DNA of 64,000 nucleotides from NCBI RefSeq assembly GCF_000504205.1, contig NZ_AZAJ01000001.1, forward strand, positions 1,152,879 through 1,216,878, written 5' to 3'. The stretch comes from Methanolobus tindarius DSM 2278. GTDB lineage: Archaea > Halobacteriota > Methanosarcinia > Methanosarcinales > Methanosarcinaceae. Positions 1 through 64,000 of this stretch are shown here, piece after piece. The notes under the pieces were generated by a model that had not been told where the DNA came from, ran no database searches, and saw only the letters and a list, made by a program, of their open reading frames with translations. A program made the translations under genes and the position numbers. How positions within the stretch are numbered: position 1 is the first letter of the stretch; every line of letters begins with the position of its first letter.

Positions 1-2
1 AC

Positions 3-383
3 ATTGTAGAGGGTCTTGGAATCGATACGGGAATGGCAGGATTATTGTTTATTCCGGGAGACATCCTTGGTGGACTCTGTCTTGTAGTAATTGGTGCAGT
101 ATTCCTCAACGGACTGCGGGAGATGCTTCAGGGTATTAATGCAGGAGTCTCTTTTGTTTACGTGGGAATCCTGATGTCACTGATATTTGCGGCAGTTTAC
201 CTGCTTATCATGGGTGGCAACCTGCTGGATTCATTCATAGTTCCAGATGATTACGAAGGCTGGAGCATAATGGAAGCATTCAGACCTGGAATTTACCTGG
301 GAATACTTTCGCTTTTTGGAATATTCCACTGGAAGGACAGTTTCTCACTTAATGAAGTACTTGTATTCAGGGAGGGAGCTTAA
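3..383 (+). CDS. Integral membrane protein, 5'-truncated by the window edge
   Basis: The reading frame is open from the first bases of the window. An ATG lies at 33, but the ten codons before it are also open and no ribosome binding site precedes it, so I treat the gene as partial. The visible part has about three hydrophobic segments (roughly residues 10-30, 45-70 and 95-105 of the visible product) joined by short polar loops; the last stretch carries charged residues and ends in EGA. I do not recognise the family. The stop overlaps the start of the next gene (TAATG), so the two are translationally coupled. Function unknown; that it is coding is well supported. Confidence 0.6.
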   Translation: MVEGLGIDTGMAGLLFIPGDILGGLCLVVIGAVFLNGLREMLQGINAGVSFVYVGILMSLIFAAVYLLIMGGNLLDSFIVPDDYEGWSIMEAFRPGIYLGILSLFGIFHWKDSFSLNEVLVFREGA

Positions 384-700
384 TGGTAGTAGGATACAGA
401 TATTTTCTTAGAAGAATGGCAAAGATGATGGATTCAAGAGAGAACCTTACCACACGAACCATTGCTGACAGGCTTAACCTGCGGCAGGATGAGTTCAAGG
501 ACTTGCTTGCTATCATGGAAAAAAAAGGCGACATCGAATGCTGTATTGAAAATGCGGCAGTACATGAGTGTTCAGGCGGCTGCAAAGGCTGTTCAAGGGT
601 CTGCGCAGGCCCTGAACTTTCTTCCAGAAGCATGAATATGAAATCATACAAATTGACCGATAAAGGCAGAGCTTTGTGCGGAGAGCAGACATTAAACTGA
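383..700 (+). CDS. Winged-helix protein with a four-cysteine cluster (FeoC-like)
   Basis: A 105-residue protein. Residues about 1-60 look like a small winged helix (an ARRM-type start followed by a helix-turn-helix pattern and an acidic wing), followed by the cysteine motif C-x3-C-x2-C-x3-C at about residues 63-74 and a second basic strand near the end. This arrangement resembles FeoC-type regulators that carry an iron-sulfur cluster, but no feoA or feoB gene is visible and homology is weak, so FeoC-like is inference. The start ATG overlaps the upstream stop and has a GGGAGG ribosome binding site. The upstream partner is a membrane protein, so the pair could be a membrane transporter and its cytosolic redox-sensing partner. 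Confidence 0.6.
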   Translation: MVVGYRYFLRRMAKMMDSRENLTTRTIADRLNLRQDEFKDLLAIMEKKGDIECCIENAAVHECSGGCKGCSRVCAGPELSSRSMNMKSYKLTDKGRALCGEQTLN

Positions 701-819
701 TGTTTATGTTTACTCTTCGTTTTGTTTATTAATTTCTGACGTATTTTCATTTGTAAACCGAAATCACCCTTTTATATTGTTCTGTAAAAAGAATAAGGTA
801 TTCAGTTATCTGAATAACA

Positions 820-1221
820 TCACTTTTTGTTTTTAAGCAGGAACTTAATCAGATCAGTGCTCATATGCAGTTCTCGTTCCATCTTTGCTGCAATTTCATC
901 ATCAGAAAAACCATCTTTCCTGAACTGATCGAAACGTTCATATACAGTTTCTGAAACTTCAGAGTACTCATTGATGTCCTTTCTATGACCCCATACATCA
1001 CCTTCTATGAGTGCAACGCCTTTCATATCCAAAAACATCTGAGTGGATTTGGAAATTGTTTTTATATAGGAAGTTGGTATGTGGAGTGCTTTCACATCAG
1101 GACAGTTTGTTATGAGTGTTAAGATGTCTGTATTTGATGGCCTGAAGGCAAGATGAATCATTTCCTCATTTGGACCAATGTTATTGATTTCTTCTTTTGA
1201 ACTTACAACTCTTATTTTCAT
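820..1221 (-). CDS. DUF1699 family protein
   Basis: A 133-residue soluble protein. The N-terminal half alternates strands and helices around an AFRPSNTDI segment and a later LHIPTSY segment; the C-terminal part has an acidic helix and ends in KKNKK. The sequence looks like the DUF1699 family known mainly from Methanosarcinales; no biochemical role is established for that family. The start has a GGAGA ribosome binding site 7 nt upstream. It stands alone, divergent from the trp operon, with a 310-nt AT-rich region between them. Family assignment is from memory of the pattern and should be treated as probable rather than certain. Confidence 0.6.
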   Translation of the reverse strand: MKIRVVSSKEEINNIGPNEEMIHLAFRPSNTDILTLITNCPDVKALHIPTSYIKTISKSTQMFLDMKGVALIEGDVWGHRKDINEYSEVSETVYERFDQFRKDGFSDDEIAAKMERELHMSTDLIKFLLKNKK

Positions 1222-1531
1222 TATTTGTCTCCGATATTTGAATAAAATGAGATTTGCTGTTCAAAAGTATACAAATTACTTAAAAATTACTGTATATACA
1301 AGATATGATTGAAATTACTATATTTTTTGAATTATGACATTTCTGGATGTAGACTAAACTACTTATGAAAATAGAAAAAAGCAAATTTTGAAATTAGGAT
1401 TATAGGTATAAAGTCAAGCAAAAATACTATTTTCTACACAAAGCATCCAAACCCATAATCCTTAAATATAATTAGTCATCTTTAATCAATATTGTACATA
1501 TATATACATTATTGCGTTGAAAGGTGCTAAC
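1222..1531. other. Intergenic region between DUF1699 gene and trp operon
   Basis: An AT-rich spacer of 310 nt carrying the divergent promoters of the DUF1699 gene and trpDFEG. I see no reading frame with a convincing ribosome binding site and no strong hairpin. The trp promoter elements are listed separately. Confidence 0.6.
1460..1498 (+). promoter_or_regulatory. Candidate trp promoter with a TGTACA hexamer
   Basis: A TATA-like element (CTTAAATATA) lies near 1460-1470, and the hexamer TGTACA is at 1493-1498, about where transcription would start. TGTACA is the TRP-box half site reported for the TrpY repressor of Methanothermobacter. Only one copy is present and no trpY gene is visible, so control by a TrpY-like protein is a weak inference. 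Confidence 0.3.
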
Positions 1532-2569
1532 ATGAAGGACTACATCAAGAAAGTAAGTGAAAAGCAGGACCTCACAATTACAGAAGCGGAGGATGCTATC
1601 ACAAAGATATTCACAAAGGCCACAGACGCACAGATAGGTGGCCTCCTCATTGCTCTTAAAATGAAGGGAGAGACCCCGGATGAGATTGCAGGTTTTGCAA
1701 CCGGTATGAAAAAAGCTGCAAACACAATTGCCCCTAAAGTTGAAGGTGCACTTGTGGATGTAGTGGGAACCGGCGGAGACAAGCGTAACACCATCAATAT
1801 CTCAACAGCATCTGCAATAGTTACCGCAGCAACCGGCGTGGCTGTCGCAAAGCACGGTAACCGCTCAATAACCTCACTTTCCGGTAGTGCCGATGTCCTG
1901 AGAGAACTCGGAATAAAAGTGGACAAAGCACCTGAAGAAGTAACCCAGTCTATAGAAAAGAACGGAATCGGATTCATGTTCGCACCGATCTTCCATCCTG
2001 CCATGAAAAGGGTCGGACCAATAAGACAGGAAATGGGAGTCAGGACAGTTTTCAACATTCTCGGACCACTCACCAACCCTGCTAATGCTAAAGTGCAGCT
2101 TGTAGGCGTATTTGACAAAAGTCTCTGCGAGCCCTTCGCACAGGTCATGAAAAAGCTCGGTGTTGACAGGGCAATGGTAGTTCACGGTGACGGCATGGAT
2201 GAGATATCCAATTTCTCAGAAACATACGTTGCTGAACTCAAAGACGGAAACATCACTACTTACACACTCACTCCAGAAGAACTTGGAATAAACAGAGCAA
2301 CTCCGGAGGATATTGCAGGCGGCACACCTAAGGAGAATGCAACAGATATCATAAGAATATTGAAGGGTGAGAAGGGACCGAAGAGAGACATCATTGTAAT
2401 GAACTCGGCCGCTGCACTTTATGTTGCCGGCAAGGCAGCCTCTGTCAAAGAAGCAGTTCCTATGGTAGAGGAAGTACTTGACAGCGGCAAAGCACTGGCG
2501 AAACTCATCGAATTCAGTGATGATGACAACATTCAGGGAGTCATAGATGAAGCATCTGCCCAGAGTTAA
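1532..2569 (+). CDS. trpD: Anthranilate phosphoribosyltransferase
   Basis: Second step of tryptophan synthesis: transfers phosphoribose from PRPP to anthranilate. The product has the family's PRPP-binding GTGGD motif (about residue 80), the KHGNR motif (about 105) and a conserved NILGPLTNP segment, and its 345 residues match the family. A TTG fifteen bases upstream would also be in frame, but AAAGGTG sits just before the ATG at 1532, so I chose that start. First gene of a compact trpD-F-E-G operon; its 3' end overlaps trpF by 23 nt. trpC, trpB and trpA are not in the window, so the pathway is split between loci. Confidence 0.95.
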   Translation: MKDYIKKVSEKQDLTITEAEDAITKIFTKATDAQIGGLLIALKMKGETPDEIAGFATGMKKAANTIAPKVEGALVDVVGTGGDKRNTINISTASAIVTAATGVAVAKHGNRSITSLSGSADVLRELGIKVDKAPEEVTQSIEKNGIGFMFAPIFHPAMKRVGPIRQEMGVRTVFNILGPLTNPANAKVQLVGVFDKSLCEPFAQVMKKLGVDRAMVVHGDGMDEISNFSETYVAELKDGNITTYTLTPEELGINRATPEDIAGGTPKENATDIIRILKGEKGPKRDIIVMNSAAALYVAGKAASVKEAVPMVEEVLDSGKALAKLIEFSDDDNIQGVIDEASAQS

Positions 2570-3224
2570 GATATGCGGAATGAAAACTGCTGAGGATATC
2601 GAACTGGCAGTAAGCTGCGGAGCCGACGCTGTGGGTTTCATCACAGAAGTTCCTGTGAACACACCCAGGAAACTGGACGCGCAGACTGCTTCAGAACTCG
2701 TAAAGAAAGTGCCTTTCTTTGTTGACTCATTGCTTGTGATAATGCCAGAAAACGGACAGGAAGCTCTGGAACTAATTGAGAAAGTCAGGCCGGATGTAGT
2801 TCAGATTCATAACAATCTCAGCGCAGATGAAATAGCGATCATACGTAACAACACACACCAGAAGATAATCAGGACATTTGTCGTGCCGGTGGAATGCAGG
2901 GAACTGCCATCTGAAATAATAGCAGAGATAGATTCCCTCTATGAGAATGACCTGATAGACGGCATACTCCTTGATTCAGGTAAGGCAGGAGCAAGTGGCG
3001 GCACAGGACTTGTGCACGACTGGTCAATCAGCAGGAAAATAGTAGAGAACACAGAAGCTCCGGTGATACTTGCCGGAGGACTGAAAGCTGATAATGTCAG
3101 GGATGCGGTTAACAAGGTAATGCCCTTTGCCGTGGATACCGCTTCAGGTGTGGAAACAGATGGAAAGAAAGACCCTGCAAAGGTATGCAGGTTTATAAAA
3201 GAAGCAAGGTGTATCAATGGTTGA
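2547..3224 (+). CDS. trpF: Phosphoribosylanthranilate isomerase
   Basis: Catalyses the Amadori rearrangement of phosphoribosylanthranilate in tryptophan synthesis. The start of the protein carries the family's catalytic cysteine motif KICGMK (about residues 8-13), and the TIM-barrel phosphate-binding parts GTG near residue 152 and LAGGL near residue 175 are visible, with a DTASGVE motif near the C terminus. At 225 residues it is normal length. The start lies inside trpD (23 nt overlap) and the stop lies 8 nt inside trpE, indicating translational coupling. Confidence 0.95.
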   Translation: MKHLPRVKICGMKTAEDIELAVSCGADAVGFITEVPVNTPRKLDAQTASELVKKVPFFVDSLLVIMPENGQEALELIEKVRPDVVQIHNNLSADEIAIIRNNTHQKIIRTFVVPVECRELPSEIIAEIDSLYENDLIDGILLDSGKAGASGGTGLVHDWSISRKIVENTEAPVILAGGLKADNVRDAVNKVMPFAVDTASGVETDGKKDPAKVCRFIKEARCING

Positions 3225-4788
3225 TTTTGATCTTAATATAGAGGATTTCAAAACCCTCTTTGAAAATTCACAGAAGCCTGCCATAGTGCAGCTCATGACA
3301 AAAGTGGATAGCATTTGCAGCCCGCTACAACTCTATGCAACCCTGCAGAATGCAGGACATTCCTATCTGCTTGAATCAGTTGAAAAGGAAAAAAGGCATG
3401 CAAGGTATTCATTTGTAGGTTACGAACCTGAGATGGTTGTGTCTATCAAAGACAGATATATCACAATCGAATGCCAGATGAACTCCGAACTTACAAAGCA
3501 CATCTACAACAAGCTCAAGTCAATGGGAGATGTAGAATCACTTATCGGTGGTAAGTTCAGAGTAAAGGTAAACGAAGGTGACGATGCTCTGGCAGCTTTC
3601 AGGAAGATATATCCTACGAGCACCGGAACTCAGATGTTGAACCAGAAGCGCTTTGACAGGCAGACATTTCTGGGAGGAGCTATCGGTTATAACAGCTACG
3701 ACCTTGTTTACGATTCATGGTTAGACCGGGACAAGAAACCTGATGCAGATGTACCTGACATGCATTTCGCAATCATGTCAAAGACCTTTGTCTTCGACCA
3801 TATAACAAACGAGACATACATAGTAATCACACCCTTTGTAACTGAATCAAGTGACCTTGCGGACGTTTACGAGCATGCTGTATCTGAAGCTCAACTCATG
3901 GAAAGATCACTTCAAATGGCTTCAGTCATAAGTATCAGTGAGGATATTCCTGCAGCAGATACTGAACAGCCGGTTGCCAATATGGAGCAGGCGGCCTATG
4001 AAGAAGCTGTGAAAATTGCAAAACAGCACATCATTGACGGTGATATTTTCCAGGTAGTCCCTTCACGCAGATACACTGTGAAAATGAAGCAGACACCACT
4101 GCAACTCTACATCAGACTCAGGAACATCAATCCGAGTCCTTACATGTATATCTTCAACTTCAAGGATATCGGTATCGTGGGTGCAAGCCCCGAAACACTT
4201 ATGACAGTCTTTGACAGGAAAGTCATCACAAATCCTATTGCAGGAACCTGTCCACGTGGAAATAATGATGAAGAGGACAGAGAACTTGCACAGGAGATGC
4301 TAAGCGACAAGAAAGAACGTGCAGAACACGTGATGCTTGTTGACCTTGGACGCAATGATGTCAGAATGGTCTCAAAAGGCGGGACCGTTAAAGTTGATGA
4401 CCTTATGAGCGTGGTTAAGTATTCCCACCTCCAGCACATCGAAAGTACAGTCAGCGGCGAACTCAGGGACGAATGTGACCAGTTCGATGCTACACGTGCC
4501 ATATTCCCTGCCGGAACACTTTCCGGTGCACCAAAGATAAGGGCAATGGAAATAATAGATGAACTTGAACCTGAGTCAAGAGGCATCTATGGCGGCGGCG
4601 TGGGTTACTATTCATGGAATGGAGACGCAGACTTTGCAATTGTTATAAGGACAGTTCTTATCAAGAATAACACAGCTTACGTACAGGCAGGAGCCGGTAT
4701 TGTAGCTGACTCGGACCCGACATACGAATACAACGAAACCGAAAGGAAAATGGCTGCAATGATAAAGGCCATAGGAGGAAAACAATGA
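3217..4788 (+). CDS. trpE: Anthranilate synthase component I
   Basis: Converts chorismate and ammonia (supplied by TrpG) to anthranilate. The 523-residue protein has the N-terminal feedback region with LLES followed by RYSFVGYEP, the place where tryptophan binds in this family, and the chorismate-binding core with PIAGTCPRG, DLGRNDV, FPAGTLSGAPK and GIYGGGVGY. The GTLSGAPK sequence is typical of TrpE rather than of menaquinone or para-aminobenzoate enzymes, and the neighbours agree. The stop overlaps the trpG start (ATGA). Confidence 0.95.
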   Translation: MVDFDLNIEDFKTLFENSQKPAIVQLMTKVDSICSPLQLYATLQNAGHSYLLESVEKEKRHARYSFVGYEPEMVVSIKDRYITIECQMNSELTKHIYNKLKSMGDVESLIGGKFRVKVNEGDDALAAFRKIYPTSTGTQMLNQKRFDRQTFLGGAIGYNSYDLVYDSWLDRDKKPDADVPDMHFAIMSKTFVFDHITNETYIVITPFVTESSDLADVYEHAVSEAQLMERSLQMASVISISEDIPAADTEQPVANMEQAAYEEAVKIAKQHIIDGDIFQVVPSRRYTVKMKQTPLQLYIRLRNINPSPYMYIFNFKDIGIVGASPETLMTVFDRKVITNPIAGTCPRGNNDEEDRELAQEMLSDKKERAEHVMLVDLGRNDVRMVSKGGTVKVDDLMSVVKYSHLQHIESTVSGELRDECDQFDATRAIFPAGTLSGAPKIRAMEIIDELEPESRGIYGGGVGYYSWNGDADFAIVIRTVLIKNNTAYVQAGAGIVADSDPTYEYNETERKMAAMIKAIGGKQ

Positions 4789-5375
4789 AGGTATTGTTCA
4801 TAAACAACAAGGATTCTTTTGTCTGGAATCTTGTGGACTATGTGTCCATATACGAACCTGATACCATGGTCGTTCCTAACACCATTTCCCTTGAAGAAGT
4901 AAAGGAAATCAACCCTGATGCAATCGTGATTTCCCCGGGACCTGGCACACCTCACAAAGCAGAAGATATTGGTTCATGCCTTGATGTTATCAGGGAATTT
5001 GGTCCTGAAAAACCTGTACTCGGAGTTTGTCTTGGCCACCAGGCGATAAATACCGCGTTTGGCGGAACCATCGGACATGCAAAGGGTGGCCCGATTCATG
5101 GAAAAACATCTGATATCAGTCATGAGGAATCTCCGCTTTTTGAAGGACTTGATGACAAGTTTAAGGGTGGAAGATACCATTCACTTGCCATTGAGAAACT
5201 GGCAGATGACCTCAAAGTCACTGCAAAGACAGATGATGATATAATCATGGCAGTTGAACACAAAGAATATCCAGTGTACGGTGTACAATTCCATCCGGAA
5301 TCCATACTTACCGAAGAAGGATTGTGGATTGTCAAGAATTTCCTGAAAATTGCTGAACAGATGCAAAAGAACTAG
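4785..5375 (+). CDS. trpG: Anthranilate synthase component II, glutamine amidotransferase
   Basis: Class I glutamine amidotransferase that supplies ammonia to TrpE. The oxyanion segment SPGPGTP (about residues 50-56), the catalytic Cys82 in GVCLGHQ and the His170/Glu172 pair in VQFHPES are all present. At 196 residues it is a stand-alone amidotransferase without a fused TrpD domain. It is the last gene of the operon; an imperfect hairpin with a short T tract follows at 5419-5446. PabA function in folate-type synthesis is an alternative in other organisms, but the adjacent trpE makes TrpG the clear choice. Confidence 0.95.
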   Translation: MKVLFINNKDSFVWNLVDYVSIYEPDTMVVPNTISLEEVKEINPDAIVISPGPGTPHKAEDIGSCLDVIREFGPEKPVLGVCLGHQAINTAFGGTIGHAKGGPIHGKTSDISHEESPLFEGLDDKFKGGRYHSLAIEKLADDLKVTAKTDDDIIMAVEHKEYPVYGVQFHPESILTEEGLWIVKNFLKIAEQMQKN

Positions 5376-5418
5376 CTAATTATTGTTGCAGAGATTTTAC
5401 TCTGTAACTCATTTCCAG

Positions 5419-5446
5419 ATTGCTTAGAGAATTCTCTGCAATTTTC
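5419..5446 (+). terminator. Hairpin terminator of the trp operon
   Basis: The perfect palindrome AGAGAATTCTCT is extended by ATTGC/GCAAT arms with a two-base bulge and is followed by TTTT, 44 nt after the trpG stop. A good candidate for 3' end formation. Confidence 0.5.
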
Positions 5447-5484
5447 CATATACAAAAACAAAACACAAAGGAGGAAGTATTCAT

Positions 5485-5622
5485 TTGGGAAAATATGGCA
5501 TTAATCCAAAAAACAGACCATGGGAAGCTTCCTGGAGAAAACGCTGGACTGGAGCAAGAAAGTCTGTTGATTCTGCAAGAAACGGAGATTACTGGAAGGA
5601 ACCTATCAGGATTTCAGGATAA
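5485..5622 (+). CDS. Small basic tryptophan-rich protein, TTG start
   Basis: A 45-codon frame begins with TTG at 5485, seven bases after a very strong ribosome binding site (AAAGGAGGAA). The product is basic, with four tryptophans and many Arg/Lys residues; it starts MGKYGINPKNRP and ends EPIRISG. No membrane segment is present. A perfect 9-bp hairpin at 5655-5679 lies 33 nt after the stop, so ribosome binding site, frame and terminator form one unit separate from trp. I do not recognise the protein; RNA or nucleic-acid binding would suit its charge, but that is a guess. A longer frame in another phase overlaps it but lacks a ribosome binding site. Confidence 0.5.
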   Translation: MGKYGINPKNRPWEASWRKRWTGARKSVDSARNGDYWKEPIRISG

Positions 5623-5654
5623 GAACAACATCTTATAACAAAAATTAAATTTGT

Positions 5655-5679
5655 AATTCATCGCAAAAAACGATGAATT
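5655..5679. terminator. Bidirectional hairpin terminator
   Basis: AATTCATCG and CGATGAATT form a perfect 9-bp stem around a CAAAAAA loop, with T- or A-rich sequence on both sides. It lies 33 nt after the 45-residue gene and 46 nt past the stop of the convergent DUF1328 gene, so it can serve both. Confidence 0.55.
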
Positions 5680-5724
5680 TACACTTTTCTGTTGTTAAGA
5701 AATCAAATCAATAGCCGGTTTTTG

Positions 5725-5880
5725 TTAGAAGAAAAAAGATATGATCGCAAGTATCACAAAGATAACTACCAGCCATTTTGCAATTTCCATAGACAAACCA
5801 GCAATTCCTCTTGCTCCAAAAATGTAAGCTACCAGGGCCAATACTAGAAATGCTATAGAAAGTCCTATTAAAGACGCCAT
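5725..5880 (-). CDS. DUF1328 family small membrane protein
   Basis: A 51-residue protein made almost wholly of two transmembrane helices (about residues 3-20 and 31-50) joined by a loop with GARGIAG. This loop pattern and the length are typical of the DUF1328 (YtjA) family, found in many bacteria and some methanogens, whose role is unknown but is sometimes linked to stress. The ATG at 5880 follows a GGAG ribosome binding site. It is monocistronic, convergent with the preceding small gene. Confidence 0.85.
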
Positions 5881-6184
5881 TTTATTCTCCTTTGCTTATT
5901 TTGTTTAAATAATCTGATGAAATACAGCATCCGCTAGGAACATCTTAATTTAACTTTTCACCATCATACATCGTATTGCTACAGCAGTATTTCCGGCTAT
6001 GCTATATTTCCCACTCCGATGTTCAATGCAGAAAGAAAAGAGGATAACATAGTTTATCCATCTTAAAGCTCTCCCCACTATTATTTATTATGCAATTTTA
6101 GTATATGTAATTAAGGGAGAAAAATTATTAATGCAAACCAAAGAACATCACAAGAATTAAGCACTAGTATACTTATTCTTAACT

Positions 6185-6736
6185 ATGCTTATCGGTATCA
6201 CAGGAACTCCGGGAACTGGAAAAACATCCGTGACAAAACTGCTTGAAAAGGAGCGGTTTTATCAGGTAATCCATCTCAATGAACTGATAAAAGAAGAAAA
6301 ACTTTACTCTGAAGTTGATTCGGAAAGAGACTGTGTTGTTGCTGATATGGACAGGGTTTATGACAGAGTCCTTGAGCTTCATGACAGGTCATATCCTGTA
6401 ACGATAGTTGATAGTCACCTCTCCCACCACATTGCTGATATTGTTATTGTACTGAGAACTGACCCTGCAATACTAAGAGGAAGACTTGAAAAAAGGAATT
6501 ACTCCGAAGAAAAAGTAAAGGAAAATCTCGAAGCTGAGGCTCTTGATATAATCCTTGCAGAATCAGTGGAGTGGTGTGAAAAAGTCTTTGAACTTGATAC
6601 TAGCGGAGAAAGTGCAGACAATACAGAGAAGGCTATCATGCGAATAATCCGGGGACTGCGAAACGGCAATACAGAAGAACTTGAAGAGGAATTCAGGCCG
6701 GGATCTGTTGACTGGTTTGACTATCCATTTGACTGA
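6185..6736 (+). CDS. Adenylate kinase-like ATPase of the AK6/Fap7 family
   Basis: A 183-residue P-loop kinase with Walker A GTPGTGKT at residues 7-14, a DSHLSHH segment near residue 78 at the place of the usual AK6 DTPGH-type motif, and RLEKRNYSEEK in the lid region. Archaeal members of this family are annotated as putative adenylate kinases; the eukaryotic homologue Fap7/hCINAP acts with ribosomal protein S11 in 18S rRNA maturation, and an archaeal Fap7 binds the equivalent ribosomal protein. A ribosome-assembly role is therefore likely by family. The start has no clear ribosome binding site, so the mRNA may be leaderless. Its stop nearly meets the convergent kinase gene. Confidence 0.85.
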   Translation: MLIGITGTPGTGKTSVTKLLEKERFYQVIHLNELIKEEKLYSEVDSERDCVVADMDRVYDRVLELHDRSYPVTIVDSHLSHHIADIVIVLRTDPAILRGRLEKRNYSEEKVKENLEAEALDIILAESVEWCEKVFELDTSGESADNTEKAIMRIIRGLRNGNTEELEEEFRPGSVDWFDYPFD

Positions 6737-6743
6737 ATAACAA

Positions 6744-8309
6744 TTAATTCCCAACAAGACTTGCCTGCATATTCTGTTTCAGGTTTTCAGGAACTCTGGG
6801 TAGTTTAAGCGTGAATGTAGTTCCTTTGCCATATTCACTTTCGACCTGAATGTCGCCGTTATGCATTTTTACATATTCCCTGACAAGCATCAGGCCCAGC
6901 CCCACACCGCCATGTTTGCGGCTTACAGAACCATCTAACTGTACAAAAGGTTCGAATATTCTTTCCATATTTTTTTTCTCAATTCCAATTCCCGTATCAG
7001 AAACTCCAAAATAAACATAATCAGAATTTTCCTTTACAGATATTGATATCTTACCGCCTTCCGGAGTAAATTTAATTGAGTTTTCCACGACATTGTAAAG
7101 CATCTCGGTAACCTTATCGGCATCAGCTATTATTTCTTCAAGACCGGGGTCGATAGCTGAATTTACACAAATATTCTTTTTGGCAGCCAGTGAACTTGAC
7201 CTTTTAAGAACAATAGAAAGAACATAATCAGGACTGAAACTTTCATAGCTCAAATCCATCCGACCTGATTCTATCATGGATAAATCCAGCATCCTGTTAA
7301 CAAGCTCAAGTAACCTGGCTCCACTTTTGTTGATTATTGAAATATACTCCTGCTGTGACTCATTCAGTTGGCCGGATACACCTTCCAGCAATACATCGGA
7401 AAAGCCGATAACAGAACTCAGAGGAGTTTTAAGTTCGTGGGTAATGTTGGCCAGCAGCTCATTTTTATACTGGTTAGCCTCCTCAGCAGCAATTCTTGCT
7501 CTTAGCATCTGCTCCTCGGCAAGTTTTCTGTCTGTTATATTAATACAGGTTCCAATAGACCTGTGAGGAACATTGTTTTTATCAATATCAAAGGGTTTCC
7601 CATGACCTGTAATCCATATCCATGTGCCATCACTTGAGCACATCCTGAAATCCATCTGGAATGGCTCCCTGTTTCGCAGATTATCAAGTAATCTGGAAAT
7701 GACAACATCCTGATCTTCCGGATGTAAAATTGATTTCCATGCATCAAATGTTTCCGGCAGGTCACCAGGATTATATCCAAACATGGAATACCAGCCCTTA
7801 CTGAAATATACTTTATCAGTATCCATATCCCAGTCCCAGAAACCCTGACCTGAAACTTCCATAGCAAGCTTTAATCGTTCCTCACTTGCCTTGAGGGAAT
7901 CTTCTGCAACTTCTTTTGCCACAAGAGCTTCTTTTTTATCAAGAGCTTCCCTTACTGAATAAGGCAATCTTTTGATACGATCCTTGAGAACATAATCCGT
8001 CGCACCTTCTTTCATACATTTTACTGCTGTTTCCTCATTGAGGGAGCCAGTGAAAACTATAAACGGAATGCTGCTATCATATTCCAGAAGCAATTTGAGT
8101 GCCCTCATGCCATCAAAAACAGGAAGGCTGTAATCGGAAATAATCAGGTGGGGTTTGAATTCATCTAACTGTTTCAGGAATTCATCGGCAGTCTCTACTC
8201 TTATGGAGCTAAAAATCAATCCATCTTTCCGCAGTATCCTCTCTGCCAGCTCCGTATCAGAAGGGACATCCTCTACGAACAGTATTCGCAAATCAGAATT
8301 TTGCTCCAT
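6744..8309 (-). CDS. Hybrid sensor: receiver-PAS-histidine kinase
   Basis: A soluble 521-residue protein. Order: receiver domain at residues 8-125 with phosphoacceptor Asp59 (IISDYSLP) and Lys109, a coiled linker, a PAS domain of the PAS_3 type at about 145-265, HisKA with phosphorylated His291 in NITHELKTP, and a C-terminal ATPase with N, G1 (DTGIGI) and G2 (GGVGLGL) boxes. No membrane segment. It is the last gene of a three-gene operon: the start lies 3 nt after the upstream receiver stop and has an AAGGAGTGAT ribosome binding site. A likely phosphorelay runs from the giant kinase through the single receiver to this protein; direction of phosphate flow is inference. Confidence 0.9.
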   Translation of the reverse strand: MEQNSDLRILFVEDVPSDTELAERILRKDGLIFSSIRVETADEFLKQLDEFKPHLIISDYSLPVFDGMRALKLLLEYDSSIPFIVFTGSLNEETAVKCMKEGATDYVLKDRIKRLPYSVREALDKKEALVAKEVAEDSLKASEERLKLAMEVSGQGFWDWDMDTDKVYFSKGWYSMFGYNPGDLPETFDAWKSILHPEDQDVVISRLLDNLRNREPFQMDFRMCSSDGTWIWITGHGKPFDIDKNNVPHRSIGTCINITDRKLAEEQMLRARIAAEEANQYKNELLANITHELKTPLSSVIGFSDVLLEGVSGQLNESQQEYISIINKSGARLLELVNRMLDLSMIESGRMDLSYESFSPDYVLSIVLKRSSSLAAKKNICVNSAIDPGLEEIIADADKVTEMLYNVVENSIKFTPEGGKISISVKENSDYVYFGVSDTGIGIEKKNMERIFEPFVQLDGSVSRKHGGVGLGLMLVREYVKMHNGDIQVESEYGKGTTFTLKLPRVPENLKQNMQASLVGN

Positions 8310-8312
8310 AGA

Positions 8313-8765
8313 TCACTCCTTCTTGTTAGGGCTTTCATTCATCAATAGCCAGTAAAAACCAATATTGCGTATTGCTTCCACGAAATTATCGAAATCTACT
8401 GGTTTTACAATATAACTGTTAACCCCAAGCCGATAGCTTTCAACAACATCAGATTCTTCTTTTGATGAGGTTAACATCACAACAGGAATCATTTTTTTAT
8501 CCGGATCGCTTTTTATTACTTTTAGAACATCAAGACCATCCATTTTTGGAAGTTTTAGGTCAAGTAAAACAAGACGGGGATTTACATTTATATCACGATC
8601 TCCAAATTCCCCCCTGCCATAAAGATAATCAATAGCCTGTTCCCCATCTTCAAGAACAACAATATTATTAGCTATCTTGTTCTTTTTCAATGCCCTGAGA
8701 GCCAATTCCCTGTCATTGGGATTGTCCTCTACAAGTACTATCTCAACTTCATTCTCCGCAAACAT
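8313..8765 (-). CDS. Single-domain response regulator, Rcp1 type
   Basis: A 150-residue CheY-like receiver with the acidic pocket (about residues 13-14), phosphoacceptor Asp69 in LLDLKLP and Lys121 in VKPVD. The C-terminal extension FYWLLMNESP is typical of Rcp1-type regulators that partner phytochrome-like kinases. It has no output domain, so it acts by protein contact or as a relay. Its start overlaps the end of the giant kinase gene by 17 nt, which implies coupled translation and a direct partnership with that kinase. Confidence 0.9.
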   Translation of the reverse strand: MFAENEVEIVLVEDNPNDRELALRALKKNKIANNIVVLEDGEQAIDYLYGRGEFGDRDINVNPRLVLLDLKLPKMDGLDVLKVIKSDPDKKMIPVVMLTSSKEESDVVESYRLGVNSYIVKPVDFDNFVEAIRNIGFYWLLMNESPNKKE

Positions 8766-11700
8766 TGTCTCCCTCTTTTATAGGTAATGAAAAGTAAAAT
8801 GTAGCTCCTTTATCAAGTTCCCCTTCGGCCCAGACATCTCCCCCATGCCTTCTTGCTATCCGCTGTACAATGGCAAGTCCTACACCTGTCCCCGGGAATT
8901 CTTTCTCGCTATGTAAACGCTGGAATATTCCAAAGAGCTTATGAGAATATTTAGGATCAAAGCCCACACCATTGTCCTTTACGAAATAAACATTCATTCC
9001 ATCTTCAGTGTAAGAACCTACTTCAACTACACCTTTTTCCCGGGATGAACTGTATTTAATGGCATTAGAGAGCAAATTGACCCATATTTGTTTTATAAGA
9101 GAAGAGTCTGCATAACTGTCTGGAAGCTCGGAAACACTGAACTTTATATCATGGTTATTTTCAGTTGCTGCCAGGTCATTGAAGACTGATTCTACCATGG
9201 CATTCATGCTTATAAGAGCACAATTCATTTCGTTTCTTCCAACTCTGGAAAGCCCCAGGAGGTCTGTGATAAGTTTGTCCATTTTCTGTGTATTGGTCCT
9301 TATAACATTGAAAAGGCGCTTTCCTTCATCATCAAAAAGCTCCTCATAATCTTCAGTTATGATTCTTGAAAAACCATCAATTGCCCTTAAAGGAGCACGC
9401 AGGTCGTGAGATACGGAATATGTGAAGGCTTCAAGTTCTTTATTAGCCTCCTGTAGCTGGGATGTGCGTTCAGCCACACGTAGTTCGAGTTCTTCCGCAT
9501 GTTTTCGCACCTGATCATTCAGGCTTGAATGATGTATAGCTATAGCAAGCTGGTTTGCAATTTCTGTTACTATTTCCTGATATTCTTTTGTAAAGAAATC
9601 AGGCTTATCTGAGGCAAGGCTTAAAATACCCATCAATTCGCCTTCTATAAGTAATGGCACGACAAAACCCGAATGTACATCTTCTTCGGAAAATGTCTTT
9701 CCCAGTTCGGAATCCGGTGTTTTATATTTGTTTAAATCAGGAATGATTACTGTTTCCCCGGCCTTTAATCTGTCAAGTTGGGGTAAAGAATCAAGAGGAG
9801 AACGTGATCCAGTGGCAAACTGGGATTCGTGTTCAGAGTCTACTGCAAAAACAACTTTTTCGTTAGTATCGGCATCAACAAGCCTTATAATTGCAATGGA
9901 ACATGGAACCAGTTTACGTAAATGATGAAGCACTTCATTAGCAATCTCCTCGGAAGATACTGAGGAAATAATATCCGTATCGATATTATGAAGCATATTC
10001 AAGCGTTCATTATAACGAAGAATTTCTTCTTCTGCTTTTTTACGATCTGTAATATCAACAGAAGAACCCATATAGATTTCATTGCCCTGAATGTCCTCAA
10101 AAAGCTGAGCATACATCAGGACTTCAAAAGTGGAACCATCTTTACGCAGAGCTGTAAATTCAATGGCATATTCGCCTTTTTCCTTTAGATTACTAATAAT
10201 CTCTGCCGGAACTTCGGGGTCATTACAATGGCCGACAGGAGAAGTTCCCAGGATCTCACTTATATCGTCATACCCCCACATCTTAAGATAGGCTTTGTTG
10301 GCGTAAATAAATTTACCTTCTGAATTTATAATATCAAAACCATTCAGTGAATATTCCAGAGCATTGCTTTTCAGTTTAATCTCCGCTTCAGCCTGCTTTC
10401 TGGAATCAATGTCCTCTATCATGGCGATGAAATACAGAGGTTCACCTGCAGAGGAATTTACAATTGCAACAGTGACATTAACCCATATCAAGTTTCCATC
10501 TTTACGAACATATCGTTTTTCGATGGAATAATCTTTTCTTTTTCCTAAAACCAGCTCTTCAACCATAGATAATTCGTCACCAAGGTCTTCATGATAGGTA
10601 ATATCGGCAAAATTCATCCGGATAAGTTCCTCGTTATCATATCCTATAATATCACAAAAGCGCTGATTCATCTGGAGTAAGAACCCATCCATGTTGGCCA
10701 GACACACACCAACAGCTGCCTGTTCAAATGTAGCACGGAAACGTTCTTCACTTTCATGAAGCGATGTGAGCAGTTCATCACGTTCGTTCAGGGTCCTTGC
10801 AAGCTTGACATTACTATAACTTAATGTGGATATCAGATTAGTAAGGAGGGAATAATAAGTCATCAGCGAATCCACTTTTTCCCTGCTCCAGCGTGGAACC
10901 CTGTCAAGTGCTTCTAAGTATTCCTTTTCGTTAAAACCATATTGATTTGCCTGATTCCTGAATGTTTCATAGGAAATCTCTTCATCATCAAGGAAAAACT
11001 GACCAATGAAAAGGTTTCCAACATGCAAACCCCCCATTACAATGGGAGTTACCATATCCCACATGTTATTCTTGCATTTGTAGAACCTGAATTTACCTGG
11101 TTCTACTCCTGTAGTCAGTTCTACATCACTTTCAGTACAATGCTTACATGTCTCCGGATGGACACGATGGAATTTTGTGCAAATGTCCTGCCACCCGACA
11201 GCTACCAGAACATTGCCCTTGAGATCAAGTATGGCCATTCCACCCATTTTGGTAAGCTGGTAAAATTTATCCATCAATTTTTGCAGAGCCTCAACATCAA
11301 CTATATCAGCAAGTTCCAGTTCCCCAAGATCCCCCTCCGGTTCCAGAATAGCATCCAACTTATTCCTTACCCGAAGCTCACTTTCCTGTAACATGTCGGC
11401 AGCTATCTTACGCTCAGTTATGTCCTGCATGGAGCCGGTCAGCTTTACAACTTTACCATCTTTTAAAACAGGGCGTCCAATGGTACGTACCCATTTGTTC
11501 ACACCGTCTGCAGATATTAGTTCAAGTTCAAGGTCATAAGGTTCAGCGTTACCAATCGCATTTTGAATTGCAGCCTCAATTCTCTCTTTTGATTCTGATA
11601 CGAAGAAACTCAGTCCGATATCTTCATTTGTAGGATCACCTGGATCTACACCGTGAATCTTTGCAACTTCAGGTGTCCATGTACCTTCTCCGGTAACAAC

Positions 11701-14700
11701 ATCAAACTCCCAGCCGCCAATACTGGCAATTTCACCAACTTCATCCAAGAGCAATCTCTCTTTCTGGAGTTCAAACTCGACTTTTTTAAGATGAGTTATG
11801 TCCTGTAAAAATCCAACAACTTTAACAATTTTGCCATTTTCAAAAACAGGTTGTCCACCTGTCCTTACCCATTTATGCACATTTTCAGAAGAAATAAATT
11901 CAAGCTCAAGATCATAAGGCTCTCCGTTTTCAATAGCATTCTGGAAAGCTTTTGAAATTATTTCACGTGAATCCGGAAGATAATATTGCAAACTCAGGTC
12001 TACATTTGCTTTGGTATCTGGATCAAAACCATGAATTAGCGCAACCTCTCGGGTCCATGTGGATTTGCCGGACAAAACATCAAACTCCCATCCTCCTATT
12101 TTTGCAACATCTCCCATTTCGTTGAGTAAACGATCCTGTTTAAAAAGTTCAAATTCTGAAAGTTTACGATCCGTTATATCCTGGAAAGAACCAATTAATT
12201 TTGTAACCTTGTTGTCAGTAACAATTGGGCGACCACTTGCACGAACCCATTTATGATTACCTTTTGCGGTTATCAGCTCAAGTTCAAGATCATATGGCTG
12301 CACTTTCTCTATTGCGTCCTGAACAGCTTTGCTGATAATTTCTTTTGAACCTGGTGCATAGTAATCCATACCTTCGCTTACATTTACTGTGCCTCCCGGC
12401 TCAGGATCCATATCATGAATATTGAACACCTCAGGAGTCCATTCTATTTCCCCTGATGAAACATCCAGGCTCCAGCCACCAACACTTGCTATCTCACTAA
12501 CTTCATCTAAAAGGGATTTATTCCTCTTTAGTTCGTCTGTTGTGTTTTTAAGATCAGTTATGTCCCTGAATACTGTAAGTATATACTTTTCAGAATCTGT
12601 TGAAATAATATCCCCTGAAATTATAACCGAGAGATTTTCGCCTTCTTTAGTACGAATATCAATTCCCAAATTTCGCACAGTTCCATTGAACTTAAGCTGA
12701 TTAATATACTGATCACATATGCCGGAGTCAGGCCATATTGCAAGATCACAGAGAGAAAAACCAAGAAGTTCATCTATTCTGTATCCTTTATTCTTCAGGA
12801 AGCTATTATTGACATTGACGATGTTACCATCAAAAGATGTGAGTATAATGCTATCAGGCACAGTATTGAATACTGTAGCAAACATTTCCTCGGTTTTAAT
12901 AAGCGCTGACTCTGTCATTTTGCGTTCGGTGATATCTTCCGAGAAGATTACAATACCACCGATTTTATCATCGTTAGTTCGCCAGGGTCGAACCTCCCAA
13001 CGTAACCATTGTTTTGTTCCGTCCTCCCTTTCGAAAAGATCCTCTTCACACCGAATAACTTCACCATTCATACACTTCTTATGAACTTCTTTCCACCTGT
13101 CACCTATTTCAGGGAAAACTTCGTAATGGGATTTTCCAATAATATCCTGATCCCCAAGGTGATACTCTTCCATCCATCTACGGCTAACTGCGATATGTCG
13201 CATATCGCGATCCAGCATTGTCAATGCGGCAGGAGCATGTTCGATGAACAATTTCAGTTTTTCTTCATTTTCATGGAGCTTCTTCTCAGCGATCTTGCGT
13301 TCAGTGATATTACGGGCAACAATCAGGATGCTGGGCGTGACATCCTTGTCTTCCATAGGAACAGAACTTACCTCTATTGGAATTTCATTTCCATCTTTGT
13401 CAACGAATTTTGTTTCATAAAGGAAGGTTTTCCTATCGAGATTTACACGGTGACCTCTGCGTTCATACATCTTTTCCTGTTCATCAGAAGAGACGAATTC
13501 AGTCACGTTTTTAGAGAGAAATTCGGATTCTGAATAACCACTGAACTCCACAGCAATTTTATTCGCATAGAGCAACTTGCCCTGCAAATCATGAACTATT
13601 ATGAAATCCCTTGCAGTATCTGTGAGTAAGCGATATTTCTTTTCACTTTCAACAAGAGCTTTTTCTATTTTCTTACTTTCAGTAATATCCCTTACACTGG
13701 CAAGAATGTACTTCTGGCCATCCAGAACAATTGGACTGGCATTGATATCAACCGGAAACTGCGAACCATCTTTGCGTACATGAGTCCACTGGAACTGCAA
13801 TCCATTACTCATGATTTCTGTAATCGGGAATTTGGAAGGATCACTTAGATGAACCGGGGACAAATCCCAGGCAACCATGCCCAACAAATGACTTCTGCTA
13901 TACCCGTAAAGATCCTCTGCAACCCTATTGGCATCCAGTATCCTGCCATTTTCATCAATGAGGAAAAGCGAGTCAGAGTTATTGTCAAACAACTGACGAT
14001 ATCGGTTTTCGGATTCATTCAAGGATGCTGTACGAGTCTCAATTTCCTTTTTAAGGGAAACACTGTAACTCAGCAGAAGATATACAACTAATGTCAGGAG
14101 GATGACAATGATGATTCCGCCTTTTTGGAATACCAGTAAAGTATCTGTCACTGAGTTATCCCAACCACCTATCGGAACAGCAGCAAGTTCCCAGGTCCTA
14201 TCAGAAAGAACAACATAATAGATTTCATGCTCCATCCGGAACACGTCATCTGAACCAAATAACAACTGATCGGAATCGTCACGTAAGGCTATATCTATAT
14301 TGTCATTCCCAACTACTAATCCCGATGCCTGAAGCAACGATGGTACATCGATGACCATTGTAACAATGCCCCACAAGGAATCTTTGATGTAAACCGGCTG
14401 CCGGACTACTATACCATAGCCACCACGCTGCATTTCATAGGGACCGGTAATAACAGCATCATGGGTTTGAATGGCTTTTAGTACATCATTACGAACCTGC
14501 GGACGTTCATCGTTAATCAGATCATCCAGCGTGCGGTTGGCTACAATTTCATTACCTTGAAGAGGATAAACATAGGCTCCTGAAAAATTGGTATACACTT
14601 CAATAGAACGAATGGCTGGTGACCCGGAATATAAACCGAATGCAAACGCTTCAAAATGCTTATCCATCGCCTCTTGTGTAGGATTTGCCCTGATAAAAGC

Positions 14701-14943
14701 ATCGAGTCCGTCAAGATGAGATAAAACATTGTTGACATGGTTTTCCAGTGTGTTGCCACTGGAGAATAATTGTGTGTTAACTTCTGATTTCTTGTTAAGT
14801 ATCAGATTTTCTTCATATAAAGCGCTGGCTTGCAAGAAGACGAACATTAACAGAACAAAAGCTAAAGCTGCACCCAGCAACGCTATGTAACCCTGTCCTG
14901 ACAATGACAGGGTACCTGAGGTCTTTCCAGATCCTCCGGACAT
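8749..14943 (-). CDS. Giant membrane histidine kinase: CHASE, nine PAS, PocR, GAF, HisKA, ATPase
   Basis: A 2064-residue sensor kinase. A transmembrane helix at 20-40, an outward-facing CHASE-type domain at about 60-265 and a second helix at 276-294 are followed inside by PAS domains starting near 312, 432, 557, 684, 808, 936, 1062, 1398 and 1527. Domains five to seven are close copies of each other. A PocR-type ligand domain lies at about 1205-1375 with Cys1255, Cys1266, Cys1269 and Cys1290; GAF is at 1645-1805. HisKA has His1846 (SVSHDLRAP) and the ATPase has Asn1956/Asn1960 and GTGVGLA. The kinase end is of the phytochrome type. Ribosome binding site AAGGAG precedes the ATG. First gene of the operon. 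Signals are unknown: one extracytoplasmic and many cytosolic. Confidence 0.92.
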   Translation of the reverse strand: MSGGSGKTSGTLSLSGQGYIALLGAALAFVLLMFVFLQASALYEENLILNKKSEVNTQLFSSGNTLENHVNNVLSHLDGLDAFIRANPTQEAMDKHFEAFAFGLYSGSPAIRSIEVYTNFSGAYVYPLQGNEIVANRTLDDLINDERPQVRNDVLKAIQTHDAVITGPYEMQRGGYGIVVRQPVYIKDSLWGIVTMVIDVPSLLQASGLVVGNDNIDIALRDDSDQLLFGSDDVFRMEHEIYYVVLSDRTWELAAVPIGGWDNSVTDTLLVFQKGGIIIVILLTLVVYLLLSYSVSLKKEIETRTASLNESENRYRQLFDNNSDSLFLIDENGRILDANRVAEDLYGYSRSHLLGMVAWDLSPVHLSDPSKFPITEIMSNGLQFQWTHVRKDGSQFPVDINASPIVLDGQKYILASVRDITESKKIEKALVESEKKYRLLTDTARDFIIVHDLQGKLLYANKIAVEFSGYSESEFLSKNVTEFVSSDEQEKMYERRGHRVNLDRKTFLYETKFVDKDGNEIPIEVSSVPMEDKDVTPSILIVARNITERKIAEKKLHENEEKLKLFIEHAPAALTMLDRDMRHIAVSRRWMEEYHLGDQDIIGKSHYEVFPEIGDRWKEVHKKCMNGEVIRCEEDLFEREDGTKQWLRWEVRPWRTNDDKIGGIVIFSEDITERKMTESALIKTEEMFATVFNTVPDSIILTSFDGNIVNVNNSFLKNKGYRIDELLGFSLCDLAIWPDSGICDQYINQLKFNGTVRNLGIDIRTKEGENLSVIISGDIISTDSEKYILTVFRDITDLKNTTDELKRNKSLLDEVSEIASVGGWSLDVSSGEIEWTPEVFNIHDMDPEPGGTVNVSEGMDYYAPGSKEIISKAVQDAIEKVQPYDLELELITAKGNHKWVRASGRPIVTDNKVTKLIGSFQDITDRKLSEFELFKQDRLLNEMGDVAKIGGWEFDVLSGKSTWTREVALIHGFDPDTKANVDLSLQYYLPDSREIISKAFQNAIENGEPYDLELEFISSENVHKWVRTGGQPVFENGKIVKVVGFLQDITHLKKVEFELQKERLLLDEVGEIASIGGWEFDVVTGEGTWTPEVAKIHGVDPGDPTNEDIGLSFFVSESKERIEAAIQNAIGNAEPYDLELELISADGVNKWVRTIGRPVLKDGKVVKLTGSMQDITERKIAADMLQESELRVRNKLDAILEPEGDLGELELADIVDVEALQKLMDKFYQLTKMGGMAILDLKGNVLVAVGWQDICTKFHRVHPETCKHCTESDVELTTGVEPGKFRFYKCKNNMWDMVTPIVMGGLHVGNLFIGQFFLDDEEISYETFRNQANQYGFNEKEYLEALDRVPRWSREKVDSLMTYYSLLTNLISTLSYSNVKLARTLNERDELLTSLHESEERFRATFEQAAVGVCLANMDGFLLQMNQRFCDIIGYDNEELIRMNFADITYHEDLGDELSMVEELVLGKRKDYSIEKRYVRKDGNLIWVNVTVAIVNSSAGEPLYFIAMIEDIDSRKQAEAEIKLKSNALEYSLNGFDIINSEGKFIYANKAYLKMWGYDDISEILGTSPVGHCNDPEVPAEIISNLKEKGEYAIEFTALRKDGSTFEVLMYAQLFEDIQGNEIYMGSSVDITDRKKAEEEILRYNERLNMLHNIDTDIISSVSSEEIANEVLHHLRKLVPCSIAIIRLVDADTNEKVVFAVDSEHESQFATGSRSPLDSLPQLDRLKAGETVIIPDLNKYKTPDSELGKTFSEEDVHSGFVVPLLIEGELMGILSLASDKPDFFTKEYQEIVTEIANQLAIAIHHSSLNDQVRKHAEELELRVAERTSQLQEANKELEAFTYSVSHDLRAPLRAIDGFSRIITEDYEELFDDEGKRLFNVIRTNTQKMDKLITDLLGLSRVGRNEMNCALISMNAMVESVFNDLAATENNHDIKFSVSELPDSYADSSLIKQIWVNLLSNAIKYSSSREKGVVEVGSYTEDGMNVYFVKDNGVGFDPKYSHKLFGIFQRLHSEKEFPGTGVGLAIVQRIARRHGGDVWAEGELDKGATFYFSLPIKEGDNVCGE
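11380..12522 (-). repeat. Three tandem PAS-module copies within the giant kinase
   Basis: Residues about 808-935, 936-1061 and 1062-1188 are three successive modules of about 127 residues that share GGW near the start, a WT-E motif, PYDLELE in the middle, KWVR and QDIT near the end. They are far more alike than the other PAS domains in this protein, so they arose by internal tandem duplication. Confidence 0.8.
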
Positions 14944-15245
14944 CTATATTTGACACTCCTTTGTTATGTTTTCATATCCTGTCAAGATACCGGAATGATT
15001 ACTAAGGTCTCAAGCAACCATAGAAATCGGGTTCATTCCTGATATTCTGATAAAAGACATTAATAAGAAAACATTTTACACACTTTACCCGGTTAATCAT
15101 TAGAGATATTCATAAATAAATTTTTTCATAGTAGAATTATATTAAAATACTATTCCAGAAAAATCAGATAAAATATTGTGATGCGAAAACATAAATAGAT
15201 TAATAGAGTATGCTGTATAGGATTTTTAAAATCTCATATCATCCT
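14944..15245. other. Intergenic region between giant kinase and tRNA-Cys
   Basis: A 302-nt AT-rich spacer holding the promoter of the minus-strand signalling operon and of the plus-strand tRNA-Cys/cysS unit. A TATA-like ACATAAATAG lies near 15190 upstream of the tRNA. I see no small gene in it. Confidence 0.5.
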
Positions 15246-15317
15246 GCCGAGATGACAGAGTGGCTAATGTGACCGCCTGCAGAGCGGTTTTCCGGGAGTT
15301 CGAATCTCTCTCTCGGC
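15246..15317 (+). tRNA. tRNA-Cys (anticodon GCA)
   Basis: The sequence folds into a full cloverleaf: 7-bp acceptor stem (GCCGAGA with TCTCGGC), U8, a D stem of three canonical pairs with a G13/A22 mismatch, a 5-bp anticodon stem ACCGC/GCGGT around CTGCAGA (anticodon GCA at 15279-15281), a 5-nt variable loop and a T arm GGGAG-TTCGAAT-CTCTC with one G-U pair. No intron and no encoded CCA. The next base (15318), the discriminator, is A, whereas tRNA-Cys normally has U73. cysS starts about 22 nt downstream, so the two are probably co-transcribed. Confidence 0.92.
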
Positions 15318-15340
15318 ATTTTATTTATCAGGTGTTTACT

Positions 15341-16777
15341 GTGGTGCTAAGAGTTTACAACACATTGACAAGGGAAAACGAGGATTTTGTGCCCTTGAAC
15401 GGAAAGAAGGTAAATATGTATGTTTGCGGACCCACAGTTTACGACCACTGCCACCTGGGGCATGCCAGAAGTTACGTTTCTTTTGACATAATCAGACGCT
15501 ATCTGATGTATAGAGGATACAATGTCAATTATGTATCCAATATCACTGATGTAGACGACAAAGTAATAGACAGGGCTAAGGAAAGCGGGGAGGATGCCTT
15601 TGAGCTTTCGAAAAAGTTTACTGAATCTTTTGAAGAGGATATGCAGGCTCTTGGAGTGATGGAACCTGATACCCGTCCTAAAGTAACAGAGCATATCGAA
15701 GACATCATTGACACCGTTGCAACTCTAATTGATAACGACGCAGCCTATGCAACCTCAAAAGGGAACGTATACTATGACCTTCAAAAATCTGCGGACAGGA
15801 TAGGCATACTCAGCCACCAGACCGTTGAAGGTTTAATGGAGGGATCAGGGTGCCGAATTGATGTAGAAGATGACAAGAAGTATCAGCTCGATTTTGTTCT
15901 CTGGAAAAATTCTCCAGGGAATGAGCCGGGCTGGGACAGCCCCTGGGGCAGAGGAAGACCAGGATGGCATATCGAATGTACTGTTATGTCCATGAAATAC
16001 TGCTCTGAGCAACTGGACATCCATGGCGGCGGACTAGATCTTGTTTTTCCGCATCATGAGGCGGAGATACATCAATCTGAAAGCTGCACTGGAAAACATC
16101 CTTTCAGTAAGTACTGGATGCATAATGGTTTTCTGACCATTGATAAGGAGAAAATGTCAAAGTCCCTTGGAAACTTCTTTACTATAAAAGAGGTGCTTGC
16201 TAAATTCCCACCTGGAACAATCAGGTTCTTCATCGTTTATACCCACTACAGAAGCACCATTGACTTTAGCGAGGATGCGCTTGTGGAAGCTGGAAAAGCG
16301 AGACAAAGATTACTGAACACCATCTCAAACGTAAAACATGCTGTATCCGAAGCAACAGACAACAATGCTGATCGCGGCCTCTCAGAACTCATGGATGAAA
16401 CTAGATCTTCATTTGTTGAGTCAATGGATGATGATTTCAACACACGGGAAGCAATTGGTAATCTTTTTGTATTCAGCCGCAAAGTCAATTCCATTTTAAC
16501 AAATGAAAAACCTGGAAGAAACTCACTTGAAAATGTACTTGATTTCTTTTCAGAAATAAATGAAGTTCTGGGAATCTTTGAAGATGATAGTAAAAAGGCA
16601 TCTGAAAAGGAAAGTAGCGGACTTTCAGATGAGGATATCAAGGAACTGATAGAACTCAGGGAAAAAGCACGTATTGACAGGGATTGGGCAACAGCAGATT
16701 CTATACGGGACAAGTTAAAAGAAAAAGGCATTGTCATAGAGGATGGGAAAGAAGGAGTCAAATGGAAAAGGGTATGA
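15341..16777 (+). CDS. cysS: Cysteinyl-tRNA synthetase
   Basis: Class I synthetase that charges tRNA-Cys with cysteine. The zinc-binding Cys in MYVCGPTVYDHCHLGHA, the HIGH motif (HLGH), the WHIECTVM segment and KMSKSLGN are present; the C-terminal helical domain is complete. An in-frame ATG at 15260 lies inside the tRNA gene and would add 27 non-homologous residues, so I place the start at GTG 15341 or GTG 15344, behind the AGGTG at 15330-15334. That gives about 478 residues, normal for the family. Methanosarcinaceae may carry this enzyme as well as the SepRS/SepCysS route; the latter is not in this window. Confidence 0.95.
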   Translation: MVLRVYNTLTRENEDFVPLNGKKVNMYVCGPTVYDHCHLGHARSYVSFDIIRRYLMYRGYNVNYVSNITDVDDKVIDRAKESGEDAFELSKKFTESFEEDMQALGVMEPDTRPKVTEHIEDIIDTVATLIDNDAAYATSKGNVYYDLQKSADRIGILSHQTVEGLMEGSGCRIDVEDDKKYQLDFVLWKNSPGNEPGWDSPWGRGRPGWHIECTVMSMKYCSEQLDIHGGGLDLVFPHHEAEIHQSESCTGKHPFSKYWMHNGFLTIDKEKMSKSLGNFFTIKEVLAKFPPGTIRFFIVYTHYRSTIDFSEDALVEAGKARQRLLNTISNVKHAVSEATDNNADRGLSELMDETRSSFVESMDDDFNTREAIGNLFVFSRKVNSILTNEKPGRNSLENVLDFFSEINEVLGIFEDDSKKASEKESSGLSDEDIKELIELREKARIDRDWATADSIRDKLKEKGIVIEDGKEGVKWKRV

Positions 16778-16784
16778 TCATTTT

Positions 16785-17435
16785 TCATGCTAATAATGCA
16801 TTGATCTTGTCCACTGCATTTCTTGCATTTTCAGCGTAGATATCTGCACCAATCCTGTCAGCCCACTCCTGAGTAACAGGTGCGCCACCAACCATTGTTT
16901 TGACACTATTCCTGAGACCTGCCTCGGTGAGCTGTTCTTCTATACGCATCTGATTGATCATCGTAATGGTCATGAGTGCCGAGGAAGCTACCACATCTGC
17001 GTTTACTTCCTGTGCTTTTTTTACATAATGTTCTATAGGCACATCCCTGCCAAGATCAACTACATTATATCCTGCAATTATGAGAGCCGTTGCGACAATA
17101 TCCTTTCCTACGGAATGAATGTCTCCTTCAATTGTGCCAATAACAACCGTACCCTTAAAATTGATTTTAGAACCCATCTTTTCAATTTCAGGTAAAAGTA
17201 TGGACATTGCTGCCTGTGTTGCATCAACTGCTGCAAGCATATGAGGAAGGAACAGTTTACCTGCTGCAAATTGTTCACCTACATCGACCATAGCCCCTGT
17301 GAAACTTCCCTCAATGAGCTCTAAAGGATCAATACCTGCTTCAAGGGCTTCTTTAGCAATCATTTCGGCTGCTTTGTCATCAAAATCCAAAATGGCTTCT
17401 TTTGCCTTGGAAATAATCTCCTGATTTTTGAACAT
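16785..17435 (-). CDS. Methyltransferase corrinoid protein (MtmC/MtbC/MttC type)
   Basis: A B12-binding methyl carrier of about 216 residues: N-terminal helical cap domain (residues 1-85, including GKLFLPH) and a Rossmann-type cobalamin domain with the base-off motif GDIHSVGKD (D-x-H-x2-G) near residue 100, plus SSALMTITM and GGAP. Such proteins take a methyl group from a substrate-specific methyltransferase and pass it to coenzyme M through a MtbA-type enzyme. The ATG at 17435 follows AAAGGGGG; a longer in-frame start exists but lacks support. No methylamine methyltransferase (with its in-frame amber codon) and no MtbA gene is adjacent, so the substrate cannot be assigned. It is convergent with cysS. 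Confidence 0.9.
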   Translation of the reverse strand: MFKNQEIISKAKEAILDFDDKAAEMIAKEALEAGIDPLELIEGSFTGAMVDVGEQFAAGKLFLPHMLAAVDATQAAMSILLPEIEKMGSKINFKGTVVIGTIEGDIHSVGKDIVATALIIAGYNVVDLGRDVPIEHYVKKAQEVNADVVASSALMTITMINQMRIEEQLTEAGLRNSVKTMVGGAPVTQEWADRIGADIYAENARNAVDKINALLA

Positions 17436-17650
17436 TGAACCCCCTTTTGATTGTATCAACGCAACCTGCCTGATGAAATCGGGATGTGAATGCAATCAAT
17501 AAAGTTACTACAAAAAATCATTATATATCATTAACCGGGTGCAATGTTTCCATCAAATATGAATACACAAATAACAAAACAAGATATGGAGATCCTTATA
17601 ACATTACAGCGTGCTTGTAATAATAAAAATCAGCAATTATTCTTAAATCC

Positions 17651-17690
17651 TGAGATGAAAATCTCAAAAAAACTGGCTTTGCCGGTTTTT
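17651..17690 (-). terminator. Double hairpin terminator
   Basis: Two adjacent hairpins: TGAGAT-GAAA-ATCTCA (17651-17666) and AACTGGC-TTT-GCCGGTT (17671-17687). Read on the minus strand the second is followed by seven T residues. It lies about 40 nt past the stop of the minus-strand 10-helix membrane protein. Confidence 0.5.
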
Positions 17691-17726
17691 ATTGAAAAAT
17701 CCATCTACTAATTGTTTTTTCTGACA

Positions 17727-18875
17727 TCATACAGCACAGCTCAATGTAGTGTGGCTGGAGCGACTGCATTTGATATGTTTGCTTAGCAACTCAAAGTATA
17801 CCAGAATTGTCAGAAGCATAAACATTACCAGAATTCCATAAAGAACAATGTTGTTAAACACAATCCTGTGAGCAAATGAACCAAGAACTGCAAATGCTAC
17901 CAGTGGACAGATGAGTCCCCATTGGGTCACATAGAACTCTTTGAAATGGTTATTCCTGAAGTAGTCTATCAAAAGGGAGAAACCAAAGAGCATGTACCAG
18001 ATTTCAAATGCAAAAGCCAGTCCGACTACAAAATAGAAATAAGCGCCCAGTTCAAATCCATATGTTCTTTCAAGGAAATGACCAAGCCTGAAACCACTTA
18101 TTGCATAGAGCGTTATGTTGGGTATAACTATCAGGAAGCTTGGCAAAAAGTGCTTTTCCGGAAGACCCGGGGATTGGAAATGGCTCTTGAAAAGTATAAC
18201 CATTTTTACAAACAGCAGGAACATTCCCATTGAACCGGATATTAGGGACATGAAAGCTGCGGTATTTGCAATTGTATTATCGCTTGCCATTGCGGCAATT
18301 CCTGTCCCAACAACTGTAAGCATTCCCAAAAGGAACGGATGCAGCAGCCAGCCGAAATTAATCTTATTGATATCAAATCCATTCTTGAAAGAGATTTCCA
18401 GAAGCCTGATCTCAGTAAACAACACCAGAATAAAGAACAGTGACCAGAATATCATTGCCGGGAAGAAGAGTGCTGCAAAATTACCTGACAGTACTGGCAA
18501 AAAATACCTCAGTGGGCCTATCATAACGTTCATGGACATGATATATGATATTAGAGGTGCCAGAATTCCGGTATTTCTCAATGGATCTTTAATAAGAGAT
18601 GAGAAACTATCGGTTTTCATCCACCTTACAAGCTTGATTGTAAATATTATGGTCAGAGCAAAGTGAATTAAAGTGAACAATATCATTACAAACTCCAGCA
18701 GGTAATAATAGAGTACCTGATAGGAGGATAAATCCATAGACCATAACTGTGCCCTTGTTATCAGGCCGGCACCGTGATCCAGTGTATATTGCATCAGTAC
18801 AAATGGCATTACTGCGATTCCGCCGGCACCGAGTGAAGCCAGAAATGCCAATGGAGTAAATTTCTTAGCATCCAT
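17727..18875 (-). CDS. Ten-helix membrane protein, SLAC1/TehA-like
   Basis: A 382-residue protein with ten hydrophobic helices spread evenly from residue 10 to the C terminus, with few long loops. Ten helices, the length and the absence of large soluble domains fit the SLAC1/TehA (TDT) fold of anion channels and dicarboxylate or tellurite-resistance transporters, but I see no diagnostic motif, so the family is tentative. A GTG six codons upstream is also possible; I chose the ATG at 18875 behind GGGATGAT. The C-terminal tail is short and polar with two cysteines. Monocistronic, with a double-hairpin terminator. Confidence 0.65.
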   Translation of the reverse strand: MDAKKFTPLAFLASLGAGGIAVMPFVLMQYTLDHGAGLITRAQLWSMDLSSYQVLYYYLLEFVMILFTLIHFALTIIFTIKLVRWMKTDSFSSLIKDPLRNTGILAPLISYIMSMNVMIGPLRYFLPVLSGNFAALFFPAMIFWSLFFILVLFTEIRLLEISFKNGFDINKINFGWLLHPFLLGMLTVVGTGIAAMASDNTIANTAAFMSLISGSMGMFLLFVKMVILFKSHFQSPGLPEKHFLPSFLIVIPNITLYAISGFRLGHFLERTYGFELGAYFYFVVGLAFAFEIWYMLFGFSLLIDYFRNNHFKEFYVTQWGLICPLVAFAVLGSFAHRIVFNNIVLYGILVMFMLLTILVYFELLSKHIKCSRSSHTTLSCAV

Positions 18876-19029
18876 ATTTTTATCATCCCACACTTAACTA
18901 ATAAATTAAAATTAATTGTTAATTTTTAATTTATTCTATATAAGATGATAGTGAGTATATAGGCATTGTTGAATGCGGATAAAATCCTGCTAAAAAAGAA
19001 AGTACTCTGGAACCTGAAAATATTCAGGA

Positions 19030-19677
19030 TTATTGCCCCATTGCAAGCATGATAAAACCCGAAGCAATAGGAAGTACCAGATTATCATTTTTAATCAGAT
19101 TAATAAAGGAATTTATGGATGAGCCTGTCCTGAGATCCCTGCCAATTACACTCTCAATGAATAATGCACCGACACTTCCAAAAAGTGCCTGGACAGGTGA
19201 TACAAAAATAACCGTACTTGCAAAAGCTGCAATTATCCCTGCCATTGTGCCTTCATATGTTTTTCTTTCGGAGTAAGGTAAATTATGCTTGCCGAACCTT
19301 TCCCCTGCCACAGTTGCAATGCCATCCCCAAGTGCAGTTATTGCAATTGCAGCACATACAATATTAACAGGGAACAAAAAATATGAGATTAAGATTCCCG
19401 TATTGATAAGCAAAGTTGCTTTTAAGGGAAGATAATTTTCCTTTTTGCGACCCCAGCGGCGGATCATATCACAAACAGGCTGATATTTTGCTTTTCTTAA
19501 AAATGCAAGTGAAACAACCGTTATAAAGAATACAAACTCCAGGAGAAACAGAACATAGAGCGAAATTTCTGTGAAGAAATACACAAGAGGTATGTAAGCA
19601 AGACCTGATATCACATGTACCAGTTTCCTTTCGGAGTCGCCGCCCAGATCATAATCTACTCTGCCATTTTGTGTCAT
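19030..19677 (-). CDS. CTP-dependent polyprenol/diacylglycerol kinase-like membrane protein
   Basis: A 215-residue integral membrane protein. RKLVHVISG near residue 18 and ALGDGIATVAGERFGKH plus RKTYEGT around residues 112-142 are the conserved nucleotide-binding parts of the family that includes dolichol kinase (SEC59), phytol/farnesol kinases and related cytidylyltransferases. In an archaeon the likely substrate is a polyprenol or an isoprenoid lipid, for salvage or for glycosyl-carrier formation; the precise substrate is not readable. Ribosome binding site GGAAG, ATG start. Six to seven helices. Confidence 0.8.
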   Translation of the reverse strand: MTQNGRVDYDLGGDSERKLVHVISGLAYIPLVYFFTEISLYVLFLLEFVFFITVVSLAFLRKAKYQPVCDMIRRWGRKKENYLPLKATLLINTGILISYFLFPVNIVCAAIAITALGDGIATVAGERFGKHNLPYSERKTYEGTMAGIIAAFASTVIFVSPVQALFGSVGALFIESVIGRDLRTGSSINSFINLIKNDNLVLPIASGFIMLAMGQ

Positions 19678-19744
19678 TATGCTTCCTTTCTGAATGGGAG
19701 AAAATTATATTTAAAAATAATTAAGAGTAATTGACTGTAAGGAT

Positions 19745-20272
19745 CTAATCCCTGTAGTCTTTATCTGATTTTGACACACTTTTGAGCCTGTTCACGCCAT
19801 CAATTTCATCTATTACGTCAATAACCGCAGCAGGCACAAGGGATTTCCAATCCTCTCCTCTTAACATCCTTTTTCGAATCTCGCTGCCGGAATAACCTTC
19901 TCTCTGGTACATCGGAGGTTGTTCCACTAAAATCCCGGATTCCTGAAAAAGACGCACAACAAGTGGATTGTTAGAATAGACCACATCAAAAGGTGGTGTC
20001 ATAGAAATAATATGAGAGACCCACACAGCATTTCTTTGCAGGTCTTCCAGAGGAATCGCGTAATGTTTTATACCAGCATCCTCAAGAGCATGCTTGATCA
20101 TCATTACGCGTTCACCTGCAGTAAATGGATTCTTAGGCTCGTGGCTTTTCTGCGCACTGCCTATACCAATTACTACTTCATCTGCATCCCGGGCAATATC
20201 CTTTATTAAAGAGTAGTGTCCAAGATGAAATGGTTGAAAGCGTCCGATATAGAACGCTCTTCTCATGTGCAT
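19745..20272 (-). CDS. nadM: Nicotinamide-nucleotide adenylyltransferase, archaeal type
   Basis: Joins NMN and ATP to NAD. The nucleotidyltransferase motif GRFQPFHLGH at the N terminus and the ISSTKIR-like GSEIRKRM near residue 130 are the family's ATP-binding elements, and the length of about 175 residues matches archaeal NadM. A longer frame would run back into fpoF; the likely start is the ATG at 20272 (or the ATG two codons later), since the conserved sequence begins there. It is 13 nt behind fpoF and probably co-transcribed with mer and fpoF. The C terminus has a lysine- and serine-rich tail. Confidence 0.93.
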   Translation of the reverse strand: MHMRRAFYIGRFQPFHLGHYSLIKDIARDADEVVIGIGSAQKSHEPKNPFTAGERVMMIKHALEDAGIKHYAIPLEDLQRNAVWVSHIISMTPPFDVVYSNNPLVVRLFQESGILVEQPPMYQREGYSGSEIRKRMLRGEDWKSLVPAAVIDVIDEIDGVNRLKSVSKSDKDYRD

Positions 20273-20285
20273 ATATGATAAACCA

Positions 20286-21314
20286 TCAGTGAATGCCACA
20301 TTCGTCGAATGAGAATTTCTCACAGACTTCAAGGTAGTGGCCTGAGTTGTTATCGTGTTTCATCTTAGCAAGTTTCTTGATAAGATCCATTCCTGGCTTT
20401 GGATCTTCCATGATCTCGACCTTATCTTTGATAAGCTCGAACATCTTCTTGCCTACATCAGTTCTTATTAGCACACAGTTCCAGCCATCAGGTGTACCAA
20501 CAGATCCAAGTGATATGTCAGCAGATACTGATGTGTAGTCACAACAGTTGTGGCATGGGTTTCTTGCGTAGTGAGCGACTTCAGGAATCTTTACGCTGTG
20601 AGCTTCGCCGTCCTTTGTGTAGTTCCAGAACTTACCCTTACCGAAGTCCATCTTAACAACGTCTTCAAGATTAAGTCCCATTACTTCAGGAACGATCTTC
20701 TCAGTCATTACGTCATGGTAGAAACTTTCCATGCACAACAGACCAAGGATCACAACGATCTTGTCATTGTTATTCTCAAAAAGGAGACGTGCGCCGTGTG
20801 CCTGGCAAGGTACGCCAATTACACCAATCTTATCGTATTTCTCAAAAGGTTCTCTGAGTGCTGAAAGTACAGAATCGTATGTGTACTTAGTACCTGTTGT
20901 CCTATCAACATCTTCCGGTTTGGTCATAACAATAAGTTCAGTACCCCATGCACCATCTCTGGCGATACCAACAATACAATCTACCGTACCGGTTTCAAGC
21001 AGAGCTTTTGCAAGAATTGAAGTTACACCGCCATCCTGACCGTGTATTGTGCTTTTTGCTCCAAAGAACTCTTTTACGTTTGCAAATTCGTCTTCTACAT
21101 ATCCGTCAATAACAGGACAGAGTCTTCCGCAAGTGAGACACTGCTCACATACATCAGGTGCTGCGCCTTTGACGTAGTATTCTAAATTATCAGGGTCACG
21201 GACTTCTGCATGCTTGTTCATAACAATAGCACCTGCAGGACATGCTGAAACGCATGCCCCACAAGAAGTGCAGACGTCGTGCTCAATGACCTCTAATATT
21301 TTTGGATGGGCCAT
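20286..21314 (-). CDS. fpoF: F420H2 dehydrogenase subunit FpoF
   Basis: Electron-input subunit of the membrane Fpo complex, which oxidises F420H2 and reduces methanophenazine with proton transfer; it binds FAD and F420. The 342-residue protein has two ferredoxin-type clusters (CTSCGACVSACP and CEQCLTCGRLCP in the first 70 residues) and the F420-dependent hydrogenase/dehydrogenase beta-subunit core, including VIGVPCQAHG and a cysteine-rich ARNPCHNCCDY. It resembles the FpoF of Methanosarcina mazei, which like here is separate from the rest of the fpo operon and next to mer. Free FpoF has also been shown to act as an F420H2:ferredoxin oxidoreductase in that genus. Ribosome binding site GGAGG; 29 nt behind mer. 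Confidence 0.95.
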   Translation of the reverse strand: MAHPKILEVIEHDVCTSCGACVSACPAGAIVMNKHAEVRDPDNLEYYVKGAAPDVCEQCLTCGRLCPVIDGYVEDEFANVKEFFGAKSTIHGQDGGVTSILAKALLETGTVDCIVGIARDGAWGTELIVMTKPEDVDRTTGTKYTYDSVLSALREPFEKYDKIGVIGVPCQAHGARLLFENNNDKIVVILGLLCMESFYHDVMTEKIVPEVMGLNLEDVVKMDFGKGKFWNYTKDGEAHSVKIPEVAHYARNPCHNCCDYTSVSADISLGSVGTPDGWNCVLIRTDVGKKMFELIKDKVEIMEDPKPGMDLIKKLAKMKHDNNSGHYLEVCEKFSFDECGIH

Positions 21315-21343
21315 TAACTGCCTCCGACGTTCTTTTCTTTTGT

Positions 21344-22551
<1,208 letters not shown>

Positions 22552-22695
22552 CGTTAGAAGAATTATTATTCATATCTGCGGGGGGATATCGGTGCTTACA
22601 TCTGTATATACCAATATCATGCTACATATTCGCATCTGCAGAAATGACGAATAGAAAGATTTGCGAACAAACAACTTATTGACAGAGTGATCGTC

Positions 22696-22935
22696 ATGAA
22701 ATGCTTTGAATGTGCAAAAAATGGAAAAGACAGTGATACAGTTGCTGTCTGCATAATCTGCGGGAGAGGAGTTTGCAAGGACCACCTTGTAAGAGAAGAA
22801 ACACCTGTATGGGAAGGTGAATACAGTATAAAGCTGAAATGTGGAATGGGAATTTCCTGTGACTACAAGGATGTACAGCACTGGAAGAAAGTGCTCTGTA
22901 TACCATGTCATGAAGCCCTGAAGGAGAACTACTAG
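22696..22935 (+). CDS. DUF2180 zinc-ribbon-like protein, copy 1
   Basis: A 79-residue protein with cysteine pairs typical of DUF2180: CFEC at the start, CIIC around residue 19, C-K-D-H near 27 and a final CIPCH near 70. These are arranged like a treble-clef or B-box zinc site. DUF2180 proteins are found in methanogens and have no known role; binding to partner proteins or redox sensing is possible. I chose ATG 22696, behind GAGTGATC; a GTG three codons earlier is within that ribosome binding site. It is followed 8 nt later by a paralogue. Confidence 0.8.
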   Translation: MKCFECAKNGKDSDTVAVCIICGRGVCKDHLVREETPVWEGEYSIKLKCGMGISCDYKDVQHWKKVLCIPCHEALKENY

Positions 22936-22943
22936 GTGATATC

Positions 22944-23162
22944 ATGATGAAATGTTATGACTGCATGGAAGATGGAAACGATACAGAAGCAACATGCGTC
23001 TGCATTGCCTGCGGAAAGGGTCTCTGTAGCGATCACTGCAAAGAACTTGAACTTCCCGTGACTGTTGGACAGCCACCTAACGTACAGAGACTGCCAAAGG
23101 GACTGCCAAGGATTCTTTGCAAATACTGTTTTGACCAGACAATTGAAGACGGATTCGATTAA
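22944..23162 (+). CDS. DUF2180 zinc-ribbon-like protein, copy 2
   Basis: A 72-residue paralogue of the preceding protein: CYDC, CIAC, C-S-D-H and a late CKYC keep the same spacing, while the middle is shorter and proline-rich (PPNVQRLPKG). Ribosome binding site AGGTGATATC immediately before the ATG. It follows copy 1 after 8 nt. The two copies differ in the loop before the last cysteine pair, so they may form a heterodimer or bind different partners; that is speculation. A bulged hairpin follows the stop. Confidence 0.8.
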   Translation: MMKCYDCMEDGNDTEATCVCIACGKGLCSDHCKELELPVTVGQPPNVQRLPKGLPRILCKYCFDQTIEDGFD

Positions 23163-23187
23163 TCGGGATGGAAACATCCCCGATTTT
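23161..23187 (+). terminator. Hairpin after the DUF2180 pair
   Basis: ATCGGGATG-GAAA-CATCCCCGAT forms a strong stem with a single bulged C and a short T run after it, directly at the stop of the second DUF2180 gene and 33 nt before the next gene. It may end or attenuate transcription. Confidence 0.45.
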
Positions 23188-23219
23188 ATAAGACAATAGA
23201 TAATAAAGGAGAAGAGAAA

Positions 23220-23591
23220 ATGTGCGGAGAAAGAGGTAAAGGATGCGGCGGACACAGAGAAATAATTGATGATATGTCCGACAAGCTGGGATTCACACCA
23301 CAGATATTAGAAACACTTGGAGAACTTGAGCCTGAGTTTTTACAGAAATACAATATGTGTAACCACAGGCTTCTCAAAGATGGTGCACTTCCGGCAAAGA
23401 CAAAAATACTCATGGCACTTGCCATCGTTGCATCCAAGCAGTGTGAGCGCTGTGTCATATCACAGATGAAGAGTGCACTTAAGAGTGGAGCAACAAAAGA
23501 AGAGATCATGGAAGTAATGGATGTCATTTTCATCACATCCGGAGCTCCTGCGGTTGCTGCATGCAGAGATGCACTAAAGCAGCTTAAGTAA
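23220..23591 (+). CDS. Carboxymuconolactone decarboxylase/AhpD-like protein
   Basis: A 123-residue all-helical protein of the AhpD/CMD fold. The core has [13 protein letters not shown] (Cys75 and Cys78) followed by [10 protein letters not shown], the typical CMD pattern. In AhpD proteins a histidine four residues after the second cysteine completes the peroxide-reducing or thiol-relay site; here that place is Gln82, so the relay may work differently. The N terminus has extra cysteines ([11 protein letters not shown]), which could bind metal. Thiol-disulfide chemistry or peroxide defence is a family-level inference. Ribosome binding site GGAG; followed by two hairpins. Confidence 0.85.
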
Positions 23592-23611
23592 TTATAAACA
23601 GAGAAACAAAG

Positions 23612-23672
23612 CAGAGGATTTGTTTCCTCTGAATTAATTTTGCTCATTGCACCGGTCTGAAAAAACCGGTGC
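23612..23672 (+). terminator. Two consecutive hairpins before the cytochrome gene
   Basis: CAGAGGA/TCCTCTG (23612-23631) and GCACCGGT/ACCGGTGC (23649-23672) are perfect stems of 7 and 8 bp. They separate the CMD-like gene from the cytochrome gene and probably end or reduce read-through, so the cytochrome operon may have its own promoter. Confidence 0.45.
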
Positions 23673-23713
23673 TTCAGCACCAAATAGAAAATCGAATACT
23701 TAGAGGAGAGGAC

Positions 23714-25135
23714 ATGAGGGGGATTTTGGTAAAAGGTAGTTTGTTTTTTGCAATTTTTATTCTGCTACTGGTTAGTGGAAACTTTGCAAATGCAACACCT
23801 GCAACACAGGCTGGAGAATACAGCTCAGACGACTTTGCCTATGAAAGCAGATGCAGACAATGCCATGCAATAATTTACGCTGACTGGGAAGGAACAATGC
23901 ACTTTAACGCATATCTGGACCCATTCTACCTTGAAGAAGTCAAGATAGCAAGCGAAGATACAGATGGCGAGCTGGATGAGTTCTGCTCACGTTGCCACAC
24001 ACCCATAGGAGTCGTCAGCGGTGAAATTCCACCAATTGACGGTTCTGAAATGTCCGATATTGCCAGACTTGGTGTGCAGTGTGATTTCTGTCACGTGGTA
24101 TCAGGAAGCAACGGAACAGGGAATGCTCCTTTCACAGTGAGTCCGGGAGATACGAAATGGGGTCCGTTCAATGATTCAAGAGATGCATATCATAAGTCTG
24201 AATACCTCGAGCTTTATACTCAATCAGAATACTGTGGGATGTGCCATCAGGTGATCAATCCTGTGAACGGACTTGTTATTGATGATACATATTCCACCTG
24301 GAAAGAAAGTCAGTATGCCGAAGAAAATGTGGTATGTCAGGACTGCCATATGACAGAAGGTATAACTGAGTTCAAGGCGAATCCCGGACGTGCCAGTTCA
24401 AGTGCCCCGAAAAGAGATCATATTTCATCACATGACATTGTAGGTGCCAATACCCTGATACCACCAATGTTCGGTGCTGAAAACGTAGCTGAAATGGCAG
24501 TTGAAAGACTGGAAAAAGCCACAACAATTGAATTAACAGCACCTGAAATTGCATCAGCGGGTGATGAAGTCACTATTGATGTAGCCATTACAAACTCAGG
24601 AGCCGGACATAAGATCCCTACCGGGGTATCTGAAATCAGGGAAATATGGCTTGAAGTCACAGCTACAGATGCGAACGGTGAGAGCATATATGATGCAGGT
24701 AGCCTTGATGCGGACGGAAATATTATCGATGCAAAGATGCTGTACAACAATGTCCTTGGAGACACTAACGGCGAAGAAACAAAGAGTTTCTGGCTTGCCG
24801 AAAGCATTCTTGAGGATAATAGAATAGCTCCAAAGGAAACTGTAACCGAACATCACTCGTTTGTTCTTCCGGAGAATGCTGTTTATCCTATTACAGTGGA
24901 AAGTACACTGAAATACAGGTCAGCCCCACAGGATATGATCGATCATCTTCTGGGTGAAGAAACAGAAGTTCCGGTTGTTGACATGAACGAAATGTCTGCA
25001 ATAATTTATGACCCGTCAACACCTGCAAATGAAAGAACCCAGCCCGAACCAGAATCAGAAAGTACACCGGGATTCGGTGTAGTTACTGCTGCAATGGTTC
25101 TTGGATTTACGATGTACGTCTTAAAGAGAAAATAA
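23714..25135 (+). CDS. Secreted pentaheme cytochrome c with PGF-CTERM surface anchor
   Basis: A 473-residue exported protein. A signal peptide (basic start, hydrophobic stretch at about 8-21, ANA cleavage region) is followed by five CxxCH heme sites at residues 47-51, 91-95, 123-127, 174-178 and 208-212. The spacing resembles the cytochrome c554-type multiheme family. Residues about 270-430 look like a beta-rich domain without cysteines, then comes a Pro/Glu/Ser linker and a C-terminal TPGFG motif, hydrophobic helix and KRK, which is the PGF-CTERM archaeosortase signal. The mature protein should be lipid-anchored outside the membrane. Ribosome binding site GAGGAGAGG. The next gene starts 15 nt later. 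It differs from the seven-heme MmcA by heme count. Role in extracellular electron transfer is inference. Confidence 0.9.
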   Translation: MRGILVKGSLFFAIFILLLVSGNFANATPATQAGEYSSDDFAYESRCRQCHAIIYADWEGTMHFNAYLDPFYLEEVKIASEDTDGELDEFCSRCHTPIGVVSGEIPPIDGSEMSDIARLGVQCDFCHVVSGSNGTGNAPFTVSPGDTKWGPFNDSRDAYHKSEYLELYTQSEYCGMCHQVINPVNGLVIDDTYSTWKESQYAEENVVCQDCHMTEGITEFKANPGRASSSAPKRDHISSHDIVGANTLIPPMFGAENVAEMAVERLEKATTIELTAPEIASAGDEVTIDVAITNSGAGHKIPTGVSEIREIWLEVTATDANGESIYDAGSLDADGNIIDAKMLYNNVLGDTNGEETKSFWLAESILEDNRIAPKETVTEHHSFVLPENAVYPITVESTLKYRSAPQDMIDHLLGEETEVPVVDMNEMSAIIYDPSTPANERTQPEPESESTPGFGVVTAAMVLGFTMYVLKRK

Positions 25136-25150
25136 TGGAGGAATACAAAA

Positions 25151-25342
25151 ATGCCACCAGAAGTAGATTTAGATAAATGTGAAGGAATAGGAGCCTGTGC
25201 ACAGGCATGCCCAACAGATGTTATTGAAGTACAGGATGATGCGGATGGAAATCCAAAATCTGTCATCGCACGTCCTGACGACTGTGTGGAATGTGGAAAC
25301 TGTGTTGATGCCTGCCCACAGGAAGCAATAACACTGGAATAA
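25151..25342 (+). CDS. Two-cluster ferredoxin with an incomplete first cluster motif
   Basis: A 63-residue ferredoxin. The second motif is complete (CVECGNCVDACP, cysteines at about 43, 46, 49 and 53). The first reads CEGIGACAQACP: Cys10, Cys16 and Cys20 are present but position 13, where the second ligand should be, is Ile. This cluster may be [3Fe-4S] or a labile [4Fe-4S], so the protein may be of the seven-iron type. The ATG follows AATGGAGG. It lies 15 nt behind the cytochrome gene and 19 nt ahead of a flavoprotein gene, which suggests it carries electrons among the products of this operon. Confidence 0.92.
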   Translation: MPPEVDLDKCEGIGACAQACPTDVIEVQDDADGNPKSVIARPDDCVECGNCVDACPQEAITLE

Positions 25343-25361
25343 ACAAATACGGAGTGCCACC

Positions 25362-25991
25362 ATGTCAGAAGACAGAAGCATTCGCCTGCTGGGTATCTCA
25401 GGAAGCCCCAGGAAGAAGTCCACAGATTATATTGTAAATGAAGCTCTCAGATTTGCACAGGAAAAGTATGATGTTGAGATTGAATATTTCTCTGCCAGAG
25501 GCAAAGAGATGAAATTCTGCATCCACTGTGACTATTGTGTACGCAAGAAAGAAGGCTGTATTCACAAAGATGATCTTGTGGAACTCTACGATAAAATGCT
25601 CTGGGCAGACGCATGGATTATCGGCACTCCGGTATACCAGGGTACTTTAAGTGCCCAGACTAAAACTATTATGGACAGATGCCGCGCTGTTGTTGCACGC
25701 AATCCAAAGTCATTTATGAACAAAGTTGGCGCTGCTGCAGCCGTTGGCGGAGACCGGATGGGCGGACAGGAGCCAGCCATACAAAATATTCTCAATTTCT
25801 ATGTCATCAGTGAAATGATACCCGTTGCAGGCGGATCATTCGGATCAAACCTTGGTGGAACTTTCTGGTCACAGGACAGAGGTGCTGAAGGTGCTGCAGA
25901 AGATTCAGAAGGCATCAGAAGCCTTCACAGGACAATGAACAAACTCATAAAAACGGCCATAGCAACAAAAGACCTGCGCAAGGAGGAGTAA
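25362..25991 (+). CDS. Iron-sulfur flavoprotein, Isf family
   Basis: A 209-residue flavodoxin-fold protein: GISGSPRKKS near residue 11 is the FMN phosphate loop and GTPVYQGTLS near 87 the second FMN loop. The compact cysteine motif C-x2-C-x2-C-x6-C (in FCIHCDYCV and ending EGC) is that of Isf from Methanosarcina, which holds a [4Fe-4S] cluster next to FMN. Isf accepts electrons from ferredoxin and can reduce O2 and H2O2. The neighbouring ferredoxin is an obvious donor. The stop overlaps the ribosome binding site of the next gene. Confidence 0.9.
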   Translation: MSEDRSIRLLGISGSPRKKSTDYIVNEALRFAQEKYDVEIEYFSARGKEMKFCIHCDYCVRKKEGCIHKDDLVELYDKMLWADAWIIGTPVYQGTLSAQTKTIMDRCRAVVARNPKSFMNKVGAAAAVGGDRMGGQEPAIQNILNFYVISEMIPVAGGSFGSNLGGTFWSQDRGAEGAAEDSEGIRSLHRTMNKLIKTAIATKDLRKEE

Positions 25992-25993
25992 AT

Positions 25994-26692
25994 CTGGAAT
26001 TTGAAGAACCTGTTACAGAGATTATAAAGCGGACTTACAACGTAAAAAGTTTCAGGTTCAAGAGACCGGATGACTTTGATTACAAAGCAGGACAATATGT
26101 GATTATCAAGCTGTTCAACGGAGAGAAAAAAATAGGTAAACCATTTACACTTTCCAGCAGTCCAACTGAAAAAGATCATATCGAATTTACAAAAAAGCTC
26201 ACCGGGCATGAATTCTCAAACATGCTTGATGCTATGGTTCCGGGAGACGAAGCAATTATTAAAGGTCCATTTGGTAAACTGACATTTGAGGGTGAACATG
26301 ATAAGATTGCACTTCTTAGTGGCGGAATTGGAATCACACCAATGATCAGTATCTGCAAATACTGCACTGATATGAAACTTGATACGGATATCATGCTGAT
26401 ATGCAGTGACAAAACCGAAGAGGACATGATATTCACAGAAGAACTTGGGGAAATGCAAAAGCAAAACCCAAACCTCAAGGTTTTCAATACCCTCACACGA
26501 GCCTCAGAAAACTGGACAGGATGCAGGGAGCGCATTTGTGAGAATCTTATACTAAGGGAATTACCGGATTATTCTGAAAGAACATTCTACGTATGCGGAC
26601 CGCCTCCCATGGTTGACGCAATGGTGGAACTACTTCAGGCTATGAAAATACCCGACAGTGAGATCAACAAGGAATCACTGATAGGATACTAA
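25994..26692 (+). CDS. FNR-like FAD/NAD(P)H oxidoreductase, CTG start
   Basis: A protein of the ferredoxin-NAD(P)+ reductase superfamily: FAD-binding beta barrel with a GQYV segment near residue 32 and KPFTLSS, a GGIGITP nucleotide-binding loop near 112, and a C-terminal CGPPPMV motif. No ATG, GTG or TTG lies before the FAD domain in this frame; the first such codon is GTG 26099, which would delete the first strands of the barrel. A CTG at 25994 sits 7 nt after AAGGAGG and gives 232 residues with a natural MEFEEPV-type start, so I place the start there. It could link NAD(P)H with the flavoprotein and ferredoxin of the same operon. No 2Fe-2S domain is present. Confidence 0.82.
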   Translation: MEFEEPVTEIIKRTYNVKSFRFKRPDDFDYKAGQYVIIKLFNGEKKIGKPFTLSSSPTEKDHIEFTKKLTGHEFSNMLDAMVPGDEAIIKGPFGKLTFEGEHDKIALLSGGIGITPMISICKYCTDMKLDTDIMLICSDKTEEDMIFTEELGEMQKQNPNLKVFNTLTRASENWTGCRERICENLILRELPDYSERTFYVCGPPPMVDAMVELLQAMKIPDSEINKESLIGY

Positions 26693-26714
26693 AAAAGAAC
26701 AGAAGGCACATATA

Positions 26715-27260
26715 ATGAAAAGGATAGCATGGGGAATCACAGGTTCAGGCGACCTTATCAAAGAAACGTATGAAACAATGGTGGATATCAAAAACAAGAC
26801 CGATCTTGAGATAATGGTTTTTCTTTCAAAGGAAGGAGAGACCGTTATGAAATGGTACCACATGTGGAATGATATACAGAGGGATTTCCCTAATTTCAAG
26901 ACAGAAGGCGGACCAAATTCGCCATTTCTCGCAGGACCGCTTCAGGTTGGATACTATGACGCACTTATCATTGCTCCGATGACTTCCAACAGCGTTGCAA
27001 AGATCGTATGCGGAATAGGGGACACTCTTGTCACAAATGTCGTATCACAGACAGCAAAGGGCAGTACACCAATTTACATACTCCCGGTTGACAGGGAAAT
27101 GGGAACTGTTACGACATATTCCCCGGAAGGACGTGAGATGGTACTCAAAATGCGTGAAGTAGACGTATCCAATACAAAGAAACTCGCCCAAATGGAAAAC
27201 ATAACTGTAATTAACAGCCCGGATGACATCTACGACATTGTTGGCGTGAGCAAGGATTAA
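26715..27260 (+). CDS. afpA: Archaeoflavoprotein AfpA
   Basis: A 181-residue FMN protein of the flavoprotein (HFCD) superfamily with GITGSGD near residue 9, FLSKEGE and APMTSNSVAKI near residue 90. It resembles AfpA of Archaeoglobus fulgidus, which accepts electrons from ferredoxin and CO dehydrogenase. Related proteins also include DmrX-type dihydromethanopterin reductases, so a pterin reductase role is an alternative. It is the last gene of the operon, 22 nt after the FNR-like gene; its stop overlaps by a few bases the stop of the convergent DUF429 gene. Confidence 0.85.
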   Translation: MKRIAWGITGSGDLIKETYETMVDIKNKTDLEIMVFLSKEGETVMKWYHMWNDIQRDFPNFKTEGGPNSPFLAGPLQVGYYDALIIAPMTSNSVAKIVCGIGDTLVTNVVSQTAKGSTPIYILPVDREMGTVTTYSPEGREMVLKMREVDVSNTKKLAQMENITVINSPDDIYDIVGVSKD

Positions 27261-28084
27261 TAGAAAGTATAACCTTCGCGAAGATATATATCGGGAAGTT
27301 TCCCGATAATATCATTCATTTTTAAGATGGAACGATAAGTGGCATAGGCAGCCACGAAACTGTCAAGGGCATCTCCATCTTTGTTTTTGATTATTTTTTC
27401 TTTAACATCATCTGAGATGATTATACCGTTTTCAATTAACTTGCTTAGAATGTATTCCCTTTTATTCTCTTCCTTTTCTGTCCTTCCTTTATATCCAATA
27501 TAGAGGTCTTCACTTTTCAGAGTTGAAGCCGGACATATCTCCATAAGCCAGGGTTTTCCGGATTCAGGTGTTTGCATGGGAATAGCACATGCTCTTTCTT
27601 CTGTAACAAGAGGACGCAGAACATCACGAATTCCAAAATAAGTCTGCTTGTATACCCAGAGATTGTAAATGCTGAATGGTGCTTTCACCTCAACATCAGT
27701 AAGGCGTTTCAGTTCAGTCTTACCACCCATATACTGCATCTTTTTACGGAAAGCATCCGCAGACTCATATTCGTCGGGAAAATCAGATACAAAAGAATAC
27801 CAGTCTTTCCCGGACATTAGTTTATCGGGAAGACTAAAAGGGAAGTCCATCCCAAAAACAGCATTGTTATCTGACAATATCTGATCACGTAAAGCTGAAA
27901 GACATGCATCACGTTGCTTACTTTTATCAGAAACAATTTCAAAAATAGGATAGCAGCTCTGGATATGGAGTTTATCACCACTGGAGATGCCTTCACTTAT
28001 CCATATCTTGCGACCTGCATCCTTTGCACCACTGAAATCAACACCGAATATACGGCGCTTTTTTCCAGTGGCGGCAAAGTCCAT
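27257..28084 (-). CDS. DUF429 family protein
   Basis: A 275-residue soluble protein. GVDFSGAKD at the N terminus and GMDFPFSLP near residue 78 are the acidic RNase-H-like motifs of DUF429, a family predicted to be nuclease-like, and a third acidic cluster, NKDGDALDSFVAA, lies near residue 238. Catalytic function is not established. The start has TAAGGTAAT upstream. It is followed on the other strand by afpA with overlapping stops and preceded by ino1 (26 nt), so it may be co-transcribed with ino1. Confidence 0.8.
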   Translation of the reverse strand: MDFAATGKKRRIFGVDFSGAKDAGRKIWISEGISSGDKLHIQSCYPIFEIVSDKSKQRDACLSALRDQILSDNNAVFGMDFPFSLPDKLMSGKDWYSFVSDFPDEYESADAFRKKMQYMGGKTELKRLTDVEVKAPFSIYNLWVYKQTYFGIRDVLRPLVTEERACAIPMQTPESGKPWLMEICPASTLKSEDLYIGYKGRTEKEENKREYILSKLIENGIIISDDVKEKIIKNKDGDALDSFVAAYATYRSILKMNDIIGKLPDIYLREGYTFY

Positions 28085-28109
28085 GAATATTACCTTAGGT
28101 CAGTTTAAC

Positions 28110-29213
28110 TCAATTGTCGCGCTCACCTTTGATGAAAGCATCCGTCATCGCATGTGCCTCATCATCTGTGAACTGCTTTGGCGGATGCTTCATGAAGTAT
28201 GAAGATGGTGAGTAAAGAATTCCGCCAATGCCCCTGTCAAGCGCAAGTTTACAGCACCGGACCGCATCAATGACAACTCCGGCAGAGTTAGGGGAATCTT
28301 CAACTGAAAGGCGAAGCTCGATATTCATCGGAACATCACCAAAGAGCTTACCTTCCATCCTCAGGAAGCATAACTTGTTATCGTTCTGCCATGGAACATA
28401 GTCGCTTGGACCTACATGGATATTGTCATCATCCATCCTCTGGCCGACAACTGACTGAACGGCTTCGGTCTTAGACTCTTTCTTGGAAGCAAGTCTGTTC
28501 CTGTTGAGCATATTAAGGAAATCGGTGTTACCACCAGTGTTGAGCTGGTAAGTTCTTTCCAGTTTTACACCACGTTTGTGGAAAAGGTCTGCAAGCATCC
28601 TGTGGGTGATTGTTGCACCAAGTTGTGCCTTTATGTCGTCACCAATAATAGGAATGCCCTTTTCCTCAAACTTTGCAGCCCACTCCGGATTGCTTACTAT
28701 GAAAACAGGCATGTTGTTGATAAATGCAACTCCTGCCTCAAGAGCGCATTCTGCATAAAAGCGAGTTGCATTCTCAGAACCAACAGGCATGTAGTTCAGC
28801 AGTATCTCTGCTCCGCAATCCTGTAGCTCTTTTACTACCTGCTCTTTTGTTAATTCCTGTTCATCAGAAGGAATGAAGCGCCTGTTATCGCTATAGTCAA
28901 CCATGTGTTCTGAAACACCATCAAGAATTGAACCCATTTTTACAATGGCGCCTGTAGGTGGAATTTCCGGACAGAAAACCGCTGTACAGTTAGGTGGTGC
29001 AAAAATTGCTTCTGAGACATCTTTACCAACTTTTCTCTTGTCTATATCAAAAGCAGCTACCACTTCAATATCTGATGGCTTATATCCTCCGATATCCCAG
29101 TGCATTAAACCTATTGCATCGTCCTCATTCTTGTTTTTGTAGTATTCAATACCCTGAATAAGGGAACTTGCACAATTGCCAATACCCGCAATTGCGATTT
29201 TTATTTTGTCCAT
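28110..29213 (-). CDS. myo-Inositol-1-phosphate synthase
   Basis: Converts glucose 6-phosphate to inositol 1-phosphate with NAD as a catalytic cofactor; in methanogenic archaea the product feeds archaetidylinositol lipids. The N terminus has the Rossmann loop GIGNCASSLIQG, and the family's NTGGNTDF and SKTEAVQS segments lie at about residues 228 and 250. At 367 residues it is close to the archaeal and actinobacterial form, shorter than the eukaryotic one. The ATG follows GAGGTAGATGA. It is monocistronic or leads into the DUF429 gene. Confidence 0.93.
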   Translation of the reverse strand: MDKIKIAIAGIGNCASSLIQGIEYYKNKNEDDAIGLMHWDIGGYKPSDIEVVAAFDIDKRKVGKDVSEAIFAPPNCTAVFCPEIPPTGAIVKMGSILDGVSEHMVDYSDNRRFIPSDEQELTKEQVVKELQDCGAEILLNYMPVGSENATRFYAECALEAGVAFINNMPVFIVSNPEWAAKFEEKGIPIIGDDIKAQLGATITHRMLADLFHKRGVKLERTYQLNTGGNTDFLNMLNRNRLASKKESKTEAVQSVVGQRMDDDNIHVGPSDYVPWQNDNKLCFLRMEGKLFGDVPMNIELRLSVEDSPNSAGVVIDAVRCCKLALDRGIGGILYSPSSYFMKHPPKQFTDDEAHAMTDAFIKGERDN

Positions 29214-29486
29214 TCATCTACCTCTATGAAAGTGATTTTGTTCAAAATGAATAACAGATGAAATATAACCAAATTAATGTATTGATACAAATAAAAAGTT
29301 TTCTAAACATGGGATGGTCGCCCATATCACATAAAACATAGCTAAATTCACCATTGCAATGAATAAAGCTCGAAAGATATATTAAGCCAGAATCAGATAA
29401 TAATTGATACAGTGGGTTTTATTTTTGTTCAGACAGAGAACGGCAAACTTGTATTTTGCGAATAAGTTCCTAAAGGAGATTCTAAA

Positions 29487-29975
29487 ATGAAAGATATACT
29501 ACAGGAAATTGCAGAGGAGCTTGACCACCTTAAGTCACTTGACGAGGCAATTGCTCTTGCAATAGAACTTGAGGAAGAGGGAATGGCATATTACAGTGAA
29601 AAGGCATCGGTAATGAAGAACGCAACTGCCAGCAAATTGTATGTGTTCCTTGCAGACGAAGAAAAAAAGCATGCAGGATATCTCCAGAAGTACAGGGAAA
29701 GCAAGAATATCCCTGAAGTAGAGTTCACATATCCTAAGTTTGAAGCATCCTTCAGCGAAGAATTCTCAGATGAAAAGCTTGAAGAAATAGGAATATTGCT
29801 TGCTGCCCTAAGATTTGAGCATAAGAGTGAATATTTCTATATGGAGCTTGCCAAAAGGGCAGAAAGCGAAGAACAAAAGGTATTCTTTGAACAGGTTGCC
29901 GCAGCTGAAAGAGGTCACTACATGATAATTGATGAGCTGCTTGATGATGCAACCCAGTTCAGGATGCAGACTTAA
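29487..29975 (+). CDS. Ferritin-like di-iron protein (rubrerythrin/erythrin type)
   Basis: A 162-residue four-helix protein with two E-x-H type pairs: EEEGMAYY near residue 31, DEEKKH near residue 56, RFEHKSEYFY near 110 and AAERGHY near 138. This is the di-iron ligand pattern of erythrin/rubrerythrin domains; the C-terminal rubredoxin domain of classical rubrerythrin is missing. Family members reduce peroxide or store iron. Ribosome binding site AAAGGAG. It is 17 nt ahead of fprA, so they should form an oxygen-defence operon. Confidence 0.85.
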   Translation: MKDILQEIAEELDHLKSLDEAIALAIELEEEGMAYYSEKASVMKNATASKLYVFLADEEKKHAGYLQKYRESKNIPEVEFTYPKFEASFSEEFSDEKLEEIGILLAALRFEHKSEYFYMELAKRAESEEQKVFFEQVAAAERGHYMIIDELLDDATQFRMQT

Positions 29976-29992
29976 AGTAAAGAGGCATAATT

Positions 29993-31204
29993 ATGGACGA
30001 TTACAAGCCACTTGAAATTGCAAAAGGAATCTACTGGGTAGGTGTGGTTGACTGGAATCTGCGTGACTTCCACGGATATGAAACACCGAAGGGAGGAAGT
30101 TATAATTCATACCTCGTAATCGATGAGAAAATTGCACTCATTGACACGGTAAAAGCTCCGTTTGCCGGAGAGATGATCAAGCGCATCAGTCAGATAATCG
30201 ATCCTTCTAAGATAGATTACATTATATCAAACCACGTTGAGATGGACCACTCCAGTTCCATTTCCAGGGTTTTGGAACTTGCACCGAATGCAAAAGTATT
30301 TGCATCATCAAAAGGCCAGACCGGTCTTTCAGAGTATTATAAAGAAGAAGGCTTTGATAACTGGGATCTGAATGTTGTTAAAACAGGTGATGAGTTAAGC
30401 CTTGGTGAAAGGACATTGATGTTCATTGAAGCAACAATGCTCCACTGGCCTGACAGCATGCAGACCTATGTGAAAGAAGACAAACTCCTATTCTCAAACG
30501 ATGCATTCGGTCAGCACATCGCTACATCCAAACGCTTTGATGATGAAGTTGATGACGTAATGGAAGATGCCGGCATCTACTACGCTAATATCCTTTTGCC
30601 TTTTGGAGGACAGGTTCTCAAATATATTGAGAAGCTCAAAGGACTGGAAGTACACCCAGAAATGATAGCTCCTGCACATGGAATAATCTGGAGAGATAAT
30701 GTTTCAAAGGTGATGACACAATACCTGAAATGGGCACATGGTGAAACTGTTCCAAAAGTCCTTGTTATTTATGACACCATGTGGGGCAGCACTGAAAAGA
30801 TGGCAATGGAAATTGTAGAAGGCGCAAGATCTGCAGGTGTTGAAGTGCGCCTGAGGCACCTGAGAAAGAATGACTGGAGCATGACAATGAAGGAACTCAT
30901 GGATGCGCCGGTGGTTGCCATAGGTTCACCTACTATGAATAATGGAATGTTTTTCACCAATGCCGGATTTTTGACATACCTTACAGGACTGCATCCTAAA
31001 GGAAAGAAGTACTTCCTGTTCGGCTCATACGGGTGGGGAGGCGGTGCAGTCAAAGGAATGGAAAAGATGATGGAAAGTGCAAAGTTTGAGCTTGCCATGG
31101 AAAGTATGCAAATTAAGTTCAGACCTTACGAAGAAGATAAGAAAGCTTGCAGAGAAATCGGATATAAGCTTGCCGAAATTGCAAAAGACAATGCAAACTC
31201 TTAA
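29993..31204 (+). CDS. fprA: F420H2 oxidase (flavodiiron protein FprA)
   Basis: Reduces O2 to water (or NO) with electrons from F420H2. The 403-residue protein has the metallo-beta-lactamase-like di-iron domain with H81-x-E83-x-D85-H86 (HVEMDH), His151, Asp170 and a later APAHG histidine, then a C-terminal flavodoxin domain (about residues 255-400) with the FMN loop YDTMWGSTEKM. This is the class A flavodiiron architecture; methanogen members use F420H2. The ribosome binding site is AGAGG. Neighbours, a ferritin-like protein and a ferredoxin:thioredoxin reductase, agree with a role in oxygen tolerance. Confidence 0.93.
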   Translation: MDDYKPLEIAKGIYWVGVVDWNLRDFHGYETPKGGSYNSYLVIDEKIALIDTVKAPFAGEMIKRISQIIDPSKIDYIISNHVEMDHSSSISRVLELAPNAKVFASSKGQTGLSEYYKEEGFDNWDLNVVKTGDELSLGERTLMFIEATMLHWPDSMQTYVKEDKLLFSNDAFGQHIATSKRFDDEVDDVMEDAGIYYANILLPFGGQVLKYIEKLKGLEVHPEMIAPAHGIIWRDNVSKVMTQYLKWAHGETVPKVLVIYDTMWGSTEKMAMEIVEGARSAGVEVRLRHLRKNDWSMTMKELMDAPVVAIGSPTMNNGMFFTNAGFLTYLTGLHPKGKKYFLFGSYGWGGGAVKGMEKMMESAKFELAMESMQIKFRPYEEDKKACREIGYKLAEIAKDNANS

Positions 31205-31248
31205 ATTAATGGAGATGAATGTTTATTCCAACATATGAGAGTGTTACT

Positions 31249-31524
31249 ATGAAATTCGAAAATGATCTAGAAGCAGAATTTTATGAAAGGTCCAAGAAAA
31301 ACGCAGAAACAACAGGATACAAGCTCAACACCGACTGGGATGTAATCACAACTGCTGTAAAAGGCATTTCCAACAACAAGAAAGAGTTTGGTGAATGGTA
31401 CTGCTTCTGCCAGAAGAGAACCGGAGATAAGGAGCAGGATAAGAAGATCATCTGCCCATGCGCTGCAAGAACAAGGGATGTTGAAACCCGTGGTTCATGT
31501 AAGTGCGGACTTTACATTAAATAA
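31249..31524 (+). CDS. Ferredoxin:thioredoxin reductase catalytic subunit
   Basis: A 91-residue protein with three C-x-C pairs (CFC near residue 52, CPC near 69 and CKC near 84), the pattern of the FTR beta subunit, where a [4Fe-4S] cluster and an active-site disulfide pass electrons from ferredoxin to thioredoxin. Spacing between pairs is a little shorter than in the plant enzyme but the order is right. An in-frame ATG at 31219 adds ten residues and follows GGAGATGA closely, so either start is possible. No thioredoxin and no FTR alpha subunit are adjacent; archaeal forms work without the plant-type partner. A strong terminator follows. Confidence 0.85.
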   Translation: MKFENDLEAEFYERSKKNAETTGYKLNTDWDVITTAVKGISNNKKEFGEWYCFCQKRTGDKEQDKKIICPCAARTRDVETRGSCKCGLYIK

Positions 31525-31548
31525 ATTTCAAATATTTATTTAACATAA

Positions 31549-31568
31549 CTGGAGCAACTTTGCTCCAG
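31549..31568 (+). terminator. Terminator of the oxygen-defence operon
   Basis: CTGGAGCAA-CT-TTGCTCCAG is a perfect 9-bp stem followed by T-rich sequence, 25 nt after the stop of the FTR gene. Confidence 0.6.
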
Positions 31569-31792
31569 GAAATTATTTTCATTGTTTTATTTTGTTTCTT
31601 TTTAGTCATTGTTGCTTAGTGGGAACTATATTGACTTGACAATAAATACTTAAATTATTGAACAAGATACTTATTCAGCAATTCATTACGGGATTGGAAA
31701 CTATAATAGGAGGGGTTGTTATCAATAATGATACAAATTTTGGAAAAGCTGCTTACAGCAGTTATGACAGAAAAGAAGACAAACTGGGTGAG

Positions 31793-32224
31793 ATGAAAAA
31801 AAAGGAGAACACTGATCTGGAGTGTGCCCTGAAGCAAAAAGACATTCTTGAGATAATGGAGCTTCGTGTTAAAGCACTTGAAATGCTTCTTGATAATTCA
31901 GGAATAATAGCATTCATACGCAAGGAAAATGGGAAAGTGGAATTTATATCTTCATCAATTGAGGAATTCGGGTACAAAACAGAAGATTTTACATCGGGAA
32001 AAGTGAACTTCAAGGAACTTATTCATCCTGATGACCTTGACAGAGTAGTTCTGGAACTTAAAGAAAATGCACTTGAAGGTGCTGCCGGACTATCACAGAA
32101 ATACAGAGCAAAGACTAAAAAGGAACATGTCAAAACCGTTGAGGATAAATCCACATTCGTACGTGATGAAAGTGGAAGTATAGCCTACATAATAGGAATA
32201 ATAACTGACATTACCGGGAATTGA
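31793..32224 (+). CDS. Stand-alone PAS domain protein
   Basis: A small sensor protein: a charged coiled-coil-like start (KKKEN...) leads to one PAS domain of the PAS_3 type at about residues 40-140, ending with the usual IIGIITDIT. There is no kinase or DNA-binding domain. I chose the ATG at 31793 (behind GGGTGAG); a TTG at 31658 would add 45 residues, without a ribosome binding site. Its stop lies 26 nt upstream of the proposed start of the kinase gene that follows, so the two may be co-transcribed. PAS-only proteins usually act by binding a partner kinase; none is evident here. Confidence 0.7.
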   Translation: MKKKENTDLECALKQKDILEIMELRVKALEMLLDNSGIIAFIRKENGKVEFISSSIEEFGYKTEDFTSGKVNFKELIHPDDLDRVVLELKENALEGAAGLSQKYRAKTKKEHVKTVEDKSTFVRDESGSIAYIIGIITDITGN

Positions 32225-32249
32225 CATTCCGGAATCTGGCGGTGACACC

Positions 32250-33170
32250 ATACCCCATGTTTACACCATCAGTGAAACTTTTTATGACATCCTCTTTAAG
32301 GAAGGAAACATAATAGCTTCCTGTCCCGGCGGAGCTATGCTAAATAGCTCCATCACCCTGGGTAGACTGAAGATTCCTGTATCATTCATAAGCGAGTTTG
32401 GACAGGACAAAGTAGGCAGTTTAATTAAAGAATTTCTCAGTGAAAATGGAGTTGCAACCAAGCATCTTTTTCTTTATAATGGCAAGTCGCCTCTTTCTCT
32501 TGCATTTCTAAATGACCGCAACGATGCAAAATATGAATTCTATGAAGATTTTCCAAAAAAACGACTTGATATTGAAATGCCACAATTTGAACCGGATGAC
32601 ATACTCATATTTGGTTCAATTATGGCTTTAAAATCTGAAATCAGAAAAGAACTTAAAAATATTATCATTACTGCAAAAAGTAATGGCACAACCTTGTTTT
32701 ATGATCCTAATTTCAGGGATTCGCTCTCTTCTTCACTTGCTGATATCAGGCCACTAATCTCTGAGAACATAAAATTTGCAGATATAGTAAGAGCTTCCAA
32801 TGAGGATATGAAAAAAATAGGAGATTGCAATAATCCTGACGAAGCTTATGATTTTGTTTGTGAAAGAGGATGTGACATTCTTATTTACACCGAAAATTCC
32901 CATGGTGTTTACCTGAAAACTCCTTCTTATTCTAAACACTACACTGCCCCTGAAATTGAAACTGTAAGCACTGTTGGGGCAGGAGATACTTTCAACGCAG
33001 GTATCGCATATATGCTGCACAAAAGGAAAGTTACAGACCTCTATGCTATTTCTGAAACTGAGTGGGATGAGATTATAGAAACTGCAATTGAATTTGCATC
33101 TCACGTTTGCATGAGTGCTGACAACTATATAACACCTGAATTTGCAGACAGGCTAAAAAAGATATACTAA
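32250..33170 (+). CDS. PfkB family carbohydrate kinase, apparent ATA start
   Basis: A ribokinase-fold sugar kinase. The N-terminal ET-x-YDILF and CPGGAMLNSSITLGRL segments and the C-terminal anion-hole motif VGAGDTFNAG match the fructokinase/2-keto-3-deoxygluconate kinase group. The first ordinary start codon in frame (ATG 32337) falls inside the PGGAMLN sugar-binding motif and would delete the first strand. Upstream, GGTGA at 32241-32245 is followed after four bases by ATA, giving a natural (M)PHVYTISET start and 306 residues; a CTG at 32205 is another possibility. Either the start is non-canonical or an ATG has been lost by mutation. The sugar substrate is not determined. Confidence 0.75.
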   Translation: MPHVYTISETFYDILFKEGNIIASCPGGAMLNSSITLGRLKIPVSFISEFGQDKVGSLIKEFLSENGVATKHLFLYNGKSPLSLAFLNDRNDAKYEFYEDFPKKRLDIEMPQFEPDDILIFGSIMALKSEIRKELKNIIITAKSNGTTLFYDPNFRDSLSSSLADIRPLISENIKFADIVRASNEDMKKIGDCNNPDEAYDFVCERGCDILIYTENSHGVYLKTPSYSKHYTAPEIETVSTVGAGDTFNAGIAYMLHKRKVTDLYAISETEWDEIIETAIEFASHVCMSADNYITPEFADRLKKIY

Positions 33171-33233
33171 CAGAGCTGAATATATTTACTGATTATAATT
33201 TGTTATTTATGTGACTTAAGGGGAGAAAAACAA

Positions 33234-35915
33234 GTGGGACAGGAAAATGGAAATCCTGATGAATTATTCACTGAAATGAAAAGTTCTGGAAATGGACTTT
33301 CTGAGCAGGAGGCACAGGAAAGACTGGTAAGTTCCGGAAAGAACGAACTTACTGAAAAGAAGAAAACAACGGCACTTAAAGTCTTTGCAGGACAGTTCGT
33401 TAACCTGATAGTCTGGGTGCTTGCTGCTGCGGCCATAATTTCCCTCGCAATTGGTGAAACCATTGACTTCGCAGTTATTATGTTCACTATTGCCGTTGTC
33501 ATCATACTGGGATTTGTTCAGGAGTACAGGGCTGAAAAAGCTATGGAAGCCCTGAAAAGCATAGTGCAGCCTGAAACCACAGTGCTTAGAGATAAACGCC
33601 TTAGAAAAATACTCACAGTCAATGTTGTTCCCGGAGACATTCTTGTCCTTGAAACGGGAGATAAAGTTCCTGCAGATGCTTTTATCTTTGAAGCGGTTGC
33701 CCTGAAAATAGATGAATCTTCCCTGACAGGAGAAAGCGTTCCTGTTGGTAAAAATGAAAAAGAGGACATTTTTGCCGGAACTCAAATAGTACATGGAAAA
33801 TGTAAGGCTCTTGTAACTTCAACCGGTATGAACACCAAGATAGGGAAAATTGCAAAATTAATCCAGACCGGGGACGAAGTAACACCGCTTCAGGCTAAGA
33901 TTACAAAACTCTCCCTGACACTTGCATTCCTCGCTGTTCTTGCTTCTGCAATTACATTTGCAATTGGAATTTACATTGGAGCACCGTTTGCCGATATGCT
34001 CCTTATATCACTTGCATTGGCTGTGGCTGCTGTGCCGGAAGGACTGCCGCTCACGCTAACAATAACCCTTGCATACGGAATGAAAAAAATGGCTGGACAC
34101 AATGCCATAATCCGAAAAATGCTTGCTGTGGAGACACTTGGTTCAACCACAATAATATGTACTGACAAAACCGGCACACTCACCCGTAATGAGATGACAG
34201 TGGAAAAACTGTTTGTCAGCGAGACTGAGGTTGATATCACCGGTTCAGGGTACATTCCTAAAGGAGATTTCCTGAAACGTGGAAACAGGGTTGATGTAAC
34301 TAACGACAGAACTACACTTGAGCTTCTCAGGGGAATTACCCTTTGTAACAACTCTGCCATTGAAAAGAAAGGGGATAAATGGGAAGTTGTCGGCGACCCC
34401 ACTGAAATTGCCCTTACTGTGGCTGCTGCAAAAGCTGATCTGTGGAAAGATGAACTGGATAAAGATTATGAGATGAAAGAGGAGATAGTGTTCACCTCTG
34501 AAAGAAAGATAATGACAACTATCCACAAGACGGAAAGTGGGTTTATATCTTTTACAAAAGGTGCTCCTGAATTTGTTCTCCCTCAATGTAGTGCTATTGA
34601 GAAGAACGGAGAAAGCATTCCACTTACCGAAAAGGACAGGGAACTCATACTGGAAAAGAATCTGGAATTTGCAAGTTCGGCATATAGAGTACTGGCTGTT
34701 GCCTGCAAGGAAGATACTGCCGGTGATGACACCGATGAGTTTGAAAAGGACATGATATTCCTCGGTCTTGTGGCAATGATAGACCCTCCCAGAACCGAGG
34801 CAAAAGAAGCCGTTGCAATGTGTCGGAAAGCCGGTATTAAGGTAATAATGATAACCGGAGACAACCAGGAGACTGCAAAGGCTATTGGAAGGAACATTGG
34901 CCTCTTTGATGGTAAAGATGGTTGCGGGGTTTATGAAGATGATAAACTTCGTCGTATAGCAGAGGACTGTGCGGTTACAGGTGATGAACTTGAAGAACTC
35001 AACGATGAAGAATTTGACATTATTGTTGAGAACATAAACGTTTACGCCAGGACAATGCCGGAACAGAAACTCAGGATCGTAAATGCCCTTCAGAAAAAGG
35101 GACATATCGTTGCCATGACAGGAGATGGTGTGAACGATGCACCGGCCCTTAAAAAAGCAGATATTGGCATTGCAATGGGAATTAAAGGAACTGATGTTGC
35201 GAAAGAATCCAGTGTCATGATACTTCAGGATGATAATTTTGCATCCATTGTGGAAGCTGTCCGCGGCGGCAGGACCATTTACAATAACATTGAGAAATTC
35301 ATAACCTATCTAATCTCAAGGAATTTCATGCTCATTATACTGATTATGGCAGGAATAACTTTCCTTGGATTTGATCTTATACCGCTGCTTGCATTGCAGA
35401 TACTTTTCATCAACATGTTCAATGAGATAATGCCTGCCGTATCCCTGGGACTTGATCCGGCAACCCCCGGAATAATGACGATGCCTCCAAGAGATCCTAA
35501 TGATAATTTCCTTAAGAAACGTAATCTGTTCCTTGTGGTTACACTTGCATTTGTAATGGGAATTGCATCTTATCTTGTGTTTAAAATGAGTGATCCGGTA
35601 GCTGATACGACCATGGCAAGGACACTGACATTTGCTACAGTTGTGAGTATGATACTGTTCATACCACTGGCATTCAGGTCACTTGATAAATCAGTATTCA
35701 GCATAGGAGTCTTCAGTAACCGCTTAATGATAGCCGGGGTTACGGCTACATTCTTTGCAACAATGTCGGTCATGTATATCCCAAAGCTGAATGTTGCATT
35801 CGGGTTGATTCCTCTAGCACCAACTGAATGGATAATGCCAGTGGCTGTGGCATTTGTGACATTCCTCTTTGCAGAGGGACTGAAACTGGTGACTGCAGCA
35901 GTAGGTGAAAAGTAG
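33234..35915 (+). CDS. P-type cation ATPase, calcium (PMCA/SERCA-like) type
   Basis: An 893-residue P2-type pump with an N-terminal cytosolic cap, ten expected helices, phosphorylated Asp311 in DKTGTLT, and TGD and TGDGVNDAPALKKADIGIAMG hinge motifs. Helix M4 has AVPEGLP, as in calcium pumps. Helix M6 reads INMFNE where calcium pumps have N-x-x-x-D, so one ligand is Glu instead of Asp. Calcium export is the likely function, with Mn or other ions possible. The start is GTG 33234 with AAGGGGAG upstream. Monocistronic. Confidence 0.88.
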   Translation: MGQENGNPDELFTEMKSSGNGLSEQEAQERLVSSGKNELTEKKKTTALKVFAGQFVNLIVWVLAAAAIISLAIGETIDFAVIMFTIAVVIILGFVQEYRAEKAMEALKSIVQPETTVLRDKRLRKILTVNVVPGDILVLETGDKVPADAFIFEAVALKIDESSLTGESVPVGKNEKEDIFAGTQIVHGKCKALVTSTGMNTKIGKIAKLIQTGDEVTPLQAKITKLSLTLAFLAVLASAITFAIGIYIGAPFADMLLISLALAVAAVPEGLPLTLTITLAYGMKKMAGHNAIIRKMLAVETLGSTTIICTDKTGTLTRNEMTVEKLFVSETEVDITGSGYIPKGDFLKRGNRVDVTNDRTTLELLRGITLCNNSAIEKKGDKWEVVGDPTEIALTVAAAKADLWKDELDKDYEMKEEIVFTSERKIMTTIHKTESGFISFTKGAPEFVLPQCSAIEKNGESIPLTEKDRELILEKNLEFASSAYRVLAVACKEDTAGDDTDEFEKDMIFLGLVAMIDPPRTEAKEAVAMCRKAGIKVIMITGDNQETAKAIGRNIGLFDGKDGCGVYEDDKLRRIAEDCAVTGDELEELNDEEFDIIVENINVYARTMPEQKLRIVNALQKKGHIVAMTGDGVNDAPALKKADIGIAMGIKGTDVAKESSVMILQDDNFASIVEAVRGGRTIYNNIEKFITYLISRNFMLIILIMAGITFLGFDLIPLLALQILFINMFNEIMPAVSLGLDPATPGIMTMPPRDPNDNFLKKRNLFLVVTLAFVMGIASYLVFKMSDPVADTTMARTLTFATVVSMILFIPLAFRSLDKSVFSIGVFSNRLMIAGVTATFFATMSVMYIPKLNVAFGLIPLAPTEWIMPVAVAFVTFLFAEGLKLVTAAVGEK

Positions 35916-36019
35916 GTAATCGTTTGAATTTAGATGAATGTTCCGGAATTCATCTTTTGCCTATTTAAATATAATAATGTATTTATATTTTAGTTACCAT
36001 TACTAAGTGGTGATAGTTT

Positions 36020-36427
36020 ATGGCACTTATTACATGGTCAGACAAATACAGTATTCAGATCAAGGAAATTGATGACCAGCATAAAGTTCTCGTGGGTATG
36101 ATAAACGATCTTCATGACGCAATGAAGAATGCAAAGAGCCGGGAAGTTTCTCTGGAAATAATAAATAAGATGGCGGAGTATACAAAATTCCATTTCTCAA
36201 CCGAAGAAAAATATATGAAACGCTTTGGCTATCTGGATTATGAAGAGCACAAAATGGAACATGAAAAGTTTGTGGACAAAGTGCTTGCTTTCAAGAATGA
36301 TTATGAGAACGAAAAAGCAGGAATCAGTTATGAGATCCTGAACTTCCTCAAAGACTGGCTTGTTGGCCATATACAGGGAACTGACAAGAAATATGCAGCT
36401 CTTTTCATAGAAAAAGGTGTTAAATAA
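36020..36427 (+). CDS. Bacteriohemerythrin
   Basis: A 135-residue oxygen-binding di-iron protein. The hemerythrin ligands can be placed: His in DDQHK near residue 21, HFSTEEKYM (His and Glu near residues 58-62), EEHKMEHEKF near 75 and the final HIQGTDKKY (His and Asp near 117-121). It begins with MALITWSDKYSI, the usual start of bacterial and archaeal members. It may carry oxygen to detoxifying enzymes such as FprA, or sense oxygen. Ribosome binding site is weak (GTGGTGA). Monocistronic, followed by T runs. Confidence 0.93.
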   Translation: MALITWSDKYSIQIKEIDDQHKVLVGMINDLHDAMKNAKSREVSLEIINKMAEYTKFHFSTEEKYMKRFGYLDYEEHKMEHEKFVDKVLAFKNDYENEKAGISYEILNFLKDWLVGHIQGTDKKYAALFIEKGVK

Positions 36428-36468
36428 CCCTTTTTTCAGCTTTTTTTGCTTATCCGTAGTCAAAACAT

Positions 36469-36492
36469 ATTAATTACTTTAACGTAATTAAT
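36469..36492. promoter_or_regulatory. Palindromic operator of the ArsR gene
   Basis: ATTAATTAC-TTTAAC-GTAATTAAT is a perfect 9-bp inverted repeat with a 6-nt spacer, ending 6 nt before the ATG of the ArsR-type gene. It covers the likely transcription start of a leaderless message. The shape is typical of ArsR/SmtB operators, so autoregulation is a good inference. Confidence 0.65.
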
Positions 36493-36498
36493 CAAGAT

Positions 36499-36858
36499 AT
36501 GACTGATCAGGACATAAACATAATTCAGGAACCATACATTCTCCCGGATGCAACTTCAATGGAAGTCCATTCAGTTATGAAAGAGAATGTAGACAACCTA
36601 GTGTCTGTTTTCAAAGTACTGTCAGATCCTGTCAGAATTCGAATTCTTAAAGCGCTTCAGATAACCGAACTTTGTGTATGTGTGCTTGTTGAAGCTACAG
36701 ATTATAAACATTCGGCATTGTCATACCACCTGAAACTCCTGAAGGAAGCAGATCTTGTGGATTCAAGAAGAGACAAGAATTTCCAGATATACTATCTCAC
36801 AGAAACCGGAGATAAATTATTGAGGAGCATTGACTCCTCATTCAAAAAAGGAATATAA
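36499..36858 (+). CDS. ArsR/SmtB family repressor
   Basis: A 119-residue winged-helix repressor. The recognition region contains LSDPVRIRILKAL, then ELCVCVLVEAT, which matches the ELCVCDL thiol metal-binding motif of ArsR-type arsenic/antimony sensors, followed by HSALSYHLKLLKEADLV. The two cysteines make it a candidate thiophilic metal or metalloid sensor. No SD sequence is present, and the palindromic operator overlaps the probable promoter. No resistance gene is adjacent, so the targets lie elsewhere or the gene regulates only itself. Confidence 0.88.
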   Translation: MTDQDINIIQEPYILPDATSMEVHSVMKENVDNLVSVFKVLSDPVRIRILKALQITELCVCVLVEATDYKHSALSYHLKLLKEADLVDSRRDKNFQIYYLTETGDKLLRSIDSSFKKGI

Positions 36859-36882
36859 ATCTTAAATTTCGTACTTTAATTA

Positions 36883-37305
36883 TTATATTTTCTCAGCAGG
36901 AAGTGCTGTATTAAGTTTGACATAATTGACACCTTTTAGTGCCATTGTCCTTTCTGCAACTGCTTTTACTTCCTCGCCTTCACCATCAAGTATTATGACC
37001 TCAAGACAGTTATCGTGGTCAAGATGAATGTGGACGGAAGACTTTATAATATGAGAGTAATCATGCTGTATCTCGGTGAGAGCGCTTGAAAGGCCACGTT
37101 TGGTATGGTCGTAGATCAATGTTATCGTACCGACACGTCTTCCTTTAACGTCACTCATCCATTCATAATGGGTAATGTAATTCCTGATAGAATCTCTGAT
37201 ACCTTCTGAACGGGATGAATAACCTCTCTGTTCAATGATAGAATCAAATTTAGTAAGAAGATTTTCGGGAAGCGATACCCCAATACGCATAAGTTCCTGT
37301 TCCAT
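36883..37305 (-). CDS. nikR: Nickel-responsive regulator NikR
   Basis: A ribbon-helix-helix repressor with a C-terminal ACT-like nickel domain, 140 residues. The N-terminal segment [11 protein letters not shown] is the DNA-binding ribbon. The nickel ligands of E. coli NikR (His76, His87, His89, Cys95) are all found in matching spacing: QHDYSH, then [11 protein letters not shown] chose ATG 37305 because AGGTGAAC precedes it; a GTG three codons earlier lies within that ribosome binding site. A palindrome at 37363-37378, about 60 nt upstream, is a candidate autoregulatory site. The regulator may serve the NicO and 59.3-kb genes in this window. Confidence 0.93.
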
Positions 37306-37362
37306 ATAGTTCACCTATAAAATAATCAAATATAATAAACAATGTAGTTATCAATACAGTGC

Positions 37363-37378
37363 TATAATAACATTTAGT
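37363..37378. promoter_or_regulatory. Candidate NikR box upstream of nikR
   Basis: The 16-mer TATAATAACATTTAGT matches the palindrome ACTAATAACAATTAGT (complement of the perfect site at 59246-59261) at 13 of 16 positions by hand count. It lies about 25 nt downstream of a TATA-like CATTTATG (minus strand), at the expected transcription start. Confidence 0.5.
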
Positions 37379-37495
37379 ATGCATTTCTAGTACATAAATG
37401 ATACATTAATTAAGACATAAATAATTATAGGACATGTATATAATAAATAATCAATAACAATAATCATTAACAACACTATGTAAAGGATGATGCAG

Positions 37496-38209
37496 ATGAA
37501 AAAAGAAGAATTATACTCTGGAAAAGCAAAGACCATCTACAAGACCGAAGACCCTGAAAAGCTGATTTCAGTCTTCAGGGACAGCCTTACAGCATTTGAC
37601 GGAAAAAAGAAGAGTGAAGCTGCAAAGAAAGGATATTACAACGCCCAGATATCCAGGAAAATCTTTGAGATGCTTGAGGAAGAAGGAATTCCAACACACT
37701 ACATTGGAATGGAATCCGGCAATGAAATGCTGGTCCGTGCTGTAGAAATAATACTAATTGAAGTAATTCCAAGAAACATTGCAGCAGGTTCCATTACCCG
37801 CAAATACCCAATCGAAGAAGGAACTGTTTTTAAGAAACCTGTACTTGTCATGGATTACAAGAGTGACGAACATGGCGACCCTATGTTAAACGAGGATATT
37901 GCTGTTGCACTGGGGATTGCTACCTACGAAGAGATAGCACAGATAAGAGAAATGGCTCTTAAGATCAATGAAATTCTGAAGACATACCTTGATGAGAAAG
38001 GCTTCCTGCTCCCTGACTTCAAACTTGAGTTCGGCAGAGTGGATGGCAAGATTGTTGTTGCAGATGAGATATCATGTGATACATGTCGCCTCTGGGACAA
38101 GAGCACAGGCCAGTCAATGGACAAGGATATTTTCCGCTTTGACAAGGGAGACCTTTCAAAAGCATACGAAGAAGTAGCAAAGCGTATAGTACCAGAGATA
38201 TTCGAATAA
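37496..38209 (+). CDS. purC: SAICAR synthetase
   Basis: Purine synthesis: joins CAIR with aspartate. The 237-residue protein begins [14 protein letters not shown], has SLTAFDGKK near residue 30, PRNIAAGS near 94 and ending segments [11 protein letters not shown], all typical of PurC. Two ATG codons at 37487 and 37490 lie within or next to the AAAGGAT ribosome binding site, so ATG 37496 is the more likely start. The DTCRLW motif has Cys where many bacteria have DSSRFW. purL is 7 kb away on the same strand but not in the same operon. Confidence 0.93.
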
Positions 38210-38234
38210 AACCATATCGTAATGAGGGGTAATG

Positions 38235-39683
38235 ATGGAAAATTACGATGTGATAGTTGTAGGTGCCGGTATAAGCGGACTGTTATCCGCACTTACCCTA
38301 TCCAAACATGGCAATAAAGTACTGGTTCTTGAAAAAAGCAAATTTGTTGGCGGCAACTGTAACAGCTACATGGTTGATGGTTTCCAGGTAGACACAGGTG
38401 CTCACGCCATTACACATCTTGAAGTTGGGCCTCTTAGAAGGCTTATGGATAATTATTTTGATTACCAGCCTGTCTTTGAGGAATATGGCAATTACTTTGT
38501 GAGAACAAAAGATAATTTCATGAAAGTGCCTTCCAACGTGAAGGAATTTGTCACATTCGATGTTCTTCCGCGTAAAGACAGAATTGTTCTGACACAGGCC
38601 ATTACCAAAGCACTCACTCTTTCTACATTTGGAACTGACCTGTCCAAAGAATCCGTATATGAGTTTATGCCAACTAACCTGACAGCGGATACATATGATT
38701 TCATTGATACTATCTGCCATTTCCTTTCAGGAAAGGATATGAAGCAGACATCTGCCCAGAGAATTCTCACAGGCAGTAGTTTTGTAAGGGACAGTGTCCC
38801 GGAAGAGCAGCTTGAAAGCATAATGAAGCATAATGAAAAGATAAGTCCTGAACCGGTGCCAAAGACATTCCTTCCGCCAAATGTACATACTTCACTGCAG
38901 GCAAAACTGAACAAGGTATCAAATCCTTTTACATCACTTGGAAGACTGGCAAATAACAAAGTGAACTATTCACAGGGTTATCCAAGAAAGGGATTAAAAT
39001 CCATACTTAACGCAGTTTTATTTTCCCTGCCAAATACCGTAGAGATTAAGACTGGTTGTGAAGTTAAGAAGATAATCACTGAAAGAGGGAAAGTTGTTGG
39101 TGTTGAAGCTGATGAAGTGTACAGGGCTGACAAAGTTATCTACACAGGATTTGTCACAGACCTACCAGAAATGATCGAAAGTCTTCCAAATGTTTACATT
39201 CAGGATCTAAAGAGAGTTGCACACACAAAGAGCCTGACCGTGTGGACCGGACTGGATTCCATGATGGATGATTTCAACTACATCGGTTCTGAAATATGGT
39301 TTAAGGATTCGCCATACTGGGCAATGCCAATAAGCAACTACGATACATCCCTGGCACCTAAAGGAAAACAGCTTGTGGGATTCTCATTCATTCTCAACGC
39401 TGATGATAATGAAGAAGCACAGGCCAAAAAGGCGTATGATACTATATACAAGGCAATTCCGAAAATCGAAGATCATATTGAAATGACACATAATCAGATA
39501 ACAATTCCTGAAAAAGCTGCGGTCACAATTAATGGTTATTTTGCAGATGTGAGAACACCTATCAAGGGATTATATGCAGCAGGAACTGATACTGATAAAA
39601 GAAGTATGGGTGTAACCCGTGCAGCTTATTCTGTTGTGGAATTGCTGAAAAAGATGAATGAAGATAACTGTCTTCACAAATAA
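38235..39683 (+). CDS. FAD-dependent oxidoreductase, phytoene-desaturase-like
   Basis: A 482-residue flavoprotein of the CrtI/amine-oxidase type. The dinucleotide loop VVGAGISGLLSAL opens the protein, followed by GGNCNSY and DTGAHA, and a C-terminal GLYAAGTDTDKRSMGVTRAA that binds FAD. Methanosarcinales have several such proteins; substrates are unknown but isoprenoids (polyprenol or lipid saturation) are likely by family. It follows purC after 25 nt with GAGGGGTAATG as ribosome binding site; whether it is co-transcribed with purC is unclear. Confidence 0.8.
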   Translation: MENYDVIVVGAGISGLLSALTLSKHGNKVLVLEKSKFVGGNCNSYMVDGFQVDTGAHAITHLEVGPLRRLMDNYFDYQPVFEEYGNYFVRTKDNFMKVPSNVKEFVTFDVLPRKDRIVLTQAITKALTLSTFGTDLSKESVYEFMPTNLTADTYDFIDTICHFLSGKDMKQTSAQRILTGSSFVRDSVPEEQLESIMKHNEKISPEPVPKTFLPPNVHTSLQAKLNKVSNPFTSLGRLANNKVNYSQGYPRKGLKSILNAVLFSLPNTVEIKTGCEVKKIITERGKVVGVEADEVYRADKVIYTGFVTDLPEMIESLPNVYIQDLKRVAHTKSLTVWTGLDSMMDDFNYIGSEIWFKDSPYWAMPISNYDTSLAPKGKQLVGFSFILNADDNEEAQAKKAYDTIYKAIPKIEDHIEMTHNQITIPEKAAVTINGYFADVRTPIKGLYAAGTDTDKRSMGVTRAAYSVVELLKKMNEDNCLHK

Positions 39684-39707
39684 GGAAAATAATGTATGAG
39701 AAGGTAA

Positions 39708-40400
39708 TTACCTTCTCAGAACCATTGTTCTTAATCTGTCAGCTGCATGTTCTGCCTTGTCTGCAATGTCGCCTATGCCCCTTACAAGACGAGCCAGGTG
39801 ATAGACCCCAAGCGCACCGATAACATCCTCGTTGCGGAATATCTGCTTGATAAGTTCCTTTTCTATGATGTCAACCTGATGCTCCATTTCCTCCACTTGT
39901 GTCACAAGTAGAAGAGTGTCTTCAACATCCCTTTTACTGAAAGATGTCTCCAGAAGTTCACCCAATGTTGCTACAAGATTTTCATAAAGCTCCACAGTTT
40001 CAAGAGTCTTTTTCATGAGATCGCAGAAACCTGCACGTATATCATCCGGAGCCTCAAATTTTCTTACTGTAAGCCAGAATGCAACTTCCTGGGAATCATC
40101 TGATATTGAATCCTGTGGTTTCAGGAAATTAAGCAGGTCATTTGCATGTACAGGAAGCATAATAGAAGAAGATAATTCAGAACGGATAGTCTGTTTAATG
40201 ACATCTGCCTCATGCTCTATTACATCAATTTCTTTGTTCAGGGCTTCGACTTTTTCCATGTCACCATTACAGTAAGCCTGCAAAGATTCGTTGAGCTTTC
40301 TTACACAATCCCCGCCTTTGTTGGCATGCATTACAAGAGGCTTAAACGGTGAACTTGCAAATACATTCAATACGGAACGAATATACTCTTTCTTGATCAT
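39708..40400 (-). CDS. DUF47/PhoU-like protein, partner of PiT transporter
   Basis: A 230-residue all-helical protein with the DUF47 pattern: [14 protein letters not shown] near the start, [13 protein letters not shown] near residue 65 and a closing [24 protein letters not shown] segment that carries the metal-binding E-x3-D type motif of PhoU proteins. Genes of this family sit next to PiT transporters and are thought to control phosphate uptake. The start at ATG 40400 overlaps the pit stop by 4 nt (coupled translation). Confidence 0.88.
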
Positions 40401-41434
40401 ATTCCAACTCCCAACAGTCCCGCAAATATCAGTGCGCACGTAAGAGCTGCTACAGGTACGGTAACTATCCAGGAAACAACTATCTTTCCGATTACACTTA
40501 AATCAACCGCCGCAAGACCGCCTGCAAGACCTACACCAATTACTGAACCTACAAGGGTATGTGTGGTTGATATTGGTAAAGAACTGTAACTATGAAGAAC
40601 AACTACTGAAGCTGTTGCGAATTCTGCTGAAAAACCACGGGTTGGCGTAAGTTCTGTTATACGTGTACCGATTGTCTCGATTACACGGTATCCCCATGTA
40701 GCCAGTCCGACAACCATTCCAATACCTCCAATTACCATCACCCAGAGAGGAACAGTCATTCCTGCCATTTCAAGAGAATTAAGTCCTGCATATATTGGGC
40801 CTACTGCATTTGCAACATCATTGGAACCATGTGCAAAGGCAATGTAACATGCAGTCATTGTCTGGAGAATGACAAATTTCTTTTCAATATTGTATGGATC
40901 ATCGGTTTTCTGAAGAATGAAATATCTGATAAGAGTGAATATGATATAAGCAATTACAGCACCAAGAAGAGGAGATACAAGCCAGCTTCCAACTATTTTT
41001 GTAAGAACTGCCCAGTTGATTTCACTGTAGCCTATCATTCCATAGTAGCCTGCCATCAGACCAAAACCAAGAACTGCTCCTACTATTGAGTGAGTTGTGG
41101 AGACGGGCAGATTATAGAATGTGGCAAGAGTAATCCAGAAACCTGCAGCAAGAATGGCTGCAAGCATACCTATAGCCACAATATGAGGGTCTATTGCACT
41201 AATGGAATCAATTGGAACGATTCCCTTGGCAATGGTTGAAGTTACCCGCTTTCCAAAAAGTACAGCGCCTCCGAACTCAAAAAGACCTGCGATGATAATT
41301 ACCTGTTTTATAGACAACGCACCGCTGCCTACTGACGTTCCCATGGCATTTGCAAGGTCATTGGCACCAATATTCCATGCCATGTACAGACCTGCTGCAA
41401 CCAGTAACAGTACGAGAGGATCAAAAAGACTCAT
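40397..41434 (-). CDS. PiT family inorganic phosphate transporter
   Basis: A sodium- or proton-coupled phosphate permease. Two copies of the family signature are visible, [19 protein letters not shown] near residue 24 and [13 protein letters not shown] near residue 202, together with PVSTTHS and PISTTHT loops, showing the internal duplication of this family. About ten helices, 345 residues. I chose ATG 41434, behind TGGAG; a TTG two codons earlier is the alternative. The DUF47 gene is downstream in the same operon. No Pho-box can be named with confidence in the AT-rich upstream sequence. Confidence 0.93.
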
Positions 41435-41538
41435 CGACAATATTCTCCACTATATAGATTTTATAGGCCTAACTAAGAACATGGACATAAATGTGCCTAC
41501 TATATACTATATACTGCTATATTGAATATATAGCAATT

Positions 41539-42762
41539 TTAAAAAAAGGAATCCAGAGTTCGCTGGAAACGGACATCCGGCAACATCGCTGCCTGAGCCA
41601 TCCACTTTGATTTATCCGTTTTCAAACGGGTAGAAATATTTGCTATTGCCTGTTCTGCCGAAGCAAACTTTTCAGGCGCTTTGCTGAAAGCTTCTCTCAC
41701 ACCTTCCCTTACAACCCATACTCCCAGCGGAGCCCAATATTCCGGTCGGATCTCCCTTACCATAAAAACTGTGGCCTGTCTACGAACTGATTTTAAATAT
41801 TCAAGGGCACCAAGTCGGGCTGCATAATATCCACCTGCAAGGTTGGAGTATTTTTTCTTTCCTCCAAAACCTTCATGATCTGCTTCTATCCATGTGCTGC
41901 CACCTGACCATACAGTCCGTGGCATCCAGACTTCAATCAGTTCAAAAGAGAACATGCGGGGAATAAGGATTATCTCGAAATGGTTTCCGAAAACTCCGCC
42001 ACTGAAAACAGTTACTTCGCTCAACTGCTGGTAATCCCTTATCTCAGCCAGAAGGTCTTTTCCAACCATATCATCAACCGCAGTTATCGACCAGCGTGTA
42101 GGAACAAGTTTTCTTTCCTGACCTAAAAGACCGATTGACAGAAGTCTCGAAATATGTTCGGCAGGGACACTGCCATCCCATAGTTCGGATATGGCATCCT
42201 TTGCCAGCGCATCATCATCATAGACAAGAGAATCCACTTTTTTGGGCACCTTCGGATTCTCAGTAATATCAAACTTCTTAAGGTCACCTGATGGACCCAT
42301 TGGAGTCAGCACATTGTCAAATTTCAGCTTTGCACTTATCGGTTTATTGAACCATGCTTCAGTATCCACCGGATTTTTTGAGAGCGCAAGTTCCTGGGAT
42401 TTTTCGATAAGAGGATTATCTGGAAGACGGGCCCTTTTAACATTGATTCCGGTGTTTGCTCTTACAAGCTGGGAGCGAGAAGCTATGACATCCTGTATGT
42501 TCATTTTCAGCAATGCTTTAGGATCTTCAAGCTGCATTGCATCGTCTCCGCAAAGTTGCGGAGGTATCATTGGTCCTGCCATCACATTGGGGTAGTTGTA
42601 CCTGCCAACAAAAACAGATGGTGGAGATGCTCCGAATATGGATGTTTCTCCTGATGATTTTGGAACAACTGATTCAATTGATTTAAATTTTTCAAGAATA
42701 GGACAATATGGTCTTCCACAGAGACCTTTGCCCTTACATTTTATGCAAAGATTAGGAGTCAA
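41539..42762 (-). CDS. nreA: NreA-type DNA repair protein with PIP motif
   Basis: A 407-residue archaeal Nre protein. The N terminus has a zinc-finger-like C-x2-C-x5-C-x4-C (CIKCKGKGLCGRPYC), the middle has the family's GRYNYPNVMAGPM and SRSQLVRAN segments, and the C terminus ends QRTLDSFF, a clear PCNA-interacting (PIP) box Q-x2-L-x2-FF. Nre proteins are linked to DNA damage repair in haloarchaea. The start overlaps the end of the upstream HTH gene by 11 nt. Confidence 0.92.
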   Translation of the reverse strand: MTPNLCIKCKGKGLCGRPYCPILEKFKSIESVVPKSSGETSIFGASPPSVFVGRYNYPNVMAGPMIPPQLCGDDAMQLEDPKALLKMNIQDVIASRSQLVRANTGINVKRARLPDNPLIEKSQELALSKNPVDTEAWFNKPISAKLKFDNVLTPMGPSGDLKKFDITENPKVPKKVDSLVYDDDALAKDAISELWDGSVPAEHISRLLSIGLLGQERKLVPTRWSITAVDDMVGKDLLAEIRDYQQLSEVTVFSGGVFGNHFEIILIPRMFSFELIEVWMPRTVWSGGSTWIEADHEGFGGKKKYSNLAGGYYAARLGALEYLKSVRRQATVFMVREIRPEYWAPLGVWVVREGVREAFSKAPEKFASAEQAIANISTRLKTDKSKWMAQAAMLPDVRFQRTLDSFF

Positions 42763-43120
42763 TGACTTCAGCGTCTCCGCAAAGGATACAATATCCGGCG
42801 TCTGGCTCGTTTTTGTTCAGCCAGCCTGAGCGCTGAACGAACTTACAGACATTGCACATACCTGCAACCTGTTCTCTGCTATTCATTCCTTCAATTAGTC
42901 TTGATGCAAATCTCTGTATCTCTTCCTGGGCTTCCCCGGAAAAATCTACCTCAGCACCTCTTTTATCGTTCAAATACTGAGACACTGCAGCCCTCGATAA
43001 TTCAAGAATCTCTGCAACTTCCTGCTGGTTCTTCCCATGCTCCCATATCATACATCTCGCAAGTTCTGCACGGATGGCAGGCAATACACGTTGAACCATG
43101 ATCTCACATGTTGTTTTCAC
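42752..43120 (-). CDS. HTH transcriptional regulator with C-terminal cysteine motif
   Basis: A 122-residue protein. A helix-turn-helix at about residues 30-55 (NQQEVAEILELSRAAVSQYLNDKRG) is followed by a helical linker and two C-x2-C pairs, CNVC near residue 89 and CILC near 111, which may bind zinc or a cluster. This architecture is found in archaeal predicted regulators of the COG2522 type. The gene overlaps nreA by 11 nt, so it may control or serve DNA repair, but that is inference. The start has AAGGTGACTTT upstream. Confidence 0.8.
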   Translation of the reverse strand: MKTTCEIMVQRVLPAIRAELARCMIWEHGKNQQEVAEILELSRAAVSQYLNDKRGAEVDFSGEAQEEIQRFASRLIEGMNSREQVAGMCNVCKFVQRSGWLNKNEPDAGYCILCGDAEVIDS

Positions 43121-43151
43121 AGAAAGTCACCTTTTTTGTTAGTTAGTATGG

Positions 43152-43520
43152 TCATTTACTTTTATGAATATAATCATCAATTGCCATTTTCAAAGCGTCA
43201 AGAGCAAAACCTGAGCACCTATCCTTGCCTTCTGGAAGACCATCGAGATAGTTAATCACATCTTCGTTAGTCAGCGACATGGCTTCATCCACTGTTTTCC
43301 CCTTTGCCAGTTTGGCAACCGCACTTGATGTGGATATAGCTACAACACAACCGAAGGTTTTGAACTTAACGTCTTCCAATATATTGTCTTTAACCTTTAT
43401 GGATATATTTATTATATCCCCATCTATTGTGCTTCCAATCTCACCCACACCATCGGCATCTTCAACAACCCCTACATTTGCAGGGTTACTGAACTCCTCC
43501 ATTACTTTTTTAGAATACAG
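43152..43520 (-). CDS. iscU: IscU/NifU-type Fe-S scaffold, CTG start, altered ligands
   Basis: The scaffold partner of the cysteine desulfurase. Homologues begin MYSEKVM-x-HF-x-NPRNVG; here that sequence (YSKKVMEEF, NPANVG) is preceded by CTG at 43520 behind AAGGAGGAGTGA, while the first ATG (43502) is six codons later and 20 nt from the ribosome binding site. I therefore use CTG, giving 122 residues. The three conserved cysteines of IscU are only partly kept: Cys58 and Cys102 are present, but the first is Asp33 (GSTIDGD instead of GAPACGD) and the usual His before the last Cys is Arg101. It may bind a cluster differently or hold another metal. 28 nt after iscS. Confidence 0.85.
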   Translation of the reverse strand: MYSKKVMEEFSNPANVGVVEDADGVGEIGSTIDGDIINISIKVKDNILEDVKFKTFGCVVAISTSSAVAKLAKGKTVDEAMSLTNEDVINYLDGLPEGKDRCSGFALDALKMAIDDYIHKSK

Positions 43521-43547
43521 AAATCACTCCTCCTTAATAATCAATAG

Positions 43548-44714
43548 TTACCTGTCAGCAAGCGGAGACATTGCCCTTAATTTAGCAATTGTTTCCTGCA
43601 AAGCCCCGACAACATAATCAATATCATCCATGGTATTCTCCCTTCCAAGACTTATCCTCAGGGAACCATGTATAAAATCATCCTCAATTTCAAGTGCACT
43701 AAGCACATGTGAAGCCTTAAGCGATTTTGAAGAACATGCCGAACCCGTGGATACTGCAACTCCCTGCATATCCAGGAGCATAAGCATGGATTCGCCTTCA
43801 GCATATTTAAAACTCATATTCACGTTATTTGGAAGGCGCCTGGAAGGATGACCGTTCAGGCGAACATCAGATATCGAATCGAATACTCTGGAAATAAGTG
43901 AATCACGCATCTGCGTCATGTGTATGGAATCTGCATCCTGACGTTGAGCTGCAAGTTCCATTGCTTTTGCAAATCCCACAATACCGGAAACATTTTCTGT
44001 TCCGGAACGCATTCCCATTTCATGGTTTCCACCAAAAACAATCGGACTGATATTAGTCCCCTTGCGGACATAAAGAACTCCGACTCCTTTTGGACCGTGT
44101 ATCTTATGGGATGAAATTGAGAGCATATCCACACCCAGATCGTCTACATTAACTGGAATTTTTCCAACGCTCTGTACAGCATCAGTGTGGAAATAGATAT
44201 TGTACTTCTTTGCAATTTCGGATATTTTTTCAATAGGCTGGATGGTGCCAACTTCGTTATTGGCATGCATTACCGATACAAGAACAGTGTTTTCCCTGAC
44301 TGATTTTTCAAGTATTTTTACATCAACTACACCATCAGCATCTACAGGAACATATGTGACTTCATGCCCCAGACTTTCAAGAAAAGCACATGTATTGAGT
44401 ACTGCCGGATGCTCGATAACAGAAGTTATAACGTGCTTTTTTCCGGCATTAAATGGGACAACACCCCTTATTGCAAGGTTATCAGACTCGGTTCCTCCTG
44501 ATGTGAATATTATTTCCTCAGGAAGAGCTCCTATGGCATCTGCAACCTGTTTACGTGCTCTTAAAAGAGCTTCCGCAGCCTCGGATCCAAATGAATGAAG
44601 ACTGGAAGCGTTACCAAATAAATCAGTAAAAAAAGGCAACATTGCATCCACAACCAGAGGATCAACCGGAGTGGTTGCACTGTGATCCATATAGATTCTT
44701 TTCATTGTACCCAT
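43548..44714 (-). CDS. iscS: Cysteine desulfurase, NifS/IscS type
   Basis: PLP enzyme that removes sulfur from cysteine for Fe-S and other sulfur-containing products. It has the N-terminal MDHSATTPVDP, GGTESDN, His102, the PLP lysine Lys204 in SSHKIHGPKG, and the mobile-loop cysteine Cys327 in STGSACSSKS. Its 388 residues match group I enzymes. No clear ribosome binding site precedes ATG 44714; the ATG three codons later is an alternative. The scaffold gene follows 28 nt downstream. The unusual scaffold implies that this pair may be a variant ISC system. Confidence 0.93.
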   Translation of the reverse strand: MGTMKRIYMDHSATTPVDPLVVDAMLPFFTDLFGNASSLHSFGSEAAEALLRARKQVADAIGALPEEIIFTSGGTESDNLAIRGVVPFNAGKKHVITSVIEHPAVLNTCAFLESLGHEVTYVPVDADGVVDVKILEKSVRENTVLVSVMHANNEVGTIQPIEKISEIAKKYNIYFHTDAVQSVGKIPVNVDDLGVDMLSISSHKIHGPKGVGVLYVRKGTNISPIVFGGNHEMGMRSGTENVSGIVGFAKAMELAAQRQDADSIHMTQMRDSLISRVFDSISDVRLNGHPSRRLPNNVNMSFKYAEGESMLMLLDMQGVAVSTGSACSSKSLKASHVLSALEIEDDFIHGSLRISLGRENTMDDIDYVVGALQETIAKLRAMSPLADR

Positions 44715-44794
44715 AATAAGAAGAGAAGGCCTTCAATAAATAAATATCCTTCAGCATGTATGCTAAAGAATATAGCCAGCCTAGTGCTGAAAAA

Positions 44795-44816
44795 ATGTGT
44801 GTGTCTGCACACACAT
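44795..44816 (-). terminator. Terminator of the aIF1 gene
   Basis: ATGTGTGTG-TCTG-CACACACAT is a perfect 9-bp hairpin; read on the minus strand it is followed by TTTTTT. It lies 20 nt past the aIF1 stop and upstream of iscS. Confidence 0.65.
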
Positions 44817-44835
44817 GCAAGAATAATAATTAGTC

Positions 44836-45144
44836 TTAGTCTTTAATCTGATCCGGAGAAAATCCTTTTGCAATAAGAACATCTTTCATGCGGGTCAGGT
44901 GATTTCCCTGAAGCTCAACAGAATTTCCTTTTACAGTTCCACCGCATGCAAATTTAGATTTCAGGTAAGTAGATAGTTCGTGAAGATCAATTTCATGGGC
45001 ATCAAAACCCTCTACAACTGTTACTTCTTTACCATATCTTCTTCTGTTTACTTTGACGATTATTCTTTGCTGCTCTTTTGCCACTTCTTCGCAAATGCAA
45101 AGTTCTTTTGGCAATCCGCAGACTGAACACATTTCTGAACTCAT
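44836..45144 (-). CDS. Translation initiation factor aIF1 (SUI1 family)
   Basis: A 102-residue protein with an N-terminal CxxC-CxC zinc-binding stretch ([14 protein letters not shown]), a basic RRRYGK loop that is expected to contact the ribosomal P site, and the SUI1 core ending in [15 protein letters not shown] and IAKGF. aIF1 checks start-codon fidelity on the small subunit. Ribosome binding site GGAGG. It is divergent from the DUF192 gene and followed by a terminator. Its proximity to genes with non-AUG starts in this window is a curiosity, not evidence of a link. Confidence 0.95.
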
Positions 45145-45228
45145 CTTGTGGTATTTCCTCCGACATTATTATCTATTTTAAACACTCCATATGCATTTAA
45201 TTAAATAGATGAATAGAGTAAAACTTCG

Positions 45229-45588
45229 ATGATATTAAAATCTAATGGTAAAGAAGTAGCAACGGACGTTGATTTTGCCTGCAACATCCTAAAGCATATC
45301 AAGGGACTTATGTTCAGTAAGAGGATACCTGACAACTATGCTTTAGTCTTTGTAATGAAGAAAACCCAGCGAGTTTCGTTGCATATGTTATTTGTTAATT
45401 ATCCAATTGATGCTATTTTCCTTGACGATAAGAAACGGGTCATTAAGACATCCAGTATGAAAGCATGGATTGGTACTTGCTCCTGTGAAGGAAAGGTAAA
45501 ATACATCATAGAAACATCCCACGGAAAATCTGAAAAACTAAAGATTAAAACGGGAGATAAATTTGAATTTGAGAATCAGTGTCAGTAG
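45229..45588 (+). CDS. DUF192 family protein
   Basis: A 119-residue soluble protein with the DUF192 features: HIKGLMFSK near the start, MKKTQRVSLHMLFVNYPIDAIFLD in the middle and KYIIET near the end. It lacks the signal peptide common in other members. Function is unknown; structures show a small beta-rich fold. The mRNA may be leaderless because no ribosome binding site is visible before the ATG. Confidence 0.85.
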   Translation: MILKSNGKEVATDVDFACNILKHIKGLMFSKRIPDNYALVFVMKKTQRVSLHMLFVNYPIDAIFLDDKKRVIKTSSMKAWIGTCSCEGKVKYIIETSHGKSEKLKIKTGDKFEFENQCQ

Positions 45589-45729
45589 ACCAATAGTAAC
45601 TGTCTGGAACATATAAATACTGACAGATGTTAAAACCTGTTTAAAGAAATGTTTATTACATTCCGGGTTCTTTAAAGCCCTGATAGAATCATCATATTAT
45701 AATTAATACTCAATTACCGAGGAACATAG

Positions 45730-47877
45730 ATGTTACCTGAAGATGACTTAAAGATCATAACAGAGAAAATGGGAAGAGAACCTAATCTTGTAGAACAGGG
45801 ATGCTTCCTTAATCTGTGGAGCGAACACTGCTCATATCGCTCAAGCGCACCCCTGCTTAAAACATTTACAACCACCGGAGATAAGGTCATAATCGGCCCT
45901 GGTGACGATGCAGCAATTATCAGTTTTGGAAACGGATGGGTACTTGCAATAGGAATGGAGAGCCACAATCACCCATCATATGTTGACCCATACAACGGTG
46001 CAGCAACCGGAGTCGGCGGAATTGTGCGTGATATTATTTCCATGGGAGCAAGACCAATAGCACTTATGGACCCTCTTTATTTCGGTCCCCTTAACAACCC
46101 GAAAAACCTCTACCTTTTTGAGCACATTATTGAAGGAATTGCAGGATACGGAAACTGTATCGGTGTGCCTGTAGTACGCGGAGAAGCATTCTTTGACGAA
46201 TCATACAGCGGAAACCCTCTTGTAAACGTGGTAGCTGTAGGACTTGCACGCGAAGAGAATGTTGTGACTGCATGCTCACAGAAAGCAGGTAACAAGCTTG
46301 TTCTGATGGGTTCCACCACAGGAAGAGACGGACTTGGAGGAGCATCTTTCGCATCAAGAGACCTTTCTGAAGATTCAGAAGCAGAAGACAGGCCAAGTAT
46401 CCAGATTGGAGATCCGTTTACAGAGAAACTTGTTATCGAGGCAACACTTGAAGCCATTGGAAAAGGATACGTTAAATCATGCAGGGATCTCGGAGCAGCA
46501 GGACTTGCCGGTGCAAGTTCAGAAATGGCAGCAAAAGGTAATCTTGGAATGAAGATCATTGCAGACAATGTTATTCTTCGTGAAAGTGGTATGACTCCTT
46601 ACGAAATACTTATCGCTGAGTCACAGGAACGTATGCTCCTTGAGGTTGAACCTGAAAACGTGGATGCAGTACTTGACATTGCAAAGAAATACGACCTCAA
46701 CGGAAGTATGATTGGAGAACTCACTGAGGAACTTAACTATACAGTGCAGTTCCAGGGAGAAATTGCAGCAGACATTCCTGTAAAACTCCTGACAGAAGGT
46801 GCACCAACTTTTGAGCGCCCATCAACAGCTCCAGATGAACGTGACATCGGAGATAAGCCGGAACTTCCAGCAGACCTCAAACAGGCAATTATCGATGTGT
46901 TGTCATCACACAATGTAGCATCAAAGAGATGGATATACAGGCAGTACGACCATGAAGTACAGGTAAGGACAGTTACAAAACCAGGTGATGATGCAGGCAT
47001 ACTGAGAATCGATGGAAATGAAGGAATAGCACTTTCATGTGGATGCAACCCAAGACACACACTCCTGGACCCATATTCAGGTGGAAAAGGAACCGTTGTT
47101 GAAAATGCAATGAACCTTGCAGTAAAAGGTGCACGTGGAATAGCAATTGTAGATTGTCTTAACTTTGGAAACCCTGAAAGACCTGACATTTACTGGCAGT
47201 TCAAACATGCAATCCTTGGACTTGGAGATGCTGCAAGAGATTTATCAATACCTGTTGTGGGTGGAAATGTTTCCCTGTATAATGAAAGTGGTGAATTTAA
47301 GACAGCAATCGTCCCGACACCGTCAATCGGACTTGCAGGTTATATCAAAGATGTGACAAAAGCTCCAGCTGGTGTGTTCTCAAATGAAGGTGACACAATA
47401 ATTCTGGTTGGAAGTACAGCCGATGAACTTGGAGGTTCAGAGTACTATAACATCATTGGAAAGAAGAATGATGGTAAAGCACCACAGGTTCCTGAAAACA
47501 TAACTGCTGTTGTTGATGCACTTATCAGTCTTGCAGAGAGTGGGAAGATTACTGCCTCACACGATGTATCACTTGGTGGAATTGCCGTGGCACTTGCAGA
47601 AATGTGTGAAAAGACTGGTGCTGAAGTTGACCTTAGCAATGTAGCAGAAGGTCTTAGAACTGATGACATCCTGTTCTCTGAATCATATGCAAGAGCGCTG
47701 ATCACAACATCTGAACCGGATGCTGTAATGGAAATGATTGGAGAAGTACCCTGCACAGTCATTGGTACTGTTGGTGGAAACACGCTGAGCATCCAGATTG
47801 AAGATTCAAAGACAGAATTAGCTCTTGAAGAAATCAAAGAGGCAAGAGAAAGCCTCATGAATTTGATGATGGAATAA
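45730..47877 (+). CDS. purL: Phosphoribosylformylglycinamidine synthase II
   Basis: ATP-dependent step of purine synthesis; works with PurQ (glutaminase) and PurS, neither of which is in the window. The 715-residue protein has SEHCSYRSS with the catalytic histidine near residue 36, [25 protein letters not shown] and a second AIRS-type half with [10 protein letters not shown] and LNFGNPE. This is the small (archaeal/Gram-positive) PurL. Ribosome binding site GAGGA. Confidence 0.96.
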
Positions 47878-47938
47878 ACCATCATCATATCTCATTTTAT
47901 AAATACTACTTCTCAATATACATTTTAATTACAGCTTA

Positions 47939-48142
47939 TTATTCTTTATTTTGGAATGCAAAATAAATCATGTACAGTGCAGACAGACCAACCAGAATAT
48001 AAACGATTCTGGCTATGATACTGTATCCGAAGATCATTTCTACCAGATTCAGATTAGAGGAGACTCCAAATAAACCCCAGTTAAGACCTCCTATTATGAC
48101 CAGTACCATGGCTACCCAGTCAATGCTATTCATTTTAGGCAA
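47939..48142 (-). CDS. DUF378 family small membrane protein, TTG start
   Basis: A 67-residue protein with two membrane helices (about residues 8-27 and 40-60) and the DUF378 motif VIIGGLNWGLFG. Function unknown. The ribosome binding site GGGAGGTGA lies 4 nt before the TTG at 48142, much closer than to the ATG three codons on, so TTG is the better start. Confidence 0.85.
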   Translation of the reverse strand: MPKMNSIDWVAMVLVIIGGLNWGLFGVSSNLNLVEMIFGYSIIARIVYILVGLSALYMIYFAFQNKE

Positions 48143-48250
48143 AGTTTCACCTCCCTTTAAACCCCTTTACCAATAATTAATATTGACTTTATGGTTATAT
48201 ATAATTGTTGAAGTTATAGAATGTCCATAAATATTATGAAAGAAGAAATG

Positions 48251-48901
48251 TCAGTCACTTTCCTTCATGGCATCCTCATAAAGCTTGTTTATATTCGTAG
48301 GAATTGGGTTGTCCTTCAGTAATTTTGCAAAGAATGCAAGATTATTCACCATATACCGGACAGTCTTGTTTGTATAGAGATGCCTTTCCCCGTCGGCAGC
48401 AATATAACTTGGACCCGGACCTGCATCGCCTACCCAGTAGCTATCAACGTTTGGAGGAACAGTACAACCCAGATGAGTCAGGTTAAACAACGTAGTTGCT
48501 GCAACATCGTGTGCCCCGTCTTCATTGCCGGTTATCACCACACCTGCTACTTTTCCGTATAGAGGAAACTGCCCTGTTTCGGGATCACTGTCTGCATAAG
48601 TCCCATCAAGTCTTTCCACAACCAGCTGTGCAACAGAAGATCTCACACCCATCCAAATGGGAGAGCCGATTACAAGTATATCGCTGGATTTTATTTTGTC
48701 CAGTATAAGTGGCCACTCATCACCTTCACCTTCATCAGACGATACACCAAACTTTACGTCATAATCTACAACCCTGACAACTTCACTTTCAACACCAAGT
48801 TCCTCGAAAAACTTTACTGCTTTGTCAATAAGAGCCCTTGTGTTTGAGATTTCAGGAGAACGTTTCAAAGTACAATTCAGAAATAATGCTTTTAACCCCA
48901 T
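48251..48901 (-). CDS. Flavodoxin-fold NAD(P)H:FMN reductase family protein
   Basis: A 216-residue protein of the flavodoxin-like fold: LFLNCTLKRSPEISNT near the start replaces the usual FMN phosphate loop, IGSPIWMGVRSS near residue 78 is the second FMN loop, and ITGNEDGAHD near 122 the third. It lacks the cysteine cluster of Isf. The substrate may be a quinone or flavin. The message may be leaderless. It stands alone between DUF378 and TRAM genes. Confidence 0.82.
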   Translation of the reverse strand: MGLKALFLNCTLKRSPEISNTRALIDKAVKFFEELGVESEVVRVVDYDVKFGVSSDEGEGDEWPLILDKIKSSDILVIGSPIWMGVRSSVAQLVVERLDGTYADSDPETGQFPLYGKVAGVVITGNEDGAHDVAATTLFNLTHLGCTVPPNVDSYWVGDAGPGPSYIAADGERHLYTNKTVRYMVNNLAFFAKLLKDNPIPTNINKLYEDAMKESD

Positions 48902-48999
48902 ACAGAAAAGTGTGAGTATGGTAGATAAATAGCTTTCTTAAAATAACATGAAAAATTAATTCAAAATAAAAGACCGGAATAACCGGGTAAAAAGTAAAG

Positions 49000-49021
49000 A
49001 AGAATGGTAAAAACCATTCTT
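49000..49021 (-). terminator. Terminator of the TRAM gene
   Basis: AAGAATGGT-AAAA-ACCATTCTT is a perfect 9-bp hairpin located 9 nt past the stop of the TRAM protein gene; the minus strand continues with T-rich sequence. Confidence 0.55.
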
Positions 49022-49029
49022 AATAAGTT

Positions 49030-49242
49030 TTATTCTTCCTTTTCTGCAAATCCGAATTTGCGCAGTACTCTTGTGATCTTAATGTTTACAGTGTCGCCAA
49101 CCTGAGTGTCTGGCACAAAAATTACAAAGCCCTCTACTCTGGCGATGCCGTCTCCTTCTCTTGCAAGGTCTTCAATTGTTACTTCGTATGTCTCGCCAAC
49201 ATCTACTGGAGCTGTTGATTCTCTGTCATTGTTATTAAACAA
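49030..49242 (-). CDS. TRAM domain RNA-binding protein, TTG start
   Basis: A 70-residue protein that is a single TRAM (OB-fold) domain: GETYEVTIEDLAREGDGIARV and FVPDTQVGDTVNIKI are typical. In Methanolobus and other methanogens such proteins act as cold-responsive RNA chaperones. The N-terminal dozen residues are polar (NNNDRES). The start is TTG at 49242, 7 nt after AAGGACGTG; no ATG is in frame. It is divergent from the VAT ATPase gene. Confidence 0.92.
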   Translation of the reverse strand: MFNNNDRESTAPVDVGETYEVTIEDLAREGDGIARVEGFVIFVPDTQVGDTVNIKITRVLRKFGFAEKEE

Positions 49243-49495
49243 AATAATACACGTCCTTTAATTCAAACTAAGAAAAGAAACCATACTGAAAAAACCACGA
49301 TAAAAATGTAATATCAATGAATTCAGAATTGTATCAAATCTTACAACGAGTAGTACACATAACAGATATTTAAAGCTTCTCTGTACAAAACAGAGTCAAT
49401 GTAGAAACCATATCTTATTTATTCTTTAGAATAAAATAGATAGCTATAAATCACAAGCTCACAGTTTGTTCAGAGTAATTTTAGGGATGAAAACA

Positions 49496-51733
49496 ATGGA
49501 TGAAGTTCAGATAAAAGTAGAGAAAGCCCATCCTAATGATTTTGGAAGGGGAATTATACGTCTGGATCCTACTACACTCTTAAGCCTCCAACTCTCTCCC
49601 GGAGACATAGTTGAGATTGAAGGAAAAAGAAAGACAGCAGCTAAGGTATGGAGAGCTGAAAGGCAGGATTGGGGCCAGGGAATTGTCAGGATTGACGGTT
49701 TTATCAGGCAGAATGCAGGTGTAGGAATTGGTGAGAGAATCACTGTAAGAAAAGCAGAAGTTGTTACTGCTACAAAAGTAGTCCTGGCACCTCCTGAAGG
49801 GGTTTCCATGGAATATGGAGATCATATCAGTGAGATAATCAAACGTAACATAATGAAGCGACCACTGGTAGAAGGCGACATCATCCCTATTATAAGTTCA
49901 ATGACACAGCCTATGACCAGCCAGGTCGGTGGCGGGCAGGCGATACCACTTATTGCCGTAGAAACTGATCCTAAAGAAGAAATCCTCATAATCGGAGAGT
50001 TCACTGAAATTGAACTTCGTCAGAAACCTGTTCGTGGTTATGACGGTGCCACCCGCGGAGTTACTTACGAAGATATTGGCGGACTCGGTTCAGAGATACA
50101 GCGTGTAAGGGAGATGATAGAACTTCCACTCAAGCACCCGGAACTATTCCAGAGACTTAATATAGAGCCTCCAAAAGGAATTATCCTCTACGGACCACCC
50201 GGTACTGGAAAAACACTGATTGCAAAAGCAGTTGCAAATGAATCCAGGGCAAATTTCCTCTATATTGCAGGCCCTGAAATCATGGGCAAATACTATGGAG
50301 AAAGTGAAGAGCGCATCCGTAAGATCTTCGAAGAAGCAGAAGATGATGCACCTTCAATCATATTTATTGATGAAATAGACTCAATTGCACCGAAAAGACA
50401 GAACGTCACAGGAGAAGTTGAGCGCAGAGTTGTAGCTCAGTTGCTTACAATGATGGACGGCCTTGAAGAAAGAGGACAGGTTGTTGTAATTGGTGCTACA
50501 AACCGTGTTGATGCAATCGACCCTGCACTTAGAAGACCTGGTAGGTTTGACAGGGAAATCGAAATAGGAGTCCCTGACACCGATGACCGTCTTGAAATAA
50601 TGCAGATTCACACTCGTGGCGTGCCTCTTGCAGAAGATGTTGACGAAGAATTCCTTGATTATATCGCAAAACACACACAGGCATTTGTGGGTGCAGACCT
50701 TCTGGCACTTGTCCAGGAAGCTGCAATGCGCTCTCTAAGGAGAGCACTGCCAGATATTAATCTGGAAGACGAAGATATCCCACAGGAAATTCTTGAAAGC
50801 ATTGTTGTCTGCAAGGACGACTTTGAGAATGCACTGAGAGAAATTGAGCCTTCTGCAATGAGAGAAGTGCTTGTAGAGGTTCCTGATGTCAGATGGAATG
50901 ACGTTGGTGGACTGGATAAAGCCAAGCAGGAAATCAAGGAAGCTGTGGAATGGCCGCTTACAAGACCAGACAGGTTTGTGAGTATGGGAATAAAACCACC
51001 AAAGGGAGTTTTGCTTTTCGGACCGCCGGGGACAGGTAAAACACTGATAGCACAGGCAGTTGCAAATGAATCAAATGCCAATTTCATTAGTGTAAAAGGA
51101 CCACAGATGTTGTCCAAATGGGTAGGAGAATCTGAAAAAGCCATACGGGAAACTTTCAAGAAAGCCAGACAGGTGGCACCTTGCATTGTATTCTTTGATG
51201 AAATAGATTCAATTGCACCTATGAGAAGTGCTATATCCGAGGATTCAAAGGTTTCAGAGAGAATTGTAAACCAGCTTCTGACAGAACTGGACGGCCTTGA
51301 ACCGTTGAAGGAAATAGTAGTTATTGCCGCAACCAACAGGCCGGACATCATTGACCCTGCACTTTTAAGATCAGGAAGATTTGACAGGATGGTACTTGTG
51401 GGACAATCTACCTATTCAGGAAGAAAGCAGATATTCAAGATCCATTCAAAGAACATTCCTCTTGGAGATGATGTAACAATCGATGACCTTGCATCCATGA
51501 CTGAAGGATTTGTCGGAGCTGACATCGAAGCAGTATGCAGAGAAGCTGTAATGCTGGCATTGAGAGAAAACTTTGACTCTGATAAGGTCAGCATGAAATA
51601 CTTCAAAGAAGCCCTTAACAAAGTCAGACCAACACTGTCTGAAAATCTTGTAGAATACTATGAGAAAATACAGGCACAGTTCAAGGGTGGCATCAAAAAG
51701 GAAGAAACAAGTTCTTATATAGGATACAGATAA
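49496..51733 (+). CDS. VAT/Cdc48-type AAA ATPase
   Basis: A hexameric unfoldase that feeds proteins to the proteasome. The 745-residue product has an N domain (residues 1-190, double-psi barrel), D1 with Walker A GPPGTGKT near 233 and Walker [11 protein letters not shown], and D2 with Walker A near 509 and [10 protein letters not shown]. The arginine-finger and sensor regions (GATNR, AATNRPD) are normal. I chose ATG 49496 because AGGGATG precedes it; ATGs at 49466 and 49487 are less likely. C-terminal tail is SSYIGYR, so a hydrophobic-Tyr ending may dock to the proteasome, but this is not the canonical HbYX. Confidence 0.95.
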
Positions 51734-51781
51734 ATATATGAAAAATTTAGATGTAATTATTATATACAGGGGCGAATGAAA

Positions 51782-52057
51782 ATGGCAAATGTCTTTGCAA
51801 AGAACCTTTCGAGCAAACAGGTAATGGCAACAGATGGAACAGAAATTGGCATATTATACAATATTGTAATGGATATCAAATCAGGAGACCTCATTGACCT
51901 CATAGTTAAACCGGACATGAGTCTTGACACTTCCAAATATAAGACAGACGAGCAGTACATACTGCTGCCTTTTGAGTCAGTCAGAGCCATAAAGGACTAT
52001 ATCGTTGTCGATAAGAATATAGCCCGCGGCTTAACTCCTGAACCTGTAGAAATATAA
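51782..52057 (+). CDS. PRC-barrel domain protein
   Basis: A 91-residue single PRC-barrel protein with NLSSKQVMATDGTEIGILYNI in the first part and FESVRAIKDYIVVD in the second. Small PRC-barrel proteins of archaea (CdpB type) take part in cell division with SepF and FtsZ, but others act in RNA or photosynthesis-like complexes, so role is not assigned. ATG 51782 follows AGGGGCGA; an ATG two codons earlier is equally open. It lies 48 nt after the VAT gene and may be co-transcribed. Confidence 0.88.
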   Translation: MANVFAKNLSSKQVMATDGTEIGILYNIVMDIKSGDLIDLIVKPDMSLDTSKYKTDEQYILLPFESVRAIKDYIVVDKNIARGLTPEPVEI

Positions 52058-52135
52058 TCACACCGGCTGCAGAGATTGCCTTGCAGCCCTTTCATTTTCT
52101 TTTTTAGCTTCAATTTCAACTTAGCTTAAGATTGA

Positions 52136-52816
52136 TTAAATCAATCCGCTTGATATCAGATAATCTATTGCTTCCACAGTGCCATCACCATAGCTTGCTT
52201 CACTTACATAGTCTGCTATATCTTTCAGGAAATCATCAGCGTTACCTACAGCAACCGCAAAGCCTGCTTCCTGAAGCATTTCCAGATCATTGATAGAGTC
52301 ACCTATGGCAACGAAATCCGTGGTTTCAAGACCCATCATCTCTGCCATTTTAAAAAGCCCTGTTCCCTTGTTTATTTTTTTACTCTTGATGTGTATGGCA
52401 AAATGAGTGTCTATAATCTCAACATTGGGGAAATGTGTTCCCAGGACTTCACGTGCTTTTTCCACATCAAAATTACTTCTTAGGACAATTTCAGTTCTCC
52501 TGTGAACCGAGTCCAGCTTCTCCATGTTAAATTCAGAAGAGAGGAATTCGTAGGCTTCCTCACACTCATGGATTACATCAGAAACTATTGGATCATTATC
52601 AAATCCATCGATAATAACACCACCATTCTCTGCTATTATATTGCAGCATACACCCACGAGTTTAGCTGTTGCTTTTGCATAACAGAGAACATTTCCTGTG
52701 GCAATCACAACAGGAATGTCAAGTGCACGCAATTTGGCAGCAGCAGTCAGACTGAGCTTACGATCCCTGTGAGTAATGGTTCCATCGATGTCAATTACAA
52801 TGGCCTTGAATTTCAT
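52136..52816 (-). CDS. Phosphoglycolate phosphatase, archaeal HAD type
   Basis: A 226-residue HAD phosphatase: nucleophile Asp9 and acid Asp11 in DIDGTIT, ATGNVLC as motif II, the conserved Lys near 159 (INKGTG), and GDSINDLEML as motif IV. The C2-type cap domain and length match archaeal phosphoglycolate phosphatases, and the Cof-type flavour is also possible. The start is ATG 52816; no ribosome binding site is evident, and a longer in-frame start overlaps the upstream gene. Convergent with the PRC-barrel gene. Confidence 0.85.
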   Translation of the reverse strand: MKFKAIVIDIDGTITHRDRKLSLTAAAKLRALDIPVVIATGNVLCYAKATAKLVGVCCNIIAENGGVIIDGFDNDPIVSDVIHECEEAYEFLSSEFNMEKLDSVHRRTEIVLRSNFDVEKAREVLGTHFPNVEIIDTHFAIHIKSKKINKGTGLFKMAEMMGLETTDFVAIGDSINDLEMLQEAGFAVAVGNADDFLKDIADYVSEASYGDGTVEAIDYLISSGLI

Positions 52817-52851
52817 AAGCATTATGAAGGCAGTGATAAATAAAAGTGTTT

Positions 52852-53832
52852 TCAGTGGCGTGATTCCCTGATAATACCCAGGCATACTTTAAGGAACAAA
52901 AAAGGTCCTGTTACCATCAGGAAAAGATAGCTTATCGTAAGCAATGCAGTACTTACAGAAGGAAGAAGGCATGCAAAGTTGACACCTAAGAGCAATAATA
53001 CTGAGAAATAAAAAACATCCTCTGCTGAATAAAATCCCTCAGACAATGGTTCTACAAAATCATAAGAAGGCTTCGATTTCACCAGTATTGTCGCAATCAC
53101 AACATAAGACAGAATGATAAAAATATAGGGAGCGATGGTTACAGGAATTCTTTCCGGCAGTAAAATGAAGAATGTCACAACATAAAGAATCAGAAGATAA
53201 GCAGTTAAGATCCAAAAATGTTTCTTTTTCAGATGAAGGGAAGTTATATCACTGCTAACTGACACCTTCCATGCAAGAAATATCAAAATCAGAGTACCTA
53301 TTACGGAAATATTTGCTGTAACAATATTGAATGAATTACCATTAGCAATGAAACTGCTGAGAACTACTATAGCTATTGCAACAAAAATCAAACTTCTACG
53401 GCTTTTTAGAAGAATTGTTGCATGTTTGGAAAACACTCTTCCGGTAAGTACCTGAAATACAAGAACCGGAACTAAAAATGACATAACAGGATGCCAGAAA
53501 AAGACGAGAATTGAATACTCGGCTATAGCAATTCCAAAGAATGTTCCAAGACCCGGACCTGCTGAATCCATGTAACCTGCCCAGAGAACTTTAGTTATCC
53601 ATGCTTCATAAAGGGCAAATATTACACCAAATAAATATAGTTGCTGAATACTCGTTTTTTCATATTCCAATGCTATCCACAGGAAAAAAAGTACGTGGAA
53701 CAGGTAAAGTGGAAATGTAAGAAATATACCCCATGGATCAAGGAACCACATGGTAGAAGCTCCTGAAAATACCTCCGCAAAAAACATTGACAGCAGACCT
53801 ATCAACAAAATTGGGTAAATTCTTTTCATCAA
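52852..53832 (-). CDS. Multi-helix membrane protein, unknown
   Basis: A 326-residue integral membrane protein with about nine hydrophobic helices, from residue 8 to residue 315. A conserved-looking acidic/aromatic stretch, WITKVLWAGYMDSAG, lies near residue 80, followed by HPVMSFLVPV. The N-terminal helix may be a signal anchor. I recognise no family. It overlaps the upstream region of the phosphatase gene and probably is co-transcribed with it (36 nt between them). Confidence 0.6.
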   Translation of the reverse strand: MMKRIYPILLIGLLSMFFAEVFSGASTMWFLDPWGIFLTFPLYLFHVLFFLWIALEYEKTSIQQLYLFGVIFALYEAWITKVLWAGYMDSAGPGLGTFFGIAIAEYSILVFFWHPVMSFLVPVLVFQVLTGRVFSKHATILLKSRRSLIFVAIAIVVLSSFIANGNSFNIVTANISVIGTLILIFLAWKVSVSSDITSLHLKKKHFWILTAYLLILYVVTFFILLPERIPVTIAPYIFIILSYVVIATILVKSKPSYDFVEPLSEGFYSAEDVFYFSVLLLLGVNFACLLPSVSTALLTISYLFLMVTGPFLFLKVCLGIIRESRH

Positions 53833-53973
53833 ACGAACTATGTGTTCTCAGGATATAAAAATCCAGACAATGAATGCAATCTGATTTTAGAAAATATATT
53901 TGATTTTAAATTTGTTTTAAAAAAGGAAAAGAAAGAATCCCCCAGGAAGGAGAATCATTCATTGTACCCAATA

Positions 53974-54951
53974 TTATGGATCACGCAGACCTGGAGTAGT
54001 TACAGAAATGATAGCTTCACCGTCAGGAAGGTTTGGAGAGTCTACGAGTTTGACAATTCTCTTATCACCCTTGGATTTACGCAGGTAAAGCCTGAAAGTT
54101 GCCGTGTGGCCAACTATGTGTCCTCCTATTGGCTTGGTCGGATCACCAAAGAAGGCATCTGGTTTTGACATAACCTGGTTTGTAACTATAACAGATGCGT
54201 TGTAGAGGTCACCACATTTCTGGAGACCATGCAGGTGTTTGTTAAGTTTCTGCTGCCTGTCTGCAAGTGTTCCCCTTCCGATATATTCCGCCCTGAAATG
54301 AGCTGTCAGGGAGTCCACAATGAAAAGTCTCACTGGCATATCACTGTCTTTTAGCTCATTTGCAAGTTCCATTGCAGAATCTACAAGCAATATCTGGTGA
54401 TTGGAATTATATGCACGTGCTACATGTATGTGTTTCAGGAACTCTTCAGGATCATATTCCTGACCGTATTTTTCAGAAAGACCTTCAACCATCTGTTTGA
54501 TTCTTTCAGGCCTGAAGGTGTTCTCAGTATCGATAATAACTACGGAGCCACTAAGTCCCCCCTGTTCCTTTGGTAATTGGACATTGACAGCAAGCTGGTG
54601 TGCAACCTGTGTTTTACCGGAACCAAATTCACCATAGAGTTCAGTAATTGCCTGAGTGTCTATGCCACCGCCCATCATTTCATCGAATTCAGTACATCCT
54701 GTGGTAAGCTTGCCCACAAGTTTCCTGCGTTCCATTACCATATCTCCCGTTTCAAAGCCACCAATATCAGCTGACTGCCTGGCAGCAAGAATAATCTTTG
54801 CTGCGGTGGATTCACCAATTTCAGCTGCGGTTGCGAGTTCTGCCGGGGAGGAAACAGCAATTGCTTCAACGGTTGTAAAACCTGCATCTTTTAATTTCTG
54901 TGCGGTCGCCGGACCTACATGGTCCAGTTCTTCCAATAACACTTCTGACAT
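53974..54951 (-). CDS. radA: DNA repair and recombination protein RadA
   Basis: The archaeal recombinase that forms filaments on single-stranded DNA. Residues 1-60 are the helix-hairpin-helix DNA-binding domain, followed by the polymerisation region with GFETGD, Walker A GEFGSGKT at 107-114 and Walker B LFIVDSL. The L2 region with [10 protein letters not shown] and [19 protein letters not shown] is complete. 325 residues, normal. Ribosome binding site AGGAG. It is divergent from coaD. Confidence 0.96.
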
Positions 54952-55116
54952 TTATCTTAACTCCTGGGTGCACATGTTTTCTTCTGGTGCACAATTCGAT
55001 TACTAATTGACTTTTGAGTATATATACCTGAAGAGAGCAGGGTGAAAGTATTATTTATAGTGTTTATAGAAAATGTACAACAAACCTTATCATTCAAACG
55101 TGTCATTTAGGGAGCA

Positions 55117-55575
55117 ATGGCCAGAGTAGTAGTAGGCGGGACTTTTGAATGCCTGCATGACGGACACAAAGAACTTATCCATAAAGCATTCGAACTTGCC
55201 GGAAACAGCGGAATTGTTGACATCGGACTTACATCCAATGAAATGGCAAACAGACGTCCACGTCATGTTCCGGATTATGATACAAGGAAGAAGAATCTTC
55301 TTAAATACATCAATGAAATTTCAGAAGGCCAGGAATATACAATACTGGAACTCAATGAACCTTTTGGGAAAACACTAAATGTGGACTATGATTACATTGT
55401 AGTTTCACCGGAAACTCATCCTGTTGCACTGAAAATAAATCAGCTCAGGAGTGAGAAGAAAATGAAGCAAATTGAGGTTGTCAGGGTTGATTTTGTGCTT
55501 GCCGACGACAAAATACCCATATCTTCTACAAGAATAGCCCACGGTGAAATAGATATCCACGGGCATCTGAAGTAA
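55117..55575 (+). CDS. coaD: Phosphopantetheine adenylyltransferase, archaeal type
   Basis: Adds AMP to 4'-phosphopantetheine in coenzyme A synthesis. The 152-residue protein has the nucleotidyltransferase loop GGTFECLHDGHKEL, the RPRHVPDYDTR segment, and ISSTRI near the C terminus. This is the archaeal/eukaryotic PPAT type. Ribosome binding site AGGGAG very close to the ATG. Neighbours are unrelated. Confidence 0.93.
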   Translation: MARVVVGGTFECLHDGHKELIHKAFELAGNSGIVDIGLTSNEMANRRPRHVPDYDTRKKNLLKYINEISEGQEYTILELNEPFGKTLNVDYDYIVVSPETHPVALKINQLRSEKKMKQIEVVRVDFVLADDKIPISSTRIAHGEIDIHGHLK

Positions 55576-55608
55576 GATATTGGCAAGGTGCAGATTTCCA
55601 GAACATAA

Positions 55609-55617
55609 TTTTATAAA
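55609..55617 (+). promoter_or_regulatory. TATA box, likely leaderless transcript
   Basis: TTTTATAAA ends 22 nt before the ATG at 55640, so transcription would start at or near the start codon. No ribosome binding site is present. Confidence 0.55.
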
Positions 55618-55639
55618 CCTTTTTTTACAACTACTGTCC

Positions 55640-55972
55640 ATGGGAAGAGTATTCAACGAAATGGACAATCAGATTTTTAACAAGCTTGCACCTGAACTTG
55701 CCGGAAACACAATGTCAAATGCAGGGCATAACTATCCGTTTATTCTCAGACCTGTATCACACAAGATAGCTGTAGATGCTGATGACTTTCGGGCGAGGAT
55801 GGATAAGCTGGACTCAGAAGAAATGGAATATCTTTTCCAGCTTGCCATTGAAGGTAAAGAGGACATCAGGTCCCTTGAAGAAGAAGATGTTGATACCTTC
55901 ATCGAAATGGTTGAAGAGAAACTCTCAGCCGAGAAAATGAAGGAACTCAAAGCAAAGCTTGGAATGGCATAA
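55640..55972 (+). CDS. Conserved-looking protein of unknown function
   Basis: A 110-residue acidic protein, mostly helical from residue 50 on, with NEMDNQIFNKLAPELAG near the start and two glutamate-rich helices towards the end. No family recognised. The message is probably leaderless (TATA box at 55609). Its stop overlaps the start of the endonuclease-IV-like gene by 1 nt (TAATG), so the two are translationally coupled and may act together in DNA repair; that is inference only. Confidence 0.7.
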   Translation: MGRVFNEMDNQIFNKLAPELAGNTMSNAGHNYPFILRPVSHKIAVDADDFRARMDKLDSEEMEYLFQLAIEGKEDIRSLEEEDVDTFIEMVEEKLSAEKMKELKAKLGMA

Positions 55973-56808
55973 TGAAACCTTCCAGACTGCTATTTGGAAC
56001 TGCAGGCACACCAAAAAGTTCCAAAAAAAGAAACAGCATATCGGGCATCGAAAGAGTGAAGGAACTCGGACTTGACTGTATGGAACTTGAGTTTGTCCGT
56101 GGAGTTAAAATGGGCGAATCCACTGCCGCAAACGTCCGGGAGAAATCATTTGATGAAGATATTTCATTGAGCGTTCATGGCCCTTACTATATCAATCTGA
56201 ATTCACAGGAACCTGAAAAAATAGATGCCAGTATAGAAAGGATCTATAAATCATCAAGAATCGGCAGCCTCTGCGGTGCAAGGAACATTGTGTTTCATCC
56301 TGCATATTATCACAAAGAAAGTTCTGAAAAAGTCTACAAAAAGGTGTTTTCATTACTGGAACAACTTGTTTCAAGGCTGAATGACGAAGGCATAGAAGTA
56401 ATACTCAGGCCTGAAACCACAGGAAAAGGAACACAGTTTGGCAGTCTTCAGGAAAACGTGAAACTTGGAGCAGAAATAGATAATGTACTCCCATGTATTG
56501 ATTTTGCGCACCTGCATGCACGGAGTAATGGTGCTGAGAACAGCTATGAGGAATTCTCTGCAACGCTGGAACTTGTTGAGAATGAACTTGGCAGGGAAGG
56601 ACTTGATGATATGCACATGCATGTTTCAGGTATTGAATACGGTGAAAAAGGGGAGCGGAATCACCTGAATCTGGATGACTCAGACATGCAGTATTCTGAA
56701 CTTACACGTGCCCTTAAAGACTTTAAGGTAAAAGGTCTGCTAATATGTGAAAGTCCTGACAATGAAGGTGATGCAGCGTTATTAAAAAGAACGTATGAGG
56801 GTTTGTAG
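55972..56808 (+). CDS. Endonuclease IV-like TIM-barrel protein
   Basis: A 278-residue protein of the AP endonuclease family 2 fold. Metal-binding histidines and acids typical of endonuclease IV are visible: SVHGPYYINL near residue 68, FHPAYYH near 108, RPETTGKGTQFGS near 145, CIDFAHLHAR near 175, MHMHVSGIEY near 212 and CESP near 258. Together these correspond to the tri-zinc site, so nuclease activity on abasic DNA is possible, although some archaeal members have other roles. It overlaps the upstream unknown gene. Confidence 0.85.
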   Translation: MKPSRLLFGTAGTPKSSKKRNSISGIERVKELGLDCMELEFVRGVKMGESTAANVREKSFDEDISLSVHGPYYINLNSQEPEKIDASIERIYKSSRIGSLCGARNIVFHPAYYHKESSEKVYKKVFSLLEQLVSRLNDEGIEVILRPETTGKGTQFGSLQENVKLGAEIDNVLPCIDFAHLHARSNGAENSYEEFSATLELVENELGREGLDDMHMHVSGIEYGEKGERNHLNLDDSDMQYSELTRALKDFKVKGLLICESPDNEGDAALLKRTYEGL

Positions 56809-56822
56809 ACCCTCGTATATTA

Positions 56823-57509
56823 TTAGATGTGAAGTGACGGTGCCACATGCTCCAGGAATGGATGCAGCAATGTGAAGATGCCAATTACTACAATAACAGA
56901 ACCACTCACAAGCGGAAGTTTGTTTATCTTCGTGCTGCTTACATAGCTCTCAATAAAGCCTTTTCCTTTAACAAATATGACTGATAGTGAAGTGATAGCT
57001 ATTGCCAGACCTGCACTGAATATCAGTACATATATCAAACCATTATACACCTGATTGTTTGCAATGCTGAACAGCAATACTGCGAGTGCAGCCGGACATG
57101 GAATAAGTCCTGTTGACAAGCCTATTGCAATTACACCTTTTTTAGTATCAATTGCATGTTCGTGAGGATGGAAGAATTTTCTCAAGATCCAGATGCCTAC
57201 TGCTATGAGAATTGTTCCTCCAAGTACACTCATGATATCATGAGTCATGTCCACATTCAAAGCTTCTACCAGATATATTGATGCAACACCCAATGCCAAT
57301 ACCACTACGACATGAGAAACAACAATAGTCATCCCAAGGAGAAGTGCATCTTTAAGATCTGCATCAGTACCCATTACAAAAACTGCCATTATAGATTTTC
57401 CGTGTCCTGGCTCCAGTGCATGTAGTGCACCGAGCAGGAATGCAGACATGACTATAAATAGGCTGAGACCTGAAGTAAGCCCATCTGCTCCAATTGAAAG
57501 TATATCCAT
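56823..57509 (-). CDS. NicO/RcnA-type nickel or cobalt transporter
   Basis: A 228-residue membrane protein with about six helices. The motif HALEPGHGKS at residues 30-39 and the later SHVVVVLALG and GLIPCPAALAVL motifs are those of the NicO family, to which the Ni/Co efflux protein RcnA belongs. An internal HPHEHA stretch near residue 115 may bind metal. Ribosome binding site GGAG. A candidate NikR palindrome at 57554-57569 sits downstream of a TATA box, so expression may depend on nickel. Direction (uptake or export) cannot be read from sequence. Confidence 0.85.
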   Translation of the reverse strand: MDILSIGADGLTSGLSLFIVMSAFLLGALHALEPGHGKSIMAVFVMGTDADLKDALLLGMTIVVSHVVVVLALGVASIYLVEALNVDMTHDIMSVLGGTILIAVGIWILRKFFHPHEHAIDTKKGVIAIGLSTGLIPCPAALAVLLFSIANNQVYNGLIYVLIFSAGLAIAITSLSVIFVKGKGFIESYVSSTKINKLPLVSGSVIVVIGIFTLLHPFLEHVAPSLHI

Positions 57510-57553
57510 GATGATTACTCCATTTCGATTTGATTTCTAAATTGTAAATAAAC

Positions 57554-57569
57554 GTTAGTTGTTATTCGT
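57554..57569. promoter_or_regulatory. Candidate NikR box upstream of the NicO gene
   Basis: GTTAGTTGTTATTCGT agrees with ACTAATTGTTATTAGT at 12 of 16 positions by hand count. It lies about 30 nt downstream of a TATA element (TATATAAATA complement at 57589-57598), where transcription of the minus-strand NicO gene should start. Confidence 0.4.
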
Positions 57570-57886
57570 AATACTAATTTATCATCACTATATAAATACA
57601 TTATGAATAAATATGCTACAAATACCCATTATAATAATACTCAAAGAAATAAATAGCTACTAAACCCAGAATAATAAGACAAAATACTAAGTACAATTGC
57701 GGATTTGTGAGGGATTTTCTATGAATAATATGACACTATATAGCATAATAAGTATCAATTTCAATGAGATAAATATAAAAGCAGCAAATTAAGAGGATTA
57801 GAAGAATACAACATAAATAAAACATAAAAATATTAAGTAAAGTAACATTATATAGTCATAAATTCGATTCATAACAATACTTACGA

Positions 57887-57911
57887 ATTATTTGAATTTG
57901 ATTCAAATAAT
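57887..57911. repeat. 11-bp perfect inverted repeat
   Basis: ATTATTTGAAT-TTG-ATTCAAATAAT. It is nested inside a second inverted repeat (AATTCG 57861-57866 with CGAATT 57884-57889). Position is 44 nt before the tiny frame at 57955, so it may be an operator or an RNA stem. Confidence 0.5.
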
Positions 57912-57954
57912 AGCATTCATAACACACACGGGATAAATTAAAGGTGTTAAAGTC

Positions 57955-58035
57955 ATGACATACCCGGCACATTCGCCCACAAAAAAGAGTAATTCTAAAA
58001 AAAGAAACATGAAAACTAAGAATTCTTTATTTTAA
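57955..58035 (+). CDS. Possible 26-residue basic peptide
   Basis: ATG at 57955 follows AAAGGTGTTAAAGTC, a reasonable ribosome binding site. The 26-residue product is very basic (eight lysines, an arginine, several asparagines and serines) and ends in SLF. I do not recognise it. It may also be chance in AT-rich sequence; the ribosome binding site and the upstream inverted repeat argue for a real transcription unit. Confidence 0.25.
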   Translation: MTYPAHSPTKKSNSKKRNMKTKNSLF

Positions 58036-58200
58036 AAAATTAATGATATTATCATAAGCTTTGACATACACCATAAAAAACAAGAAGTAGTATTACCCAT
58101 GCTGATAACGTAACATATCATAAAAGAATAATGAAAGTAATCCTTTTATACCGAAAAAAGAGATGTCTGTCCGTACTCAAACAGTTAGGAGTTAATTAAG

Positions 58201-58395
58201 ATGTTATGGAGTTATTCAAAAATTGACGAAGCAAAAGTAAAGACCATCGAAGAACTTGAAAAGAAGCTGGGCGTAACCCTTCTTGCGTTCTCCGGACAGG
58301 ACATCAAGAATGCAGAACTCACATCTGCAGACCTTGAAGCAATTGAGAAGGTTGAAAGCGAACTCGGGCTTTCACTCGTTGCAGTAAAAGTATAA
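58201..58395 (+). CDS. Small acidic protein of unknown function
   Basis: A 64-residue protein, nearly all helix, with two related LEKKLGVTLLAF and VESELGLSLVAV segments: a repeated pattern of acidic helix followed by LG-x-(T/S)L-x-A. The repeat suggests a duplicated helix-strand unit. No family recognised. It has GGAG 10 nt upstream, a TATA element near 58142 and a terminator at 58458, so it is a monocistronic gene. Confidence 0.8.
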   Translation: MLWSYSKIDEAKVKTIEELEKKLGVTLLAFSGQDIKNAELTSADLEAIEKVESELGLSLVAVKV

Positions 58396-58457
58396 GGTTA
58401 AATTTTAACTTTTTTTACAAATACAAAAACATCCTATGTTTTAACTTAGATTTTACA

Positions 58458-58480
58458 GTGTTCATTTATTCCCTGAACAC
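58458..58480 (+). terminator. Terminator of the 64-residue protein gene
   Basis: GTGTTCA-TTTATTCCC-TGAACAC is a perfect 7-bp hairpin followed by CATTTTTT, 62 nt after the stop. Confidence 0.55.
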
Positions 58481-58612
58481 CATTTTTTGATGCAGATTAA
58501 TCGTATAAGAACTTTCTTGATTAAGTTTTACATATATTGTAAGTATTGTTTACAAAAATGAAGAATGATAAAAGAAGAATACATATACTTGTATTTCTAT
58601 TTACCAATTACC

Positions 58613-59158
58613 ATGAGTCAAGAGAGTAATGATACTAATGACATAGAATCACAATTCTTAAAATTATTTTATGCACTTGATAGCAAAACAAGACTAAAGA
58701 TGATACAGAGTCTGCACAAGAATGAAAAACATATTTCAGAGCTGGCGCGCGAACAGGAACTATCAATACCCGTTGCCTCAAAACATGTAAGCATCCTGGA
58801 AGAAGCCAGTCTTATTGAAAGACACATATATGGAAAAACCCACGTTCTGGAAATAAATAATAAAGATGTTGCCAGTTCACTGGACATCCTGGCACCAACC
58901 AAATCAATTAAGGTGAAAAAAGGGACCAGTCTGCTTGATGCTCTGAAAAGAGTTGCAATTGTAGAAACAAAGAAGCTAAAGGGAATAGAACAGGTGGTCG
59001 CAGTGAATGGTGATGAAGGATTTTACATTTATGAAAAAGAGGGAGAGCTCTGTGACCAGACTGTCCAGAAGTGCACATTATCTGATGACGTAACAATTAC
59101 ATGGAAGAAACTAGAACCTATTGCAAAAATGCGCCTCAATATTGAAATCGAAGACTGA
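58613..59158 (+). CDS. ArsR-type regulator with C-terminal ligand-like domain
   Basis: A 181-residue protein. Residues about 10-85 form an ArsR-type winged helix (LYALDSKTRLKMIQSLHK-type start, then ISELAREQELSIPVASKHVSIL). The C-terminal half, KKGTSLLDALKRVA and VAVNGDEGFYIYEKEGELCD, resembles a DUF4430-like beta-grasp module, which in other proteins binds cobalamin carriers or glycans. I chose ATG 58613 since the conserved part begins soon after; an earlier ATG at 58565 adds a hydrophobic stretch. The neighbouring cobalt and nickel genes suggest a metal- or corrinoid-linked role. Confidence 0.75.
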   Translation: MSQESNDTNDIESQFLKLFYALDSKTRLKMIQSLHKNEKHISELAREQELSIPVASKHVSILEEASLIERHIYGKTHVLEINNKDVASSLDILAPTKSIKVKKGTSLLDALKRVAIVETKKLKGIEQVVAVNGDEGFYIYEKEGELCDQTVQKCTLSDDVTITWKKLEPIAKMRLNIEIED

Positions 59159-59245
59159 TTTTCTGATAAATAATCCTACAGTGCCATTGCACACTTTTTT
59201 TAAGGCATAATTTAAAGTCTACCGAACAACTATTTATACATTAAG

Positions 59246-59275
59246 ACTAATTGTTATTAGTACTATTGATAGTAC
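59246..59275. promoter_or_regulatory. Two overlapping palindromes, candidate NikR operator
   Basis: ACTAAT-TGTT-ATTAGT (59246-59261) and GTACTAT-TG-ATAGTAC (59260-59275) are both perfect inverted repeats and share two bases. A TATA element (TATTTATA) lies at about 59231-59238, so the first palindrome covers the expected transcription start of the 59317 operon. Sites with related sequence precede nikR and the NicO gene. Confidence 0.6.
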
Positions 59276-59316
59276 CCATTATCTATTTCGCATTGCAACA
59301 ATACAGAGGTATTTAG

Positions 59317-59565
59317 ATGTCTCCACAAATCGATAAATACAAAAATGCGGCTTATGAAACACACAAAAATGGACTGTTCTGGCAAACTTACATCTACAAA
59401 AAAGACACTGATCTCAATTACAAACTAATTGATATAGCCAGATTCCTGGTGGAACCTGAAGTTGAGGTTATCCATGAGATCATTGATAGAACAATATCTA
59501 CTGTTGACCATCAGTTCCCTGATTCAAATGTATTGAAACTATATTCAGCAGGAGAATTATCTTGA
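59317..59565 (+). CDS. Unknown small protein, first gene of a nickel-box operon
   Basis: An 82-residue soluble protein, start MSPQIDKYKNAAYETHKNG, without cysteines or membrane helices; a central DIARFLVEPEVEVIHEIIDRT helix and a final FPDSNVLKLYSAGEL. No family recognised. GAGGTA precedes the ATG. Its stop overlaps the TTG start of the next gene (TTGA). Control by the operator at 59246 suggests a function in nickel metabolism. Confidence 0.75.
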   Translation: MSPQIDKYKNAAYETHKNGLFWQTYIYKKDTDLNYKLIDIARFLVEPEVEVIHEIIDRTISTVDHQFPDSNVLKLYSAGELS

Positions 59566-60173
59566 ATGCATTAATAGCTAAAAAAGCCATAGAAATGCTT
59601 CACAATACCAAAGGAATAGAAAAAGCAATTCTCCTTGATGCTGAAGATATTAAGACTATAATGAAACTTGAAAAGAAAGATGAACAAATGAATTCATTGA
59701 ATCTTGGCAGGAAACACAACATTGGAGTCAAAAAAGCCCTGGGAGCAAACATACTGATAGCTTTTGTTACAAATCGAGATTATGACTGGCCAACGGACAA
59801 CTTGAAGATACTCTACCAGGGAGAAGTCATTGGGAAGGACATCAGCGATGCAGAGGAAATTGAGAAATATACAAACTCAAATCAATATTGCGTATTCGGC
59901 AATATTGTAGTCAACTTCCGTAAAATGAGAAACATTAGAAATACAACTGAACCTCCAATGATGGTAATCAGTGCTAAAACATGGGATAAAGCAGAAGAGA
60001 TGAATTTTGTATCTGAAGCTTTGATAGCATCACCTTCGAGGTTAACCGACGGATACATCAAATCTAAAATCCCATGTGAAAGGGAATTATATGTAGGGAC
60101 TTTTCTTGTAGGATTAAATCTCGAAAAAAAAGAGATTGAACAATTCGCAATAAATAATATAATGGAAAACTAA
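59562..60173 (+). CDS. Unknown protein coupled to the preceding gene, TTG start
   Basis: A 203-residue soluble protein. It has AIEMLHNTKGIEKAILLDAEDI near the start and ANILIAFVTNRDYDWPTDNLKILYQGEV in the middle; the C terminus has CERELYVGTFLVGLNLEKKEIEQF. A Rossmann- or ferredoxin-like alternation of strands and helices is likely. No known motif. Start TTG 59562 lies 7 nt after GGAG and overlaps the upstream stop. A convergent terminator hairpin lies beyond the stop, next to cbiO. Probably acts with the 82-residue partner. Confidence 0.75.
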   Translation: MNALIAKKAIEMLHNTKGIEKAILLDAEDIKTIMKLEKKDEQMNSLNLGRKHNIGVKKALGANILIAFVTNRDYDWPTDNLKILYQGEVIGKDISDAEEIEKYTNSNQYCVFGNIVVNFRKMRNIRNTTEPPMMVISAKTWDKAEEMNFVSEALIASPSRLTDGYIKSKIPCERELYVGTFLVGLNLEKKEIEQFAINNIMEN

Positions 60174-60178
60174 AACTA

Positions 60179-60202
60179 AATCATTTCTATAAAAAAATGA
60201 TT
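60179..60202. terminator. Convergent terminator hairpin
   Basis: AATCATTT and AAATGATT form an 8-bp stem around an A-rich loop, between the convergent unknown gene and cbiO; it overlaps the cbiO stop. Confidence 0.35.
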
Positions 60203-61541
60203 AGTTATTTATGTTATCCGATTCTGACTTTTTTTGATCAGGGTTAACAACAGTAACAGGAATATTGATTCCGCTTTTTTCCATGTAATCCTTTATTCTT
60301 TTAAGAGCATGGCAGACCATACCACCATTTGTAAGAATCAGACACCTCTGACCTGCCAGAGAATTCAGGATTGAACGGTCCACAACACCTGCAGTGACAT
60401 GAAGATAAATCTCATCTCTTTCTGCCAGAACTTTGCTTCTCTTGCCCATTGCCCCAATACATTCAATTTCATCCCTGAGTATTATATCACAAAGCTCATC
60501 TTTTGAATATCTTGAAGTATCATATATTCCAATAGAACCTGCCCTGTATGGCCTTCTTTCCATTTCGACAATTGCAAGACCATCCTCATGAATGTGCAGA
60601 ACTTTACAGTTTGCAGCCTCATAGCCAGAATCCGGAGCATAATCACCATATAATATACCAAGATTGATGTAGTCCCCTTCTTTTACCTCAGATGGTACTT
60701 TAGCCCACAATAATTGCTGTGAGCGCAAAGAATGAACTAGATCTGGAATATCCCGGGGGCAGCATTGCGGTTTTACAAGACCCCTGCGTTTGATCTCTTC
60801 ATAGATCTCAAGAGTCACAGGTCGTCTGAGATATGCAGCCTTAAGATTATCATCATGCATAAAAATAGCTTCAGGTGTACCTTCACTGATCACTTTATGC
60901 TCATTCATCAGAAATACATAGTCTGCCCAGCCATATGCCAGATTCACATCATGAGTGGATATGATTATCGTTTTCCCGAAATAATTCAATTCATTTAGTA
61001 AATCCATTACCTCATCTGCACCTACAGGATCCAGATTTGCAAGAGGTTCATCCAGAATGATAACTTCAGGATCCATTGCAACAATTCCTGCAATTGCAAC
61101 CCTCTTTTTCTGGCCACCACTTAAATGATGAGGTGGTTTATCTTTCAGGTGTGTCAGACCCACATATTCAAGTGTTTTATTAACAATATCTTCTACCTTA
61201 TCTTTTGGGTAGCCAAGGTTTGTTGGACCGAAAGCAACGTCCTGGTAAATAGTAGGAGCGAATATCTGGTCATCTGAATTCTGGAAAACTATACCAATAT
61301 TCTTCCTGATTTCTCTGAGAGATTTTGAATCGTATTTCATAGACTTTCCATGAAAGAGGATTTCACCCTTTTTTGGACGGTGAGTTCCATTCATTGATAG
61401 AAACAATGTTGATTTTCCGGAACCATTACGTCCGACAAAAGCTATTTTTTTACCTTTTTCAATGGTAACGCTAATGCTGTCCAGAGCAAGAGTCCCATCA
61501 GGATAGGAAAAACTCAGATTTTTTGTTTCTAATATAACCAA
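60201..61541 (-). CDS. cbiO: ECF-type cobalt transporter ATPase CbiO with C-terminal extension
   Basis: ATPase subunit of an energy-coupling-factor metal transporter. Residues 1-240 form a standard ABC domain: Walker [10 protein letters not shown] (37-45), Q loop, signature LSGGQKKR (140-147), Walker B VIILDEPL and the switch histidine in STHD. Unlike typical 270-280-residue CbiO proteins it has a further 190 residues (about 258-446) with two cysteines in PQCCPRD, a [18 protein letters not shown] part, and [22 protein letters not shown] near the end, which may be a regulatory domain. It is 9 nt after cbiQ. Confidence 0.9.
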
Positions 61542-61550
61542 TATTTCACC

Positions 61551-62333
61551 TCAAAAAATGGATGCATCCCTTGTAAAGTAAAAAGCCACTATAACAACTG
61601 CAAAATAAATAACTGTTAGCAGGGCCTCTGCTATATTTATGGGTCTTTTTTCATCCAGCAATATTAACTTCCCATCATAACATCGTGAATTCATGGATAC
61701 GAATATCTTTTCACCCTGTTCCCAGGACCTTATGAAAAGGTTAGTACCAAGCATGACCATGGACCTGAAAGATGTCCTGAAGTCCTTATACCCCAGCCTC
61801 ACTGACTGGGCATACCTTACACCTATTGCAACATCTAAAAAAACAAAGATGTAGCGATACATCATCATTGCTATCTCAAGGAATGAATCCGGAAGTTTTG
61901 TGGCTTTAAGAACCGAGAATAATTCGATCATAGGTGTTGTCAGAGAAAGGAAGAACAGGCATGACATACCTCCCAGTGTACGTGCGAGTACCAGAAAAGC
62001 CATATTAAGACCGGCACGGCTTACGCCGAAAGTTAGTCCGAAAATATCAAATGAAAACAGTTTGGCACCTTCACCAAAGAAAAATGCTATAATTACAGCA
62101 CTTACAAGAACAAAACCAGCCGGAGCAGCTAATATCCTTAAATAAAAAGAAGCTGGTATCTTCCCAAAATAAATGGTTGCAAAACTCATACAGATAGCTA
62201 TTATAAAAGGAACCAGCGGAGAATTTGAAGAGACTCCTGCAAGAAGACCAAAAGTAACAATGGCTATCTTAAGCCAGTTGTTCCTGTACCTGAGAGGGCT
62301 CAGGACAGCATAGTCATCAAGTATATGTGCCAT
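61551..62333 (-). CDS. cbiQ: Energy-coupling factor permease CbiQ
   Basis: Membrane T-component that couples CbiO to CbiM. The 260-residue protein begins MAHILDDYAVLSPLRYRN, has about six helices, and carries the coupling motif ARxxQ-like RYAQSVRLGYKDF and a later MNSRCYDG. I chose ATG 62333, just before the conserved start; an ATG further upstream is not supported. It is separated from cbiN by 268 nt with a hairpin, so cbiQO may be transcribed separately from cbiMN. Confidence 0.9.
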   Translation of the reverse strand: MAHILDDYAVLSPLRYRNNWLKIAIVTFGLLAGVSSNSPLVPFIIAICMSFATIYFGKIPASFYLRILAAPAGFVLVSAVIIAFFFGEGAKLFSFDIFGLTFGVSRAGLNMAFLVLARTLGGMSCLFFLSLTTPMIELFSVLKATKLPDSFLEIAMMMYRYIFVFLDVAIGVRYAQSVRLGYKDFRTSFRSMVMLGTNLFIRSWEQGEKIFVSMNSRCYDGKLILLDEKRPINIAEALLTVIYFAVVIVAFYFTRDASIF

Positions 62334-62574
62334 TTTTAAATCCAACCAATTATAAAACAATTCAAATTGTGTAAATATTAGCTGTACAAGTGTAATGGAA
62401 TACGATAGAGAGCTTTATACATAAGCATTTCGTTATTAAGTTCCAAGATAATAATCATACTCATAAAAAAAGAAATACATAAATCAATTTACATAAGATA
62501 CATCGAAAACTACTAAATTAAATCAAAATAAATTGTTTCCAAAAAATCAATTTTAAAAAGAAAAGAAAAATGGT

Positions 62575-62593
62575 GTGCTTCCAGAAGAAGCAC
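62575..62593 (-). terminator. Terminator or attenuator between cbiN and cbiQ
   Basis: GTGCTTC-CAGAA-GAAGCAC is a perfect 7-bp hairpin 9 nt past the cbiN stop, followed on the minus strand by T-rich sequence. It may end cbiMN transcription or reduce expression of cbiQO. Confidence 0.5.
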
Positions 62594-62601
62594 GTTAAGA
62601 A

Positions 62602-62895
62602 TTATTTGTTACTCTGTCCTTTGCCCTTATAGTATCCGAATGTGTAACCTATCACGATTGCACCGAATGCAGCCTGAAGTGCAAAGAGCAGACTTTCTGT
62701 TTCTCCTCCAGGTGGTTCAAAGAGATACTTCTGGAACCATGGTGTAAAAGGTTCATAGCCGAAATTCTCTGAGACAAAATCTCCTGCTGCACCATCTGCA
62801 CCACCAAATTCAGAATCCGGATTTGCTGCTGCTCCGTAGAAGAACTGTGCAGCAAAAAGAATGACAATTAAACCTACAATATATTCTAGTTTCAT
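62602..62895 (-). CDS. cbiN: Cobalt transport protein CbiN
   Basis: A 97-residue protein with an N-terminal hydrophobic helix, an outside loop with NPDSEFGGADG and PFTPWFQ, and a C-terminal helix: the two-helix topology of CbiN, which assists CbiM in metal capture. Its start overlaps the cbiM stop by 4 nt. Confidence 0.9.
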   Translation of the reverse strand: MKLEYIVGLIVILFAAQFFYGAAANPDSEFGGADGAAGDFVSENFGYEPFTPWFQKYLFEPPGGETESLLFALQAAFGAIVIGYTFGYYKGKGQSNK

Positions 62896-63587
62896 TCCAT
62901 TGCCTCCTTAAGTTTTGTAACTGCAGAGGTTGTAAGCACATTAAGATCAACAAGAACATCGCTCTTGATCTGAACAACATACTTCATGATGAGTGCTGTA
63001 AGAGCTCCTTCCATAATCGCAAGTGGAACCTGGGTTGCTGCGAATATTGTGGCAAATGCTGTGAATGATGCCAATATTCCACCCTCTGCCGAAGGGAATG
63101 CTACTGCCAGTTGCAAAGATGTCACAACATAAGTGACCCAATCCGCTATTGCTGTTGCAAGGAAAACGTTCAGATAAAAGTTCATACCTGATTTTGACGC
63201 TGCCTTATAGAATATGTACGCAACAAAAGGACCAATTATTGCCATGGATGCAGCGTTTGCACCAAGTGTGGTTATACCACCGTGTGCCAGAAAAATAGCC
63301 TGATAAAGAAGAACTATTACACCAAGAACTGCTGTAATTGCAGGACCAAAGAGGATGGCTGCCATTCCCGTGCCTGTCGGATGTGAAGAACTTCCTGTTA
63401 CTGAAGGAAGTTTAAGAGATGAGAGAACGAATATAAAAGCACCTGCTACTGCAAGCAGAGGAACAACTTCCCTTCTTTCGCTTACAAGCTTATTCAATTT
63501 ATACATACCATACAGTATTACCGGAATAGAGAATACAAACCATAACTGCCACCAAGGTGATGGTAAGAAACCCTCGAATATATGCAT
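62892..63587 (-). CDS. cbiM: Cobalt (or nickel) substrate-binding permease CbiM
   Basis: The metal-binding S-component. The protein begins MHIFEGFLP, where the amino group, His2 and a later histidine bind the metal in CbiM/NikM proteins; a SSHPTG loop near residue 67 holds that second histidine. Seven helices and 231 residues are normal. A separate CbiN gene follows, which favours the cobalt (CbiMN) subtype, although NikMN can be fused in nickel systems. Ribosome binding site GGAAGGTGACA. No NikR-type palindrome of the kind found at 59.2 kb is convincing here. Confidence 0.93.
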   Translation of the reverse strand: MHIFEGFLPSPWWQLWFVFSIPVILYGMYKLNKLVSERREVVPLLAVAGAFIFVLSSLKLPSVTGSSSHPTGTGMAAILFGPAITAVLGVIVLLYQAIFLAHGGITTLGANAASMAIIGPFVAYIFYKAASKSGMNFYLNVFLATAIADWVTYVVTSLQLAVAFPSAEGGILASFTAFATIFAATQVPLAIMEGALTALIMKYVVQIKSDVLVDLNVLTTSAVTKLKEAME

Positions 63588-63921
63588 TATTTGTCACCTT
63601 CCATTTTTAAATTATAATTATCTATTGAACCATACCCCCATCAACCATGTTAAACAAATACATTAAACAACTAAAGTTGATTTGGATACAAAGTGTAATA
63701 TGTTATGGTACTTAAACATAACGATTCCCATTTGAGGTTAATGCTGTTTTCATGTTAACTAACAACCATAGGGTTTTAAAAAACACTACTACTCAAACAA
63801 TCTAAATAATATCATCTAAACCACCAGTTAAAGAATGCAGATGTAATGACAGAACCAGGGTTTAAGCAAAAACAGAATTAATTGATTTAATATAAAAAAA
63901 ATAGAGAAAACAATGACAGAG
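63588..63921. other. Intergenic region upstream of cbiM
   Basis: A 334-nt AT-rich region with the cbiM promoter and an inverted repeat GTTATG-N9-CATAAC (63702-63722). No cobalamin riboswitch fold is evident to me, and none is expected in this group. No small gene with a ribosome binding site. Confidence 0.5.
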
Positions 63922-64000
63922 TTATTGCACAACCATGATGCAATACACATCAGAATTATTCTCAGGTGGCTTTTCTATAGTCCCACATACAGCACGTTCA
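63922..64000 (-). CDS. Possible 3' end of a gene cut by the window edge
   Basis: On the minus strand the last 79 nt hold an open frame ending with TAA at 63922. The visible C-terminal 25 residues contain ERAVCGTIEKPPE, YCIMV and two cysteines. It may be the end of the next gene, but the open stretch is too short to exclude chance, and I cannot name it. Confidence 0.35.
   Translation of the reverse strand, partial: ERAVCGTIEKPPENNSDVYCIMVVQ

Follow-up and report, generated by a model that had tools for sequence, protein, structure and literature searches.

A small tryptophan-rich gene of Methanolobus with a likely origin by overprinting within AK6/Fap7

In the stretch of DNA analyzed here (64,000 nucleotides of Methanolobus tindarius DSM 2278, hereafter the window), a small gene stands between trpG and the gene for AK6, and comparison of related genomes makes it very likely that this gene was born by overprinting within AK6/Fap7 and was copied out by partial duplication, which would have freed AK6. 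A fuller natural history of a nested gene is also probable, leading from birth through a codon-locked phase, two losses and an escape by duplication to the freeing of codons, with a product that may act in the same process as that of the mother gene.

The small gene (5485-5622, + strand) comprises a TTG start and 45 codons followed by TAA, as the initial annotation of this DNA had described, and its product is, as also described there, basic with four Trp residues (11 Lys and Arg vs 4 Asp and Glu; computed pI 10.7). The ribosome binding site that had been placed at perfect spacing does exist as the Shine-Dalgarno-like AAAGGAGG (5467-5474, + strand); it lies ten bases before the TTG, slightly farther than claimed. 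Among 60 genomes searched, 27 of them of the genus and with one genome per species, so that the evidence is at species level, the stand-alone gene was found between trpG and AK6 in 7 of the 27 Methanolobus genomes. These seven are referred to as clade A (G000, which is the window's genome, G007, G022, G001, G005, G010 and G025). The TTG and the open frame are kept in all seven, with 29 of 45 columns invariant, and the 39 variable nucleotide columns fall 6/9/24 at codon positions 1/2/3, a three-periodic variation (chi-square p 0.0008) that was not seen in the control, the 39 bases upstream, which vary 10/9/10. Within this small sample of seven sequences of 45 codons, summed pN/pS was 0.23 in frame, and it rose to 1.58 and 1.29 when the two alternative frames were read. 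The periodicity and the low pN/pS therefore indicate purifying selection on the protein, and by these substitution patterns the ORF is a protein gene under purifying selection. The earlier suggestion of an overlooked real gene is thus strongly supported; equal synonymous and non-synonymous change, which had been named as its refutation, was looked for and not found.

The same annotation held the protein to be without homologue, and this was wrong: the small gene derives from AK6 DNA, and its homologue is the +1 frame that AK6/Fap7 carries in related Methanolobus species. In the window, AK6 or archaeal Fap7, the mother gene, occupies 6185-6736 (+ strand); its closest solved chains are 4cvn and 4cw7 (putative adenylate kinase; E 2.4e-27), and it matches AAA_18 in Pfam. 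AK6 is present in 26 of the 27 genus genomes, the sole miss being a genome that is 70% complete (G014), and the AK6-bearing genomes were grouped into clades A (7), B (9) and C (10; outgroup species). After the clade A genes, the next nine matches in the 60-genome search all sit within AK6 in its +1 frame. At the DNA level, the small gene aligns with AK6 over a stretch that takes in the ribosome site, the TTG and nearly all of the ORF, and AAAGGAGG is continuous in this alignment with AK6-derived DNA that reads AAAAAAGGAAGTATTCAGTTG in clade B AK6. Clade A small proteins are 58% identical to the nested frame of clade B, 28% to clade C and 20% to the +1 frame of clade A's own AK6, whereas the copy read in the AK6 frame contains stops and reaches at most 26% identity to AK6. 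By the DNA alignment and these frame identities, AK6 codons are the source of the small gene's Trp codons and of much of its ribosome site.

The region concerned is AK6 codons 108-152 (6506-6640, + strand, in the window), whose +1 frame encodes the small protein in clade B and has two stops and no start in G000. A TTG followed by an open +1 frame was found in 7/9 clade B, 0/7 clade A and 0/10 clade C genomes. The clade A AK6 genes have 2-4 stops in this frame; in clade C, one genome is open without a start and another has the TTG and a stop. An open second frame within an older gene, as expected of overprinting, is therefore present in clade B, and the mother gene is indeed the older and more widely spread of the two, being found throughout nearly all the genus genomes and having solved AK6 chains in other organisms. 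When intact clade B genes were randomly recoded at synonymous codons with their own codon use, frame and start survived in only 1%-16% of trials (seven genomes). One of these nested frames, in G015, has a poor ribosome site (AAAAGAAAG). Start and frame were lost together in both clade B exceptions, G020 (TTA, two TAG) and G024 (CTG, one TAG). All three stops that break the nested frame in these genomes (loci L015 and L016) are TAG. Methanosarcinaceae can read TAG as pyrrolysine, and read-through may occur in these two frames, yet the TTG start is gone in both. A profile of the clade A and B proteins matched 21 of 111 family genomes at E 0.01: seven of clade A, nine of clade B, three of clade C (G021, G003 and G026), in which the AK6 +1 frame is broken by a stop, and two (G011 and G067) whose matches were rejected as chance because they fall in unrelated genes (topoisomerase-like and polyphosphate-kinase-like frames, as read from translations). 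Apart from those broken frames and unrelated genes, no nested protein was found outside clades A and B in the 111 genomes.

If the nested frame is a gene, AK6 should be constrained at synonymous sites across the overlap, and this was demonstrated by comparing AK6 codons 108-152 (inside) with the rest of AK6 plus trpE and trpG (outside). In the seven intact clade B genomes, a set defined after seeing which frames are open, the synonymous difference was 0.153 (122/796) inside vs 0.439 (4801/10926) outside. The suppression was absent from clade A (0.351, 262/747, vs 0.307, 3474/11332) and from the ten outgroup species of clade C (0.438, 602/1375, vs 0.473, 10422/22016). It persisted in clade B against the rest of AK6 when G020 was kept (eight genomes; 0.173 vs 0.407) and when both G020 and G024 were kept (nine genomes; 0.203, 263/1294, vs 0.418, 1653/3951). 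In the eight-genome set, the minimum among 633 sliding windows was reached by the one beginning at AK6 codon 102; the window of the overlap itself ranks 15th, behind windows that largely coincide with it, and windows clear of the overlap never fall below 0.276. Column permutations reached the observed overlap value in 0 of 20000 trials for these eight genomes, vs 16599 for clade A and 4539 for clade C.

Suppression was confined to one codon position: third positions of clade B AK6 vary in 0.44 of codons in the overlap vs 0.88 outside, and first positions in 0.31 both inside and outside. Because the third position of an AK6 codon serves as the second position of a nested codon, this third-only drop fits a second protein rather than a general nucleotide constraint. 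For AK6 in clade B, pS was 0.213 and pN 0.065 inside (pN/pS 0.31), vs 0.562 and 0.103 outside (pN/pS 0.18). The nested frame's own pN/pS in clade B was 0.80, below the control frame (1.83) and not low, as expected where the demands of the AK6 protein leave the nested frame few free synonymous sites. G020, which has lost the frame, showed a nearly relaxed ratio of 0.79 against its sister G019, a value from one pair only (7 of 36 codons), and suppression was weaker in G009, a nested clade B genome (ratio 0.54-0.67 across its six pairs). A separate observation is that clade A AK6 compared with G024 at 6506-6640 had a higher synonymous difference inside (0.601, 122/203) than elsewhere (0.437, 1597/3656), as if the codons had rebounded.

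We infer from these sequences that the small gene is translated and that the nested form starts by internal initiation, most likely at the TTG behind AAAAGGAAG of the clade B AK6 message. Programmed frameshifting in AK6, which would yield an AK6 variant with a new tail, is an unlikely alternative route into the clade B +1 frame. It would explain why that frame is open for about ten codons ahead of the TTG and why suppression sets in slightly before it, at the codon 102 window, but not why the TTG is present in all seven open clade B frames and lost in both broken ones, or why in clade A the gene comes with a ribosome site of its own and a TTG at the same place. We regard as very unlikely the possibility that a constrained RNA or DNA element, such as a regulatory site or a structured RNA, was copied from AK6 with no protein gene involved. 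A hairpin is conserved in the clade A leader, and constraint on every nucleotide would likewise depress synonymous change in clade B; against this, variation in clade A is three-periodic in the small frame with a low pN/pS, suppression in clade B affects third and not first positions of AK6, and no Rfam family matches at the small gene (the only Rfam match was a tRNA at 15246-15318). It is highly improbable that the small gene is a decaying AK6 fragment that chance, or gene conversion from AK6, has kept open: its DNA is AK6-derived, as a pseudogene's would be, but the AK6 frame is the broken one and the small frame the one kept, neutral decay would not yield 6/9/24, and the copy is least like its own AK6, the opposite of what gene conversion predicts. 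A recent recombination tract between clade B species, lowering synonymous divergence with no second protein, is scarcely credible, since the tract is indeed short and common to several species but amino-acid differences persist in it (see the inside and outside pN and pS above), its bounds match the ORF, and clade A retains the same frame as a separate gene.

With the protein-coding reading preferred, the gene neighborhood suggests how the escape took place. Every one of the 19 clade B and C genomes has AK6 at short spacing after trpG (4785-5375, + strand, in the window) with no insert, the distance being 24 bases in the 11 measured; in clade A the small gene lies between them. The bases just before AK6 in G000 (CATCACAAGAATTAA-GCACT) resemble the trpG tail and leader of clade B (CATAAGAATTAA-GCACT), and this likeness suggests a tandem duplication, although the residual trpG tail of about a dozen bases makes its tandem nature suggestive only. 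A protein tree of trpE, trpG and AK6 recovered clade A (100/99) and a clade of A plus B (100/100), with C outside and B paraphyletic or not resolved. AK6-only and trpE plus trpG trees agree on A and on A plus B, and xenologous replacement of the clade A AK6, a scenario that was considered, was rejected because these trees show no sign of it. G024 may be the sister of clade A, a placement with support of 93/95 in the combined tree and 44/91 with AK6 alone, and trpE plus trpG did not reject this placement (p-AU 0.45).

Between the small gene and AK6, two of the seven clade A genomes, G000 and G025, carry a gene for a DUF1328 small membrane protein (5725-5880, - strand; Pfam PF07043, E 7e-14). 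Since G007, the apparent sister of G000, is without the insert, more than one gain or loss of this gene is possible. Elsewhere in the window, 8749-14943 (- strand) encodes a very long multi-sensor protein of 2064 aa, judged by eye to have recurring PAS-like segments and to end in a kinase-like part, which adjoins receiver- and kinase-like genes.

The small gene had also been credited with its own terminator. An exact 9-bp inverted repeat is present after it (5655-5679, + strand; arms AATTCATCG at 5655-5663 and CGATGAATT at 5671-5679), and the fold of the 81-base stretch that contains it was beaten by 1 of 200 shuffles (z -3.7). The repeat is missing, by inspection, from the other six clade A genomes and has no clean T-run after it, and a terminator pattern scan of 4500-7000 listed no terminator. 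In five of the seven clade A genomes, the start of AK6 lies some 60 bases past the small gene with no such repeat between, so that the hairpin is a local feature of G000 and a terminator belonging to the small gene is not supported. A different hairpin, just after the trpG stop (5385-5408, + strand), is common to the clade A leaders, with an RNAalifold consensus stem of 8 pairs in seven sequences and little covariation support (covariation term only -0.12). Its single-sequence fold was matched by 0/200 shuffles in G000 (z -3.38), 11/200 in L003 and 24/200 in L006. A second short stem occurs farther on. The 5385-5408 hairpin might be an RNA element, placed where the trp genes end, that serves in processing or regulation.

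Database searches gave few clues to the product. The small protein had no accepted Pfam match and none to AK6-type families (the best below the cut-off was a nitrate reductase N-terminus, E 0.039), no match in NCBIfam or PDB, and none among viral contigs. With no AK6-type match and with stops in the copy's AK6 frame, it does not belong to the AK6/Fap7 family. Its AlphaFold model was poor (mean pLDDT 58), with helices at residues 12-23 and 25-29; the helix is not significantly amphipathic (801/10000 shuffles as high), and W13, W17 and W21 are conserved in all seven clade A genomes. In Pyrococcus, Fap7 binds Rps14, as described in a study of the archaeal complex (PMC4019466). Because of its charge and the message that it shares with Fap7, we tentatively suggest that the small protein might bind RNA or the ribosome through the Trp/Arg helix 12-29, acting with Fap7 or near the small ribosomal subunit.

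Taken together, the comparisons make the following history very likely. In the common ancestor of clades A and B, an internal TTG in the gene for AK6, the archaeal Fap7 and a ribosome-assembly adenylate kinase, would have opened the +1 frame, and the gene would have stayed nested in clade B. In the ancestor of clade A, a duplication, probably in tandem, would have set a partial copy of AK6 between trpG and AK6; this copy would then have retained only the +1-frame protein, lost the AK6 frame and gained a better ribosome site in four of the seven genomes. The true AK6 would thereafter have been free at synonymous sites, and its +1 frame would have decayed.

Genes nested on the same strand are a disputed matter in cellular organisms, since proof is difficult to obtain. 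The present gene is nested in some lineages, free in a related one and absent from an outgroup, and the constraint on the mother gene thus visibly switches on and off, which offers a direct test of how overlapping genes are born and resolved. The case also supplies a new family of small archaeal proteins, and it indicates that selection for a second protein can act on the synonymous codons of a conserved gene for ribosome assembly. A search of titles and abstract openings, with most subscription journals outside its coverage, turned up no case in which duplication had relocated a nested prokaryotic gene. A review of viral overlaps describes adaptive conflict and, in its accessible part, does not report release by duplication (PMC8227390). 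A small-protein study of Methanosarcina mazei set aside ORFs inside genes because standard profiling is unsuited to them (PMC11456600).

Short Trp-rich ORFs near trp genes are familiar as trp leader peptides, and the small gene is likewise short, Trp-rich and near trp genes. A leader peptide or attenuator was nevertheless rejected, since the small gene follows trpG, with AK6 next, and is not upstream of trp structural genes; unlike leader peptides, moreover, it derives its Trp codons from the AK6 +1 frame and lies inside AK6 in clade B. AK6/Fap7 itself is the source of the small gene's DNA, and the small protein, because it is read in another frame, is unrelated to AK6 and no homologue of it. 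The laoB gene is reportedly an overprinted overlapping gene of E. coli. The nog1/citC pair comprises overprinted overlapping genes of the same species, and the accessible part of that report mentions no relocation of the new gene (PMC4683798). Like these, the small gene is young, lineage-restricted and short, and was probably born in another frame of an older gene; unlike nog1/citC, it is nested on the same strand, archaeal, and has a free copy in a sister lineage. Embedded out-of-frame archaeal genes have been reported from ribosome profiling (Gelsinger et al. 2020, as cited in PMC8665328). The present gene resembles them, as described there, in being a protein-coding frame nested in an archaeal gene, and differs in that evolutionary constraint and an escaped copy, both known from sequence alone, reveal it.

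Follow-up and report, generated by a model that had tools for sequence, protein, structure and literature searches.

The five genes at 23714-27260 (+ strand) of the window, a 64,000-nt stretch of the Methanolobus tindarius DSM 2278 genome, lie at the centre of a conserved island of genes for defence against oxygen, with two DUF2180 genes and an AhpD/CMD-family gene upstream and rubrerythrin, FprA and FTR-like genes downstream. There is a strong case that the pentaheme cytochrome (CYT) and the flavoprotein block belong to the oxygen-defence gene set. With moderate confidence, we read the cytochrome as the extracytoplasmic electron-delivery arm of oxygen/ROS defence within this Methanosarcinales island. 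Given such conserved neighbours, CYT is likelier to protect the cell from oxygen than to serve metal respiration.

The gene block and its conserved island

The block and the genes that accompany it are listed below (window positions).

22687..22935, +, DUF2180 protein, first copy, conserved upstream partner
22944..23162, +, DUF2180 protein, second copy, conserved upstream partner
23220..23591, +, AhpD/CMD-family protein (CMD), most constant neighbour of the CYT gene in Methanosarcinales
23714..25135, +, CYT, exported pentaheme c-type cytochrome, 473 aa; Cytochrome_C554-type heme domain, beta-sandwich (270-432) and C-terminal anchor helix
25151..25342, +, small dicluster ferredoxin, first motif lacking the second Cys; 3Fe-4S or open-site 4Fe-4S cluster predicted
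25362..25991, +, Isf-type iron-sulfur flavoprotein, FMN_red fold
25994..26692, +, FNR-like FAD/NAD(P)-binding flavoprotein, CTG start behind AAGGAGG
26715..27260, +, AfpA archaeoflavoprotein
29487..29975, +, rubrerythrin-family protein, member of the conserved island
29993..31204, +, FprA-type flavodiiron protein (F420H2 oxidase family), member of the conserved island
31219..31524, +, ferredoxin:thioredoxin reductase catalytic-chain-like (FTR-like) protein, member of the conserved island
22526..22550, strand not assigned, 25-bp palindrome TTACCG-N13-CGGTAA upstream of the DUF2180 pair, conserved in Methanolobus
23599..23672, strand not assigned, hairpins just 3' of the CMD stop and ahead of CYT, terminator- or processing-like

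The gaps between the five genes are 15, 19, 2 and 22 nt, in agreement with an earlier sequence-only reading that had put them 2 to 22 nt apart, and the protein identities proposed there also hold. The ferredoxin is indeed predicted to have an unusual cluster: its first motif is C-x5-C-x3-CP, and the usual second Cys of cluster I is missing in every ortholog found. The compact CX2CX2CX6C motif of Isf fits the pattern CX2CX2CX4-7C in an FMN-binding flavodoxin-like fold, and AfpA scores 260.9 bits against the curated TIGR02699 cut-off of 192.45. The CTG start of the FNR-like gene at 25994 aligns with ATG, GTG or TTG starts of its orthologs. An export signal is present on the cytochrome and absent from the ferredoxin, Isf, FNR and AfpA. 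The same reading overlooked the same-strand genes that travel with the block, both upstream (two DUF2180, AhpD/CMD) and downstream (rubrerythrin, FprA, FTR-like).

The order of the block is kept throughout Methanolobus, far beyond chance, and gene-neighbourhood comparison thus upheld the proposal that the genes form a conserved unit. The island order is kept in Methanolobus, Methanococcoides, Methanomethylovorans, Methanohalophilus and Methanosarcina, and the arrangement of the M. acetivorans-type oxidative-stress island, DUF2180-DUF2180-CMD-CYT-ISF-AFPA ... RBR-FPRA on one strand, is found here. In other genera a rubrerythrin with a rubredoxin domain is placed between FNR and AfpA, and a superoxide reductase (SOR) gene lies directly upstream of CYT. 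Isf, FNR and AfpA genes located at other places still adjoin catalase, rubrerythrin, SOR or FprA. A similar hairpin with an altered stem occurs at the CMD-CYT junction in most relatives. The palindrome is a candidate operator of the divergent promoter region; as the mark of a genome-wide regulon it was rejected (no enrichment). An Rfam search gave no match.

Hemes, anchor and distant relatives of the cytochrome

The sequence-only reading had called the cytochrome secreted, with five CxxCH sites. An N-terminal hydrophobic export signal is present, and there are exactly five motifs, all kept in 36/36 and 73/73 homologs in two alignments:

23852-23866, 23984-23998, 24080-24094, 24233-24247 and 24335-24349, +, CxxCH motifs of CYT

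The C-terminus consists of PGF, a helix (454-472 in the AF2 model) and a KRK tail. The Methanolobus tail scores 13.1 bits, below the curated PGF-CTERM cut-off of 24.5. The PGF/hydrophobic/basic tail is found again in nearly all orthologs, one ANME-1 homolog clears the Pfam PGF-CTERM cut-off, and archaeosortase A (ArtA) is encoded in the same genome.

Non-motif His 63, 160, 240 and 299 are kept in 72 or 73 of 73 homologs, Lys148 in 71/73 and His236, a fifth candidate, in 65/73. Five hemes against four such nearly invariant histidines would suit direct catalysis by the cytochrome, as a reductase for NO, peroxide, O2 or an S/N oxyanion, with one heme lacking strict His/His ligation. The nearest fold is the pentaheme cytochrome c552 5ze8, and ExtKL/MccSep-type proteins are among the weak relatives, which also fits. 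However, His236, which few members lack, may be the ligand that brings the count to five bis-His pairs, and the region 148-170 has low confidence in a structure model that contains no heme. We consider a catalytic role of this kind unlikely.

Distant CYT relatives occur in ANME-1, Methanolliviera, Methanoperedens and some bacteria, next to genes for superoxide reductase, catalase, peroxiredoxin, rubrerythrin, ferritin, FprA and Fur-family regulators. This oxygen-defence neighbourhood of the distant relatives is new here. Across 35 non-Methanosarcinaceae loci, the 257 kb lying no more than 5 kb from CYT contained 86 oxygen-defence matches and the 173 kb farther away contained 0, a contrast inflated by the mutual relatedness of the ANME-1 loci and by a marker set taken partly from the near loci. 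At least one such neighbour is present at 23/35 loci; the others, about a third and for the most part from bacteria, lack one. The ANME-1 loci carry a Fur-family regulator, a NapC/NirT-like cytochrome, a rubrerythrin-like protein, CYT, superoxide reductase, catalase/peroxiredoxin/ferritin and FprA, and in two ANME-1-type loci ISF, AFPA and CYT are found together. Some bacterial homologs adjoin rubrerythrin and Fur-family genes. The oxidative-stress role, a secondary suggestion of the sequence-only reading, gains support from these neighbours, which are constantly genes of oxygen/ROS detoxification in Methanosarcinales and beyond.

It could be argued that co-regulation brought the cytochrome into the island and that its function has nothing to do with oxygen defence. 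The hairpins that separate CMD from CYT point to independent transcription or to processing, and stand-alone CYT copies exist in bacteria. The same functional class of neighbours recurs in distant lineages, however, and we regard mere co-location as very improbable.

Proposed electron transfer to and from the cytochrome

The same reading had put forward a new path of extracellular electron transfer (EET), in which NAD(P)H or ferredoxin would feed the flavoproteins, these the surface cytochrome, and the cytochrome in turn Fe(III), humics or electrodes. The content and spacing of the operon are in its favor. So are data on MA3739, the M. acetivorans cytochrome, whose transcripts are up 4.1-fold with AQDS (PMC6703419), higher in DIET-grown cells and up about 80% in an mmcA mutant. 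Against this, deletion of MA3739 left AQDS reduction unaffected (PMC6703419), as well as Fe(0)-dependent methanogenesis and electron uptake from Geobacter (PMC10989991), and gave no DIET phenotype; among the cytochromes in the deletion work, only MmcA mattered (PMC6703419, PMC10989991). MmcA-Rnf is already encoded elsewhere in the same Methanolobus genome. The parts also occur separately. The flavoprotein block is retained where CYT is deleted or truncated (Methanolobus G026 and G016) or absent (Methanosarcina G154, G155 and G157; also G143 and G150) and therefore does not need the cytochrome; in the CYT-less Methanosarcina loci CMD, SOR and CYT are jointly missing. Other Methanosarcina loci, that of the M. 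acetivorans-sized genome among them, keep the cytochrome while the ferredoxin and FNR genes are absent, which makes the NAD(P)H branch dispensable too. An obligatory linear chain from the flavoproteins to the cytochrome was rejected because either part is found without the other. Finally, the five-gene operon encodes no membrane-crossing protein, and a membrane quinone- or phenazine-reactive subunit was absent from the Methanolobus loci. We also rejected the idea that a missing membrane subunit is hidden in the gaps of related Methanosarcinaceae loci; these contain rubrerythrin, SOR, NifS/IscU-TrxR or unrelated genes, and a NapC/NirT-like membrane cytochrome gene is present, upstream, in ANME-1-type loci only. 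A dedicated EET route is thus quite improbable, and the proposed path found little support.

The rise of MA3739 transcripts in the mmcA mutant and with AQDS would also suit a back-up surface electron sink, redundant with MmcA, that disposes of excess electrons under oxidising conditions and has no specific ROS role. Such a sink leaves unexplained why SOR, rubrerythrin, FprA, catalase and Fur-family genes accompany the cytochrome gene in lineages as remote as ANME-1 and bacteria, and we think it improbable.

In the oxygen-defence reading that we prefer, the cytosolic set (ferredoxin, Isf, FNR-like protein and AfpA, with rubrerythrin and FprA adjoining) would serve the intracellular reduction of O2 and peroxide, at the expense of ferredoxin, F420H2 or NAD(P)H. 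The membrane carrier pool would supply the anchored cytochrome with electrons, either directly or through MmcA/Rnf, and in ANME-1 the NapC/NirT-like membrane cytochrome may be the link. The electrons would leave at the cell surface, where O2, superoxide or peroxide, or a partner that reduces these, would accept them. We infer these as the most likely electron donors and acceptors, and the genes would be induced by oxygen. A secreted superoxide reductase was rejected as the general acceptor: the SORs near CYT are cytosolic except for one lipoprotein form (L107), and the two SORs of the Methanolobus genome are both cytosolic and away from the block. Direct surface handover to SOR is therefore not general. 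Tentatively, the whole widespread family of surface-anchored pentaheme cytochromes (methanogens, ANME archaea, some bacteria) might be a respiratory-style extracytoplasmic oxygen/ROS-reducing arm fed by the membrane carrier pool, via the NapC/NirT-like partner in ANME-1; this wider reading is possible, and we hold it with low confidence.

Multiheme cytochromes of methanogens and ANME archaea are usually taken as EET machinery. If the oxygen-defence reading is true, EET gene counts in these organisms include oxygen-defence proteins and need revision, strict anaerobes possess a cell-surface defence supplied by membrane electron carriers, and the absent electron-transfer phenotype of the MA3739 deletion is explained.

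Comparison with known systems

The M. acetivorans genes MA4664/MA3734-3743 have been presented as an operon with a putative role in oxidative stress (PMC3729527, which cites Lessner and Ferry 2007). This operon shares with the window the order DUF2180 (two copies), CMD, CYT, Isf, AfpA, rubrerythrin-like and FprA, and its cytochrome also has five hemes. The Methanosarcina operon has a superoxide reductase ahead of CYT and no ferredoxin or FNR genes, whereas the Methanolobus window has both of the latter and DUF429/IPS genes between AfpA and rubrerythrin. Counting against the oxygen-defence reading, MsvR did not bind the tested promoters of the M. acetivorans operon (PMC3729527), and the response of MA3739 transcripts to AQDS, DIET growth and loss of MmcA also weighs against it. 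Beyond the operon description, our literature search turned up no paper that ties this cytochrome family to defence against oxygen, no oxygen- or ROS-related phenotype on record for the cytochrome, a further point against the reading, and no M. acetivorans O2-exposure expression data naming the MA4664/MA3734-3743 loci.

MmcA (TIGR04314) is, like CYT, a multiheme c-type cytochrome outside the membrane of the same organisms. The sequence-only reading rightly set the two apart in heme number and layout: MmcA is OTR-related, has seven hemes and is encoded in the rnf operon, whereas CYT has five CxxCH and no rnf genes nearby. The best structural and profile match to CYT, the c552 of Thermochromatium tepidum (PDB 5ze8), likewise has five hemes and a C-terminal beta domain carrying an HxxPTG motif, but the identity is only 18% and the TM score 0.52. 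The multiheme ExtKL/MccSep (seleno)proteins (NF040886; PDB 9wt8, 9wt9) have the later heme region and the GHxxPTG beta domain in common with CYT. CYT scores 67.4 bits with the ExtKL model NF040886, below its cut-off of 250, and unlike these (seleno)proteins its gene has no in-frame UGA; a MccSep paper was not found in the literature search. The Isf described here has the same cysteine motif as Isf of Methanosarcina, and AfpA, known from Archaeoglobus, is identified here by its score above the curated cut-off; the electron partners of both are putative here.

Gene content and transcription signals

All five genes were found as the sequence-only reading had described them, with spacings of 15, 19, 2 and 22 nt, and family searches confirmed the identity of each member of the block.

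23714-25135, + strand, pentaheme cytochrome gene (CYT)
25151-25342, + strand, ferredoxin gene (FD)
25362-25991, + strand, Isf-type flavoprotein gene (ISF)
25994-26692, + strand, FNR-like flavoprotein gene (FNR)
26715-27260, + strand, AfpA gene (AFPA)

The host genome is closed (3.15 Mb); among named relatives, Methanolobus bombayensis is the closest (87% identity in CYT). The CYT product (473 aa) is exported and carries five CxxCH. In the 63-aa ferredoxin, as in every ortholog found, the first motif is missing its second cysteine, and the compact motif is retained in Isf. FNR begins with a CTG codon behind a good Shine-Dalgarno sequence (AAGGAGG). This start is credible because the aligned codon in orthologs is CTG (several Methanolobus species), TTG, GTG or ATG.

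The gap between the AhpD/CMD gene (CMD) and CYT contains two hairpins (23599-23672; leader z = -3.0 in the window), and z is below -2 in 16 of 29 such gaps. The first hairpin lies right behind the CMD stop codon in most relatives, constant in position and variable in stem sequence. Its placement suggests a terminator or processing site, in agreement with the proposal that the cytochrome gene is the first of its unit. Further upstream, a 25-bp palindrome with perfect arms (TTACCGTTACAGATATATCCGGTAA, 22526-22550) between the divergent mer and the DUF2180 pair is kept in Methanolobus. It is not a genome-wide motif, with one further exact-arm match in the genome.

Conservation and independence of the parts

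CYT matches were detected in 39 of 60 relatives, among them every one of the 27 Methanolobus genomes (25 intact-looking, remnants in G016 and G026); across the class, 100 of 238 genomes have a match at E ≤ 1e-20. The full block is preceded by DUF2180-DUF2180-CMD and, upstream of these, by divergent FpoF-like/Mer genes; rubrerythrin-FprA-FTR follows it. The neighborhood search showed this order kept across Methanolobus, and largely so in Methanococcoides, Methanohalophilus and Methanomethylovorans; the unit is real. In a 5,751,492-bp Methanosarcina genome, which we take to be M. acetivorans C2A, the order is two DUF2180 genes, CMD, superoxide reductase (SOR), five-heme cytochrome, Isf, AfpA, rubrerythrin-like and FprA. 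We infer the M. acetivorans locus tags of these genes from order and heme count.

None of the block parts requires another. In Methanolobus, ferredoxin, Isf, FNR and AfpA are intact where the cytochrome is lost (G026) or reduced to a C-terminal piece (G016). Isf-(FNR)-AfpA-rubrerythrin is retained without the cytochrome in Methanosarcina genomes G154, G155 and G157, where CMD and SOR are likewise missing, and also in G143 and G150. Methanosarcina loci have neither ferredoxin nor FNR. Since the parts occur without each other, the defence set appears to be made up of two modules, CMD-(SOR)-CYT and Isf-(FNR)-(rubrerythrin)-AfpA-rubrerythrin-FprA, and not to form a single linear electron path.

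In some Methanosarcinales loci (L084, L095, L049) the cytochrome gene is followed by genes for a DsrE-like protein, NifS and an IscU-thioredoxin-reductase-like fusion, which suggests Fe-S repair. At L054:5146-8804 in genome G042 of the same order, the gene for a distant five-heme paralog (about 30%) immediately follows genes for an FrhB-like F420-dependent subunit and for a membrane protein, and may belong to a different electron path.

Cytochrome fold and oxygen-defence neighbors

An AF2 model from 28 sequences (mean pLDDT 75.8) places a heme domain at the N-terminus, followed by a beta-sandwich and a helix at the C-terminus. Pentaheme c552 (5ze8) is the top PDB fold match (E 4e-15, TM 0.52) and also the top profile match. 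Outside the heme motifs, histidines 63, 160, 240 and 299 are kept in 72 or 73 of 73 homologs, Lys148 in 71 and His236 in 65.

A public-genome scan yielded 478 CYT relatives, and the best 79 loci were examined. In 35 loci outside Methanosarcinaceae, the stretches up to 5 kb from the cytochrome gene (257 kb in all) hold 86 oxygen-defence genes versus 0 in 173 kb farther away, a contrast inflated by the relatedness of the ANME-1 loci and by markers partly picked from near loci; 23 of the 35 have at least one such gene. Pfam confirmed FprA, catalase, peroxiredoxin, ferritin, rubrerythrin, desulfoferrodoxin and Fur among the neighbors. ANME-1-type loci carry on one side of the cytochrome a Fur-family regulator, a NapC/NirT-like cytochrome with five CxxCH that is membrane-anchored at its N-terminus, and a rubrerythrin-like gene, and on the other SOR, catalase, peroxiredoxin, ferritin and FprA; in L109 and L116 Isf-AfpA is immediately ahead of the cytochrome. 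FprA adjoins it in several Methanoperedens loci. Bacterial copies are mostly lipoprotein-like, some next to rubrerythrin and a Fur-family gene, others solitary. Members of the order's other families keep their Isf, FNR and AfpA genes apart from the cytochrome, yet often near catalase, SOR, rubrerythrin or FprA (exceptions: loci L153-L155, L157 and L158). A Methanolliviera SOR near the cytochrome (L107:5250-5765) has a lipoprotein-like signal and may be an exported archaeal SOR.

Role of the cytochrome and known systems

The block, with its cytochrome, very probably belongs to an oxygen-defence set. The cytochrome most likely serves as an extracytoplasmic arm that would deliver electrons for oxygen/ROS defence; this specific mechanism is somewhat probable at best. 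The sequence-only reading had proposed a possible new route for extracellular electron transfer, from NAD(P)H or ferredoxin through flavins to a surface cytochrome, or for oxidative or metal stress. Transcripts of MA3739, the M. acetivorans counterpart, rise 4.1-fold with AQDS (PMC6703419), are higher in DIET-grown cells and increase by 80% in an mmcA mutant. However, deletion of MA3739 left AQDS reduction unaffected (PMC6703419) and changed neither Fe(0)-derived methane nor direct uptake from Geobacter (PMC10989991). Extracellular respiration is an improbable role; the observation and the unit stand. A literature search did not find an oxygen test of the MA3739 deletion mutant.

The same Methanolobus genome encodes cytochrome c assembly proteins and MmcA, the heptaheme cytochrome, which heads its rnf cluster (L172:4754-6346; TIGR04314, E 5.6e-201). 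The five-gene unit is the middle of an already known oxygen-defence island, with its counterpart in the putative oxidative-stress operon MA4664/MA3734-3743.
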